NCBI GenBank assembly: GCA_944324235.1
Contig: CALUVN010000007.1
Span: 1 to 53,323, forward strand
Direction: 5' to 3'
Length of the DNA: 53,323 bases
From: Candidatus Gastranaerophilales bacterium
GTDB lineage: Bacteria; Cyanobacteriota; Vampirovibrionia; Gastranaerophilales; Gastranaerophilaceae
The notes below the pieces were generated by a model. The model saw only the letters and a program-made list of their open reading frames with translations, had not been told where the DNA came from and searched no databases. Position 1 is the stretch's first letter. Every line of letters starts with the position of its first letter. The translations under genes were made by a program, and so were the position numbers. Shown here piece by piece: positions 1 through 53,323 of the stretch.

Positions 1-32
1 AATATTTTTTTTAAACATAACCAGTCTTCGTT

Positions 33-1478
33 TTATTTTCCAGTGAGTTCTTTATACATTTTTAAATATTCAGCAGAGCTTTTCTTCCAAGAAAAATCAG
101 CACTCATAGCAGATTTTCTCATTGCGTTCAATACGTATTTGTCTTTGTAAACCCATTCTGCTGTTTTGATTGCATCAAGCATACAGTGCCCGTCGTAACC
201 CCAGAATTTAAATCCGTTTGAATTATCCAGCGGATAACCCGTCACGGTATCTTCCAACCCGCCGGTTGCACGGACAACAGGCAGTGAACCGTATCTCATT
301 GCTATTAACTGACTCAGTCCGCACGGCTCAAATCTCGATGGCATTAAGAAAAAGTCTGATGCCGCATAGATTTTGTTTGCCATATCTGCACGATAGCCGA
401 TATAGGCACGAACATTTGATGAATTATTTGAAAGCCAGATTAACAGGTTTTCATAATCTCCGTTTCCGCTTCCCAAAAATACAAAATCAGCGTCCATTGA
501 CCGGATTTCATTTTCGACCTGTCTGATTAAATCAATACCCTTTTGCTCAACAAGTCGAGAAATCATTGCAAACATCGGACGCTCAGGCTTGTACTCAAGT
601 CCGAAAAATTCGCACACTGCCTTTTTATTATCTTCTTTAAACTGAATAGAATTCACATCATAATTTTTTACCAGAGTTTTATCAGTTTTTGGATTAAACA
701 CATCATAATCAATGCCGTTTAAAATACCTACAAGCTTATGCGTAGCACCGCGAAGAGTATAATCCATACCTTCACCGTATTCACCTGTCAGAATTTCTCT
801 TGCATAATTCGGCGAAACAGCAATAACTTTATCGGCATAATTTATTGCACCCTTCATCCAGTTTACCCGTCCGTAATGCTCACAACCCCATTCATTATAA
901 ACAATGTCTTTACGCATATTTGCAAAGTCCAGAATATCTTCAAACCAAACACCTTGATATGCAAGGTTATGAATCTCAAAAACAGATTTAGTCTTTGACC
1001 AAAATTCATCAAATTTATAATTGCTGTGCAAATATAACGGCAGCATAGCAGTATGCCAATCATTAGCGTGGATGATATCTGCACGGAAGTTCAAGGCTTT
1101 AGCATATTCCATTACGGCAAGAGAAAAAGCTATATATCTTTCATGTTCATACCTTGTATCAAGCCACTTTGGATAAACTTCTTTAAAGCAGGTATAATAC
1201 CAGTCATTATGAACAAAAAATACATTTATATCAGTCCCCGGAAGTTTACACATGAATAATCGGAATTTATGCCCCTGATTACCAAACGTAAGCCACATAG
1301 TAGAATTTTCAAGCTCTTTAATTCCGAATTTATCAACATCAATACATCCGTGAAGCGGTGTAAAAATTGCTATCTCTGCATCTTTTTCCAAATATTTAGG
1401 CAAACTGCCGATGACGTCAGCAAGCCCTCCTGCTTTCGAAAAAGGTGCAACTTCAGCTGATGCAAATAAAATTTTCAT
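33..1478 (-). CDS. glgA: Glycogen/starch synthase (ADP-glucose type)
   Basis: Transfers glucose from ADP-glucose to a growing alpha-1,4-glucan; cytoplasmic GT5 enzyme of glycogen synthesis. The 481-residue protein has the usual family length. The N-terminal KAGGL motif (residues 15-19), which binds ADP-glucose, follows the typical MKILFASAEVAPF opening. The C-terminal half carries the GT-B nucleotide-binding features, including SRFEPCGLSQL and a RATGGL motif near the end. The start has a clear AAGGAG-type SD a few bases upstream. It lies 13 bases downstream of the zinc-ribbon gene on the same strand, so co-transcription is likely. No other glycogen gene is in the window. The 32 bases beyond its stop show nothing recognisable. 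Confidence 0.97.
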   Translation of the reverse strand: MKILFASAEVAPFSKAGGLADVIGSLPKYLEKDAEIAIFTPLHGCIDVDKFGIKELENSTMWLTFGNQGHKFRLFMCKLPGTDINVFFVHNDWYYTCFKEVYPKWLDTRYEHERYIAFSLAVMEYAKALNFRADIIHANDWHTAMLPLYLHSNYKFDEFWSKTKSVFEIHNLAYQGVWFEDILDFANMRKDIVYNEWGCEHYGRVNWMKGAINYADKVIAVSPNYAREILTGEYGEGMDYTLRGATHKLVGILNGIDYDVFNPKTDKTLVKNYDVNSIQFKEDNKKAVCEFFGLEYKPERPMFAMISRLVEQKGIDLIRQVENEIRSMDADFVFLGSGNGDYENLLIWLSNNSSNVRAYIGYRADMANKIYAASDFFLMPSRFEPCGLSQLIAMRYGSLPVVRATGGLEDTVTGYPLDNSNGFKFWGYDGHCMLDAIKTAEWVYKDKYVLNAMRKSAMSADFSWKKSSAEYLKMYKELTGK

Positions 1479-1491
1479 AAATTTCTCCTTC

Positions 1492-4400
1492 TTATGTAGA
1501 ACCGTTTTCAGGTGGAAGTCCTATTGGACCGACAACTTCTTCATCGTCGTCATCATTGTCGGAAGCATTAATATCACCTATTTCGGAATTTTCAGAGGTT
1601 TCCGTATTTTCCTCTATAGGAATATAATGTTCAGGGTCTGTATCAATTTCAAAATGAATACCGTATTTTGATGTCATATAATTAACCTGCTCCAGACAAA
1701 TTTGAGCCTTTTCCGGCTGACGCTGGAACATAAAGACTTTATATAACGCATAACGGAATAAAACAGCAAGATACTCACAAGAATTATTATTTTTTTCCAA
1801 CTGAATTAATGAATTATTAACAATACCGTACGCAACATTATATTTTCCTTGTTTTAAGTGCATTTCACACATCAAAAGCCACGCAAGATACAGTAATGTC
1901 ATCATTCCGTTAATGTTAGCCGTTTGAATAATTTTAAACAAAATCGCAGATGCTTTAACGTATGATTCCAATTTCATATAAGCGTAACCGATTAAAGCAT
2001 CACAGAACAATTCAATTTGATGTAAACGGTTTGCTTTGGCCAGAATTTTTGACATATAAATTTCTTCTGCAAAAGCTGTATAATCAAATGAAATATTTTG
2101 AAATGCATTAATTATATGGAAAAGCACCCCTGAAAACTTATCGTCATCGGATACAAGTTCTGATTGCGGTTGAATAATGTCTCCCCGTATAAGTCCCTCA
2201 AGAGACAAAAATAAATCATAAGAAACAGGTAAATCAGTGAAATTCCCCCTGACAATTTCAAAAAATTGTTTAAGATTGCCCTGCAGCTGAAGTATATTTG
2301 CAATTGAAACATAAGCTACCGCATCAAATACCATAGATTTAAAATTCTCGGAAGAAATAAACTCAGGTTTCAGAGAATCAATATTTGTGTTATTAACAAT
2401 ACTCAAAACTCTGTAACCAACATCCATACATTCGCCCATAGCTCCGATATTGAAAAGAATTTCAATATGAACAAGCGACATTAAAAAGAAATATGGATTA
2501 AAATTAGGATCAAGAGGATCTATAGATGCCCCCGGAAGCAATGAAAGTACCTTATGCATCAATTCAAGTGCATGATTGTAGTCTCCTGACTTAATACAGC
2601 CCTGAATCATCTTACTGCATAACTGTATAATTGAATCTATATTTGTTGTTTTTTCTAAGTTTCTTAAAGTAACCTCAGCAATTTCCTGAGTCTTATCCGG
2701 AATATATTCGTACAAATTATTGGAAATATTTTCATATAATTCCAACTTATAATTTTCAATTTCCTCCTGTTTTTCTTCATCTTCATTCTTATCAAGAATC
2801 TTCAATATTTCATTGGCGCAATTCAGATAAGAATTAAAATCACCCAGAGAAAGGTTAACCTGCATCAACTTTTGCCATTCCACAAGCTGAGCATCCGAAT
2901 CTCCAAGTAATCCGTACAAATATGACTTAACAGGACTTGGCATACTTTCATCCAGAACTTTAACAAAAAGTTCATTTGCCATTTGTTTAAGAGTTTCCTT
3001 ATTCATGGTATCGAGAAGATTTTCTCTCAACAAATTGTAATTAGGGAAATACATACAGTTGTTATAGAAATACAAATAGCCCATATTGGCAAGTTTATCA
3101 ATAATTTCATCAAGGTTGTCATATCCCAGACTATCAAGAGTTGCTCTGTCTATACGCGTACCAAGAAGCACAACCGTAGCGAGGAATTTCATAACATCAG
3201 GTTCGTCCTGCATCAAATTAAGACGTCTTTTGAATAATTTGTTCAAGCTGGACGGAATAATAATTGTCTTTGGATTTGAAAGATAAATAGTATTATCATC
3301 AGCGGTATAAACTTCAGATTCAACAAGATATTGAAGCGCAATATCCAAAAACAAAATGCTGCCGCAAGAGTATTTTGCAATACGATGAAAATAAAAATCA
3401 TCCATAATATTTTTATAATACTCTTTGTTCCCCTCAATCATTTTTTCAAACGGGGTAGGCTTCATATAAATTTCAGAATAATACGGTTTTGTCAGAAGGA
3501 AGTGTGATTGCTTATGAAGAGAAAAATCTTTATCATAAGATATCAAATATGAAATTTCCAATTCATCAAATGATTCAAAGAGATATTTCATAACATCATA
3601 AGAACTTTCATCAATCTTATCAAAATTTTCTATGAAAATTAAGGTATTAGGAATAGCCTTTAATATGGTTCGGAAAATATCATAATAAGTATATCTTGTA
3701 TCTTCCAGCATATCCAGCCCTCTGTCAGAGAGGGTAACCAGATCTTTTACAAGACCTGTAGGGTCAAGTGAATTAAACATAGAAAAGTCATTTTGAGAGA
3801 AAAGTTTTTGTGAAACAGTATACTCAAAAATACTTGACAATAAATCTCTAAAGAATGAATATGGAGAATATTTCATCTCATCATAACAGGTAACACTTAT
3901 TATATTATTATACAATCCGGTTTGTTCAACCTCGGTAATAACCTTAAGTGAATAAGGAACATATAAAGGATCTGTTTTAATTGCAGTAATTGACTTAGGA
4001 TTTTCCTGAATTCGCTCAAGAATTTTATCAAATACGTCAATATTTTGAATTCTTGCAAAGTGGCAGTTAATCTCATTGAAGTTAATCGTTTCAATATCAT
4101 AAATCGCATCGGGATCGACAGGGGTATCCATACGTCTTAGAGCCTGACCGTCAATTTTATCCTGTTCAATAAGCATATTCTGAACAAAATTAGGAACAAC
4201 GACTTCATCTTCGTCCTTAGGGAGAAGTTCAGCGTAATTTACGTGAATCAATGGTCTGACATCCATCTCATAAAACATTTCCATTTTGCCGTTAACCATA
4301 ACGGAATTCAATGGAGAAAGTTTATATTCTGATGAAAGACACTCGTTTATATTTGAATCGGCAATAACCTGAAACGTATTTAAAGCCTTTTCCTCTTTAC

Positions 4401-5037
4401 TTGCGGAAGTGTTAACCATGCTGATATTAAAATCAATTTTATGGTCACTTTGTGCAGTTTTAACATTACGTTTAAGAAGCATCATATTACAGCGGACAGA
4501 AGCATTTTTAAGGTTTGTCAGCTTATAGTTTAACTTGGTAATTTCGGTTGCAATGTTTACAATAGTCTGCATCGCATTATGAGCAGAACTGCTGAATGTA
4601 TAGTCTTTATTAAATCTTATAACATAACGTTCGTCAACAATCTGACGGCGCAGCCCGAGTTCTTTTACCGCGGTAAGAATAATATTATCAAGATTAACTT
4701 TAAACTTGTTTAACAGCTTTGCAGAGCCCAAGTGGATTTTCATCTCATCCATATTCGGGAAATCGATAGTAAGACATGCATAATCGTCAAGATTGGATTC
4801 GTTCAGAATAACACTGTCAAGAGTACTGAAACCGCACTTGGCACATTTTTTCCGTTCGGTCGGGTTAACCTTACCGCATTTATGACATTTGGTAATGATA
4901 ACGTAACCGCACTTTTTACATGTATTAGATTTATTTACTGTTTTACAAATCGGACAGACAAGTTTCAGAACCTTTTTACAGTTTGGGCAAACCATTGCCT
5001 TGTCATCGACTTCGTAACCGCATTTAGGACATTCCAT
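1492..5037 (-). CDS. Giant triple-zinc-ribbon protein with degenerate cyclase-like and ATPase-like regions and helical repeats
   Basis: Function unknown; 1181 residues. Seen: six CxxC pairs (C3/C6, C17/C20, C28/C31, C40/C43, C51/C54, C65/C68) forming three zinc ribbons. Next, residues about 84-280 look like a decayed class III nucleotide cyclase fold (hydrophobic strand plus acidic residue at LTIDF, then a helix rich in A/I after KDYTFSSS). Around 464-475 an LIFIENFDKID segment resembles a Walker B strand, but no Walker A P-loop is visible. The last 500 residues are alpha-helical, TPR-like, and the tail is acidic (DNDDDDEE). The order zinc ribbon, cyclase, NTPase, TPR is known for large bacterial signalling proteins; here the catalytic residues appear lost, so a scaffold role is inferred. 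There is no SD; a TATATT -10 box ends 6 nt before the ATG. It lies 61 bases after dapL. Confidence 0.75.
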   Translation of the reverse strand: MECPKCGYEVDDKAMVCPNCKKVLKLVCPICKTVNKSNTCKKCGYVIITKCHKCGKVNPTERKKCAKCGFSTLDSVILNESNLDDYACLTIDFPNMDEMKIHLGSAKLLNKFKVNLDNIILTAVKELGLRRQIVDERYVIRFNKDYTFSSSAHNAMQTIVNIATEITKLNYKLTNLKNASVRCNMMLLKRNVKTAQSDHKIDFNISMVNTSASKEEKALNTFQVIADSNINECLSSEYKLSPLNSVMVNGKMEMFYEMDVRPLIHVNYAELLPKDEDEVVVPNFVQNMLIEQDKIDGQALRRMDTPVDPDAIYDIETINFNEINCHFARIQNIDVFDKILERIQENPKSITAIKTDPLYVPYSLKVITEVEQTGLYNNIISVTCYDEMKYSPYSFFRDLLSSIFEYTVSQKLFSQNDFSMFNSLDPTGLVKDLVTLSDRGLDMLEDTRYTYYDIFRTILKAIPNTLIFIENFDKIDESSYDVMKYLFESFDELEISYLISYDKDFSLHKQSHFLLTKPYYSEIYMKPTPFEKMIEGNKEYYKNIMDDFYFHRIAKYSCGSILFLDIALQYLVESEVYTADDNTIYLSNPKTIIIPSSLNKLFKRRLNLMQDEPDVMKFLATVVLLGTRIDRATLDSLGYDNLDEIIDKLANMGYLYFYNNCMYFPNYNLLRENLLDTMNKETLKQMANELFVKVLDESMPSPVKSYLYGLLGDSDAQLVEWQKLMQVNLSLGDFNSYLNCANEILKILDKNEDEEKQEEIENYKLELYENISNNLYEYIPDKTQEIAEVTLRNLEKTTNIDSIIQLCSKMIQGCIKSGDYNHALELMHKVLSLLPGASIDPLDPNFNPYFFLMSLVHIEILFNIGAMGECMDVGYRVLSIVNNTNIDSLKPEFISSENFKSMVFDAVAYVSIANILQLQGNLKQFFEIVRGNFTDLPVSYDLFLSLEGLIRGDIIQPQSELVSDDDKFSGVLFHIINAFQNISFDYTAFAEEIYMSKILAKANRLHQIELFCDALIGYAYMKLESYVKASAILFKIIQTANINGMMTLLYLAWLLMCEMHLKQGKYNVAYGIVNNSLIQLEKNNNSCEYLAVLFRYALYKVFMFQRQPEKAQICLEQVNYMTSKYGIHFEIDTDPEHYIPIEENTETSENSEIGDINASDNDDDDEEVVGPIGLPPENGST

Positions 5038-5043
5038 ATTTTC

Positions 5044-5049
5044 AATATA
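5044..5049 (-). promoter_or_regulatory. Extended -10 box giving a probable leaderless transcript
   Basis: On the minus strand TGA-TATATT is an extended -10 (TGN plus hexamer). Exactly 6 nt separate it from the ATG of the zinc-ribbon gene, so transcription would begin at or next to the A of the start codon. No SD is present and the -35 is weak. Confidence 0.5.
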
Positions 5050-5098
5050 TCACAATATTTAAGTTTTATCTACTTTAAACGCGGTATTTTCCAAAAAA

Positions 5099-6268
5099 TT
5101 ATTTATAGGAAATACCTGCATCCTTCATTCTTTTGATAGCTTTTTTAATAGTATCAACATCTTTAGTCAAAGCAACACGAAAATAACCTTCGCCGTATTT
5201 ACCGTAACCGTTTCCAGGCGGAACAACAACGTGAGCTTTTTCAAGCATTACCGTAACAAATTCTTCGCTGGTCATTCCTTTTGGAACAGGAAGCCAGAGG
5301 TAGAAAGTTGCTTTAGAAGGTTTAATATTCCATCCGAGTTCACGGAAACCTTCTTCTGCAGCGTCTCTGCGTTCCTGATACATCTTATTCAAATTCTTAA
5401 TGTAAGAAGTATCTACATTAAATGCAGCAACAGCCGCATCCTGAATTGCTTTAAATGTACCGCTGTCAATATTATTTTTAATAGTGCCGAGAGCTTTCAC
5501 GGCATCCGCGTTACCACAGCAGAATCCGACACGCCATCCTGTCATATTATAAGATTTTGAGTGTGAATAGAATTCCAGAGTAACATCCATTGCTCCCTCA
5601 ACTTCAAGAACAGATGGTGCAACATAGCCGTCATAAGTCATTTCTGAATACGCCATATCTGAGCAAAGAAGAATATCATATTTTTTACAAAAATCAACTG
5701 CTTTTTTATAGAATTCTTTTGTTGCAACAGCACCTGTCGGATTGTTAGGATAATTCAGGAACATAATTTTAGATTTTTTAGCAATATCTTCAGGAATTGC
5801 ATCTAAATCCGGCAGATATCCGTTTTCTTCCAAAAGCGGCATTGAATAAGGCGTACCGCCTGCAAATATCGTTGCGTTTTTATAAACAGGATACCCCGGA
5901 TCAGGAATCAGTGTATAATCACCTTTATCAACAAAAGCAAAAAATACGTGCGCAATAGCTTCTTTTGAACCGATATTGGCAAGCATCTGGGTATCAGGAT
6001 TAAGTTCAACGCCAAAACGTTTTTTCATCCACTCACAAGCTGCTTTTCTGAATTTTTCAGTACCGTTATAAGGCGGATAATCATGATTTGCTGGATTATC
6101 AATTGCCTTGTGCATTTCTTCTACAACAGGAGGAAGAGTCGGAGTATCAGGATCGCCAATACCAAGACTTATAATATCAACACCTCTTGCTTTTGCTTCG
6201 GCAATTTTTCTGTCAATTTCCGCAAACAAATACGGCGGAATTTTTTCCAAACGCTCTGATACTTTCAT
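5099..6268 (-). CDS. dapL: LL-diaminopimelate aminotransferase
   Basis: Converts tetrahydrodipicolinate directly to LL-2,6-diaminopimelate with glutamate as amino donor. This is the short route to diaminopimelate used by cyanobacteria, plants, chlamydiae and some anaerobes. Fold type I PLP enzyme of 389 residues; the Schiff-base lysine lies in SHSKSYNMTGWRVGF (K238), and LNYPNNPTGA (residues 171-180) is the conserved PLP/substrate loop. The N-terminus (ERLEKIPPYLF) is typical of the DapL subgroup. An AAGGAG SD precedes the ATG. It is divergent from ruvB across 73 bases that hold a 16-bp palindrome. With lysA elsewhere in the window it supplies peptidoglycan and lysine precursors. Confidence 0.95.
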   Translation of the reverse strand: MKVSERLEKIPPYLFAEIDRKIAEAKARGVDIISLGIGDPDTPTLPPVVEEMHKAIDNPANHDYPPYNGTEKFRKAACEWMKKRFGVELNPDTQMLANIGSKEAIAHVFFAFVDKGDYTLIPDPGYPVYKNATIFAGGTPYSMPLLEENGYLPDLDAIPEDIAKKSKIMFLNYPNNPTGAVATKEFYKKAVDFCKKYDILLCSDMAYSEMTYDGYVAPSVLEVEGAMDVTLEFYSHSKSYNMTGWRVGFCCGNADAVKALGTIKNNIDSGTFKAIQDAAVAAFNVDTSYIKNLNKMYQERRDAAEEGFRELGWNIKPSKATFYLWLPVPKGMTSEEFVTVMLEKAHVVVPPGNGYGKYGEGYFRVALTKDVDTIKKAIKRMKDAGISYK

Positions 6269-6305
6269 AACTTCTCCTTCTTAACATTCTTTTCTATAAC
6301 TTGAC

Positions 6306-6321
6306 TTCATGATATCATGAA
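6306..6321. promoter_or_regulatory. 16-bp perfect palindrome between dapL and ruvB
   Basis: TTCATGATATCATGAA reads the same on both strands and sits in the 73-base divergent intergenic space, 20 bases before the ruvB ATG. Read towards dapL, a TATAGA -10-like box lies downstream of it, so it would cover the -35 area. This is a candidate operator for a dimeric repressor; the regulator is unknown. Confidence 0.45.
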
Positions 6322-6341
6322 ATAAGGAAAAAGGGAAGAAC

Positions 6342-7409
6342 ATGAGTATCATCGCAGACGACGAAAACTTTGAAAAAATAAAGGAAAAGAAAAACCCCGT
6401 CATCAAGGCTGAGAGCATAGAATTTGACAAAAATTTTGAAAACTGCATCCGCCCGAAAAGTTTTGATACATACATCGGACAAAGTGCGCTTAAAGAAACA
6501 CTGAAAATTTCCATAGAAGCTGCAAAAAAACGGGAATTGCCGCTTGACCACCTTCTGTTTTACGGACCTCCTGGGCTTGGAAAAACAACTCTCGCAGGTG
6601 TAATAGCAGAACAAATGGGCGTTGAAATTAAGATTACATCAGCTCCGGCACTTGAACGTCCGAGAGATATTATAGGAATTTTAATGTCACTAAAAGGCGG
6701 AGAAATCCTGTTTATCGACGAAATTCACCGTCTGAATAAAGTAGCCGAAGAAATTCTCTATCCAGCAATGGAAGATTTTATCCTTGATATGACAACAGGG
6801 AAAAGCCAAACCGTAAAAACGATGCGCCTTCCGCTGCCTAAATTCACGCTAATCGGAGCAACTACAAAAGCCGGTGAACTTTCAGGCCCGCTAAGAGACC
6901 GATTCGGAATAATACACAGACTTGAATTTTATACGGAAGATGAACTCGCGCAGGTAATTACAAGAACTGCAGGAATTTTAAATATAGAAATAGATGAAGA
7001 AGGCGCTCACGCAATTGCCAGACGCTCAAGAGGAACACCGCGTATAGCAAACAGACTTGTAAAACGTGTAAGCGACTTTGCTCTTGTAAAATATGACGGA
7101 AAAATCACGAAAGATGTTGCGAACAGTGCACTTGATGCCTTAAAAATCGACAACTACGGGCTGGATAATACAGACAGAAGCCTGTTGAGATTGATTATAG
7201 AAAAATACGACGGCGGGCCTGTCGGAATTGAAACAATCGCTGCTGCTATAGGAGAAGATGTCAGAACAATAGAAGATGTCTGCGAACCGTTCTTGCTGCA
7301 GGCCGGATTACTCCAGAGAACCCCGCGGGGACGTAAAGTTTCTCCTGAAACTTATCGCCACATGGGTTACAAAGTGCCGCAAACAGCAGAACAACAAAAT
7401 TTATTTTAA
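6342..7409 (+). CDS. ruvB: Holliday junction branch-migration ATPase RuvB
   Basis: AAA+ motor that with RuvA drives branch migration of Holliday junctions. 355 residues. Walker A GPPGLGKT (75-82), Walker B LFIDEIHR (123-130), sensor region [18 protein letters not shown] and a C-terminal winged helix with the RTPRGR motif are all present. The N-terminus has about 25 extra charged residues before the conserved [11 protein letters not shown]. The SD AAGGGAAG is 5-6 bases before the ATG. ruvA and ruvC are not in the window. The next gene follows 15 bases later on the same strand, suggesting co-transcription. Confidence 0.97.
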
Positions 7410-7424
7410 ATCAGGGATATAATA

Positions 7425-8513
7425 ATGAAAAAAATATTTTTTATTTTATTTGTATTGTGTACGGTAATATTGCCTGTATTTGCAGAACCTCCTGTCCTGC
7501 CGTCAGCTACAGGAGTAATTGAAAGTATCGATTACATTGATATGGACGGAGAAAGCAACGGGCAATCAATGACAAAACAGCTTGCAAAAGTTAAAGTTCT
7601 GACAGGCGATTTCAAAGGCAGCGAACAACTTATTGAAAACGTCCTGACTAATAATCCTGCATACGATATGATGCTTTCTAAAGGCGATAAAGTTATTCTC
7701 CACCTTGAAGCAAAAGATGAAGTTGTAGGAAGTGAAGATGATGTAGACTTTTTTATTGCCGACTTTAAAAGGGATACGACTTTATACTGGTTAGGCGGGT
7801 TGTTTTTTGTCGGATTGATTATACTTGGAAGATTGAAGGGACTTTTGAGTTTCATCTCAATAATTGCAACAGCAGCAATGATATTTTTTATCCTTATGCC
7901 TTTGATTTTATACGGAGTTAACCCGATTTTGGCAGCAACACTTGTATGCATACTTGCAACCATTGTCACTATTTATATAGTAGCGGGCTTTAACAGAAAA
8001 AGTACATCAGCAGTAATCGGTTCTGCCGCAAGCCTTATTTTTGCAGGAATAATTTCAATAATCGCAATTAACTTTGCGAATCTGACAGGATTTGCCGGAG
8101 AAGAAACTATGTTTTTATATTCCGCAAGACCTGATTTGGACTTCACGGGAATCCTGACAGCTTCTATGATGCTTGCAACCCTCGGTGCTGTTATGGATAT
8201 AGGAGTCTCAATCGCAAGTACAATAAATGAACTTTATCAGACAAATCCTGCGATGACGACAAAAGAACTATTTAAATCAGGAATGAATGTGGGATGCGAT
8301 ATTATCGGCACGATGGCAAACACCTTAATCCTCGTATATTTAGGAAGTGCATTGCCGCTGGTGCTTCTTGCAAACAATATTGATTTACAAAAATTCTTTA
8401 ACCTTAATCAGGTTGCAACAGAAATTGTATCAGCCTTAATCGGCAGTATAGGTATCCTTGCCTGTGTGCCGCTTACAGCAATCGTTGCAGCTGTGTTGAT
8501 TAAAAAGAAATGA
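7425..8513 (+). CDS. YibE/F family multipass membrane protein
   Basis: 362 residues with an N-terminal signal peptide (MKKIFFILFVLCTVILPVFA, probable cleavage after VFA). A roughly 90-residue beta-rich extracytoplasmic segment resembles an OB-like fold (VIESIDYIDMDG to KDEVVGS). About seven to eight membrane helices follow (for example YWLGGLFFVGLIILGRLKG and MLATLGAVMDIGVSIAS). This order matches the YibE/YibF family, whose biochemical role is not established. It follows ruvB by 15 bases and ends 35 bases before a bidirectional terminator. Confidence 0.85.
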   Translation: MKKIFFILFVLCTVILPVFAEPPVLPSATGVIESIDYIDMDGESNGQSMTKQLAKVKVLTGDFKGSEQLIENVLTNNPAYDMMLSKGDKVILHLEAKDEVVGSEDDVDFFIADFKRDTTLYWLGGLFFVGLIILGRLKGLLSFISIIATAAMIFFILMPLILYGVNPILAATLVCILATIVTIYIVAGFNRKSTSAVIGSAASLIFAGIISIIAINFANLTGFAGEETMFLYSARPDLDFTGILTASMMLATLGAVMDIGVSIASTINELYQTNPAMTTKELFKSGMNVGCDIIGTMANTLILVYLGSALPLVLLANNIDLQKFFNLNQVATEIVSALIGSIGILACVPLTAIVAAVLIKKK

Positions 8514-8547
8514 TTTCCGCGCAATATTGAAATAAAAATTGAAATAA

Positions 8548-8583
8548 AAAATACCGGAAACTAACAAAAGCTTCCGGTATTTT
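8548..8583. terminator. Bidirectional intrinsic terminator
   Basis: A 12-bp perfect stem (8548-8559 with 8572-8583, core AATACCGGAA) closes a 12-nt loop. It has A-rich sequence on one side and T-rich sequence on the other, so it can end both the ruvB-yibE/F transcript and the convergent metK transcript. Confidence 0.85.
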
Positions 8584-8601
8584 ATTTATTACTATTGTTT
8601 A

Positions 8602-9876
8602 CTATTTAGAGCAAGAGCAGCAATCACAGGCCTGTGCTTTTAAATCAGCAGCCTTTTCTGTTCTTTCCCAAGGTACATCAATATCAGTTCTGCCCATGTG
8701 TCCGTAAGCTGCTAATAACTGATAGAATTTGCCTCCATTTTTAGCAGGCAGACCACGAAGGTCAAACTGTTTGATAATTGCAGCCGGTCTCAGGTCAAAG
8801 TTTTTAGAAACCAATTCTGATATTTTATCATCAGAGATTTTACCTGTACCGAATGTATCAACCATAATTGAAACAGGTTCTGCAACACCGATAGCGTAAG
8901 CTAATTCGATTTCGCATTTTTCAGCCAAACCTGCTGCTACGATATTTTTAGCAACCCATCTTGATGCATAAGCTGCAGAACGGTCTACTTTTGTAGGATC
9001 TTTTCCAGAGAAAGCTCCGCCGCCGTGACGTGAATAACCGCCGTAAGTATCAACGATGATTTTACGTCCTGTCAAACCTGCATCCCCTTGAGGACCACCA
9101 ACTACGAAACGTCCTGACGGGTTAACGAGAATTTTTGTATCAGCACTAAGTTTGATTGTTTCGTGTGCAAATACTTCATCTATAACAAATGCTGTGATAT
9201 CTTTTCTTATGATTTCCTGAATTTTAGCGTTATCAGTTTCGCCGTTAATTTCAGGGTCGTGTTGTGTTGAAATGAGAACGGTGTCAATTCTTGCAGGTTT
9301 ACCGTCAACGTATTCAACAGTAACCTGAGATTTGCCGTCAGGTCTGAGGTAAGAAAGAATACCCTGTTTTCTTACCTGAGCCAATCTGTAAGATAATTTA
9401 TGAGCAAGGCTTATCGGAAGCGGCATAAGTTCAGGTGTTTCATTACAAGCGTAACCAAACATAATACCCTGATCGCCTGCACCGATATCTTCTGTTTCAG
9501 AAGTTGAAGTGTCGGCATTATCGTTTCTTGTTTCAAGAGCTTTGTTTACACCGCCTGCGATATCAACAGATTGTTCATCAATACTTGTCAATACAGCACA
9601 GGTTTTGTAATCAAATCCGCCGCCTTCTTCTCCGACGTAACCTATATTTTTTATTGTGTTTCTGACGATTGACGGAATATCAACGTAGCAGTCAGCAGTA
9701 ATTTCACCGCAAACAAGCGCCATGCCTGTTGTTACTGTAGTTTCAGCAGCAACACGTGACTGCGGATATTTTGTCAAAAATTCATCCAAAATAGCATCAG
9801 AAATCTGATCGCATACTTTGTCGGGGTGTCCTTCCGTTACTGATTCGGAAGTGAATAAAAAGTTTCTTGGTGTCAT
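8602..9876 (-). CDS. metK: S-adenosylmethionine synthetase
   Basis: Makes S-adenosylmethionine from methionine and ATP; cytoplasmic homotetramer. 424 residues. The GHPDK motif (16-20) and [19 protein letters not shown] phosphate-binding loop are intact. It is somewhat longer than the E. coli enzyme, and the extra C-terminus ends in CDCCSCSK, four cysteines in eight residues, which is unusual for MetK and could bind metal or be redox-active (inference). SD AAGGAG. Its own promoter and a leader of about 100 nt with alternative hairpins precede it, suggesting feedback control of SAM synthesis. Confidence 0.97.
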
Positions 9877-9888
9877 TTTTAAATTCTC

Positions 9889-9952
9889 CTTAATTGTTTT
9901 ACCGCCGGTAAGTTTTTTAATTCCAACCCGGCCACTCCATTAAGCAACAGTG
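9889..9952 (-). promoter_or_regulatory. Structured metK leader with alternative helices (candidate riboswitch-like element)
   Basis: In the transcript, GCCGG (9928-9932) can pair with CCGGC (9904-9908). That same CCGGC is also the core of a UUACC-GGC-GGUAA hairpin (9899-9911), so the two helices exclude each other. CUUAAU (9939-9944) is complementary to AUUAAG (9889-9894), which overlaps the SD. CACU/AGUG (9949-9952 with 9933-9936) can close an upstream stem. It does not match a SAM riboswitch consensus that I can recognise by eye. Confidence 0.4.
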
Positions 9953-9979
9953 TACAACCAAAAATTTCCAAAATCAAAC

Positions 9980-10006
9980 TTTATATTAATATATGTTAAC
10001 CGTCAA
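9980..10006 (-). promoter_or_regulatory. metK promoter
   Basis: On the minus strand, TTGACG (10001-10006) and TATAAA (9980-9985) are separated by 15 bases, a little short. The predicted start near 9973 gives a leader of about 97 nt. The -35 overlaps the last codons of the upstream 52-residue gene. Confidence 0.5.
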
Positions 10007-10154
10007 TATAAGATACACTCACAACAACCGAATCATCGAGAACTTCAACTATCGCCCAGCGTAAAACATCATATCCTGAAGACTTTAAGACTTGCTCTAT
10101 ATTCTCGCGGGAATTTAAAGGAAGTTTAACCGTTGTTGACTGAATAGATGACAT
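9996..10154 (-). CDS. Small uncharacterised protein (52 residues) between glmS and metK
   Basis: A complete ATG-to-TAA frame of 52 residues fills most of the gap between glmS and metK. The protein opens MSSIQSTTVKLPLNSRENIE and ends VSYIDG, with a predicted alpha/beta character (helix ENIEQVLKSSG, strands VLRWAIVEVL and VVVSVSYI). Its ATG is 4 bases after the glmS stop, and a GGTGG SD lies inside the glmS end, so translation is probably coupled. I do not recognise a family. Coding status rests on position, SD, codon use similar to its neighbours and the absence of other content; it is below the usual length cut-off for automated calls. Confidence 0.6.
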   Translation of the reverse strand: MSSIQSTTVKLPLNSRENIEQVLKSSGYDVLRWAIVEVLDDSVVVSVSYIDG

Positions 10155-10158
10155 ATTT

Positions 10159-12003
10159 TTATTCCACCGTTACTGATTTTGCGAGATTACGCGGCTGGTC
10201 TACGTCTTTGCCTAAGAATTCCGCAATATAATATGCCAGAAGCTGCAACGGTACAATTGCAAGTATCGGAGAAAGCAAATCCTGAACATCCGGTACACGT
10301 ATTATAAAGTCAAATAAATCATTTAATTTTTCATCTTCAGAATTTGTCAAAGCAATCATTCTGGCATTACGGGCTTTTGCTTCTTCACTGTTTGAGAGAA
10401 GTTTTTCGTAAACGCAGCCTTTCATCAAAATTGAAAGGACAGGCATTGTTTCATCAAGCATAGCTATAGGTCCGTGTTTAAGCTCGCCTGCAGGGTAACC
10501 CGTTGCATTGATATAGCTTATTTCTTTAAGTTTTAAAGCACCCTCAAGTGCTGTCGGATAATTTATACCGCGGGCAATATAGATAAAATCTTTTGTGCCT
10601 GAGTAAATTTTTGCACACTTTTGAATTTCTTCTTTGTGCGATAAAATTTGCTCTATTTTTTGCGGTAATATCATCAAATCAGTTTTCAATGAAAGTAAGA
10701 GATATTCATTTGCACTTTCTTTTATTTCAGCCATATAAATTGCAAGCAGATAGAAAGAAACAAGCTGTGCAATATAAGATTTTGTAGCCGCTACGGAAAC
10801 TTCAATACCGGCATTAACAGGAACAAGGCTGTCAGCTTCGCGAGCCATAGCGGAATCCGGACGGTTTGTAATTATTAAAATATGAGAACCTTTTGCTTTT
10901 GCCTGTTTAATTGCAGTCAAAGTATCAGCAGTTTCACCGGATTGTGAAACCCCGATAACAAGAGTATGTTCATCAGTTACAGTTCTTCTGTAAATATATT
11001 CGCTTGAAGCTTCAACATCAACAGCAATTCCGCAGAGAGTTTCAATGAGGTACTTTCCTATCATTGCCGCATGAAGGGATGTTCCGCAGGCGATAATCTG
11101 AATTCTGTTTAGATTTTTCAAATGTTCCCTTGTAAGTTTTACCTCATTCAAGATAACATTATCCTGCGGGGTATGAAGTTTACCGGTAAGAATGTTTCTG
11201 ATTACATCCGGCTGTTCGTGGATTTCTTTGAGCATAAAGTGTTTATAGCCCATTTTACTCAGAGCAACCGGCTCCCAAGGAAGCATTTCTACTTTTTTCT
11301 CTACAACATTCCCGTCAGAATCAATAACAGAATAAGTATCTTTTGTCAGAGTAGCTATTTCTCCATCTTCAAGATACACAGCCTTTTTGGTGTGTTTAAT
11401 TATTGCAGGGACATCAGAGGCAAAGAAATTTTCCTTCTCGCCAACTCCAATCAGGAGCGGAGCATTCAACTTTGTACCGACAAGCTTATTTTTTTCTTCT
11501 TTATGCATAACACAAAGGGCATAAGCGCCTTTTAAATCTTTTACAGCTAAGCGAACGGCCTCGGTTAAGTCTTTAGATAATGCATATTTTTGAGCAATAA
11601 GGTGAGCAACCACTTCCGTATCGGTCTGAGTTTTAAATACACAACCTTTTGCAGTAAGCAATTCTCTTAACTCTTTATAATTTTCTACAATTCCGTTATG
11701 AACGACAACAAGATTACCGCAATTACAGGTGTGCGGGTGAGCGTTTAAAACGGTCGGAGCGCCGTGTGTAGCCCAGCGAATATGCCCGATACCCATTATT
11801 GCTTTTCTGGTTTCATCGGTGTGGTGCTTAAGTTCTTCTCTAAGATTACACAATTTACCTACAGCCTTATAGACATCTAATTTATCGGGAGTCTGCAGGG
11901 CAACACCTGCAGAGTCATATCCTCTGTATTCCAATTGTTCCAATCCGTCAAGAAGTATATCGACAACCGATTGATTACCAACGTATCCAACTATTCCGCA
12001 CAT
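10159..12003 (-). CDS. glmS: Glutamine-fructose-6-phosphate aminotransferase (isomerising)
   Basis: Makes glucosamine-6-phosphate from fructose-6-phosphate and glutamine, the first committed step to UDP-GlcNAc. 614 residues. The N-terminal class II glutaminase has catalytic C2 (MCGIVGYVG) and the EYRGYDSAG loop; two SIS domains follow (CGTSLHAAMIGKYL and GVSQSGETADTL; later ARGINYPTALEGALKLKE); the C-terminal DQPRNLAKSVTVE tail is typical. SD AAAGGGAGC, with a promoter carrying an extended -10 about 40 bases upstream. There is no glmS ribozyme-like leader; the 5' UTR is short. It is followed closely by the 52-residue gene and metK. Confidence 0.97.
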   Translation of the reverse strand: MCGIVGYVGNQSVVDILLDGLEQLEYRGYDSAGVALQTPDKLDVYKAVGKLCNLREELKHHTDETRKAIMGIGHIRWATHGAPTVLNAHPHTCNCGNLVVVHNGIVENYKELRELLTAKGCVFKTQTDTEVVAHLIAQKYALSKDLTEAVRLAVKDLKGAYALCVMHKEEKNKLVGTKLNAPLLIGVGEKENFFASDVPAIIKHTKKAVYLEDGEIATLTKDTYSVIDSDGNVVEKKVEMLPWEPVALSKMGYKHFMLKEIHEQPDVIRNILTGKLHTPQDNVILNEVKLTREHLKNLNRIQIIACGTSLHAAMIGKYLIETLCGIAVDVEASSEYIYRRTVTDEHTLVIGVSQSGETADTLTAIKQAKAKGSHILIITNRPDSAMAREADSLVPVNAGIEVSVAATKSYIAQLVSFYLLAIYMAEIKESANEYLLLSLKTDLMILPQKIEQILSHKEEIQKCAKIYSGTKDFIYIARGINYPTALEGALKLKEISYINATGYPAGELKHGPIAMLDETMPVLSILMKGCVYEKLLSNSEEAKARNARMIALTNSEDEKLNDLFDFIIRVPDVQDLLSPILAIVPLQLLAYYIAEFLGKDVDQPRNLAKSVTVE

Positions 12004-12041
12004 AATATTTATTGCTCCCTTTAAGTCTGTTACTAAAATAG

Positions 12042-12050
12042 ATTATATCA
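12042..12050 (-). promoter_or_regulatory. glmS promoter, extended -10
   Basis: On the minus strand TGA-TATAAT (hexamer 12042-12047) is a consensus extended -10. The -35 at 17 bases (TTTTAA) is poor, which an extended -10 can compensate. Confidence 0.6.
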
Positions 12051-12131
12051 TCGAAAAATACAAATTAAAATATCCTTATAAAAGTTTTACATTATTGTTT
12101 AAGCATTAGAACAATGCTAATTATAAATTAA

Positions 12132-12156
12132 TCCCCCCTCTAAAAAAGAAGGGGGA
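12132..12156 (-). terminator. Terminator-like hairpin after clpB
   Basis: A 10-bp stem (12132-12141 with 12147-12156, C-tract against G-tract with one wobble) and a small A/T loop lie 36 bases after the clpB stop. The trailing sequence is T-rich but lacks a clean U run, so efficiency is uncertain. Confidence 0.6.
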
Positions 12157-12192
12157 CTATAAAGAAACTTATTAACTTATAATACTCAAACT

Positions 12193-14805
12193 TTATGCTT
12201 GTTCGCGATCTTTAATAAATTTAATTTCGTCATTATCGACATCAATAATAACTTTGTCGCCTTTCATGAATTTTTGAGAAAGTATAAGCTTAGACAGAGG
12301 GTTTTCGACCATTTGTCTGATAACACGCTTAAGCGGTCTTGCGCCGTATACAGGATTAAAGCCGCGCGTTGCAAGAAATTCTTTGGCTGCTTCGGTTATT
12401 TCAAAATCGAGTTCCTGATCTTTTAACAATCTTCTCAGGTAATCCATTTGTATATCAACGATTGCTGACAATTGTTGCAGAGTAAGGGCTTTGAAGAATA
12501 TTGTTTCGTCAATTCTGTTCAAGAATTCCGGTTTAAATCTGCTTCTTAACACAGCCATAACTTTTTCTTTTGTTTCATCAAAATCCTGTTGTGTGACAAG
12601 TTTATTAAGGGAATCTTCAAGGATTATATCGCTTCCGATATTACTTGTCATAATTATCAGAGTATTTTTGAAGTCAACTGTTCTGCCTTTTGAATCTGTC
12701 AAACGACCGTCATCAAAAATTTGAAGCATTATGTTGAACACATCAGGGTGTGCTTTTTCGATTTCATCAAACAGTACAACCGAATAAGGTTTTCTTCTTA
12801 CAGCTTCAGTAAGTTGACCGCCCTCGTCGTAGCCGACATAACCCGGAGGTGCACCGACCAATCTTGCTACGTTGTGTTTTTCCATATATTCTGACATATC
12901 TATACGGATAAGAGCATCTTCATCGTTGAACATAAATTCAGCCAATGATTTTGCAAGTTCAGTTTTACCTACACCTGTAGGCCCTAAGAAAAGGAACGTA
13001 CCAATCGGACGTTTTGGGTCTTTTAAACCGGAGCGGGCACGTCGGATTGCGTCTGAGACGGTTTCTACAGCTTCATCCTGACCGATTAAACGTTTGTGAA
13101 GAATTTCTTCCATATTAATCAGCTTTTGTTTTTCGCTTTCTACGAGTTTTGCAACAGGGATACCTGTCCATTTGCTTACAACATTTGCGATATCTTCGTC
13201 GTCAATTTCTTCTTTAAGAAGTTTATTTTCAGAGCGGTCGCGGTTTTGGCATTCTTTAAGCTGTTTTTCCAACTGCATCAATTTGCCGTACTTAAGTTCT
13301 GCAGCAGTTTGTAAGTCTGTATTACGTTCGGCTTCTTCAATTTGTTTTTTAACCTGATCGATTTCATCCTTGATTGCTGCTTCACCGATAATTGATGCTT
13401 TTTCCTTTTCCCACTGACATTTCATAGCGGAAATTTTTTCTTCAAGGGTGGCTATGTGTTTAGAAATATCTTCGACTTTAGCTTTTGCCTCATCGCTTGT
13501 TTCTTTTTTAAGTGCTTCACGCTCAATTTCCAGCTGGATTTTTTGTCTCATCATAGCATCGATTTCTTCAGGCATAGAATCTATTTCAATACGTAAAGAC
13601 GATGCTGCTTCATCAATAAGGTCAATTGCCTTATCAGGAAGGAATCTGTCTGTGATGTATCTGTCCGAAAGTTTTACAGCCTGAATAAGAGCACTGTCCA
13701 GAATACGAACACCATGGTGAACTTCATATTTTTCTTTCAGACCTCTAAGAATACTTATTGTATCTTCTATGCTAGGTTCGTTGACAAGTACAGGTTGAAA
13801 ACGTCTTTCCAGAGCAGGGTCTTTTTCAATATATTTTCTGTACTCGTTAATAGTAGTTGCACCGATGGTTCTCAAAACACCTCTTGCAAGCATCGGCTTA
13901 AGGAGGTTGCCGGCATCCATTGAACCCTCAGTAGCGCCTGCGCCGACAACAGTGTGAAGTTCATCAATAAACATAACAATTTCGCCGTTAGAATCCTCTA
14001 CTTCTTTTAAAACAGCTTTCAAACGTTCCTCGAACTCACCTCTGAATTTAGCACCCGCAACAAGTGCACCGAGGTCAAGAGAAATAAGTTTTACGTCTTT
14101 TAAACTTTCAGGGACATCCCCTCTAACTATACGTTGAGCAAGCCCTTCAACTATTGCGGTTTTACCGACACCCGGTTCACCAATTAGCACAGGGTTATTT
14201 TTTGTACGTCTGTTCAAAACCTGAATAATTCTTCTGACCTCTTCGTCTCTGCCGATTACAGGGTCTAATTTTCCCTTTCTGGCAAGAGCAGTCAGGTCTG
14301 TTGAATATTTTTCAAGAGCTTTCATATTTTCTTCAGCATTTTTATTATCCACTTTTTTATTACCTCTTATTTTTTTCATTGCATTTAAAACAGAATTTGA
14401 ATTTACCCTGAAGTCGGATAAAATCTTCTGAATATTTGACCCGTCGAGTTTTGTCATAGCAAGCAGAATATCAGCGATGTCAATAAATTCGTCCTTAAGC
14501 TCATTAGCTTGCTCATCCGACAAATCAAGAAGCTGCACTGTCTGGTTCGACAAAAACAACTGCTGCCCGTTCACCACTCCCGATATAACAGGGAAAGACT
14601 TTACAGCGCCTACGACTTTGTCTATAAAACCCTGATTTAACAATTTAAGTTCTGTTAAATAATCTTTTATAAGCCCGCTGTCCTTAATCATCGCAAGCAT
14701 AATATGCTCAGGCTGCATCTCCGTATTTTTATATGAATTCATAATTGCATTTGCGGATGACAAAATCTCTTGCGAGTAATTTGTGAATCTGTTCAAATCA
14801 ACCAT
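12193..14805 (-). CDS. clpB: ClpB disaggregase
   Basis: Hexameric AAA+ chaperone that rescues aggregated proteins together with DnaK. 870 residues: N-domain (1-150), NBD1 with Walker A GEPGVGKT, a coiled-coil middle domain (about 410-530, [10 protein letters not shown] to [13 protein letters not shown]), NBD2 with Walker A GPTGVGKT and sensor features, and the ClpB-type C-terminus without an IGF ClpP loop. SD AAAGGAG is 8 bases from the ATG. The 162 bases upstream have TTGACT followed by AT-rich sequence, but no CIRCE element, so the heat-shock regulator is not evident. Confidence 0.97.
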
Positions 14806-14967
14806 ATAATCAACTCCTTTTTACAAATAATAATCTATAGTCTCATTTTAATTGATTTTTTACAAAAATCTATAAAATTAATTATTATTTAATAATTTTA
14901 AAAGTCAAAAGAGCTAATAAATAGCACCTGAACTAAAGACAGTATTGTCCGGCGGACTGTTCACACT

Positions 14968-15411
14968 TTATGATTGTTTTTCCAGCATAAAAGTTACCGG
15001 ACCGTCGTTGATAAGTTCAACGTCCATCATTGCACGGAATTTACCTGTTTCTGTTTTTAAACCGTGCAGACGGACAAATTCAGTGAATTTTTCATATAAA
15101 TCTACAGCAATATCAAGCGGGGCTGATTTATCAAAACTTGGACGAGTGCCCTTTTTACAGTCTCCGCAAAGCGTAAATTGAGATACAACAAGCACTTCGC
15201 CGCCGACATCTTTCACGGAAAAATTCATTTTTTCATTTTCATCTTCAAAGATTCTGAGATTAACAATCTTATCTGCAAGTTTTTGAGCATTTTCTACTCC
15301 GTCCCCTTTTTCAACTCCGAGAAACACTAGCAAACCTTTTTCAATAGAAGAATATATTTCTCCGTCAATAGTCACTGATGCACGCTTAACCCGCTGTATT
15401 AAAGCCTTCAT
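14968..15411 (-). CDS. dtd: D-aminoacyl-tRNA deacylase
   Basis: Hydrolyses D-amino acids mischarged onto tRNA. 147 residues from the internal ATG ([18 protein letters not shown]), which matches the universal DTD N-terminus; the longer in-frame start runs into rlmN and is rejected. The conserved SQFTLCGD and NDGPVTF (Gly-cis-Pro) motifs are present. The SD AAAGGAT lies within the last codons of rlmN and the ATG is 5 bases after its stop, indicating translational coupling. Confidence 0.94.
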
Positions 15412-15416
15412 AAATA

Positions 15417-16439
15417 TTAATCCTTTACCTTGCCTCTTAACTGACCGCAAGCAGCATCAATATCTGCACCGCGCTCAAGACGAACCGTAACTTTTTTACC
15501 TGAATGCTCAAGCAAATATTTGAACTTCATTATAGAGTTGTTGGACGGTCGCTGATAATCGTTTTCTGCTGTCGGATTATACGGTATAAGATTTATATTG
15601 CATTTCAAATCCCGCAAATATTCCGCAAGCTCTTTTGCAGCTTCCGTTGTGTCATTCAAATCTTTTATAAGAAGATATTCAACCGTAATCCTTCGTCCGG
15701 TCTTTTCTATATAAAATTTCAAAGCCTTTTTTAGCTCTTTCATATCATATTTATCTTCAATCTGCATTAATCTGCGGCGGATATCATGGTTTGGCGCGTG
15801 CAAAGAAATAGCAAGAGTAGACTGCATATCAATATCTGCAAGCTTATAAATCTGGGGCACAATCCCGCTTGTTGAAACCGTAATTCTTCTTGCTCCTATT
15901 TGGAAATTATCGTTCAAAATATGCATCGCTTTTATAACGTTATCAAGATTCAAAAGCGGTTCACCCTGACCCATAAATACAACATTTGTCACCTTCAAAC
16001 CTGTGTCGCGCTGGATTGTCAAAACTTGCTCTATAATTTCTTTGTATGTTAAATTTCTGATAAAACCACGTTTTCCTGTTGCACAAAAGGAGCAATTCAC
16101 GGCACATCCGACCTGTGAACTCACGCATGCTGTCAGATTTGCACGGTTATCAAAACGCATCAATACTGTTTCTACACATTCACCGTCAGGGTATTCTATT
16201 AAATATTTTAACGTTCCGTCCGAACTTTCCTGCTTCACTTTAATTTTCACATCGCTGACAGTCGCAATCTTTTTCAGCTCTTCTCTGAATTTTAAGGACA
16301 AATCGGTCATTTCATCAATAGAGCTCACCGATTTATGATAAATCCAGTTGTGAACCTGACGCGCTCTGAATGCAGTCGCATGAAGTTCATCGGTTACAGC
16401 CTTAATTTCTTCCAAATTTAATCCTGAGAGGATGTGCAT
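15417..16439 (-). CDS. rlmN: Radical SAM 23S rRNA/tRNA adenine-C2 methyltransferase
   Basis: Methylates C2 of A2503 in 23S rRNA and A37 in some tRNAs. 340 residues. The radical SAM cluster motif is CAVNCSFC (C112, C116, C119); GQGEPLLN and SLHAPN are family hallmarks, and a C-terminal cysteine in DIDAACGQL is the expected methyl-carrying residue. Its ATG lies 22 bases inside the 3' end of the upstream cysteine-cluster gene and has an AAGGAA SD, so the three genes 17083-14968 form one operon. Confidence 0.95.
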
Positions 16440-17083
16440 ATTTTTTCCTTATAAAATTCAATAATCTCCATCATAGAATGACACAAAAGTGCGACAGGCT
16501 CAACCTCCTGTTTCCACTCATAATACCCGCAGGATTCCGGAAGAATGCTAAGCGGATTATCCGGAAAATCTCTACATATCTGAGGCCTATTTTCGTAGTC
16601 GGTACACAATTTGCAATCCGAAAGTTTCGGACAATGGTAGAAGTATACTTCATCCTCTTTATTTTCTTCAAGCATCTTTATGTATTCAGGATAAATTTTT
16701 CGAGCGTCTTCCTTGCTTTCATACGGAACAAAAACACTCAAAAATTGAGTTGCAAAATTGTCTCCGTTTTGAGCTTTTGACTTTAACTGTTCCGGAGAGA
16801 ATTCACTGCAGGCCAGATTGCAGCAAGTTGCACATCTTTTACAGTGAAACATTTTTCTATAAGCTAGAATTTCCTGCCACTTAATATAAATATCGCGTGC
16901 AATGTCTTCATCAAACATTTTTAGAACCGCGTTGTGCCACTCTTTGCAGTCATCTAAAAAATCACCTTCAAATCCAGCAGGACGCAATTCCTCAATACGC
17001 TTAGAAATTTCTTCAGCTGATTTTTGAAATATTTCGCGGTATTTCTTACGTAAAGTATTCAAATTAGCACTCAAATCGTTCAT
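16418..17083 (-). CDS. YkgJ-type CxxCxxCC cysteine-cluster protein
   Basis: 221 residues from the ATG at 17083. A CKRCATCC cluster near residue 90 and the downstream CPKLSDCKLC and YENRPQICRDFP motifs are those of the zinc- or iron-cluster YkgJ-like family, whose function is unsettled. The N-terminal 75 residues are helical and unlike the core. An earlier TTG start overlaps the -10 box and is rejected. There is no SD: an extended -10 (TGC-TACAAT) ends 6 nt before the ATG, implying a leaderless transcript that also carries rlmN and dtd. Confidence 0.85.
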   Translation of the reverse strand: MNDLSANLNTLRKKYREIFQKSAEEISKRIEELRPAGFEGDFLDDCKEWHNAVLKMFDEDIARDIYIKWQEILAYRKMFHCKRCATCCNLACSEFSPEQLKSKAQNGDNFATQFLSVFVPYESKEDARKIYPEYIKMLEENKEDEVYFYHCPKLSDCKLCTDYENRPQICRDFPDNPLSILPESCGYYEWKQEVEPVALLCHSMMEIIEFYKEKICTSSQD

Positions 17084-17089
17084 AACTAC

Positions 17090-17095
17090 ATTGTA
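17090..17095 (-). promoter_or_regulatory. Extended -10 of a probable leaderless operon promoter
   Basis: TGC-TACAAT on the minus strand with 6 nt to the ATG of the cysteine-cluster gene. The start point should fall on or beside the A of ATG. The -35 is weak. Confidence 0.55.
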
Positions 17096-17168
17096 GCACA
17101 AAGAGACTGCTCTGAGTAAAACACCAAAACATTAACCTGATATTTGAAGTCTTTATGCTATAAGAAAT

Positions 17169-18176
17169 CTAACCTGCAATATCCCAGCGTCCGCAAGTAC
17201 CGCCCCAGCGTGCGATAATGTTGCCTTTAATATCTTTAATTTTTTCAACATGCTGAACTTCATCAACGCCTTCAACAATCGTAATGACTTCACAATTATT
17301 AGAACATCCGTTGCACTCGCATGTAATAGATGAAAAATGCATATCGCCTACTTCCCATCCCTTAAATTTGGTTGGAGTATCAGTATATTGGTGATTTTCC
17401 ATTGCAAGAAGCGCAGCGCCGATTGCACCCATTGTCTGGTGATTTTCAGGAACAACAACTTTATGTCCTAACGCTTCTTCAAAAGCTTTTACCATACCTG
17501 AATTAGTAGCTACACCGCCCTGAAATGAAAATACAGGGAGAAGTTCTTTACCCAGTGCAAGATTTGAAAGGTAATTACGTACAAGAGCCTGACAGAGTCC
17601 GTACAACAAATCTTCTACAGGATAACCCAGCTGCTGCTTGTGGATTAAATCACTTTCAGCAAAAACACCGCATCGACCTGCAATACGTGCCGGATTTGTA
17701 GATTTTAAAGCTGTATCTCCGAATTGTTCAATAGGAACATTCAATCTGTTAGCCTGCTGGTCAAGAAAACTACCTGTACCTGCAGCACAAACCGTATTCA
17801 TAGCAAAATCAGTAACAATACCGTCTCTCAGGATAATAATTTTACTGTCCTGACCGCCGATTTCAAGAATAGTTTGAACACCAGGCACATTTGTACTTGC
17901 GGCAACCGCGTGAGCTGTAATTTCGTTTTTAATAATATCAGCACCGACTAAAGCGCCTGCAAGATTACGGCCGGAACCGGTTGTACCTACACCCATTACG
18001 TCATAATCAGTCAATTTTTTGGAATATAATTCTCTAAGTCCTTTTTGAACGGCCATAACAGGTTTACCTGCAGTTCGCAGCATATAGCTGTCAACATATT
18101 TACCTTTTTCATCTACCAATGCTAATTTTGTGGTTACCGAACCAACATCTATCCCTAAATATACTGTTAATGACAT
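17169..18176 (-). CDS. Acyl-CoA dehydratase activase (BadF/HgdC-type ATPase)
   Basis: ATP-driven one-electron donor that activates 2-hydroxyacyl-CoA dehydratases or related reductases. 335 residues with the actin-like nucleotide fold: DVGSVTTK (10-17), EIGGQDSK (105-112), and the two cysteines C130 (NTVCAAGTG) and C169 (GRCGVFAESD) that hold the 4Fe-4S cluster in the homodimer. The C-terminus adds about 70 residues with CECNGCSNNC, an extra metal-binding-like cluster seen in large fused activases. No dehydratase subunit is nearby. SD AAAGGAA. The oxygen-sensitive cluster points to an anaerobic host. Confidence 0.88.
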   Translation of the reverse strand: MSLTVYLGIDVGSVTTKLALVDEKGKYVDSYMLRTAGKPVMAVQKGLRELYSKKLTDYDVMGVGTTGSGRNLAGALVGADIIKNEITAHAVAASTNVPGVQTILEIGGQDSKIIILRDGIVTDFAMNTVCAAGTGSFLDQQANRLNVPIEQFGDTALKSTNPARIAGRCGVFAESDLIHKQQLGYPVEDLLYGLCQALVRNYLSNLALGKELLPVFSFQGGVATNSGMVKAFEEALGHKVVVPENHQTMGAIGAALLAMENHQYTDTPTKFKGWEVGDMHFSSITCECNGCSNNCEVITIVEGVDEVQHVEKIKDIKGNIIARWGGTCGRWDIAG

Positions 18177-18191
18177 GTTTTTTCCTTTACG

Positions 18192-18209
18192 ATTCTATAC
18201 ATATAGAAT
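18192..18209. promoter_or_regulatory. Interrupted palindrome in the activase promoter region
   Basis: ATTCTATA-CA-TATAGAAT has two 8-bp arms with a 2-base centre. It lies 16-33 bases before the activase ATG and covers the likely -10 (TATAGA). Candidate operator. Confidence 0.4.
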
Positions 18210-18216
18210 AACACAA

Positions 18217-18252
18217 ACAAAAAAAAATGCAGAGTCCGAAAACTCTGCATTT
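18217..18252 (-). terminator. Intrinsic terminator of hppA
   Basis: An 11-bp perfect stem (18225-18235 with 18242-18252, core ATGCAGAGT) and a 6-nt loop. On the minus strand a run of eight T residues follows. It separates hppA from the activase gene. Confidence 0.9.
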
Positions 18253-18273
18253 AAATTTATTATATGCAAAATC

Positions 18274-20712
18274 CTATTTTTTAGTAGGAATTCTCATTGC
18301 ATAGAATGAACGGATAACGAATATCAAACCGATAACAAGGAATATCCAACCTGCAATCGGAGCAACACTTCTGAATGCTTCGCTGATAGCAATTTCCATA
18401 GCAAGCAAACCAAACAATGTTGTGAATTTGATAATCGGGTTCATTGCAACTGAAGATGTATCCTTGAACGGATCACCGACAGTATCACCGACAACAGTTG
18501 CTTCGTGAAGCGGTGTGCCTTTTTCCTGCATATCAACTTCAACGATTTTCTTAGCGTTATCCCAGCATCCGCCGGCGTTTGCCATAAATACAGCCTGGAA
18601 TAAGCCAAATACCGCAATAGCAATCAGATAGCTTACAAAGAATGAAACAGGTCTGTTATCTAAACCTGCTGCACATTTTTGAAGCAGCGGAGCTGAAAGA
18701 CATGCAAATGCAAGAGCAAATGCAAACAATGAAATGAAGATGTTAAACATACCTTTTTGAGCATATTGGGTACAAATTTTAACAACTTCTTTTGAATTAG
18801 CAACGTTAGCTGATTTTGAAGCAGCGTCATCAAGTTTAATGTTATCCTTGATGTATTCTGTTGCTCTGTATGCACCTGTAGTAACAGCCTGCATAGAAGC
18901 ACCTGAGAACCAGTAAATTACAGCACCACCGGTCAATAAACCAAGCAATGTGTAAGGGTTCAGAAGGTTCAAAATCATTTCCGGCTGAATTCCCAGTGTA
19001 TTTTGGATAACCAGAATCAATGAGAAAATCATTGTGGTAGCACCAACTACAGCTGTACCGATAAGTACAGGTTTTGAAGTAGCTTTGAATGTGTTACCAG
19101 CACCGTCGTTTTCTTCAAGATATTTTTTCGCAACGTCAAAGTTAGCATCAAAACCGAATTCGTTTTTAATTTCTTCTTTAACGTTAGGAATTTCTTCAAT
19201 CAATGATAATTCATAAACTGATTGAGCGTTGTCTGTAACAGGGCCATAGCTGTCAACTGCAATAGTAACAGGTCCCATTCCGAGGAAACCGAATGCTACA
19301 AGGCCAAACGCAAATACTGAAGAATAAATCATAATATCGTAAGGAATATGTGTACTTGCAAAATAAGCAAGACCCATTAATAATACGATAACCATACCAA
19401 TCCAGAAAGCAGAGAAGTTACCTGCAACAATACCTGAAAGGATTGTCAGAGAAGCTCCGCCTTCTTTTGAAGCTGTAACAACTTCTTCAGTGTGTTTAGC
19501 TTTTGGAGAAGTAAAGGTTTTAGTAAATTCAGGAATTAAAGCAGCACCGAGAGTTCCGCAAGAAATGATTGCAGAAAGAATCAACCACAAATTGCCGCCC
19601 AATCCTGATAATAACCAGTGGCTTACGCCAAAAGTCATACCGATTGATAATATAGAAGTTAACCAGACAAGGTTTGTCAACGGTTGTTCAAAGTCAAATT
19701 TTTGAGTTTTTGCAGCGTAAATTCTGTCAACAATACCGTTAATCCAGTATGCAACAACAGAAGTTACAATCATCAAGAATCTCATTGTGAAAATCCAGGT
19801 TAAAAGTTTAACCTGATATTCAGGAGCTACACCGAGCAAAATGAAAGAAACGAGAGCAACACCGGTTACACCGTAAGTTTCAAAACCGTCAGCTGTAGGT
19901 CCGATAGAATCTCCAGCGTTGTCACCGGTACAATCAGCGATTACACCAGGGTTACGAGGGTCATCTTCTTTAATACCGAATTGAATTTTCATCAAGTCGG
20001 AACCGATATCAGCAATCTTTGTAAAGATACCGCCTGCAACACGAAGTGCAGAAGCACCTAAAGATTCACCGATTGCAAAACCTATAAAACAAGCACCAGC
20101 AAGGTGTCCCGGCACAAACAGAAGAATTGTTAACATCATAATCAATTCAACGGATACCAGCAATACACCGATACTCATACCTGCTTTAAGAGGTATATTC
20201 ATAATATTCAAAGGTTCACCTTTCAAAGATGCGAAAGCTGTTCTTGAGTTAGCAAGAGTATTCATTCTGATACCAAACCAAGCTACAGCATAAGAACCAA
20301 GAATACCGATAATAGACCATCCCAAAATTGTCAATACACCGGCTGATCCCATGTGTTGTAAATAGCCGAAGTAAAAAGCGATACATAAACCGATTAATAC
20401 TTCTAAAACCAATAAAAACTTACCTTGTTGAATTAAGTAAGTTTTGCAGGTTTCAAAAATTGTGTTTCCAATATCAGCCATAGCATGGTGTACCGGAAGT
20501 GATTTAATTCTTAAAAATTCGATAAATCCAAAAATAACACCTATCACTGAAATAATAATCCCTATCATAAGCAGATTAAAACTTTCAGGTGATGATTGGA
20601 GAATATTTGGAACTACCAAATCAGCTTCTCCTGCACACGCAGGAGTGATACCAACAAACAATGCAGCTAACAAAGCAAACATTGATTTTGGTAAATTGAA
20701 CATTTTAGTCAT
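18274..20712 (-). CDS. hppA: Membrane-bound ion-pumping pyrophosphatase, divergent type
   Basis: Couples hydrolysis of pyrophosphate to proton (or sodium) export. 812 residues from the ATG at 20712, chosen for its GAAGGAGAG SD; the longer frame extends through the promoter. About 16 membrane helices follow a signal-like N-terminus ending near ACAGEADL. The substrate motif EDDPRNPG is present, but the next motif reads DCTGDNAGDSIGPTADGFETYG (about 257-278) rather than the common DNVGDNVGDCAGMAADLFE-type form. The cation-selectivity site reads GNTFKA: lysine where K+-dependent enzymes have alanine, predicting a K+-independent pump. This divergence recalls the separate Na+-regulated mPPase clade (recalled, not verified). 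Confidence 0.9.
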   Translation of the reverse strand: MTKMFNLPKSMFALLAALFVGITPACAGEADLVVPNILQSSPESFNLLMIGIIISVIGVIFGFIEFLRIKSLPVHHAMADIGNTIFETCKTYLIQQGKFLLVLEVLIGLCIAFYFGYLQHMGSAGVLTILGWSIIGILGSYAVAWFGIRMNTLANSRTAFASLKGEPLNIMNIPLKAGMSIGVLLVSVELIMMLTILLFVPGHLAGACFIGFAIGESLGASALRVAGGIFTKIADIGSDLMKIQFGIKEDDPRNPGVIADCTGDNAGDSIGPTADGFETYGVTGVALVSFILLGVAPEYQVKLLTWIFTMRFLMIVTSVVAYWINGIVDRIYAAKTQKFDFEQPLTNLVWLTSILSIGMTFGVSHWLLSGLGGNLWLILSAIISCGTLGAALIPEFTKTFTSPKAKHTEEVVTASKEGGASLTILSGIVAGNFSAFWIGMVIVLLMGLAYFASTHIPYDIMIYSSVFAFGLVAFGFLGMGPVTIAVDSYGPVTDNAQSVYELSLIEEIPNVKEEIKNEFGFDANFDVAKKYLEENDGAGNTFKATSKPVLIGTAVVGATTMIFSLILVIQNTLGIQPEMILNLLNPYTLLGLLTGGAVIYWFSGASMQAVTTGAYRATEYIKDNIKLDDAASKSANVANSKEVVKICTQYAQKGMFNIFISLFAFALAFACLSAPLLQKCAAGLDNRPVSFFVSYLIAIAVFGLFQAVFMANAGGCWDNAKKIVEVDMQEKGTPLHEATVVGDTVGDPFKDTSSVAMNPIIKFTTLFGLLAMEIAISEAFRSVAPIAGWIFLVIGLIFVIRSFYAMRIPTKK

Positions 20713-20751
20713 AATTCTCTCCTTCACTAAAAGTACAAGTTTACGATGCTC

Positions 20752-20780
20752 ATTATATCTCAAATAAAAACAATAGACAA
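20752..20780 (-). promoter_or_regulatory. hppA promoter
   Basis: TTGTCT (20775-20780), a 17-base spacer and TATAAT (20752-20757) on the minus strand; near-consensus sigma70 promoter with a 5' UTR of about 33 nt. Confidence 0.8.
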
Positions 20781-20858
20781 CTTTGTAACAAAATAATCAT
20801 ACGGAGATATGACTATAATTCATATAATATTATGCAATAATTCTAATCTGCAAACTCT

Positions 20859-21227
20859 TTATAAAAATAAAGCAGATCCAAATAACAAAATCCCGATAAT
20901 AACAGCAATCATTGTGGCAAACATTACAGCACCTGCTGAAATATCTTTTGCCATTCCGACAAGCTTTGAATATTTATTGTGAAAAACTGCATCCAGAGAA
21001 AACTCTATTGCTGAATTAAACATTTCTGCAACTACGACCAGTGCTATTGCAAACAACAGCATACATAATCTTAAGATACTAAAACCGCAGACAACTCCAA
21101 GCATCATTACAAATGATCCGGCAAACAAATGAATTCTGATATTTTGCTCGCTTTTTATGGCAAGACTCATGCCTTTACGTGCATTCTTAAATGTTTTTGA
21201 TAATCCTTGAGACTTATATTTGGTCAT
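20859..21227 (-). CDS. dgkA: Diacylglycerol/undecaprenol kinase family protein
   Basis: Small trimeric membrane kinase that phosphorylates a lipid alcohol; in Gram-positives and relatives the substrate is undecaprenol, recycling the peptidoglycan carrier. 122 residues with three membrane helices, the EMFNSAIEFSLD catalytic helix and the AKDISAGAV motif. The ATG overlaps the ybeY stop (ATGA) and has an AAAAAGGA SD. The pgpH-ybeY-dgkA order is a classical conserved cluster, supporting the assignment. Confidence 0.93.
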   Translation of the reverse strand: MTKYKSQGLSKTFKNARKGMSLAIKSEQNIRIHLFAGSFVMMLGVVCGFSILRLCMLLFAIALVVVAEMFNSAIEFSLDAVFHNKYSKLVGMAKDISAGAVMFATMIAVIIGILLFGSALFL

Positions 21228-21739
21228 TCCTTTTTAATTCCAATACTTTCCAGCGCTTTGTTCTGCAATTCTATGATAAAATTATAATCTTCTTCGGTCT
21301 GGTGGTCAAATCCTAATAAATGAAGTATACCATGACTTATTAAAAAAGATAATTCATAATCAAATGACACATTTTTTTTAGAAGCTTCTTCCTGAACTTT
21401 ATCAAGAGCAATCATGACTTCACCTAGATTAATTTCGCCGTCAAAAATAAATCGTTCATCATCCGGCGTATCTGCAAAAATAGCAAAGGTTATGATATCA
21501 GCCGGATAGTCTTTATTTCTGTATTCACGATTAATTTCATGGGTTTTGACGCTGTCACAATACAAAAAATCAAATGAAATTACATTGTACTCAAAACTTG
21601 CAAGACAAGATTTATCCTGAATTTCAGAGAGGTAAAATTTTAGAATCTTTTTTGCACGGTCAATGTATTTTTTTTCATCAATCTCCAGCGATGGAAATAT
21701 ATTTTCGCTAAAAATATTAATTTTTGTTGTTTTCGTCAT
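21224..21739 (-). CDS. ybeY: Endoribonuclease/rRNA maturation factor YbeY
   Basis: Zinc-dependent RNase involved in 16S rRNA 3' maturation and ribosome quality control. 171 residues from the ATG at 21739 (MTKTTKINIFSEN); the much longer open frame upstream only overlaps pgpH and is rejected. The metal site is SHGILHLLGFDH, the family signature. SD AGGGA. The start lies 23 bases inside the pgpH 3' end and the stop overlaps dgkA by 4 bases, so all three are translationally linked. Confidence 0.95.
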   Translation of the reverse strand: MTKTTKINIFSENIFPSLEIDEKKYIDRAKKILKFYLSEIQDKSCLASFEYNVISFDFLYCDSVKTHEINREYRNKDYPADIITFAIFADTPDDERFIFDGEINLGEVMIALDKVQEEASKKNVSFDYELSFLISHGILHLLGFDHQTEEDYNFIIELQNKALESIGIKKE

Positions 21740-23921
21740 TATGTCCCTGTTCAAGCTGTTTAATTTTATTATCAAGTTCATCGTCGATAATTTTTGACGG
21801 AATATTAATCTTATTTTTAGCAAATTCTTCTGCAAGATTTTCCTGATATTTAATTCTGTTGTGCTGCATTCCGCGAAGAATTCTGCTAAATGTAGCTGCA
21901 ATTACCTTCAGGTCATGAAGAGTAAGCGGGCTGTCCGAAAGCTGTGAATCATTTAAACGTTCGACGATAATCTTATCAATCATACCCTCAATTTCTTCAG
22001 GTGTAGGATTTTTCAAAGAACGAACCGCGGATTCAACAGCATCTGCTAGCATACATATTGCGGTTTCTTTTGTGTTAGGCTTAGGGCCGGCATAACGGAA
22101 TTGTTCTTCTTTAACATTTTCCGCGCCCTCTTCCTGTACTGCCTGATTATAAAAGTATGAAGCAAGACCTTCACCGTGGTGCTGCAAAATAAAGTTTTGA
22201 ATAACTGCAGGTATCCCGTATTCTTTTGCCAGTTCAACACCGTCTTTCGGGTGAGATGTAATAACCATTTTACTTAATCTCGGATTAAGTTTTTTATGCG
22301 GGTTTTCAATACAATAATAAGATTGGTTTTCCACAAAGAAAAGCGGTCTTTTCAATTTACCGACATCGTGATAAAAAGCACCGACACTTGCAAGAATAGG
22401 ATTTGCCCCAACAGCAGTTGCCGCAGCTTCGCACAAATTAGCAACGAGCAAACTATGGTGGAAAGTTCCCGGAGCTTCCATCTGTAAACGTTTAAGAAGC
22501 GGTTGATTGTGGTCGGCAAGTTCTTTTAAACCGTAAGAAGTTATTATTCCGAATACACTTTCAAATAAAGGCAATGTTCCGAGAACAATTATAGAACTTA
22601 CAATACCGTTTATTGCAATGAACATACAATTTTTCAATATAAGCATATTGCTTACGTCTATAAGGCATTTTTCAAGAAGATATACAGAAAGAACAAGCAC
22701 CAGACCTGCAATAGATATATCAAAACCGGTTCTAATCAAATCAAATCTTGTTGAATATTGTTCCTTCGAAATCTTGTGTATTGTAACCATTGACACTACA
22801 TTCAAAAGTACAAACGTAACGAAGAACTGTACATCATACTGAAATCCGAGTGTAAGCGTACATAACAGCAATACCGATGAAATAAACGCAATTCTAGGAT
22901 TTGTAAATATGGCAAAAAGGCAAACAAATGCCGGAAATGGCAAAATATAAGGATATACGCCAAGCGGCAGCATATATGCGATTAAAGCCATAAAAATCGA
23001 TAAAACCGCAACCATCTTCAGATATTTTGAAGAAAAGTAGTCTTTTTCAAAAAATTTCATGTAACACAGGAATAATAATGTCGCAATGAATACAATTACA
23101 TACATTGCGAAAAACCCCTGAATACTGAGTTCGTAGACACTATAACCAGCTTGCCGGAGTGCATCACGCTTCAATCTCGTAACAGGTTCGCCTTCGAAAA
23201 CAATTTTATCACCTTTCTGGAATGTAATCTCATAAGGTTTTACTTGATCTTGAGCCGTTTTACGTGCTAAGTCAGTCGCAAATTCATCAACTACAAGATT
23301 AGGTACAATAACCTGTTCCAATAATGCAGTTATGACAGAAACCTGACGTTTCGAAACATTTTTAACCATATTATCGGAGATAATACGTTCAATATTATCA
23401 CGCTCATAATCTTTTTCTGTAATACCTACTCGCAGAATATTTCCAAGAGTAGAATTAGATTTATCAAAAACTTCTCTTAAACTTGCATCGTCACTTTTCA
23501 GAAGAAAGTCAATTATAAAATCTTTTTTGTAAGGATCTGAAATATCAAAAAGGATACCTATTTCATCAGTTTTAACTTCATCCTGAACGTTTTTTCTTCG
23601 TATTTGTAAAATTGAAGTTTGGAGCATTTGCAAATTTGTTTTAATAAAATCATCCTCAGCCGGAGTAAGAACAGGCTCAACATTTTGCGCTACCTCTTTA
23701 CGGTGTTGTTCTGTTCTTTTAACATCCACAACAGTTAGCGTTTTTGGAGCTATAATATCTCTCTTGCTGATTCCGTTTTCAATGACGTTTTTGAACAAAA
23801 AATTTGGCGATGCTATTATTGACGTCATCAGCACTGTAAAGAACAAAAACCATACCGTCTTCAAAAAGGCAGAAGACACTATAAAATCACGAACTTTTGA
23901 AAAATATTCTGTTTTATTCAT
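21717..23921 (-). CDS. pgpH: 7TM-HD phosphohydrolase, cyclic di-AMP phosphodiesterase PgpH/YqfF type
   Basis: Hydrolyses the second messenger cyclic di-AMP at the membrane. 734 residues: one N-terminal helix (about 20-40), an extracellular helical domain (40-260, rich in K/E/D), seven membrane helices (about 265-470), and a cytoplasmic HD domain with TFHHSLLVANL, GAFYHDVGKLKRP and the downstream LQHHGEG motif. The architecture is exactly that of the 7TM-7TMR-HD family. SD is weak (GGGTG). First gene of the pgpH-ybeY-dgkA operon; a TATAAA box lies about 40 bases upstream. The matching synthase cdaA is 6.5 kb away. Confidence 0.92.
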   Translation of the reverse strand: MNKTEYFSKVRDFIVSSAFLKTVWFLFFTVLMTSIIASPNFLFKNVIENGISKRDIIAPKTLTVVDVKRTEQHRKEVAQNVEPVLTPAEDDFIKTNLQMLQTSILQIRRKNVQDEVKTDEIGILFDISDPYKKDFIIDFLLKSDDASLREVFDKSNSTLGNILRVGITEKDYERDNIERIISDNMVKNVSKRQVSVITALLEQVIVPNLVVDEFATDLARKTAQDQVKPYEITFQKGDKIVFEGEPVTRLKRDALRQAGYSVYELSIQGFFAMYVIVFIATLLFLCYMKFFEKDYFSSKYLKMVAVLSIFMALIAYMLPLGVYPYILPFPAFVCLFAIFTNPRIAFISSVLLLCTLTLGFQYDVQFFVTFVLLNVVSMVTIHKISKEQYSTRFDLIRTGFDISIAGLVLVLSVYLLEKCLIDVSNMLILKNCMFIAINGIVSSIIVLGTLPLFESVFGIITSYGLKELADHNQPLLKRLQMEAPGTFHHSLLVANLCEAAATAVGANPILASVGAFYHDVGKLKRPLFFVENQSYYCIENPHKKLNPRLSKMVITSHPKDGVELAKEYGIPAVIQNFILQHHGEGLASYFYNQAVQEEGAENVKEEQFRYAGPKPNTKETAICMLADAVESAVRSLKNPTPEEIEGMIDKIIVERLNDSQLSDSPLTLHDLKVIAATFSRILRGMQHNRIKYQENLAEEFAKNKINIPSKIIDDELDNKIKQLEQGHNDENNKN

Positions 23922-23953
23922 ATATTTAACACCCGAATTTAAAATTTATGTAC

Positions 23954-24913
23954 CTATTTTATATCGTCCTTATTTTTTTTCAAGGATACCGTTTTCAAAC
24001 GCAACTGAATATCCTCAAGAAGTTTTCTGTTTATTGATAAAAGGTCTGCCAATACTGCGATTATAGCAATTTGAAATCCTACAATAAGCATCACTGCAGC
24101 TAAAATTAAAGACTGCACATGCCCGCCTCCGCTTCCTGTTGCATAGAAATATAGAAAACGTCCGCCGATTATAAGACCTATTAATATAAACAAAATAGAA
24201 AAGATTATAAAAAACCTGAATGGTCTATATATTATAAACATGCGTACCATTGTAAAAATTGACCTGATAACATAGTCAAACATATTTTTTACAAGTTTGG
24301 ACTTTCTTAGCTCAGGATTAACTCTGATTGGCACACACTCCAGAGGAAGACCTTTTGCCCTTGATTGAATGATAGTCTCAAGAGTATAAGTATAATTATC
24401 AAATACATTCAACTTAATAGCGGCATTTTTAGAAAATGCTCTGAATCCGCTTGGTGCATCCTGTATATCGGTTGAACTTACAAGCCGCATAACAGCAGAA
24501 CCCAAATGTTGAAGAAATTTCTTCAACGGAGAGAAATGTGCAATTTTGCTGACAGGACGTGTCCCGATAACGATATCGGCACGATGTTCCAAAATAGGCC
24601 TCACTAAATCCTGAATACACGATGCATCATACTGATTATCAGCATCCGTGTTTACAATAATATCAGCTCCCAAATCCAGAGCTTTATTAATTCCTGCAAT
24701 AAAAGCTTTTGCAAGTCCGGAATTTTTAGTGAAATTAACAAATTCTTTTACTCCGCACTCTCCGGCAATTTCTACAGTACGGTCAGTTGAACCGTCATTT
24801 ATTATTAAAACTTCAATCTCATCTATTCCATCTATATGTTTTGGAAGCGCCGCCAGCGTTACAGGCAGAGATTGCTCCTCATTATAACACGGAATTTGTA
24901 TGACAAGTTTCAT
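23954..24913 (-). CDS. Family 2 glycosyltransferase, polyprenyl-phosphate sugar synthase type
   Basis: Probably transfers a sugar from a nucleotide donor to polyprenyl phosphate on the cytoplasmic face. 319 residues. The GT-A domain (1-220) has NDGSTD and the metal-binding DADNQYD, plus an IGTRPVS loop; two C-terminal membrane helices (about 230-255 and 265-295) and a basic tail follow, like dolichyl-phosphate mannose synthase relatives. Divergently transcribed from a GT39-type transferase that would use such a lipid-linked sugar. A GAGGG SD is rather far (about 12 bases) from the ATG. Confidence 0.85.
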   Translation of the reverse strand: MKLVIQIPCYNEEQSLPVTLAALPKHIDGIDEIEVLIINDGSTDRTVEIAGECGVKEFVNFTKNSGLAKAFIAGINKALDLGADIIVNTDADNQYDASCIQDLVRPILEHRADIVIGTRPVSKIAHFSPLKKFLQHLGSAVMRLVSSTDIQDAPSGFRAFSKNAAIKLNVFDNYTYTLETIIQSRAKGLPLECVPIRVNPELRKSKLVKNMFDYVIRSIFTMVRMFIIYRPFRFFIIFSILFILIGLIIGGRFLYFYATGSGGGHVQSLILAAVMLIVGFQIAIIAVLADLLSINRKLLEDIQLRLKTVSLKKNKDDIK

Positions 24914-24950
24914 GAAATATATATCCCTCTTCTCAAATTTATTTTTATTA

Positions 24951-24975
24951 TATAATTAAATTGTAAATATTACAA
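24951..24975 (+). promoter_or_regulatory. -10 box and inverted repeat before the GT39 gene
   Basis: TATAAT at 24951-24956, then TTGTAA-ATA-TTACAA (24961-24975), a 6-3-6 inverted repeat at the predicted transcription start, 3 bases before the ATG. No SD is visible for this gene, so the repeat may control translation or bind a regulator. Confidence 0.4.
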
Positions 24976-24978
24976 ATC

Positions 24979-26610
24979 ATGAAAAAACAGGGATATTTAA
25001 TAGTCTTAATAGTAATACTAAGTGTTATTCTGCGAACTGCATTCTTAAATAAAACAGAAGGGTTATGGAATGATGAATATGTGAGCTATCTTATTGCTTC
25101 ACAGCCTTTATTCAAAGCTTTCTGGCAGGCTGTATTAACGCAGTGCCACATGCCGTTATACTATATTTACCTGAAAATTACTATGTTTATATTTAATGAC
25201 AGTGATATTGTACTGCGAACTTCATCGGTATTAGCAGGAACTCTCGCTGTCGTTATGATGTACTTTGCAGGAAAAATTAAAGATACAAAAACAGGACTTA
25301 TTTCAGCATTATTGACTGCAATAAGTTCTTTTTTAATCTACTATTCTCAGGAGGTAAGGCTCTACTCGCTGTTATTTTTATTCTCAGCGACGACACTGTA
25401 TGCAACTTTGAAACTTCTCAAAGAACAAAATAAAACAAATATTATTCTCTATATTGTCTCAAATCTGCTTGTAATTCTCACGCATACGATAGGATTTGTA
25501 TATGTGGGATTAAACCTCGTTTTCGTAAGCATTTTTCTATTCCAAAAACATAAAAATACAATTATTAAATTATGGGCATGGATTATTGCAGGCTTAATAT
25601 TAGTATCGCCGCTGATTGTTCAAATACTGACTAAAGAAACATTTTCCCAGTGGTGGGGACATTTTACGATTTCTAAATTAGGATTTCTTATAACAGACTA
25701 CTTCTCGCCAATTTTAACAAATCTGGTAAATGCTCCGGATGCATTTTTTTACGACAAAAGCCTTAAATTTATAGTTTGTGCTTTAATTCCTTCAGTAATT
25801 GCAGTTATATGGATAATTAAATCACTGAAAACAAAAACTGAAAAAGGGCTCTTAGGCATAATTGCAGGGGTAATCCTTATTATGACTCTCGCTGCAATTT
25901 CTGGTAAACTCGTATTAACCACAAAATATACCATTGAAATTTATCCGCAGCTTATTTATCTTGCAGCCTGCGGAGCACTATCATTTAATAACAAATTTAT
26001 CAAAATCGGTTTACTCTCAATATTCTGCCTGATAAATTTATCGTATATTATAATAAACCCGAACTCCGCGCCTAAAATACGACGCCCTGAAGGTAATAAA
26101 ATAGTAGCTGACATGCTCTTGCGCGCTAATATTCAAAAAGAAGATATAATTCTTTTTACATATTATGCAAATGACAGATTCAGAAAGTATTTCGACTTTT
26201 CTGATTACAAGACCGCAACGATAAATAAAGGTAATTTTAACAACTATCTGACTCCTGATACAACATATCAGGATGCGTACAAAAACGGTAAAAAAATATA
26301 CAGGCATGTCTTTACCGACTACAATAACAAATATTTTGAATCAAAATTAAACGATTCAATTCTGAAAAACATGAAAAAAGGTCAGAGCTTATATCTGATA
26401 ACACTTGACAGTGTTTCAAATCTGCAGCCGGAACAGGTTGCTCAAATAACAAAAAATAACGAACTGTATGAGAAAACTCCTCTTCTGTTTCTGGTGTTCT
26501 CATACATTAAAAGCGAAACGTTTAATGTACTAGCAAAACACTTGCAAATAGTGCATTTTGAAGTTAAAGGAAACTGGAGGTTAATTAAGTTTACAAAACT
26601 TAATAATTAG
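24979..26610 (+). CDS. Membrane glycosyltransferase of the GT39/ArnT (PMT) type
   Basis: Integral membrane transferase using a polyprenyl-phosphate-linked sugar outside the membrane. 543 residues with about ten to twelve helices in residues 1-365 and a soluble C-terminal domain of about 170 residues. The catalytic acidic pair in the first extracellular loop is LWNDEYVSY (about 33-41), typical of the superfamily, and YYSQEVRLYSLLFLF matches the conserved second motif. The acceptor (protein, lipid A or other glycan) cannot be told. No SD is seen; ATG chosen as the first good methionine. Paired with the divergent family 2 transferase. Confidence 0.8.
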   Translation: MKKQGYLIVLIVILSVILRTAFLNKTEGLWNDEYVSYLIASQPLFKAFWQAVLTQCHMPLYYIYLKITMFIFNDSDIVLRTSSVLAGTLAVVMMYFAGKIKDTKTGLISALLTAISSFLIYYSQEVRLYSLLFLFSATTLYATLKLLKEQNKTNIILYIVSNLLVILTHTIGFVYVGLNLVFVSIFLFQKHKNTIIKLWAWIIAGLILVSPLIVQILTKETFSQWWGHFTISKLGFLITDYFSPILTNLVNAPDAFFYDKSLKFIVCALIPSVIAVIWIIKSLKTKTEKGLLGIIAGVILIMTLAAISGKLVLTTKYTIEIYPQLIYLAACGALSFNNKFIKIGLLSIFCLINLSYIIINPNSAPKIRRPEGNKIVADMLLRANIQKEDIILFTYYANDRFRKYFDFSDYKTATINKGNFNNYLTPDTTYQDAYKNGKKIYRHVFTDYNNKYFESKLNDSILKNMKKGQSLYLITLDSVSNLQPEQVAQITKNNELYEKTPLLFLVFSYIKSETFNVLAKHLQIVHFEVKGNWRLIKFTKLNN

Positions 26611-26683
26611 GGAAAATTTAGCAATTTTATTTATGTTTGTGTGTCTATATAGATAGAAGACCTGGTGTGTAGGGGTTAAAAAA

Positions 26684-28204
26684 ATGAGTGTAGAAAAGGT
26701 AAATTACAACAGCATATCACGACAAAATACAATGCCAAAACGGCAGTATGCAAACAGTAATTTTATTTCTAATATAAATACAATTTCACAGGATAACGTT
26801 AATTTTCAAGGGAATGCCGCAGCCGCAGCAATACCTAAAGCAAGCCCTAGTGTTGCAGAGATAAAAGCTGAACTAATGAAGTTATTACCATCATACTTCA
26901 AAGGCATGCAAAGATTAAAAAACAGCATGGGCGAATTTCAAAATATAGTCATAAACTCAATAGGTACAGGGCTTATTGCACCGCTGCTTATTAAATATAA
27001 CTTTTTATCCAAAACCGATGAAGATACAAGAACATATACAGCATGGAGACAGCCGGTATCTGCTGTACTGGCAGTTCTTACGCAGGCACTTATAACACTT
27101 CCGTTTGAGTATGTAATCAAAACAATGGTAAACAACGGAGAGTTTGGCATTAAATATAACTCGACATTTGCACCGGATGAAAAACTTTTAAGAAAAGAAA
27201 TTATAAAAAATAACCCGCAGAAAAAATTCTCCAAATCGGAACTGGATACACTTGTAAAAGAAAAACAAAAGAAAAAATTAAAAGAACTTGTTAATACACT
27301 GCTAACGGAAAATAAAATAAAATTCAGCAAATATAATGACCCTAATCTTGTATCATTACCTGACGAAGAACTTAGACAACTGGCAATTGATACTATTTCA
27401 GATGAACTTGCCCTAGAGCAAAAAGAACTGAAGAAGAGTTACAAAGAGAAAACACCTGCAAAACTTCAGCGTGCTGACTTTTACAGGACCTATCCTGAAG
27501 AATCACTTAATCTGCTAGTAGAAGTTAATCAAAAGGTTGACGCAAGCAAAAGTGATAAAGAACTCCGTTCATTCTTAAAACGTAAAATGAAAACACTGAG
27601 ACAAGAAAAAGCGCATCCTGAGTTAATAACAATGCTTCAGGAAATGTATGACAGACATTCTTATTACAACAAAAAATCAAAACAACGCAGAACATCACTT
27701 GTAGAACTTGTAAAGAAAAAAGTTGTCGGAATGCTTGAAGCACACTCTTGTTACTCTAAATATACCGACTTTGAGTCACTGCAAGCACAAATAATATCAG
27801 AAGGGAAAAAACGTGTAAATGACTTAGACGGGTCAATTACAGTGCTTGACAGAGCTAAAAAGATGCTTGAAAAAAATCCGCAAACAACTATTAACGAAAT
27901 CTACGAATATATTAAAAAAGAAGTTGCTGCCAGAGGTATAGAATCAAGATTTGAAGACTTCAAACTACCGGAAAGAATGATAGCACGTCTTGGAAAAATC
28001 GTACAATCAAATGCTTCAGCACTAAAACAAATGTCAAGTCTTGTAGTCTCACTCGCAATGCTGCCTGTAACCTGCTCACTGTTGAACTGGACATATCCGA
28101 GATTTATGGATATGGTATTCCCTAATCTTTCAAATAAAAAGCACGACACAGAGTCAAGCAATTTAATTAAACGAGCCACAAAGAAAGCTGAGGTGAGCGC
28201 ATGA
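26684..28204 (+). CDS. Unknown membrane-associated protein with N-terminal F-Q-G motif
   Basis: 506 residues, family not recognised. A polar N-terminus contains the short motif DNVNFQGN (residues 37-44) followed by an alanine run. Two hydrophobic stretches occur around 88-150 (IGTGLIAPLLIKY; PVSAVLAVLTQALITLPFEYVI) and another near the C-terminus (SSLVVSLAMLPVTCSLLNW). Between them lies a long, very lysine-rich helical region (about 160-440). SD AGGGG, with a TATAGA-like -10 about 35 bases upstream. The last gene base overlaps the next start (ATGA), so the two form a unit. Resembles lineage-restricted proteins of gut Melainabacteria by style (inference). Confidence 0.7.
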   Translation: MSVEKVNYNSISRQNTMPKRQYANSNFISNINTISQDNVNFQGNAAAAAIPKASPSVAEIKAELMKLLPSYFKGMQRLKNSMGEFQNIVINSIGTGLIAPLLIKYNFLSKTDEDTRTYTAWRQPVSAVLAVLTQALITLPFEYVIKTMVNNGEFGIKYNSTFAPDEKLLRKEIIKNNPQKKFSKSELDTLVKEKQKKKLKELVNTLLTENKIKFSKYNDPNLVSLPDEELRQLAIDTISDELALEQKELKKSYKEKTPAKLQRADFYRTYPEESLNLLVEVNQKVDASKSDKELRSFLKRKMKTLRQEKAHPELITMLQEMYDRHSYYNKKSKQRRTSLVELVKKKVVGMLEAHSCYSKYTDFESLQAQIISEGKKRVNDLDGSITVLDRAKKMLEKNPQTTINEIYEYIKKEVAARGIESRFEDFKLPERMIARLGKIVQSNASALKQMSSLVVSLAMLPVTCSLLNWTYPRFMDMVFPNLSNKKHDTESSNLIKRATKKAEVSA

Positions 28205-29031
28205 TAAAGCCCATTAATACAGCAATATCTGGTATAAGAAGAGCCGGCAACACAGCCTTAGAATACGGGGTTAAGAAACCTCTTAAAGCTCTTTCTAAGG
28301 CCGGTTTTATGGATGATATCTGCGAAGCCTATCAAAAAGATAAAATGAATATTATAACCGGTATCGGTGTCGGTTCAATCGTATTAAAAGACGGTTACGG
28401 CTGTTACCTGTATGTAAAACAAAGTTTGCACAATGATAAAATACCTGCAGATAAAAGAAAATTCGTTGCCGCACTGGATTTAACCAACGGCGGCTTGATG
28501 ATTCTTACACAACTTGCAATGTTCTTCACAATATCAAGACCTGCAATACAGAAAAAAATGTTCAAAGCCTTATTCGGAAAACACTTCTCTAGAGGTGCAA
28601 AGAAAAGTAACATGGGAATTTTAAGTCATCAGGACAAAAACTTTGGAAAAGTTTCAGGTAAAAAATTCCACACTGCATATAACCAGATAGAAAAAGATAT
28701 GAGCGGGGTTTTCGGGCATCTTGTAGGCCTTGCGGCTTCAACCATAATTGCAAAACGTGTCATCGTTCCGTTTATAGCAACACCTCTTGCTGATAAAGCG
28801 AAAGCCTGGATGTGCCGAAACGATAAACCTGAAACAATTCATAAGGATACAAAAAATACCTATAATACATACATTCCGGCAGTAAAATTAACAGACAAAG
28901 CAACACAAACATCTTCAAAACTGCTTAACAAATTCAAGATTAAAAAAGAAGAAATACCTGTAGAAAAAGCCGGCTTGAACGAAATAAATATTCATGACAG
29001 TCAAACTTCACAACCTGTACAGGCTGCTTAA
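28201..29031 (+). CDS. Unknown membrane protein, partner of the preceding gene
   Basis: 276 residues, family not recognised. It opens with an amphipathic basic segment. Hydrophobic stretches lie at about 50-70 (IITGIGVGSIVLKDGYG), 98-118 (GGLMILTQLAMFFTIS) and 170-195 (VFGHLVGLAASTIIAKRVIVPFIA). A polar threonine- and lysine-rich tail follows. Start overlaps the preceding stop by 4 bases. The operon ends at a strong bidirectional terminator 33 bases on. No catalytic motif is seen; a structural or membrane-complex role is a guess. Confidence 0.7.
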   Translation: MIKPINTAISGIRRAGNTALEYGVKKPLKALSKAGFMDDICEAYQKDKMNIITGIGVGSIVLKDGYGCYLYVKQSLHNDKIPADKRKFVAALDLTNGGLMILTQLAMFFTISRPAIQKKMFKALFGKHFSRGAKKSNMGILSHQDKNFGKVSGKKFHTAYNQIEKDMSGVFGHLVGLAASTIIAKRVIVPFIATPLADKAKAWMCRNDKPETIHKDTKNTYNTYIPAVKLTDKATQTSSKLLNKFKIKKEEIPVEKAGLNEINIHDSQTSQPVQAA

Positions 29032-29063
29032 TAAAAGCAAATCTACACATATAATACACCGAA

Positions 29064-29091
29064 AAAAAGAACCTTTATTAAGGTTCTTTTT
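29064..29091. terminator. Bidirectional intrinsic terminator
   Basis: Perfect 12-bp stem (29064-29075 with 29080-29091, core AGAACCTT) with a 4-nt loop, flanked by A and T runs. It separates two convergent genes and serves both strands. Confidence 0.92.
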
Positions 29092-29095
29092 ACAA

Positions 29096-29443
29096 TTAAA
29101 ACGGTTTTGTCTGATTTAACTTTAATCTTAAATCTCTAAATCTTGCAACATCTTCCTGAGTTTTACCGGAATCCTTAAATACCGCCTGAGCTGAAGGATG
29201 AACCATTAACACATAATCCATATGGATTTCCAAAAAATTATATCTTCGCGGCGGCTGATTAGAATTTTTAGGATAAATTTCAGCATTAGTTACCGCTAAA
29301 AATCTACGTTCTCTGTCGTTAAGTAAATCGGTAAGTTCACGGTTTGTATTAGTATATTTAGAAACATGAACTATGCCCTTGATATCATGATCAACTGTCA
29401 GAATACTAACTTCTATAGGTACTGTATCATTATTTTTTGCCAT
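29096..29443 (-). CDS. Small conserved-looking protein (DUF6812-like)
   Basis: 115 residues. The pattern RELTDLLNDRERRFLAVTNAEIYP followed by a strand (NFLEIHMDYVLMVHP) resembles small beta-rich proteins with an R-x-x-D-x-L-N...F-L-x-L-T signature (DUF6812-like, recalled, not searched). The N-terminal half (VPIEVSILTVDHDIKGIVHV) is also strand-rich. SD AAGGAT. It has its own promoter and is probably monocistronic, ending at the shared terminator. No role can be assigned. Confidence 0.7.
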   Translation of the reverse strand: MAKNNDTVPIEVSILTVDHDIKGIVHVSKYTNTNRELTDLLNDRERRFLAVTNAEIYPKNSNQPPRRYNFLEIHMDYVLMVHPSAQAVFKDSGKTQEDVARFRDLRLKLNQTKPF

Positions 29444-29470
29444 AATTTAATCCTTATCTATCCTTTTAAT

Positions 29471-29499
29471 ACTATAATACATTTTCCAAAAATTGTCTA
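29471..29499 (-). promoter_or_regulatory. Promoter of the 115-residue gene
   Basis: TAGACA (29494-29499), 17-base spacer, TATAGT (29471-29476) on the minus strand, about 28 bases before the ATG. Confidence 0.7.
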
Positions 29500-29503
29500 C
29501 ATA

Positions 29504-30376
29504 TTAAAATTTAGTCAATTTCTTTTTCAATCTTGCGCCATAAGCTTCATGGACATCAACAATAGCCATAAAAGCATTTGGATCTATACTTTTAATCACT
29601 TCTTTCATCTTAGAAAGTTCCAGACGAGAAACAACGCAATAAATAATATTTTTATCGAGTCCCGAATAACCGCCCTTGCCCCGCATATACGTAACACTTA
29701 TATCCAGATTTTCTACAAGTTCACGGCCAATTTCAAAAGTTTTATCACTTATAACCTGAACGGATTTGGAGCTATTAAGCCCGTCAAGGACAATATCAAT
29801 CATTTTTGAGGCAATTATATAGGTTAAAATAGAATACATTGCGCGTTCCCACGTAAAAACAAAACCGCACAAAGCATAAACCAGAAGGTTAATCGACATT
29901 ATAATTTCACCGACCGAAAAACCAAACTTCTTTGAAAGAAAAAGAGACATAATCTCTGTTCCGTCAAGAGAACCTTCACTTCTAAGAACAATTCCGACAC
30001 CGGTGCCGAGGAATAAGCCGCCAAAAACCGTTGCCAGAAGCAAATCAGTAGTTACAAGATGTGCGTGAAAAAAATTAACGGCAAGAGAGAGCATAATATT
30101 AGCAAAAAAAGTCTGCAATACAAATTTTTTACCCATTTTTGTAAACGCAAGACAGATAAAAGGCAGGTTAAAAAGAAATATTAAAAGCCCGAGATTATAT
30201 TTGGTAATATAGCTGCAAATCATTGATAAACCAATGACTCCGCCGTCAATAATGTTATTTGGTACAAGGAAACCTTCCAAGGCAAACGCCGCAATAAAAG
30301 CACCTATAGTCAGAAAAAATACCCTTCTTAACACTCGGAAAAAGATATATTTAAATGAGGTTTCATTTTCAGGCAT
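29504..30376 (-). CDS. YitT family membrane protein (DUF161 plus DUF2179)
   Basis: 290 residues. Five to six membrane helices (1-200) carry the family motifs GFLVPNNIIDGGVIGLS and RSEGSLDGTEI. A cytoplasmic C-terminal domain (about 205-285, VQVISDKTFEIGRELVENL to DPNAFMAIVDV) matches the DUF2179 ferredoxin-like module. Transport substrate unknown. Its ATG is 2 bases after the cdaA stop with an AAGGT SD, so it is co-translated with the c-di-AMP synthase, which suggests a link to osmotic or ion homeostasis (inference). Confidence 0.88.
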   Translation of the reverse strand: MPENETSFKYIFFRVLRRVFFLTIGAFIAAFALEGFLVPNNIIDGGVIGLSMICSYITKYNLGLLIFLFNLPFICLAFTKMGKKFVLQTFFANIMLSLAVNFFHAHLVTTDLLLATVFGGLFLGTGVGIVLRSEGSLDGTEIMSLFLSKKFGFSVGEIIMSINLLVYALCGFVFTWERAMYSILTYIIASKMIDIVLDGLNSSKSVQVISDKTFEIGRELVENLDISVTYMRGKGGYSGLDKNIIYCVVSRLELSKMKEVIKSIDPNAFMAIVDVHEAYGARLKKKLTKF

Positions 30377-30378
30377 AT

Positions 30379-31296
30379 TTATACCTTGCCTTTTGTAGAA
30401 TTAACATTTTTACGAATTGCAATAAAATTATTGATTTTAAAAATAGTTTTTTTATCAACTTCAGACTCTTTAGCATATCCTAGAATATTTTCCAAATCAT
30501 TTTTTAAAGTTATAAGGTCATCATACTTTTTCAAAGTACCATCCATCGACATTGAGACATCACCCGTTTCTTCCGAAACAACGAGACAAACGGCATCACT
30601 TGTTTCTGACATACCAATAGCAGCTCTGTGACGGGTACCGTATTTCCAGCTTAATTTAGGGTCTTCAGTCAACGGTAACAAGACTCCAGCCGAAAGTATT
30701 TTATCACCGTCAATAACAACAGCACCGTCATGAAGAGGAGTGTTTGGATGAAAAATAGTCAGCAAAAGCTCGGTAGAAACATCCGCATTTAATTTTGTCC
30801 CGACATCAAAGTATGAAGTAGCAAGATTATCCTTATCAAACACAATTAAAGCACCGGTGTGAGTTTTAGAGAGATATTTTACAGCCTCAATCAATTCTTT
30901 AACGACATCAATAGAGTCATCATTTTTGGAACTTCCGTGATTTCCAGAAAAAGCACGGCTGATAAAATCAACCTGACCGAGAAATCCGAGAAATCTGCGC
31001 AATTCAGGTTGGAATATAACAATTAAACTCAAAGAAATCAAAGTAACAATAGACTTCAGAAACAGTCCTATAATTCTCAAATCAATTCTGATTAGGATTT
31101 CACTAAAAATCCACAAAAACACAAGGAAAAACGCACCTTTAACAAATTTTTCAGACTGAGTATTTTTGATAAATTTACGGTAAATAGCATATAAAACAAC
31201 TACAATAACTGAAATTTCAATAACATTTGTCCAACTAAAAGACAAATCCATTGCAGCTATTTGACTTTGTAAATATGCGAAAATACTGTCTAACAT
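30379..31296 (-). CDS. cdaA: Diadenylate cyclase CdaA
   Basis: Makes cyclic di-AMP from two ATP at the membrane. 305 residues: three N-terminal helices (about 25-95) then the DisA_N catalytic domain with LHDGAVVI (DGA at 190-192) and GTRHRAAIG (RHR at 222-224), both intact. The C-terminal 45 residues form a charged tail. The ATG lies 7 bases inside lysA, SD AAAGGG. In cyanobacteria cdaA also follows lysA (recalled from Synechocystis), so the neighbourhood is an ancestral trait. No CdaR-type regulator gene is adjacent. Confidence 0.94.
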   Translation of the reverse strand: MLDSIFAYLQSQIAAMDLSFSWTNVIEISVIVVVLYAIYRKFIKNTQSEKFVKGAFFLVFLWIFSEILIRIDLRIIGLFLKSIVTLISLSLIVIFQPELRRFLGFLGQVDFISRAFSGNHGSSKNDDSIDVVKELIEAVKYLSKTHTGALIVFDKDNLATSYFDVGTKLNADVSTELLLTIFHPNTPLHDGAVVIDGDKILSAGVLLPLTEDPKLSWKYGTRHRAAIGMSETSDAVCLVVSEETGDVSMSMDGTLKKYDDLITLKNDLENILGYAKESEVDKKTIFKINNFIAIRKNVNSTKGKV

Positions 31297-32630
31297 GCGC
31301 CCTTTAACCTATCCGGAATCACATCATGAGAAATGATATCATCCAATGTCTCTCTATTAATAATAATATCAGATTGAGAATTATTTACAAGTACCATTGC
31401 AGATTTTTGTACACGATTATAATTAGAAGCCATAGAATAATTATAAGCACCTGTATTGAACACACATAAAACGTCACCTTCTTCAATATCAGGAAGTGAA
31501 ATATTTCTAATCAAAACATCACCTGATTCGCAGAAACGACCTGCGATGGTAACATTAGTGACACACTGCGCATTTGGTTTGTTAGCAATAATAGCACTAT
31601 ATTCAGCCTGATACATACTTGGTCGGGCATTATCAGCCATACCGCCGTCTACAGCAACATATTTTTTGCCGTTCGGCACCTGTTTTGAACTTCCGATGGT
31701 GTAGAGCGTAACGCCTGCTGTAGAAACAATGCTTCTGCCAGGTTCTAAAAAGAGAGCAGGCGAATCAATTTTGTATTTATCAATACTTTTATTCAAACTG
31801 TTTAAAATAACCGAAGCAATTTCAAATGTTGAAGGAGGGACATCTTTTTCAGTATATTTAACGCCCAATCCACCGCCGATATTAATTTCGTCAAGCTTAA
31901 GGCCGAATTTATCATCAAGACGTTTCAACTCTCTGACAAGAATTTCTATTTCGTCGTGATAAACTTTTGTCTCAAAAATTTGCGAACCGATATGGGCGTG
32001 GAGTCCGTGTAATTTAAGATTAGTATATTCAGTTAAAATAAGTTCAACGGCATCGTCAATTTGAGTGAGGTCAAATCCGAATTTAGAATCCAGATGACCG
32101 GTTTGAATATACTCATGAGTATGGCATTCAATCCCCGGAGTAATTCGTAAAAGAATATCAACGATTTTACCGCGTGATTTTGCAATTTCATTCAAGAGAG
32201 AAAGCTCAAGAAAATTATCAACGGAAATTCTGCCGACTCCGAGTTCTATTGCCAGCGTAAGTTCATCAAACGATTTGTTATTACCGTTAAAAAGGACTTT
32301 CGACATATCAACGCCGGCTTTATACACGGTATAAATTTCGCCTGCAGACACAACATCAAACCCGAATCCTTCTGATGCAAGAATTGCAGAAACAGCCTCG
32401 GTACATAGAGCTTTAGAAGCATACATCATGTTTACTTTCGGGTAATCAGCAAAAGCAGCTTTATAGTCACGGCATACGCTGCGAAGAGTTGATTCATCCA
32501 TAACATAAAGCGGAGAACCGTATTTTTCTACAAGTTCAACAGTATCGCAACCGCCGATTTCAAGATTTCCTTTATCATTTATTTTTGCAGTAACCGGTTT
32601 TAAAAGTTGATTTGTAGAATTTTTATACAT
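31290..32630 (-). CDS. lysA: Diaminopimelate decarboxylase
   Basis: Last step of lysine synthesis: decarboxylates meso-diaminopimelate. 446 residues from ATG 32630, which has an AGGGG SD at good spacing. The earlier ATG at 32663 lies at the predicted transcription start and lacks an SD. Fold type III PLP enzyme: PLP lysine in MMYASKALC, HIGSQI, the glycine-rich NIGGGLG motif, EPGRSIV, and CESGD near the C-terminus supplying the partner active-site cysteine. Transcribed from its own promoter with cdaA and yitT downstream. Confidence 0.95.
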   Translation of the reverse strand: MYKNSTNQLLKPVTAKINDKGNLEIGGCDTVELVEKYGSPLYVMDESTLRSVCRDYKAAFADYPKVNMMYASKALCTEAVSAILASEGFGFDVVSAGEIYTVYKAGVDMSKVLFNGNNKSFDELTLAIELGVGRISVDNFLELSLLNEIAKSRGKIVDILLRITPGIECHTHEYIQTGHLDSKFGFDLTQIDDAVELILTEYTNLKLHGLHAHIGSQIFETKVYHDEIEILVRELKRLDDKFGLKLDEINIGGGLGVKYTEKDVPPSTFEIASVILNSLNKSIDKYKIDSPALFLEPGRSIVSTAGVTLYTIGSSKQVPNGKKYVAVDGGMADNARPSMYQAEYSAIIANKPNAQCVTNVTIAGRFCESGDVLIRNISLPDIEEGDVLCVFNTGAYNYSMASNYNRVQKSAMVLVNNSQSDIIINRETLDDIISHDVIPDRLKGAC

Positions 32631-32665
32631 TAAACGCCCCTGAATGCTCTGACTCTTACGCATTT

Positions 32666-32694
32666 ATTGTAACATAATTAATCAGGAAGTACAA
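32666..32694 (-). promoter_or_regulatory. lysA-cdaA-yitT promoter
   Basis: TTGTAC (32689-32694), 17-base spacer, TACAAT (32666-32671) with an upstream TGT (extended -10), on the minus strand. It overlaps the 3' end of the UbiA-type gene. Confidence 0.75.
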
Positions 32695-33622
32695 TGGCTA
32701 AACTCATTAAAAACGAAAAATAAACCATTAAATTTCTTGCAAGAAATAATCTGTGATGAAAAGCAGGTGTTGATACTTTTTCCATCGGAAAATTCCAGCT
32801 GGAAAGCTGCGGAGCAGAATTTTTATCTTCATTATAGGAATATATCGCGCCGTAAAGTTGAACTGCATAAGGAATTGTGAATAGAGTAAACAAAAAATAA
32901 TAATTTTGACTATACACCGACAGCACAAAAACCAGACTATATCCGAATACAAAAAGAAAACCCAGAAATTTAAGCGCACGAAATTTATCACAAAAACGGG
33001 TGCAGAGAGTTTTTTTACAGGATGCAATATCTCCGTCAAAATCAAGCATAGTATGAGCATAAAGCAAAACAACAGTAAAAGTTACAACAGTAAATGACAT
33101 TAAAAGTACAAACAATGAAAACCTTCCGCACATAACATAATAAACACCTTCGAAAAGCAAAGGTCCGAAAGCTGAAGCGACAGCCAGCTCACTTAATCCT
33201 CTTGAAGAAAGAAACGGATATGCCAAAACAATAATGCCGCCGGCAATAGCAAGCAAAGGAACAACAAAACCGCAAGCAAAAGTTAAATACCCGCCGCAAA
33301 CAAGCGCCACTGCGAGAAAAACACAAACAGCCGCAAATAGTTCGCGCAAAGTTGCATCCCCGCACCTTATATATGAACATTTCGAGTCAGGTGCACCTTC
33401 AAAGCCGCATTCCGATGAACTGAGTTTTTTATAATCAATATAATCATCAAAAAGATTTGTCGCAAGATGCGCAAAAGAAATCCCAATAAGTGCGGCAAGC
33501 CCGTTAATTATGTTTCCGCCCGATTTTACGGAATACAAAAATATGACAAGCCACGACATAACCGTCATAGGAAGAGAAAACAGTCTGGAATTATTCAACC
33601 AGAACAATATTCGTTTAATCAC
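32678..33622 (-). CDS. UbiA-superfamily prenyltransferase (MenA-like)
   Basis: 314 residues with about eight to nine membrane helices. The two aspartate motifs that bind the prenyl diphosphate via Mg2+ are NLFDDYIDYK (56-65) and DFDGD (194-198). This is the UbiA fold; a 1,4-dihydroxy-2-naphthoate prenyltransferase (MenA) or related role is likely, but acceptor specificity cannot be read. Cysteines are unusually many in the loops (for example SSECGFEGAPDSKCSYIRC). The start overlaps the preceding small gene (ATGA). No other quinone-pathway gene is in view. Confidence 0.8.
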   Translation of the reverse strand: MIKRILFWLNNSRLFSLPMTVMSWLVIFLYSVKSGGNIINGLAALIGISFAHLATNLFDDYIDYKKLSSSECGFEGAPDSKCSYIRCGDATLRELFAAVCVFLAVALVCGGYLTFACGFVVPLLAIAGGIIVLAYPFLSSRGLSELAVASAFGPLLFEGVYYVMCGRFSLFVLLMSFTVVTFTVVLLYAHTMLDFDGDIASCKKTLCTRFCDKFRALKFLGFLFVFGYSLVFVLSVYSQNYYFLFTLFTIPYAVQLYGAIYSYNEDKNSAPQLSSWNFPMEKVSTPAFHHRLFLARNLMVYFSFLMSLAIVLPD

Positions 33623-33837
33623 TTTAAAATGCCCCCAAGCCCGATAACAGACTCGTAACTTGCGCCTCCCTCAAGAATTTCTTCAGCAGTAAGCCCGAAA
33701 AGAGTCACAAGACCGACAACATCATTTTCCCCGCGTTTAAGCATTTTCACAACAGCCTTTACGGCATCTTCACGGGTTAAACTTGAAAACTGGTCATTTA
33801 TTCCGAGATGTAAACTTCTTTTCTTAGCTTTTCCCAT
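33619..33837 (-). CDS. Small uncharacterised protein (72 residues)
   Basis: Basic N-terminus (MGKAKKRSLHLGIND) then helical segments (TREDAVKAVVKMLKRG; VVGLVTLFGLTAEEILEGG). No known family recognised; the second helix pair loosely resembles a helix-turn-helix. It is wedged between the ROK kinase (2-base gap) and the prenyltransferase (4-base overlap), with a GGAGA SD about 10 bases before the ATG, so it is a genuine operon member. Confidence 0.7.
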   Translation of the reverse strand: MGKAKKRSLHLGINDQFSSLTREDAVKAVVKMLKRGENDVVGLVTLFGLTAEEILEGGASYESVIGLGGILK

Positions 33838-33839
33838 AA

Positions 33840-34712
33840 CTACAAAGTCTCCAGAGCGAGCAAAGCCGCACCAATCATACCTGAATAATTTCCTGCCTCA
33901 GCCTTTTTAACAACAGTCGGAGTGGTCACAATTTGTGAATTAACCTCGCGCGTCAGGTAATCCGTATCGACAAATTCAGCAAGTGAACCCGAAAGTACAA
34001 TAACAGACGGATCAAAAATATTGGCAAGTCCTACCAAACCAAGCATTATATCATCCTGCCAGCGGTTAAAAATTTTTGTCATCAAGGCGTCGCCTTTTTG
34101 CATTCCGCCAATGACATCATAAGTCGTAATATTTTTATCCCCTGAAATTTCTTCAGCCGTAATCTTAAGTCCGTTGCCCGATGCATAAATTTCAAAACAA
34201 TCATAAGCGCCGCAGGTACATTTTCTGTGTTTATCCATACGCATCTTAAAATGCATTTCGCCTGCCGCACCGTTTTTACCCTTCATAAGTTGGTTCGCGA
34301 CAATAATTCCGCCGCCGACACCTGTTCCGAGAGTAATCATTACCGAATCCGCAAAACCTTTTGAAGCTCCGATAATATGTTCTGCCCAAGCTGCACAATT
34401 TGCGTCATTTTCAACGAAAACTTTTTTTTCGCTTAATGCTGCAAAATTCATTGTAGGATATTCTTTTGCAATATTACCAGTTGAACCCAGAATCCCCGTA
34501 TTTGAATTATTCACGGCTCCGCATGTTGAAAATGCAATAACATCAACGTCCTGTTCGTATTTTTCGATAATAGATTTAAATAATGATTTAATTTCTGAAA
34601 AAGTTTTAGGGGTGTGGTGTTTTTCCACATCAGCAAGGATTTTACCTTCTTCATCAATTATCGTATTATAAATTTTTGTTCCGCCAACATCAATCGCTAA
34701 AGCTTTTTTCAT
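33840..34712 (-). CDS. ROK-family sugar kinase, probably N-acetylmannosamine kinase or glucokinase
   Basis: 290 residues. ATP-binding DVGGTK (8-13), the substrate loop with FVENDANCAAWAEH, TLGTGVGGG, and the ROK zinc motif KCTCGAYDCFEIYASG are all present. Adjacent nanE (with one small gene between) favours N-acetylmannosamine kinase (NanK), but glucokinase cannot be excluded from sequence alone. Starts inside the 65-residue gene by a 4-base overlap. The lyase NanA and the deaminase NanB are not in the window. Confidence 0.85.
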   Translation of the reverse strand: MKKALAIDVGGTKIYNTIIDEEGKILADVEKHHTPKTFSEIKSLFKSIIEKYEQDVDVIAFSTCGAVNNSNTGILGSTGNIAKEYPTMNFAALSEKKVFVENDANCAAWAEHIIGASKGFADSVMITLGTGVGGGIIVANQLMKGKNGAAGEMHFKMRMDKHRKCTCGAYDCFEIYASGNGLKITAEEISGDKNITTYDVIGGMQKGDALMTKIFNRWQDDIMLGLVGLANIFDPSVIVLSGSLAEFVDTDYLTREVNSQIVTTPTVVKKAEAGNYSGMIGAALLALETL

Positions 34713-34906
34713 TTTTGCGCCGCCTTTTCGGTCGTTTTTACAAAAGTATCTCTCGCAGTTTTAGTTAATGAACTGTTACAAATCTGCTTATTTAATTCTG
34801 AGACATCATGAGTTACTTTTTTTTCTTGGGAATATTGTGCTGCGTCACGGATTATTTTAATAAAATTTTTAGCAACATCATACTTTGACAAAAAACGAAT
34901 TTTCAT
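34709..34906 (-). CDS. Small uncharacterised protein (65 residues)
   Basis: Highly charged, helical (MKIRFLSKYDVAKNFIKIIR, then polar to TTEKAAQK). No family recognised. A TAAGGAA SD lies before the ATG and it is 12 bases after nanE. Its stop overlaps the ROK start (ATGA), so it is translated as part of the operon. Confidence 0.65.
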   Translation of the reverse strand: MKIRFLSKYDVAKNFIKIIRDAAQYSQEKKVTHDVSELNKQICNSSLTKTARDTFVKTTEKAAQK

Positions 34907-34918
34907 AGCGCGAATTCC

Positions 34919-35605
34919 TTATTTACTTCTTTGAACAAACCTCTTTGTAATCAACTGCGGCCTTGTAATTGCCGAACCGATAACAACGCAATGTGCACCG
35001 AGTTCAAAAGCCTTATCGACCTGTTCGGGTTCCCAGATTCTCCCTTCAAGCACAACAGGTTTATCAGTTTCTTTAACCAAACTTTCCAACAAATCAAAAT
35101 CAGGCCCGTCTGAGGTCATCTGAGAAAATTGTGTATATCCTGAAAGTGTTGTAGAAAGGATATCAGCACCGAGCTTGGCCGCATTAATCCCTTCTTCAAC
35201 GGTGGAAATATCAGCCATAGAAATTCTGTTATTTATTTTTACATACTTAATCAGCTCTTCCAGCTTGCTGCCGTCAGGACGAGGTCTCATTGTACCGTCA
35301 AACGCGATTATATCCGCACCTGCATTTACAAGGTCTACCACCTCTTTAATCCCAGGAGTTATATAGACGATTTCTTTCCAATTAGCCGGAATAACATCTG
35401 GTTTAGTTAAACCAATTACGGGGATATCAAACAAATGCTTTGCATTTTTAACATCCCGCACTCCCGCAACACGAAGTCCGCCCGCACCGCCTTTAACAAC
35501 CGATTTCATCATTGCGACCATGCATTTTTCAAGATACAAAGGCTCGGAAGGCATTGCCTGAACCGATACCACAACCTTATTTTTTAACCTGTTAATTATA
35601 CTCAT
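34919..35605 (-). CDS. nanE: N-acylglucosamine-6-phosphate 2-epimerase
   Basis: Interconverts N-acetylmannosamine-6-P and N-acetylglucosamine-6-P. 228 residues, TIM barrel. Family signatures: SVQAMPSEPL, the GAGGLRVAG loop, IAFDGTMRPRPDG, MADISTVEEG, TLSGYT and the C-terminal EGRIWEPEQ and VIGSAITRP. Head of the operon nanE-65aa-ROK-72aa-UbiA. There is no SD: TATAAT ends 6 nt before the ATG, so the mRNA is probably leaderless. Divergent from the M16 protease across a 22-base inverted repeat. Confidence 0.93.
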   Translation of the reverse strand: MSIINRLKNKVVVSVQAMPSEPLYLEKCMVAMMKSVVKGGAGGLRVAGVRDVKNAKHLFDIPVIGLTKPDVIPANWKEIVYITPGIKEVVDLVNAGADIIAFDGTMRPRPDGSKLEELIKYVKINNRISMADISTVEEGINAAKLGADILSTTLSGYTQFSQMTSDGPDFDLLESLVKETDKPVVLEGRIWEPEQVDKAFELGAHCVVIGSAITRPQLITKRFVQRSK

Positions 35606-35611
35606 GACTTG

Positions 35612-35644
35612 ATTATAACTTAAAAAAATAAGTTATGGTATAAT
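35612..35644. promoter_or_regulatory. Divergent promoters flanking a 22-bp inverted repeat (nanE / M16 protease)
   Basis: ATAACTTA-AAAAAA-TAAGTTAT (35615-35636). The nanE -10 (TATAAT on the minus strand, 35612-35617) overlaps the left arm. The M16 -10 (TGG-TATAAT, 35639-35644) sits just right of it with an extended TGN. One regulator could control both directions. Confidence 0.5.
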
Positions 35645-35673
35645 ACAATTAAAAAGAAGAAGAGGTTTGTTAC

Positions 35674-37002
35674 ATGAAAAAAAGTTTAGTGAAATATCCG
35701 TTCCTGACGGAAGATGTAGAAGTATATGAAAGAGAAAACGGGCATAAGATAGTTCTTGCGCACAAAGAAGGCGACCTTGCTAATGTCAGCACCTGGGTCA
35801 AAACAGGTTCAATAAATGAAGATGACAAGATTAACGGGATTTCACACTTTCTTGAACACCTTATGTTTAAAGGAACTCACAAACACAAAGCAGGCGAATT
35901 CGACAGAATTCTTGAGGCAAAGGGCGCAATAGTAAACGCTGCAACATGGAAAGACTATACTTTTTATTATGTAACTTTACCGAAAGGCGAAAATTCCGGA
36001 GATTTATATGAAGCTATTGACTTGCACGCGGATATGATGATTGATCCGGTGCTTCCGGAAGTTGAAATCGGCGCTCCGTTTGATCTGAACGATACAACAG
36101 TGACGGACAAACGCGAACGCCACGTTGTTATTGAAGAAATAAGAATGAGAAAAGATCAGCCGTGGACAAAAGTTTATAATACATGTAACTTTAATATGTA
36201 CACGCAGCACCCGTACAAACGGGACGTAATAGGAACTCCGGAAATTATCTCTCAAGTAACGCAGGCTGAAATTATGAATTATTACAAAACTTTCTATTCG
36301 CCTGAAAATATGACAACTATTATAGTTGGAGATTACGACAAAGAAGAAGTCTTAAAAAGGGTTGAAAACGGTTTTGATTTTGCAGGACGACCGAACGCCC
36401 CGCATAAAACAAGAGAACTTGATGCTCCGGTTTCTGAAACTAAATATATTGAAAATAAAGCACACGTGAATACGGGCTATATGATGATGGGCTGGCTTGG
36501 GCCTAAAGCAAGTGACTTAAAAAACACAATCCGTCTGGATTTAATCAGCATAATTCTCGGGGACGGAACAAGTTCAAGACTTTACAGAAACCTCATTGAA
36601 AAACAGCCTGAACCGTTGTTTAACATGATTGACGCTGAACATTACCAATTTAAAGACGGAAACAATTTCTTCATACAGGCAAACTTTAAAGCAGAATACA
36701 AAGACAAATGCCTGCAGCTTGTAAAGGATGAACTGGCTAATCTTTTGAATAACAGAATTACTCAGGAAGAACTTGCCAAGGCTAAAAAGAAAACAAAATC
36801 AAAATTTGCATTTGCAGCCGAAACCGTATCGGAAATAGGTGAAACAATCGGTTATTATATGACTGTATGCGAAGATTTGAAACTTGTTGAAGACTATCTG
36901 AAGGATTTGGAAGAAATCACAGTTGAGGATTTGGAAAATACAATCAGAGAATACATTGACCTTAATCATGCTGTAATTTCAGTACTTTTACCGGAATCTT
37001 AA
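35674..37002 (+). CDS. M16-family zinc peptidase
   Basis: Pitrilysin-like, mitochondrial processing peptidase type; cytoplasmic, no signal peptide. 442 residues. The inverted zinc motif is HFLEH (H58, E61, H62), followed by LMFKGTHKH; the third ligand is in VIEEIRMR (E154/E155). The spacing is longer than usual because of an insert of about 15 residues (EIGAPFDLNDTTVTD). The C-terminal inactive domain (about 230-440) is also present. SD AGAGG about 9 bases away. Followed 29 bases later by the uracil-DNA glycosylase. Confidence 0.9.
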   Translation: MKKSLVKYPFLTEDVEVYERENGHKIVLAHKEGDLANVSTWVKTGSINEDDKINGISHFLEHLMFKGTHKHKAGEFDRILEAKGAIVNAATWKDYTFYYVTLPKGENSGDLYEAIDLHADMMIDPVLPEVEIGAPFDLNDTTVTDKRERHVVIEEIRMRKDQPWTKVYNTCNFNMYTQHPYKRDVIGTPEIISQVTQAEIMNYYKTFYSPENMTTIIVGDYDKEEVLKRVENGFDFAGRPNAPHKTRELDAPVSETKYIENKAHVNTGYMMMGWLGPKASDLKNTIRLDLISIILGDGTSSRLYRNLIEKQPEPLFNMIDAEHYQFKDGNNFFIQANFKAEYKDKCLQLVKDELANLLNNRITQEELAKAKKKTKSKFAFAAETVSEIGETIGYYMTVCEDLKLVEDYLKDLEEITVEDLENTIREYIDLNHAVISVLLPES

Positions 37003-37031
37003 CCTCAAGTTCATAAACTCAAAGGAATACA

Positions 37032-37622
37032 ATGACTGCTCAGTTTCAGAATGAACTTGATAAAATAAAAGAAAAATGTTTGCATTGTCAAAAGTGTGAA
37101 TTATGCAAAACCCGTCATAATATAGTATTTTCTGGAGGTATTCCAAATAACAAACTTATGCTTATCGGAGAAGCTCCTGGATATTATGAAGATATGCAAG
37201 GAGAGCCTTTTGTCGGTAAAGCAGGGCAGCTTCTGGATAAAATTTTTGCATCGGTCGGACTGTCCAGACAGAAAGATGTTTATATATGCAACACCTTAAA
37301 ATGCCGCCCGCCGGACAATCGAGACCCGCTTCCTGAAGAAAAAGAAGCCTGCAAAGAATACCTTGATGCTCAGATTGAAATTCTTAAACCACGGATAATT
37401 TTATTGTGCGGAAGAGTTGCTGTAGCATCAATGATGGACACGAAACTGGGAATTACAAGACTGCGCGGGAAATGGTATGAAGGTCCGCATTTTTCTAAAA
37501 TGATGCCGATTTTTCACCCGTCTTACCTGCTCCGTAACGACTCCAGAGAAAAAGGCAGTCCTAAATGGCTTATGTGGCAAGATATTCAGGAAATTAAACG
37601 CGTCTATGACCAGATGAATTAA
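37032..37622 (+). CDS. Family 4 uracil-DNA glycosylase
   Basis: Removes uracil from DNA; 4Fe-4S enzyme. 196 residues. Cluster ligands C19 and C22 (CxxCxLxxxR arrangement), C91 and C107; active-site GEAPG (46-50) and HPSYLLR (162-168). SD AAAGGA. A phage-polymerase-type fusion is absent. The stop is 2 bases from the convergent ilvB stop, with no room for a classical terminator. Confidence 0.93.
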   Translation: MTAQFQNELDKIKEKCLHCQKCELCKTRHNIVFSGGIPNNKLMLIGEAPGYYEDMQGEPFVGKAGQLLDKIFASVGLSRQKDVYICNTLKCRPPDNRDPLPEEKEACKEYLDAQIEILKPRIILLCGRVAVASMMDTKLGITRLRGKWYEGPHFSKMMPIFHPSYLLRNDSREKGSPKWLMWQDIQEIKRVYDQMN

Positions 37623-37624
37623 AT

Positions 37625-39244
37625 TTATACACTCTCAAGAGGTTCTACAACAAAATCAACAATCACAGTTCCTTTTGTATTAAACGCGAATTCAAGGGCA
37701 GAATTAATTTCATCATAAGAGTTCACGCGCATTGCAGGCAAGCCGTAACTTTGAGCAAGTTTTACAAAATCAGGGTTTGAGATTTTAGTTTCTGAATAGC
37801 GTCCATCACAAAATTTATCCTGTAACTGACGAACCATTCCCAGATAACCGTTGTTAATAACCATAATTTTAACCGGCAAATCATAATCTGCGCAGGTCGC
37901 AAGCTCCTGAATATTCATCTGAAACGACCCGTCTCCCGCGATACAAACAACAGGAGAATCACAGGCAAAAGATGCGCCTATAGCAGCAGGAAAACCAAAC
38001 CCCATAGTTCCAGCACCACAAGAAGAAAACAGTTTACGGTTACGGCTGAGAGTTAAATTTTGAGCCGCTAACACCTGATGCTGTCCGACTTCGGCAGTAA
38101 AAACAACATCTTTATCCAGCGTAAATTTATCAATTGCTCTAATAACTTCAAATGCATGAAGTTTTTCAGAGATTTTTTTTCTTGGAGCATTTTTTGATTT
38201 TAAAAGTCTTGCCTCATTTATCCAAGCCTCTCTTGCTTGCTGTTTGGCAGATGAAAGCATTTTTGAAAGAATAAGCTTTGCATCCCCGCACAGTTCAATA
38301 TGCGCAGCAACATTGCGAGACAATTCCTTTTTATTTATATCGAGCTGAATGAATTTTTTAGAGAGCTGTTCTTTATCAAAACAACACGTAATTCTATCGT
38401 TAAAACGCGCACCGATGGAAAGAACTAAATCACTTTCACGCAAAGCCTGATTGGCAGAAAAATCTCCGAAAATTCCGAGCATTCCTAGATAATTTTTATC
38501 ACCCTGAGGATAAGCGCCCAGTCCCATCATTGTTGAAACTACAGGAATATCAAGCATTTGAGCCAATTTACAAAGTTCATCGGATGCATCTGCCTGTAAA
38601 ACCCCGCCGCCTGCAACTATTACAGGCTTTTTAGCACTTAAAATTTCCGCCAACGCAAGGTTATAATCGCCCTCAAAAGTATCCGAACTGTTCACAACAG
38701 GTTTTCTATACAAATATGCAGACTTTGAAGAAAAAACATCTTTTGTAATATCAACAAGTACAGGCCCTTTTTTACCGCTTTGGGCGATTTGAAAAGCCGA
38801 TACAATCGTATCTTCAAGCGCATCAATCGATTTAACCTGAAAATTAGCTTTTGTGCAGGATTTTGTCATAGAACAAATATCAGCTTCCTGAAAAGCATCC
38901 CGTCCGAGCATATCCGAAACAACCTGTCCGGTTATAACAATAACAGGAATTCCGTCCAAATAAGCATCCATCAATCCTGTAACCGTATTTGTTCCGCCAG
39001 GACCTGATGTAACAAGGACAACACCACATTTACCGGACGTTCTTGCATAACCTTCTGCAGCATGTACTGCAGCTTGCTCGTGTCTCACGAGAACATGTTT
39101 TATATCGGAACGATTGAGCAATTCATCATAAACGCTCAGAACAATTCCGCCAGGATAACCGAAAATTGTATCGACTCCTGAATTTTTCAGAGTATCAAGC
39201 AAAATTTGAGCGCCTGTTAAAGTTTTTGCCACAGTGTTATTCAT
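37625..39244 (-). CDS. ilvB: Acetolactate synthase large subunit
   Basis: Condenses two pyruvates (or pyruvate and 2-ketobutyrate) in branched-chain amino acid synthesis; thiamine diphosphate and FAD enzyme. 539 residues. The catalytic glutamate is in LVRHEQAAVHAAEGYAR, the ThDP motif in GDGSFQMNIQELATCADYDLPVKIMVINN; the FAD domain is in the middle. The regulatory subunit ilvN is absent from the window. There is no SD; -35 TTGAAT, 17-base spacer and -10 TAAAGT with 6 nt to the ATG give a probable leaderless transcript starting just after the coiled-coil pair. Confidence 0.94.
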   Translation of the reverse strand: MNNTVAKTLTGAQILLDTLKNSGVDTIFGYPGGIVLSVYDELLNRSDIKHVLVRHEQAAVHAAEGYARTSGKCGVVLVTSGPGGTNTVTGLMDAYLDGIPVIVITGQVVSDMLGRDAFQEADICSMTKSCTKANFQVKSIDALEDTIVSAFQIAQSGKKGPVLVDITKDVFSSKSAYLYRKPVVNSSDTFEGDYNLALAEILSAKKPVIVAGGGVLQADASDELCKLAQMLDIPVVSTMMGLGAYPQGDKNYLGMLGIFGDFSANQALRESDLVLSIGARFNDRITCCFDKEQLSKKFIQLDINKKELSRNVAAHIELCGDAKLILSKMLSSAKQQAREAWINEARLLKSKNAPRKKISEKLHAFEVIRAIDKFTLDKDVVFTAEVGQHQVLAAQNLTLSRNRKLFSSCGAGTMGFGFPAAIGASFACDSPVVCIAGDGSFQMNIQELATCADYDLPVKIMVINNGYLGMVRQLQDKFCDGRYSETKISNPDFVKLAQSYGLPAMRVNSYDEINSALEFAFNTKGTVIVDFVVEPLESV

Positions 39245-39250
39245 AAATGA

Positions 39251-39279
39251 ACTTTAACACAGAAAACAAGCTTATTCAA
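39251..39279 (-). promoter_or_regulatory. ilvB promoter, probable leaderless
   Basis: TTGAAT (39274-39279), 17-base spacer, TGT-TAAAGT (hexamer 39251-39256) on the minus strand, then 6 nt to the ATG. Confidence 0.55.
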
Positions 39280-39810
39280 TTAAATATTTTCATCTTCTTT
39301 TTCCGCAGGATTTGCTGTCTCAGATTGAGTTGATGTATCGCTCTGCTGAGAATTTTCCTGCACTACCGGTTGTTCAACGGTATCAGCGGCAGCTCCATCC
39401 GAAGTCTCCGCGGAATCAGCCTGCGGGTCAATGGCTTCTGTATCAATCAATGTTTCAAGCTGTTGTTTTTTCTCTTCCATCTTTTGAATTCGATACTGAA
39501 TTTTCTTTTCATACTCGGCAGCTTTCAGACGTTTTGCATTAGCCTTTTCAGACAATTTATCTTTTTTCTTCTGAATCTTTTTTATAGCGCGGATTTCTTT
39601 TAACTTAGCTTTTTCTTTGGCTTCAAACTCTTTTTTTCTAAGTTTAGCTTCTTCTTCGGTCAGGTCAGTTTTTTGAAAAGATTGCTGTAAAAGCATCTGC
39701 CCTGCAGCTTCTGGATCATCAGGAATAACAGGTGCTGAAACAGGTTCAGCCGCAAATGCAGCCAAACCTGTTACTGTTAAAAATAAAAATCTTACTAATA
39801 TTTTATTCAT
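39280..39810 (-). CDS. Exported coiled-coil protein with acidic tail (176 residues)
   Basis: Signal peptide MNKILVRFLFLTVTGLAAFA, then a lysine/glutamate-rich single helix (about 45-125, predicted coiled coil). A low-complexity tail rich in D, T, Q, S and E follows (about 130-176). No enzyme motif. The start overlaps the 3' end of the preceding coiled-coil gene by 8 bases, so the two are coupled. A periplasmic chaperone-like or structural role, as in small helical exported proteins, is a guess. Confidence 0.75.
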   Translation of the reverse strand: MNKILVRFLFLTVTGLAAFAAEPVSAPVIPDDPEAAGQMLLQQSFQKTDLTEEEAKLRKKEFEAKEKAKLKEIRAIKKIQKKKDKLSEKANAKRLKAAEYEKKIQYRIQKMEEKKQQLETLIDTEAIDPQADSAETSDGAAADTVEQPVVQENSQQSDTSTQSETANPAEKEDENI

Positions 39811-40117
39811 TAATTAATTGATTCCAGAGTTGTTTTTTCTTTTCTATCTTTTGTTGAGTAGCAGCTCTTGCTTCTTCACGTTCTTGTTGTCTTTTTTGAA
39901 TTTCTTTTTGACGTGCTTCCTGTCTGGCTTTGAACTCTTCTTGTCTTTTAGCTCTGGCTTCTTCGTTAGCTTTTTGTTGTGCTTGTAATTCTTTTTCTTT
40001 ATCAACTATTTTTTGAGTGTGCTTCTGAATGAATCTTTCAGTGTAAGTTTCAGCCGCATAAAGTGCAGAAGTTGATAATAATGATACCACTATAGTTGCA
40101 AGTAAGATTTTTTTCAT
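39803..40117 (-). CDS. Exported charged coiled-coil protein (104 residues)
   Basis: Signal peptide MKKILLATIVVSLLSTSALYA followed by a continuous R/K/E/Q helix to residue 100. The SD TAGGAGGT is close to perfect and the promoter is near consensus, so expression is predicted to be high. Sibling of the next gene by composition and layout, and possibly an ancient duplication. Family not recognised. Confidence 0.75.
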   Translation of the reverse strand: MKKILLATIVVSLLSTSALYAAETYTERFIQKHTQKIVDKEKELQAQQKANEEARAKRQEEFKARQEARQKEIQKRQQEREEARAATQQKIEKKKQLWNQLINE

Positions 40118-40144
40118 ATTTACCTCCTATTAAGTAACAATACG

Positions 40145-40173
40145 ATTATACTAAAAAGTTTCATAAATATCAA
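40145..40173 (-). promoter_or_regulatory. Strong promoter of the exported coiled-coil pair
   Basis: TTGATA (40168-40173), 17-base spacer, TATAAT (40145-40150) on the minus strand, with the -35 inside the end of rph. Best promoter plus SD combination in the window. Confidence 0.85.
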
Positions 40174-40852
40174 TAATGTGTTTTATACCTTTTTTAGCAG
40201 CCTCAAAAATTTCGAGCATCTTTGAATAATCATAAGGAGCACCTTCCGCGGTTGTTTGGAACTCGACAATTTTGCCGCTTTTAGTAAGTACAACATTTGA
40301 GTCGACCTGAGCGTGAGAATCTTCGTCATAGTCCAAATCAAGACGAACTTCGCCAGCAATGATACCGGCAGAAATAGCAGCGACCGGTTCAATAATCGGA
40401 TTTTCTTTTAAAATTCCGTCCTCAACAAGTTTATCCAAAGCTGTTTTCATTGCCAGATAACCTCCGCAGATACTTGCGGTTCTTGTGCCGCCGTCTGCTT
40501 GAATTACGTCGGCATCTATTGTGATGGTCAAATCAGGCATTTTTTCTAAATCGACGCAGGCACGAAGACTTCTGCCTATCAATCTTTGAATTTCCTGAGT
40601 TCTGCCTGAAAGCTTGGTTCTTTCACGCTGACAGCGCACGGAAGTAGATGTCGGCAGAAGCGAATATTCCGCAGTTATCCAGCCTGATTTTGCGTCCTTA
40701 TCCATCCATTTAGGTTTAGCAGTTTCGACAGACGCAGTTGTCAAAACTTTTGTATCACCGAATTCAACAAGTACTGAACCTGCCGCATACTTTGTGTAAT
40801 TTGGTGTAAATTTAATTTCTCTTGTTTCATTGTTTTTTCTGTATTTTCTCAT
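40151..40852 (-). CDS. rph: Ribonuclease PH
   Basis: Phosphate-dependent 3'-5' exoribonuclease that trims tRNA 3' ends. 233 residues; PNPase/RNase PH fold with SGWITAEYSLLPTST, GRTQEIQRLIGRSLRA and the DADVIQADGGTRTASI active-site region. ATG overlaps the upstream stop by one base (TAATG). Last gene of the 42006-40151 cluster. Confidence 0.95.
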   Translation of the reverse strand: MRKYRKNNETREIKFTPNYTKYAAGSVLVEFGDTKVLTTASVETAKPKWMDKDAKSGWITAEYSLLPTSTSVRCQRERTKLSGRTQEIQRLIGRSLRACVDLEKMPDLTITIDADVIQADGGTRTASICGGYLAMKTALDKLVEDGILKENPIIEPVAAISAGIIAGEVRLDLDYDEDSHAQVDSNVVLTKSGKIVEFQTTAEGAPYDYSKMLEIFEAAKKGIKHIIDIYETF

Positions 40853-41082
40853 TATGACCGGCCTTTCATATCATAATCCCACATATATATTTGTCCGCAG
40901 TAACTGCATACCGCACATGCATTCATAAACTGTAAATCAGGTATGAATTTATAACCGTCAACGGTTATTTCAATTTCTCCCTTTTCGTTATAAACCTGCG
41001 CGTAACGCCTTGCGCCTTTATACTCTGGAGAAAACATCAATTCAAATTTATCTGTCGAGTTACAATTTTTACACTTAAACAT
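40852..41082 (-). CDS. Small zinc-binding-type protein (76 residues)
   Basis: Two CxxC pairs (CKNC at 4-7 and CSYC at 59-62) surround a strand-rich middle, the usual layout of a zinc ribbon. Family not recognised. A GGAAA weak SD; start is 3 bases after the upstream membrane-protein gene and the stop overlaps rph. May be a nucleic-acid or protein adaptor (inference). Confidence 0.7.
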   Translation of the reverse strand: MFKCKNCNSTDKFELMFSPEYKGARRYAQVYNEKGEIEITVDGYKFIPDLQFMNACAVCSYCGQIYMWDYDMKGRS

Positions 41083-41085
41083 TTT

Positions 41086-42006
41086 TTATTTTCCGGATTT
41101 CTTTGATGACTTTTTATCCTTCTTTTCCCCCAGAATTTTATACCACAACGTCCAGCAAATACTTCTTACAGGAAGCGTAAACCCGAACGCAACCAAGAAC
41201 ACTGACTGCTCCAGAATACTTTTTGCAAGCATATCAGGAGTTACAGGAGGTATATTTAAGGTACTGAACATTTGATTATAAGAGTCTAACGGAAGATTTG
41301 AAACAAACGGGATAATCGCATCGGTCAATAAATTTCTCAAATTCAAAATATCAAGGACAACATTGAACCCCATTGGTATCAAATAAAAAGTTAAAACAAC
41401 CAGTATCAGGACTAAAGCAACGGTCCTTGCAAAATTACCGCGGATTAAATCAAAACTCTTTCTAAAATATCCGCCGACTGATAAATCTTCTTCAAACGTA
41501 AATACCTGAAAAATTAAAATAAAGTATATAAAGAAAATTCCGCCTAAAACCCACAATAAAGGGAAACTTGCCAGTGCTACAAAAATACTGTACAAAAGCC
41601 ATAATCCGATATATTTAGGGGTTCTGCGTATAATAAGCTCCTTATGTGCGGCAAAATCATATACATGTCCGGAACTCAACGCCCCCTCCGTCATGGAATT
41701 TAGTGCGCCGTAAGCAATCAAAAACTGCCAGAACGCCGCAATAAAAAGCATTAATCCGGGTAATGCCAGCAAAAGCACTGCCAGCATAAAAGAAGGATAA
41801 TCATTCAGCGCAGGAAATTTTGCAGCAACATATTCAAAATTATCAGTAAGCACAAATGTAGACGCAAACACCCATATTATTCCGAACAACTGCCCGAGTA
41901 TCGGGAATGCCATATATGCCGTATATTTAAAAAAGTTAGATATATAAATCTTTATAGTCTCTCCGAATATAAACCAAACACTGTCCTGTAATTTATATCT
42001 AGCCAT
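41086..42006 (-). CDS. Multipass membrane protein of unknown function
   Basis: 306 residues, about six to seven hydrophobic segments (for example FPILGQLFGIIWVFASTFV and FLAVLLLALPGLMLFIAAF-like stretches). A central loop GGYFRKSFDLIRGN is reminiscent of DUF975/YciC-type membrane proteins, and the C-terminus is lysine-rich (KKDKKSSKKSGK). SD GAGGG. First gene of a cluster with a small Zn protein and rph. No transporter motif is visible. Confidence 0.65.
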   Translation of the reverse strand: MARYKLQDSVWFIFGETIKIYISNFFKYTAYMAFPILGQLFGIIWVFASTFVLTDNFEYVAAKFPALNDYPSFMLAVLLLALPGLMLFIAAFWQFLIAYGALNSMTEGALSSGHVYDFAAHKELIIRRTPKYIGLWLLYSIFVALASFPLLWVLGGIFFIYFILIFQVFTFEEDLSVGGYFRKSFDLIRGNFARTVALVLILVVLTFYLIPMGFNVVLDILNLRNLLTDAIIPFVSNLPLDSYNQMFSTLNIPPVTPDMLAKSILEQSVFLVAFGFTLPVRSICWTLWYKILGEKKDKKSSKKSGK

Positions 42007-42077
42007 ATTTTATCCCTCGCGTTATAATAAATAATATCAATAAACTTTCAATTTTACAAATACATTTTAACAAAACT

Positions 42078-42713
42078 ATGAAGAATTATACAGAAATAAT
42101 AAAATCACTAACCGAAAAAGACTTTACCGAAAATACTGTTAATCTGCATATGCACACAACATTTTCTGACGGAAAAGGTGACATCAAAGCTCTGACAGAA
42201 CAGGCAAAACAACTTGGATACCAACACATTGCGTTCTGTGACCACAACACGCTTGACGGCTACAGAAAAACAGATATATTAAAAGAAGATATAATTATTC
42301 CGGCAGTAGAATTTGACTGCTGGTGCGGATATGTTTTCCTGCATCTTTTAGGATACGGAGTTGATGTAAACAACGAAGAGCTGCTCTCATACTGCGCTAA
42401 AACCAAAAGAGAGACAGAAGCAGACTGGGTCAGAATATTTGCAAAACGACACCCGAAAGATTTAATAAAAGCAATACACAACGCTGGAGGAATTGCCGTA
42501 ATTGCGCATCCATGCTGCTGCTGGGCTTTGAGTCTTGAAAGTTTTATTAAAAAACTGCAAGGATACGGACTTGACGGTGTGGAAGTGTACTATCCTTATG
42601 ACAGACACCGAGGAATTATAAAATTTCATTCACGTCAAACCGCTGAAAAAATCGCTGATAAATTCGGACTTATAAAAACCGGCGGAACCGATTTACACAG
42701 TGCGAGCCTCTGA
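42078..42713 (+). CDS. PHP-domain phosphoesterase
   Basis: Polymerase and histidinol phosphatase superfamily; metal-dependent phosphate hydrolase. 211 residues. Metal ligands: H24 and H26 (NLHMHTTFSDG), D55/H56 (CDHNT), H144 (IAHPCCC), and D205/H207 (GGTDLHS) at the C-terminus. The substrate is unknown. No SD is visible. Ends in a 21-base overlap with the convergent gene. Confidence 0.85.
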   Translation: MKNYTEIIKSLTEKDFTENTVNLHMHTTFSDGKGDIKALTEQAKQLGYQHIAFCDHNTLDGYRKTDILKEDIIIPAVEFDCWCGYVFLHLLGYGVDVNNEELLSYCAKTKRETEADWVRIFAKRHPKDLIKAIHNAGGIAVIAHPCCCWALSLESFIKKLQGYGLDGVEVYYPYDRHRGIIKFHSRQTAEKIADKFGLIKTGGTDLHSASL

Positions 42714-43670
42714 TGATTTTTCTTTAGGCAAAACTAACCGCTTAATCAAATTACTTACGCCGCAACCGGCAAAAAGCCCTGCCCCCATACCCACAAGAGA
42801 GCCGACAGCTCCGAATTTTTTCGCGCCGAACGCTCCGCCGTATCCCATGCCGATACTAACTCCAAGAACATTTAATGCTCCGCGTCCTGCCTGTTTTGCA
42901 CCGGATTTTATTTTTTCTTCAGTATCTTCGCCTTTTTTCAAGCTTTTTACAATCTTTGGCAGCTCTAACAAACTCATAAATGCAAGCCCTAAAACTGAGG
43001 TTCTTTTTAATGCTCTGGCTGTTAAATCTTTAAATCCCCATAAGTCTTTTTTCACAAGAATTTGCTGTACGTATTGCTGCGTACCGTCAAGGTTTTTAAC
43101 TTTTGAAAGCACTTTCTTCCCGTCTTTTATTCCGAGAATTTTCTTTGTCAGTGTTCCGACCCACGTATTATATAAGGTTTTATCAAGAGAATACACGTTA
43201 TTTACAAACTTTTTCATTTTAGGAGATTTAGCACGTTTCATTAATTCATGCAGAAGCGTTCCTCTAAAAAATGAAAAATCGTGCTGATATTTTCTATAAT
43301 TATAAGCATTGGAAAATCTTGAACGGGTTAAAACAGATTTCGAATGCCTGTATGCATCCCTTAAATCTCTGCAATCTTCAGGCAAACTTACCAGCGTCAA
43401 TCCGCCAAGTCCTATTGCAGCAGCTACATCCCCCTGACTTACCATATCAGGAAGGCTGACAATGCGGCGCAACGGCGCTACACTGTTTAATAAAGTTTTT
43501 TCGACAGGTGCAGTTGCGGCTTCCGTAACTTTTTCGAATGTATCATCAAGTACATCGTTCACAGCACGCTTTACAGCCTGCTTTTGTTTCACGGCTTCCT
43601 GCACTAACTCAACCGGATTGGCGGAAAAACCTGTATTTGATTGTGAAACATTAACATTTTCTACAGCCAT
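42693..43670 (-). CDS. Unknown protein with C-terminal glycine zipper
   Basis: 325 residues from ATG 43670 (MAVENVNVSQSN); the longer frame would use a TTG with no SD. N-terminal polar region, then amphipathic helices (about 25-60), a hydrophobic strip (AAIGLGGLTLVSLPE), and near the C-terminus a small-residue membrane-insertion pattern (GYGGAFGAKKFGAVGSLVGMGAGLFAG). SD AGGT and TATACT -10 about 15 bases upstream. The 3' end overlaps the convergent PHP gene by 21 bases. Family not recognised. Confidence 0.65.
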   Translation of the reverse strand: MAVENVNVSQSNTGFSANPVELVQEAVKQKQAVKRAVNDVLDDTFEKVTEAATAPVEKTLLNSVAPLRRIVSLPDMVSQGDVAAAIGLGGLTLVSLPEDCRDLRDAYRHSKSVLTRSRFSNAYNYRKYQHDFSFFRGTLLHELMKRAKSPKMKKFVNNVYSLDKTLYNTWVGTLTKKILGIKDGKKVLSKVKNLDGTQQYVQQILVKKDLWGFKDLTARALKRTSVLGLAFMSLLELPKIVKSLKKGEDTEEKIKSGAKQAGRGALNVLGVSIGMGYGGAFGAKKFGAVGSLVGMGAGLFAGCGVSNLIKRLVLPKEKSSEARTV

Positions 43671-43747
43671 AATTCTACCTGACAAAGTATAACCTTATGT
43701 ATTTATAAAGTATTTTTATCAGGAAAAATTGCCTGTAAATTCAACAA

Positions 43748-44831
43748 TTAATTTTGCTTTAAATAAGTTTCAACAAAAATATCAATATCCCCGTCCATAA
43801 CAGAATCGACATTTCCAACTTCGCAACCTGTACGGTGGTCTTTAACCATTTTATAAGGATGAAAAACATAAGAACGAATTTGAGAACCAAAGTTTATATC
43901 AACATTTTCCCCTTTGAGTTCAGCAAGTTTCTTTTCATGCTCAGCCTGTCTTATTGCAAGAAGTTTGGAGGCAAGAATTTGCATTGCATTTTCTTTATTT
44001 TGCAGCTGCGAACGCTCCTGCTGGCACTTAACAACAATTCCTGTAGGTTTGTGAAGAATTCTGACGGCAGTTTCAACTTTGTTAACATTTTGTCCGCCTG
44101 CGCCGCCTGAACGCATTGTATCAATTTCCAAATCCTCCGGCGGGATTGTAATACTCTTTTCAAAATCTTCAATGATAGGAGAAACTTCTAAAGATGCAAA
44201 ACTTGTTTGTCTTTTACCGTTAGCATTAAACGGTGATATTCTGACAAGTCTGTGCACGCCGCGTTCCGCTTTTGCATACCCGAAAGCATATTTACCGGTT
44301 ATTTTGAAAGTCGCCGATTTTATACCGGCTTCTTCTCCATCAAGTTTATCAAGAAGTTCAACTTTCCATCCGCGTTTCTCTGCCCAGCGCATATACATTC
44401 TCAAGAGCATACTCGCCCAGTCTTGCGCATCAGTTCCGCCTGCGCCGGCATTTATCGTTAAAATTGCATCAGCAGCGTCATATTCTCCGCTAAGCATTTT
44501 CTGCAACTCGTATTTTTCGACTGATTTTTCAACAGCAGTCAATTTTTGCAAAGCTTCCGCCAGAAGTTCGCTATCGCCGATTTCAAGAGCTACTTCTGCG
44601 TCTGAAACTGCATTATCCCAATCATTAAAAGCAGCAACCGTTTCTTTTATTTCTCTGATACGTTGACCTATTTTAGAGACCTTATCTTTATCTGACCAGA
44701 TATCAGGTTTTTGCATATCATGCTCTAAGGACTCTAGTTCATCTTTCTGCGCAGCAAGGTCAAAGACACTCCTTTAACTGGATAATGCGCGGTTTTAAAT
44801 TATTCACCAATGTTTTTACTTCTGATTCCAT
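43748..44831 (-). CDS. prfB: Peptide chain release factor 2, with programmed +1 frameshift
   Basis: Terminates translation at UGA and UAA. The first reading frame gives 23 codons from ATG 44831 to an in-frame TGA at 44762-44760; after a +1 shift translation continues to 43748, giving 360 residues in total. Motifs: SPF tripeptide recognising UGA ([12 protein letters not shown]) and the catalytic GGQ ([13 protein letters not shown]). No SD; -35 TTGCAA and -10 TATTTT with 6 nt to ATG suggest a leaderless start. Autoregulated: low RF2 favours the shift. The start in the middle of the gene (MQKPDIW) is not the true start. Confidence 0.95.
44760..44774 (-). promoter_or_regulatory. RF2 +1 programmed frameshift site
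   Basis: CTT-TGA-C preceded by an internal SD AAGGAG (44769-44774) three bases upstream, the classical layout in E. coli prfB. The peptidyl-tRNA slips from CUU to UUU, skipping one base. Confidence 0.95.
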
Positions 44832-44837
44832 AATTTC

Positions 44838-44889
44838 AAAATACAATAAAATTCAACTTGTTGCAAGAATCCAAAAAAAATGTTAGAAT
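44838..44889. promoter_or_regulatory. Back-to-back promoters sharing one palindromic -35
   Basis: TTGCAA (44861-44866) is its own reverse complement. Leftward it is 17 bases from TATTTT (44838-44843) for prfB; rightward it is 17 bases from TGT-TAGAAT (hexamer 44884-44889) for the membrane protein at 44928. Confidence 0.55.
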
Positions 44890-44927
44890 GCACTTTGTTG
44901 CTGGAACAAAAAGGAAGGAGTTTATTA

Positions 44928-45671
44928 GTGGTCAAGTTAATTTCAAATTTGAAGGAATTATATAAGGGCGAAGATATCCTGAACAAGCATATTTGTATAG
45001 CGTGTATCAGCGGAATCACAGCTCTTTTAACTGATCAGGATTTATTAAAGACTATACAAAATAATCCGCTGATGCTAATAATTGCGTTAGTAATTGCCAT
45101 TATCGGCGCTGCTTATTTATTCGGATATACAATAGAAACAGTACACTTAAGACTTCAAGCGGGTATTACCGTACTGCCAGAAATAACAACTCAACCGTTC
45201 CGCAGAGTATTAGGTATGATACTTATAATGATTGTGTGGTCTTTTTATACTATGTTATTTGGCGGTATAGTTCTTTTATTCGCACAGCTCATAGGTATAA
45301 AAATACTTGCGATGCTGCTGGTGCTCGGCGTTGTTGTTTTTTCATTATTTGTGACTTATGTTTATATTGCTTATGCAAAAAGTTTCCAAACATTCGGGCT
45401 TATGAATATAACTCTGCCGTTCAAATTTATTAAAGAAGGCTTTGTTGATACTTTTATTTTAATATTAAAATTTATTTTCCTCAGTATTGCCTTAACAATA
45501 CCGCTGCTTATAATTTACTTTATACTCGGTCTTATTAACAAAAATATAGGACTCGGACTTGCAATATGTATCGGCGGTTACTTCAGTTTTATAATTCAGC
45601 TTTTGTGGTACACAAGCCTCGCTGAAATTTATGAAAATAAACTACAGGCTGAAGTAGAAGAATTATACTAG
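44928..45671 (+). CDS. Multipass membrane protein, DUF4013-like
   Basis: 247 residues starting at GTG 44928, chosen for its strong GGAAGGAG SD; the earlier ATG at 44880 lies in the promoter. Five or six hydrophobic helices (for example PLMLIIALVIAIIGAAYLFGY and ILMIVWSFYTMLFGGIVLLFA). The region from KGEDILNKHICIACISG through LPEITTQPFRRVLGM resembles the DUF4013 family (recalled, not searched). Ends at a terminator. Confidence 0.6.
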   Translation: MVKLISNLKELYKGEDILNKHICIACISGITALLTDQDLLKTIQNNPLMLIIALVIAIIGAAYLFGYTIETVHLRLQAGITVLPEITTQPFRRVLGMILIMIVWSFYTMLFGGIVLLFAQLIGIKILAMLLVLGVVVFSLFVTYVYIAYAKSFQTFGLMNITLPFKFIKEGFVDTFILILKFIFLSIALTIPLLIIYFILGLINKNIGLGLAICIGGYFSFIIQLLWYTSLAEIYENKLQAEVEELY

Positions 45672-45694
45672 GATGCTACAAAAATTAAGCTTAC

Positions 45695-45737
45695 ATTGGA
45701 CTATTCAAACAACATTGTCTGGATAGTCCAATTTTTT
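45695..45737 (+). terminator. Intrinsic terminator nested in the convergent gene
   Basis: 10-bp stem (45695-45704 with 45723-45732, ATTGGACTAT) with an 18-nt loop and a six-T tail. The right arm lies inside the last codons of the 77-residue gene on the other strand. Confidence 0.85.
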
Positions 45738-45934
45738 GATAATTCATCCTGAAGCGGCTGAGCCTCCCCGAAAACCTCCAAAAGTACGATGCCCCTACTT
45801 GAACATACAGCAGAATTCGCTGAATGAAGACCTATTCTTGTGTTAATAATGCATCCGTATCGTGTTAAGATTTTTTGCAATTCTACAGCCGTTTCAAGTC
45901 GGTTATCCAAACCGATTCCGATAATTGTTGTCAT
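45701..45934 (-). CDS. Small ferredoxin-fold-like regulator (TM1266/iron-only hydrogenase system regulator-like)
   Basis: 77 residues, beta-alpha-beta-beta-alpha-beta pattern: strand TTIIGIGL, helix AVELQKILTRYG, then NTRIGLHSAN, and strand RGIVLLEVFG. This matches the small ACT-like TM1266 family, associated with iron-only hydrogenase maturation in anaerobes. The family assignment is from pattern only. Excellent SD AAAAGGAG. No hydrogenase gene in the window. Three AACTTAA repeats precede it. Confidence 0.5.
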   Translation of the reverse strand: MTTIIGIGLDNRLETAVELQKILTRYGCIINTRIGLHSANSAVCSSRGIVLLEVFGEAQPLQDELSKNWTIQTMLFE

Positions 45935-45949
45935 AATATTACTCCTTTT

Positions 45950-45981
45950 AACTTAATAAAACTTAAATATGTTTAACTTAA
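45950..45981. repeat. Three AACTTAA direct repeats upstream of the 77-residue gene
   Basis: Copies start at 45950, 45960 and 45975 (10- and 15-base steps), in the leader or promoter of the small regulator. Possibly repeated binding sites; AT-rich background makes chance possible. Confidence 0.35.
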
Positions 45982-46055
45982 AACAGACAACCGTATATGC
46001 ACCACAGCAGAATATATAAAAATAAAAAATTATATAACACGGCATTGCCACAAAA

Positions 46056-46083
46056 TTCACAATAATGTATACTTTAATATAAT
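46056..46083 (+). promoter_or_regulatory. Promoter of the amidohydrolase gene
   Basis: TTCACA (46056-46061), 16-base spacer, TATAAT (46078-46083). Gives a 5' UTR of about 50 nt before the ATG at 46141. Confidence 0.6.
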
Positions 46084-46140
46084 AAATTATTAAAAATATT
46101 CTGCAAAAAAAATAATAATGGCATCTGAGAGGGGGTTTTG

Positions 46141-47271
46141 ATGAGAGTTTCTAAAATCAATCATCAGGTATTTAAAGGTCAAAATATTGATATGCACATG
46201 CATGAAGGCACCTGGCTTCCCGAAAGCACAATATACGCACCGGAAGACACATTTGAACTGATTGGAAAACCAATTTCCATAAATATAGCAGGTCAGCAAT
46301 CTATAGAAGAAATTAAGTATTCCTTTGTTTCAAATCTTGATTGTATGACGTTTAATGACGATAATACGCTTCTAAAAAATGAACTTGACGGTAATCTTGA
46401 GATGCTCGCGGAATGCCGCAAGCATCCTCAAAAAAGACCTTATGCCGTATGTCAGGCAGGATACGGAAGTGCAGAAAATATTGAAAAACTTTTAAAAGAA
46501 AACCCAAATTCTTTTATAGGGTTAAAATTTCATCCAAACGTATTTAAACAGGATGCAAACTCTGCTGTCTATGAGCCGTATATGAAAATTGCCGAAAAAT
46601 ATAAGCTGCCCTGCCTGTTTCACTCTGATAAAACAGGCTCATACGGATGTCCGCATAAAATCTACGAACTGGCAAAAAAATTTCCGAAAGTTCCGGTAAT
46701 CCTTGCACACCTCGGCGCTGGCACAGACCATACTGATGCTATAAATGTGCTGCTTGATTCTATAGAAACAGGAAGTGCAAATCTATACGGAGATACATCG
46801 TGGATTGATTGTAAAAATCCTAAGATGCCTACAATCAAAAATTTAATAGAGCGTCTACAAAACACATCAAAAGGAGACCAAACCTTCAGACTGCTGTATG
46901 GAAGCGATGCTCCGCTCGGCGAATTCGGCGCTTCGGGTAAAAAAATTAAAGGCTTTTATGCTGACAATCTGCAGATGTTAAAAAACATGATTTATGGCAA
47001 TTTCAAAGAAAAAGCCGCACAAATAGCAGATAACATTTGCTTTAATAATTCTAAAATTCTTTTTCTTGACGGCCGGATAACTGATATGGGAAAAGTCACA
47101 AAACTTTCACAAAAAACACTTATTACAGCAGGAATTGCACTGGTTGGACTGGCCGCAGGATTAACAGCAGTTTTAAAACACAAACACAACGAAAAACAGC
47201 TTCAAAATGACAATTCCGCAAAAAATCCATATTCATCTTTTGTTGCACAACAAATGCACATATTTGCATAA
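46141..47271 (+). CDS. Amidohydrolase-2-type metal-dependent hydrolase with C-terminal membrane anchor
   Basis: 376 residues from ATG 46141 (SD GAGGGGG). TIM-barrel hydrolase: metal-binding DMHMHEG (H19, H21), GLKFHPN, LFHSDKTG, ILAHLGAGTDH and LYGSDAPLGEFG. It starts with a short QVFKGQ motif (residues 9-14) before the metal site and ends with a membrane helix (TLITAGIALVGLAAGLTAVL) and a polar tail. The N-terminal motif resembles the F-Q-G of the unknown protein at 26684. Substrate unknown. Confidence 0.8.
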   Translation: MRVSKINHQVFKGQNIDMHMHEGTWLPESTIYAPEDTFELIGKPISINIAGQQSIEEIKYSFVSNLDCMTFNDDNTLLKNELDGNLEMLAECRKHPQKRPYAVCQAGYGSAENIEKLLKENPNSFIGLKFHPNVFKQDANSAVYEPYMKIAEKYKLPCLFHSDKTGSYGCPHKIYELAKKFPKVPVILAHLGAGTDHTDAINVLLDSIETGSANLYGDTSWIDCKNPKMPTIKNLIERLQNTSKGDQTFRLLYGSDAPLGEFGASGKKIKGFYADNLQMLKNMIYGNFKEKAAQIADNICFNNSKILFLDGRITDMGKVTKLSQKTLITAGIALVGLAAGLTAVLKHKHNEKQLQNDNSAKNPYSSFVAQQMHIFA

Positions 47272-47307
47272 AAAAAAATAACACCGCCTTTCGGGGTATT
47301 ATTTTTT
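47272..47307 (+). terminator. Probable intrinsic terminator
   Basis: Imperfect stem AATAACACC against GGGTATTATT with a C-A mismatch, followed by six T residues, directly after the amidohydrolase stop. Confidence 0.6.
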
Positions 47308-47342
47308 AATATAACCAATAAGGTTTTCCCTATTGTGATGAC

Positions 47343-47663
47343 TTATGAAAAATCAATGTCATCGGTGGCTTGAAGCTGTTTTGTTTTCAAATTATGCATA
47401 ACTGCATCAACAAGTAGCTCATAAGATTTCATGCTCTCTATATTAGGGAACTCTTCTTTGAGCTGGGCTCTGACCATTGCTTCCAGCCTGCGTTCGTCAG
47501 AAGTACTTTTTAACTCTTCAACTCCGCTTATCATCTTAATATATTCAGGTGAAGTTTTATCTTTTATATCATAAGCATTAGAGAACATTAACCAGCGTAA
47601 TCGCGGGCTTAATTCTTTCTTTAATTGTTTTACGATTTTCAGATTTTTAAATCGGTTAAGCAT
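47343..47663 (-). CDS. Small uncharacterised helical protein (106 residues)
   Basis: Highly charged, with basic N-terminus (MLNRFKNLKIVKQLKKELS) and E/K-rich helices (EYIKMISGVEELKS; RLEAMVRAQLKEEFP). No known family recognised. SD AGAGGT; TATAAT about 30 bases upstream. Monocistronic. Confidence 0.65.
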   Translation of the reverse strand: MLNRFKNLKIVKQLKKELSPRLRWLMFSNAYDIKDKTSPEYIKMISGVEELKSTSDERRLEAMVRAQLKEEFPNIESMKSYELLVDAVMHNLKTKQLQATDDIDFS

Positions 47664-47790
47664 AACTACCTCTACACGTTTTTATTTATTATATTATGTT
47701 CTGGTAATATTTTAAAGTACCCTGAAAAAAATAATTTACTTTTTTTGAACTATTATTTACAAAACTTTATAAATAACGATTCAAATCCGC

Positions 47791-49782
47791 TTATAGCTTG
47801 CTAAAATCCGTTAACAATTCATATTTATTTTTTAAGACAGCAAGCAATGCGTGACGATTTTGTTTAATTTTTTCGTCATTATCATTAACAAGAACATCTT
47901 CAAAAAACTTTTCGACATAAGGATTTATATCAAGCAGCATGCCTAGATAGTTTTTATAATCTGAAGTTTTACTTATTGTATTAACTTTTTCATACAGAAC
48001 GCTTTCAGCATTTTCCTTAAACAATGAAGGATTTACAGTTGCTGTACATTCATCTTTCAAAATTCTGATGACGCGGTTTGCACTTTCCAGTAACGCATGA
48101 TTATCCAGATTTTGAACAACTTTTACGCGTTCTATATAATCAGACAAATCTTCCAGAGGATTTTTGTTTGAAGCACATGCTTCCAATACATTTTTCTTAT
48201 AATCATCAGACAGGAATATAATCAATCTTTGAACCAGAAACTCGTTAATTTCATCTGCGCAATCCTTTTGAACAGGCAGAAGTGCTAAAGTTTCTTTAAT
48301 CAATTTAGAAACATTGAGTTTCAAATTATTTGCAAGAATAGTTCTGATAATACCGAGACAAGCTCTTCTTACGCCAAGCGGGTCGGATGAACCTGTAGGT
48401 TTTTTACCGTCAACAAAAACTGCGCAAATAGTATCAATTTTATCCGCAATACCGACAATTTGACCTTCAACGCCTTTTGCGGTTTCACTTTCTGCATTAA
48501 GCGGGAAGTAATGCTCTTTAATACCTTCCGCAACTTTAGGGTCTTCACCGGAGACTCTTGCGTAATCTGCACCGATAAACCCTTGAAGTTCAGTGAATTC
48601 AAATACTAATTTTGTAGTCAAATCAGCTTTACATAAAAGAGCTGTTCTCTCAATTGCAGGAGAATTTACTCCCAACTCAGAAGCAATTTGTTTTGAAAGT
48701 TTCACTATTCTTTGGGTTTTGTCGTAAACCGAGCCCATACCCTTTTGGAAAGTAACGCCTTTCAAATCTTCCACATAATCGACAAGCGGCTTTTGAGTAT
48801 CTTCTTTAAAGAAGAATACGGCATCATCCAGACGAGCCTTAATAACTCTTACGTTACCCGCTTTAATATTTGCGAATTCATCACCGATGTAATTTGTCAT
48901 AGTGATAAATTTATTGATAAGTTTTCCGTCTTTGTAAAGAGCGAAATATCTTTGATGAACAGCCATAACAGTAACCGTAACTTCTTCCGGAATTTCCAGA
49001 TACTTAGGGTCAAAGTCACAGACTGCAGGAACAGGATATTCTGTAATGAACGTAACTTCTTCCAGCAAATCTTCAGTATAATAAGGAACAGCTCCGAGTT
49101 TATCAGCTTCTGCTTTTGCCCTATCAATAATAATTTGTCTTCTTTCGTTCTGGTCAACTATAACGCAGGCATTACGCATAATTTCAACGTAATCATCAGG
49201 CTGTCCGATAGCAACGGATTTTTGCGCAAATCTGTGTCCGCGTGAATATGCACCTGATTCAACATCTATAATTTTTATCTTAACTTCTTCTCTGTCAAGT
49301 AAAGAGACAATCCATCTGATAGGACGTGAAAATTTTTCATCGTTAGCGCCCCATCTCATAAAGTGAGAGCCTTGAAGTTTCAAAACAATGTTAGGAACAT
49401 TTTCCTTGAGCAATTCTTCTATTGGTTTGCCTTTTATAACAACTTTTGCATGAAGGTAATCATTTTCGATATAAGCATCTTCTTTTGTAAGCCCGTTTTT
49501 ATTCAAAAAACCTTCGCCGGCTTTTGTAAGATTACCGTTTTCATCGTAAGCGACTTTTGCAATAGGACCTTTTACAACCTTAACTTCATCCGGACTGCAT
49601 TTTGCGATATCGTCAACTATAACAGCCAAACGTCGCGGCGTTGCATAAACATTAACTTTTTCAAAATTAATTTTGTTATCACTTAAAAACTTTTCAAATC
49701 CTGTTTGTAACTGCTGAATAGCAGACGGGATAAATTTGTAAGGTAATTCTTCAGTTCCTATTTCCAATAAATATTTGCTCAT
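47791..49782 (-). CDS. glyS: Glycyl-tRNA synthetase beta subunit
   Basis: Beta chain of the bacterial alpha2beta2 enzyme; carries tRNA-binding and HD-type domains. 663 residues, a little shorter than typical (about 690). N-terminal LLEIGTEELPYKFIPSA and the internal SHFMRWGANDEKFSRPIRWIVSLL are hallmarks. The alpha subunit glyQ, which usually precedes it, is not in the window. SD AAGGG. Confidence 0.96.
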   Translation of the reverse strand: MSKYLLEIGTEELPYKFIPSAIQQLQTGFEKFLSDNKINFEKVNVYATPRRLAVIVDDIAKCSPDEVKVVKGPIAKVAYDENGNLTKAGEGFLNKNGLTKEDAYIENDYLHAKVVIKGKPIEELLKENVPNIVLKLQGSHFMRWGANDEKFSRPIRWIVSLLDREEVKIKIIDVESGAYSRGHRFAQKSVAIGQPDDYVEIMRNACVIVDQNERRQIIIDRAKAEADKLGAVPYYTEDLLEEVTFITEYPVPAVCDFDPKYLEIPEEVTVTVMAVHQRYFALYKDGKLINKFITMTNYIGDEFANIKAGNVRVIKARLDDAVFFFKEDTQKPLVDYVEDLKGVTFQKGMGSVYDKTQRIVKLSKQIASELGVNSPAIERTALLCKADLTTKLVFEFTELQGFIGADYARVSGEDPKVAEGIKEHYFPLNAESETAKGVEGQIVGIADKIDTICAVFVDGKKPTGSSDPLGVRRACLGIIRTILANNLKLNVSKLIKETLALLPVQKDCADEINEFLVQRLIIFLSDDYKKNVLEACASNKNPLEDLSDYIERVKVVQNLDNHALLESANRVIRILKDECTATVNPSLFKENAESVLYEKVNTISKTSDYKNYLGMLLDINPYVEKFFEDVLVNDNDEKIKQNRHALLAVLKNKYELLTDFSKL

Positions 49783-49897
49783 TTTATGCCCTTGTCTCTT
49801 TTGTATACCAACAAAAATAATATAACAAATGAAAAATTCATGTAAATAATATATTAAGTAAATTTATACGATACATGAATAAAGTTCATTTTTCTGC

Positions 49898-49903
49898 TAC
49901 AAT
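49898..49903 (+). promoter_or_regulatory. yebC promoter (extended -10)
   Basis: TGC-TACAAT; -35 region is poor. Gives a 5' UTR of about 31 nt before the ATG at 49941. Confidence 0.5.
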
Positions 49904-49940
49904 TTTAAGCAGGAAAAGAGTATATAAAGAGGTAAAAAAT

Positions 49941-50693
49941 ATGTCAGGACACTCAAAGTGGTCAACCATTAAACACAAAAAGGCAAAAGTAGACTCCCAA
50001 AGAGCAGTCGTATTTCAAAAATATTCAAGAGAATTAATAGTAGCAGCAAGACTCGGCGGGCCAGATCCGGCAGGGAATTTCCGTTTGAGAACGGCAATAG
50101 AAAAAGCTAAAGCCGCAGGGCTTCCAAACGATAATATAAAACGTGCAATTGAAAAAGGAGCAGGAGCCGCAGGTGCTGAAAATTATGAAGAATTAACATA
50201 CGAAGGATACGCTCCGGGTGGTGTTGCGGTTGTAATAGAAGCAATGACTGATAACCGCAACAGAACGGCTGGCGATATCAGAAGTTATTTTACAAAATAC
50301 AACGGCAGTCTCGGCGCTACCGGCTGCGTAGGCTGGATGTTTGATCAAAAAGGATGCATAACTTTTAATAAAGACGACGTTGATTTTGAAAAACTAATGG
50401 AAGCAGCAATAAATCTTGAAGCTGACGATGTAACCGAAGAGGATGAAGAATACAAAGTATTAACATCTGTTGAAAACTTCCAGAAAGTAACAGAAGGACT
50501 GGAAGCTGAAGGTTTCAAAAGTGTATCTGCAGAACTCACAAGAATTCCGCAAAATACAATTGCCGTAACAGACGAAAATACGGCAAGCCAAATTTTGAAA
50601 CTTCTTGATAAAATAGAAGAGCACGACGACGTACAAAATGTCTATGCAAACTTTGATATCGCAGACGATATCCTCCAAAAATTAGAGGGCTGA
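49941..50693 (+). CDS. yebC: YebC/PmpR-type translation and transcription factor
   Basis: 250 residues from ATG 49941 (MSGHSKWSTIKHKKAK, the family signature); a longer frame upstream is not used because it begins before the -10. The three-domain fold includes ATEGYAPGGVA-like strand motif (YEGYAPGGVAVVIEAMTDNRNRT). YebC proteins bind DNA and ribosomes and help translation of difficult motifs. SD AGAGGT. Stop overlaps the diguanylate cyclase start (TGATG). Confidence 0.95.
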   Translation: MSGHSKWSTIKHKKAKVDSQRAVVFQKYSRELIVAARLGGPDPAGNFRLRTAIEKAKAAGLPNDNIKRAIEKGAGAAGAENYEELTYEGYAPGGVAVVIEAMTDNRNRTAGDIRSYFTKYNGSLGATGCVGWMFDQKGCITFNKDDVDFEKLMEAAINLEADDVTEEDEEYKVLTSVENFQKVTEGLEAEGFKSVSAELTRIPQNTIAVTDENTASQILKLLDKIEEHDDVQNVYANFDIADDILQKLEG

Positions 50694-52057
50694 TGCAAGA
50701 TTTTATAAAAAAAATTGAAAAACTTTCAAAATCACTTAATGAAACCTACAATGCTAAATCAGTTGTAAGTGCATTGGGTGATTTTTTTGCTGAAAATTTC
50801 GGTTTTACAGCACTTGAAATCTATACGCGTGTTGCGAATTCCGATGAAATACGAGATTTTTCGCAAAGCTGGGTTATAAATGAAAAAGCGGACGAATTAA
50901 AATATCTGTTTGAAGAACTATCTGCGGAAAACATTATAGTAAAAGGCGAATACATTTATTATCCGTTCTATAAACACAACAAAAAAATCGGGATGCTAAG
51001 ATTGGAAGGAAACATTTCAGACGATTTTATGGAATTTATGAAACTCGGAATTTACCAGATTTCATTAAAAATCCAAAATATAATACTTGCGGAAAAAATG
51101 CAGAAGAGCATTGATTTTCACGACTCAATAACAAACATCGCAAAAATTATAGAGTCGCAATACGAACTTAATTATATCATACCGCTAATCGGAGAAATGA
51201 TAGATAAATTCATCTCAAACCACCTCATATACATTTTTTTGAAAGACGCAGCAACAGGAGAATTTTATCTTGCCTGGCCGAACATGTGCAGAGATGAAAA
51301 CATTTTCAATCTGATAAAAACAATAACGCCAAAATCCGTAACCATACTTACAAACGAGGGAAGAACAGGTATTTTCCCGTTGATAGAGGAAAACAAAGTT
51401 CTTGGCTGCATAGTAACCAAAAGTACTGACGGAAAACTTACGGTAAAAGAACTGGAGTACATCCAGCAACTTGTAAATCAAACCGCAACGACAATAAACA
51501 GAGCGAACATTTACGGCGAAATTTTAAAACACGCGACCCTTGACGCGCTCACTGGTTTTTATAACAGAAGGCAGCTGGAAGAACGGATTAAACAGGAAGC
51601 AGCAGGAGCAAGACGTCAGAAGACTCCGCTTTGTGCAATAATGACAGATATAGACCATTTCAAACAGGTTAATGACACTTACGGGCACGCTGTCGGAGAC
51701 GAAGTTTTGAGGACAGTTTCAAAAACAATCAGGATGCAGCTCCGTGAATACGATATCGCAGGCCGATACGGAGGGGAAGAATTTGCGATACTTCTTCCTT
51801 ACACAAAGCTTGAAGAAGCAGGAATGGTTGCAGAACGTTTGCGTTCCGCAGTAGAAAAGAAGGCTATCGACATTTCAAGAATCAACCCCGATATTGAAAC
51901 AAAATTTATTAATGTTACAATCAGCCTTGGAGTGCATGAATTTAACCCGAGAGAAAACGACGGCGAGCTTTTGAAAAAAGCAGACAAGGCGCTTTACACA
52001 GCAAAAGAAACCGGAAGAAATCAGGTAGTAATAAGCGAGAAAGAAAAAGATGAATGA
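50693..52057 (+). CDS. GAF-domain diguanylate cyclase
   Basis: Makes cyclic di-GMP. 454 residues: two predicted GAF-like sensor regions (about 10-135 and 140-270) and a GGDEF domain (about 275-450). The active site is GGEEF (360-364) with the preceding substrate-binding LTGFYNRR and DIDHFKQVNDTYGH; the allosteric inhibition site RxxD (R351-D354, REYD) is at its canonical distance of five residues. Cytoplasmic, no membrane segment. Coupled to yebC by a one-base overlap and to tsaE by an 8-base overlap. Confidence 0.93.
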   Translation: MQDFIKKIEKLSKSLNETYNAKSVVSALGDFFAENFGFTALEIYTRVANSDEIRDFSQSWVINEKADELKYLFEELSAENIIVKGEYIYYPFYKHNKKIGMLRLEGNISDDFMEFMKLGIYQISLKIQNIILAEKMQKSIDFHDSITNIAKIIESQYELNYIIPLIGEMIDKFISNHLIYIFLKDAATGEFYLAWPNMCRDENIFNLIKTITPKSVTILTNEGRTGIFPLIEENKVLGCIVTKSTDGKLTVKELEYIQQLVNQTATTINRANIYGEILKHATLDALTGFYNRRQLEERIKQEAAGARRQKTPLCAIMTDIDHFKQVNDTYGHAVGDEVLRTVSKTIRMQLREYDIAGRYGGEEFAILLPYTKLEEAGMVAERLRSAVEKKAIDISRINPDIETKFINVTISLGVHEFNPRENDGELLKKADKALYTAKETGRNQVVISEKEKDE

Positions 52058-52526
52058 AATATATGAAGTAGTATGTAAAAACTTAGAAGACACCAGAGCA
52101 CTGGCGTACAGATTTGCGGATTTAATACTAAATGGAGTATTTGTGAGCCTTTACGGAGAAATAGGGGCTGGCAAAACTGCATTTGTAAAATTCATCGGAG
52201 AAGCACTGGAAGTAAAAGAAAAAGTTACGAGTCCGAGCTTTGTAATACTGAATGAATACCATAGCGGAAAAGTTCCGATGTATCATTTTGACTTATACAG
52301 ACTAGAAAACGAAGGAGTGCACACAATACTTGATGAACTCAGGGAATACTCCGAGGGCAGACAGGTTACGTTTGTAGAATGGGCAGAATTTTCGCAGGAT
52401 GAAATTCCGTTTAACCATATAAAAATCAACGTAACATACGCAGAAAACGATGAAAGAAAATATTCATTTGAAGCCTTTGGCGACGATAACATAAAGATTA
52501 TAGAGGAATTAAAAAGTGGAAAGTAA
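52050..52526 (+). CDS. tsaE: tRNA threonylcarbamoyladenosine synthesis ATPase TsaE
   Basis: Switch ATPase of the t6A-tRNA modification complex (TsaB-TsaD-TsaE). 158 residues with Walker A GEIGAGKT (36-43), the TSPSFVILNEY segment and YHFDLYRL as Walker B-like element. Start overlaps the diguanylate cyclase end; stop overlaps tsaB by 11 bases. tsaD is not in the window. Confidence 0.95.
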   Translation: MNEIYEVVCKNLEDTRALAYRFADLILNGVFVSLYGEIGAGKTAFVKFIGEALEVKEKVTSPSFVILNEYHSGKVPMYHFDLYRLENEGVHTILDELREYSEGRQVTFVEWAEFSQDEIPFNHIKINVTYAENDERKYSFEAFGDDNIKIIEELKSGK

Positions 52527-53139
52527 AATAACATTAGCTTTTGATACGTGTTTGGACAAAATGTACGTTGTATTAAAAAAGGACGACAAAATTCTATCTT
52601 CAAAAGTTATAGAAAACACACAGACACATTACCATTCAGCGTATTTAATCTCGACAATAGCAGAGGTTTTAAACGAAAACAAAATAAAGCCTGAAGATAT
52701 CACGCTTATCGGAATAAATATCGGCCCGGGAAGTTTTACGGGAATAAGAGCCTGCACAACGGTAGCACGGGTATTTGCCCAACAATCAGGCTGCAAGACT
52801 GTCGGGGTTTCGTCACTGGAAATTTTGTCAAAGATTACAGACAGCCCGAACCCGCTTGTTGCGCTTGATGCAAGAAAAAACAAGGCTTATCTTTATGTTG
52901 ATAATGAAATTAAAGGCGCAATTGAGCTGGAAGAGGTTAAAAAACTGGCACAAAGCGGGGATTATACCGTTATAACCGATGACAGACTGCAGCCGATTCT
53001 CGGCGGAATTTCGTACCAGCAAAAATCTTATCCGCTCGGAGAAATCTTGATAAGTATGGCAGAAGAAAAAATCAAATCAACAGACGGAGACTGGCATAAA
53101 CTTTTACCGCTATACATTCAGCCGCCGCCAATGGGCTAG
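52516..53139 (+). CDS. tsaB: t6A-tRNA modification factor TsaB
   Basis: Scaffold partner of TsaD in t6A formation. 207 residues, GTG start at 52516. N-terminal actin-like FDTCLDKMYVVL, the GINIGPGSFTGIR signature and LDARKNKAYLY are typical. Overlaps tsaE by 11 bases, matching the usual tsaE-tsaB pairing. Confidence 0.94.
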   Translation: MESKITLAFDTCLDKMYVVLKKDDKILSSKVIENTQTHYHSAYLISTIAEVLNENKIKPEDITLIGINIGPGSFTGIRACTTVARVFAQQSGCKTVGVSSLEILSKITDSPNPLVALDARKNKAYLYVDNEIKGAIELEEVKKLAQSGDYTVITDDRLQPILGGISYQQKSYPLGEILISMAEEKIKSTDGDWHKLLPLYIQPPPMG

Positions 53140-53203
53140 GCAAAAAGACTTTGAAAGACTTTTCGCCGTCGGCTTTTGTATAAACCGTAAGAGCTTAACA
53201 ACA

Positions 53204-53245
53204 CTTCCCTCCCCCGTCAGATTGACCTCTGTGAGTGGAGGGAAG
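53204..53245. repeat. Intergenic hairpin repeat, first element
   Basis: CTTCCCTCC (53204-53212) pairs with GGAGGGAAG (53237-53245), a 9-bp perfect stem with a 24-nt loop. The base composition is richer in GC than the neighbouring genes. Likely a dispersed intergenic repeat. Confidence 0.45.
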
Positions 53246-53270
53246 ACTGACTGGGCGAGGGACAAAGTCT

Positions 53271-53295
53271 GTCATCCTGAACTCGTTTCAGGATC
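53271..53295. repeat. Intergenic hairpin repeat, second element
   Basis: ATCCTGAA (53274-53281), loop CTCGT, TTCAGGAT (53287-53294): an 8-bp perfect stem. The motif GTCATCCTGAA...TTCAGGATCT is a type seen dispersed in many bacterial genomes (recalled). Its copy number here cannot be seen. Confidence 0.5.
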
Positions 53296-53323
53296 TGAGC
53301 TTTCCGCAAAGCATACCTCACCC

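Follow-up and report, generated by a model that had tools for sequence, protein, structure and literature searches.

Related proteins and motors

Parts of the gene described here have counterparts in several known systems. In Cyanobacteriota, large proteins that combine zinc ribbons, a class III nucleotide cyclase, an AAA_16 (STAND) NTPase and TPR, a layout of the soluble adenylyl cyclase type, retain the metal-binding Asp pair, the base-binding Lys and Asp, the transition-state Asn and Arg, and the Walker A motif (L241-L247). MalT, Apaf-1 and PH0952 (6mfv) contain NTPase, helical and winged-helix domains, bind nucleotide via a P-loop and then switch, and in MalT and PH0952 the C-terminus consists of helical repeats. 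A precedent for keeping a cyclase domain without catalytic residues comes from mycobacteria, in the cyclase-homology proteins Rv1359 / MSMEG_0545: a degenerate class III domain, in which a first metal Asp and an Arg are missing, is part of an expressed protein for which a non-enzymatic role has been proposed (PMC3961136). Finally, ZorA and ZorB of the Zorya anti-phage system assemble in a 5:2 ratio into a peptidoglycan-binding motor that is driven by ions and needs the long tail of ZorA for defence (PMC11890865).

Gene and domain architecture

The window, that is, the whole stretch of DNA that was analysed, comprises 53,323 nucleotides of a Candidatus Gastranaerophilales contig (CALUVN010000007.1). 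Our study concerns a gene of 1181 amino acids at positions 1492..5037, here called X, which lies on the minus strand, as do its domains and motifs, its promoter, glgA and dapL. Its named orthologues come from MAGs that mostly bear the label Candidatus Gastranaerophilales or Melainabacteria, which places the window in a gut-dwelling member of this order; public records labelled Brachyspira, Fusobacterium and Clostridiaceae (L108, L117, L136, L168) also carry Gastranaerophilales-type sequence and are apparently mislabelled. The original prediction, made from the letters of the window, had described X as a pseudo-enzyme signalling scaffold with three zinc ribbons, a cyclase-like region, a Walker-B-like strand without a P-loop, and TPR-like helices.

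The ribbons are borne out by a Pfam DZR match (E 4e-9), and twelve cysteines form three C4 units: C3, C6, C17 and C20 (4978..5031), C28, C31, C40 and C43 (4909..4956), and C51, C54, C65 and C68 (4834..4887). Eleven of these cysteines are invariant among 41 family members and the twelfth is kept in more than 90%; the ribbons look structural. When X was scanned directly against Pfam and NCBIfam, the zinc ribbons and sub-threshold TPR hints were all that came back, and a search of PDB sequences with X found only the ribbons and weak TPR matches, so that structure prediction was needed to recognise its folds.

For the cyclase-like region, an AF2 model of residues 72-300 was built from an alignment of 55 sequences (pLDDT 83, pTM 0.78). 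All 50 of its best Foldseek matches in the PDB were class III adenylyl or guanylyl cyclases (best E 1e-7), and VIA structural realignment gave Z 17.1 over 169 residues to Pseudomonas aeruginosa CyaB (3r5g) and 16.3 to CyaC, so a class III fold is predicted for a degenerate homology domain spanning approximately residues 75-264 (4246..4815). Compared with cyclases of the same order by hhalign, the cyclase domain of the X orthologues alone reached a probability of 13 and that of the paralogues that keep a P-loop 83; pooling the two raised it to 87, whereas shuffled controls stayed below 2. Homology to class III cyclases was settled by the alignment with the cyanobacterial relatives. The following core was modelled over residues 298-720 (45 sequences; pLDDT 89, pTM 0.86) as a STAND-type NTPase plus winged helix, with the NTPase-fold region at approximately residues 326-560 (3358..4062). 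Its best structural matches by Foldseek and VIA, over about 320 residues, were Apaf-1 (Z 18.4), MalT (18.1) and the STAND-TPR protein PH0952 (6mfv; 16.0), with which it would share the NTPase, helical and winged-helix fold. The two models thus predict both folds that had been guessed from the sequence. A reading of X as a MalT-like transcription factor was dropped, as no DNA-binding domain was seen.

The TPR-like helical region (approximately residues 700-1130; 1648..2940) has weak backing in the window sequence; stronger backing comes from a comparison of the family profile with TPR structures and from the relatives, with whose TPR part it is collinear in hhalign; like MalT and PH0952, X thus has a helical-repeat C-terminus. 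It is followed by an acidic, weakly conserved tail (1495..1635).

Two lost active sites

As the original prediction had proposed, catalytic residues are not retained in the cyclase domain. Across 59 aligned X orthologues, the first metal Asp position (D92 in the window protein; 4762..4764) is occupied by D, E, T, K or Q, the second is not Asp in 56, and the base-specifying and transition-state residues (Lys, Asp, Asn, Arg) are unconserved. Judged by these alignments, X is a pseudoenzyme whose cyclase site has been lost. None of the same 59 sequences has a Walker A motif: its former site now reads TDPLYVPY in the window protein (residues 355-362; 3952..3975), and the Lys position is Pro in 47 of them. 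The Walker-B-like strand, TLIFIEN (residues 465-471; 3625..3645), keeps the first member of its acidic pair in 58 of 59 orthologues, while the second is D in 16 and N in 40; a Walker-B-like strand without a P-loop is seen in all 59. Close by, the sequence DESS (3601..3612) retains D476 in every orthologue and S479 in 58. Throughout the family core the P-loop has been replaced by a conserved string, AIKT..LY.PYSLK, whose conservation points to a newly acquired role more than to drift.

These sites bear on the possibility that X is a sensor of nucleotides or metal, in which the dead cyclase or NTPase pocket would bind a ligand and X would signal its level. Class III pockets are able to bind ligands without catalysis, both folds are predicted to be intact, and D476 and S479 are kept; however, the absence of Walker A with its mostly Pro substitution, together with the unconserved base-binding and transition-state positions, means that neither known nucleotide site is recognisable, and we regard the sensor as improbable. 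The nucleotide part of the original prediction is not supported: such sensing by X appears unlikely, and less likely than a pseudoenzyme scaffold. The genome of the window contains a strong class III cyclase match elsewhere (PF00211, E 1.7e-28; G000:C4:4422-4958), and most relatives have one too, which makes it probable that these bacteria do use cyclic-nucleotide signalling.

Ancestry and order of the losses

The domain order of X had been likened to that of cyclase-NTPase-TPR proteins, and this likeness proved to be homology from end to end. Six proteins of other classes in the phylum have ribbons, an intact cyclase, an intact P-loop of the GEAGIGKS type and a long C-terminus, with the cyclase motifs FTDVSGF, KYIGDAIM and VMGDTVNLAQRME in most of them. 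The hhalign match of the X orthologues to these intact relatives begins at the first ribbon and reaches the final repeats, covering 1048 columns (probability 99.5, E 2.5e-22); for the paralogues in the order of X that bear a P-loop, the E-value was 3.5e-53. X therefore shares the domain order of the cyanobacterial proteins and is collinear with them throughout, whereas none of their catalytic or Walker A residues is present in X as a conserved residue.

The paralogues (L031, L044, L046, L048, L060 and others) resemble X in their ribbons, STAND core and TPR, and those with a cyclase domain likewise have a dead one: N, Q or S stands in place of the second metal Asp, and the transition-state segment is deleted or changed. 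In contrast to X, all 25 that were aligned have an intact Walker A. Proteins without a P-loop form a single clade (support 100), with which L042 and L043, from other families of the order, group in the tree; these two carry the P-loop remnants GETNTGKLN and GNKEKGIKF. A zinc-ribbon/class III cyclase/STAND NTPase/TPR ancestor would thus have lost cyclase catalysis first and its P-loop second, the latter in one ancestor of the X clade. Rv1359 is comparable in its degenerate cyclase domain but belongs to another phylum, and a double loss with a STAND core is not described for it (PMC3961136).

The paralogue in the genome of the window (985 aa, without a cyclase domain) lies at G000:C19, about 27.9-30.9 kb (L251:7917-10871), where the genes for an ECF-type sigma factor and a DUF1822 protein of 1228 aa immediately precede it; L168 and L178 are similar. 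X might then be a pseudoenzyme subunit that pairs with this protein and regulates it, as dead subunits do in NTPase assemblies. Of the 42 family genomes that contain X, 37 gave a second match, even with the window protein as query, the paralogue retains GVRGIGKS, and it adjoins a sigma factor in a DUF1822/sigma-factor operon; but members with a P-loop also occur in genomes without X, and hence have no need of it, and the two genes have no genomic linkage. We consider this pairing a poor candidate, about as improbable as the sensor.

Promoter and gene neighbourhood

X had been suggested to have its own leaderless promoter, and this is supported by an extended -10 element, TGATATATT (5044..5052), whose hexamer starts 12 nt before the ATG. 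Among 63 X orthologues, 50 have such an element 11-13 nt ahead of the ATG, compared with 34 of 398 other open reading frames at the same loci; it is usually of the extended form TGnTATAAT, and a Shine-Dalgarno-like sequence is present in two of the 63. On the strength of these upstream sequences, the leaderless start of X is conserved.

The gene order dapL / X / glgA was confirmed. The gene for glycogen synthase, glgA (33..1478), directly follows X in 47 of the 56 loci where this position is visible, and in 18 of 48 measured junctions the two genes share 1 or 4 nt, with glgA always preceded by a Shine-Dalgarno-like sequence; it is important to note that these locus counts include close relatives. 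On the other side, dapL (5099..6268) adjoins X only in closer relatives (22/62). Since the linkage to glgA is kept and that to dapL is local, X and glgA make up the conserved unit, with the promoter before X serving both. The gene glgA is nearly universal in the order and present both with and without X, which rules it out as a phyletic partner of X and indicates that glycogen synthase has no need of it. In deep lineages X occurs without an adjacent glgA. One deep clade (L139:8142-8735, L141, L145) has in its place a 190-aa gene without a Pfam match that overlaps X or nearly does, and in another (L144:9520-10164, L147, L161) X is followed by a conserved gene of 214-234 aa belonging to no known family.

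It could be supposed that X, having lost its catalytic motifs, is a gene heading for loss that has been retained by chance. Three observations contradict this. First, measured against the closest species for which dS could be used, X has a dN/dS of 0.045 as a whole and of 0.033 in each of its two dead domains, values that are approximate because dS is high or saturated. Second, open frames of 1100-1200 codons persist across the family. Third, the promoter and the neighbour are conserved. Decay is refuted on these grounds and its probability is negligible; an old loss, confined to one clade, combined with purifying selection identifies X as a pseudoenzyme rather than a decaying gene. Together with the predicted folds and the end-to-end homology, this conserved loss supports well the pseudo-enzyme scaffold of the original prediction.

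Co-occurrence with a ZorAB-like pair

A search with one ZorA-like protein found this family in 46 of 98 genomes, all of them MAGs and some incomplete, and these are exactly the genomes with X. Direct search detected X in 44 of the 46; the remaining two (G011 and G048) hold a divergent copy that falls inside the X clade and from which all three zinc ribbons are gone (L051 and L050). None of the 52 genomes without a ZorA-like protein has X. Most ZorA-like proteins carry a conserved acidic motif of the DDLF type at the C-terminus, possibly a docking peptide. A connection between the loss of ribbons in G011 and G048 and a loss of DDLF was dropped, as the full-length proteins end in SQLFE and a single lineage is involved.

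On a species tree made from one gene (ClpB) by a quick method, covering 70 genomes, X and the ZorA-like gene changed six times and always together; four of these changes lie on strongly supported branches, and the sign test on the four independent co-changes gave 0.125. The window has its ClpB-type marker protein at 12193-14805, and several relatives have a second, more distant copy. The distances of X and ZorA correlate beyond those of ClpB (partial rho 0.84), with none of 500 permutations as high. In the genome of the window, X and the pair are on different contigs (the pair is at G000:C29:27341-28249 and the adjoining gene), so linkage alone is not what holds them together there. In deep lineages, including two other families, X divergently adjoins the pair (L128, L130, L134, L135, L144, L147, L161, L252, L253). 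The co-occurrence could in part reflect a single locus that was gained or lost as a whole, and X and the pair may be retained for a shared process without touching.

The pair resembles the Zorya motor over the core of ZorA and the full length of ZorB, with PADLOC E-values of 1e-21 to 1e-26 for ZorA1 (core only) and 1e-50 to 1e-56 for ZorB1 (full length). An anti-phage system, with the motor as sensor and X as a novel signalling or effector component, would agree with these matches and with the position of X beside the pair in deep lineages. Unlike Zorya, however, the ZorA-like protein has about 300 residues, without the long cytoplasmic tail on which defence is reported to depend (PMC11890865), and the pair scores below the NCBIfam cut-offs (73 against 100 and 75 against 400). 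Moreover, X and ZorA track the species tree in a manner close to that of housekeeping genes, and X is joined to glgA, neither of which is typical of a mobile defence locus. No known Zorya effector was recognised among the neighbours scanned. We therefore find a defence system rather implausible, and somewhat more so than sensing or pairing with the paralogue.

Discussion

The loss of both sites, the strict preservation of the protein and its exact co-occurrence with the ZorAB-like pair indicate that X is probably a protein-binding relay and not an enzyme. On balance, we favour, with some reservation, a conserved double pseudoenzyme that couples a ZorAB-like motor to a cytoplasmic output and whose expression is tied to glgA. 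X would be a cytoplasmic adaptor, with ribbons, dead cyclase/NTPase core and TPR offering large protein-binding surfaces, and would link the peptidoglycan-anchored, ion-driven motor to that output; most likely it works by binding, accompanied by a change of shape, and not by making or binding cyclic nucleotides. In most of the family its expression would be tied to glycogen synthase, and the state of the envelope or of the ion gradient may set glycogen storage. We infer both the physical partnership with the motor and the influence on glycogen synthesis from sequence comparisons. Whether X, ZorA-like and ZorB-like proteins constitute a previously undescribed relay from envelope to metabolism, with glycogen synthase as its co-regulated output, is a more speculative proposal, which we hold as possible but doubtful; equally tentative is the corollary that the short-tailed motor signals via a soluble double-pseudoenzyme STAND/TPR scaffold instead of a nuclease.

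The two strongest leads, the conserved link to glgA and the ZorAB-like pair that accompanies X without exception, were not visible in the window when it was first read. Among the open-access papers that were searched, we found none that joins Gastranaerophilales to a pseudo-cyclase or a Zorya theme. X provides a well-documented bacterial case of a multidomain signalling enzyme that lost two active sites in order, the cyclase and then the NTPase, and, because intact relatives persist in the phylum and P-loop-bearing ones in the order, the change from an enzyme into a scaffold can be followed column by column. By occurring in exactly the same genomes, the ZorAB-like motor also becomes a testable partner of X, and this suggests that Zorya-type motors operate outside phage defence in these hardly studied gut bacteria.
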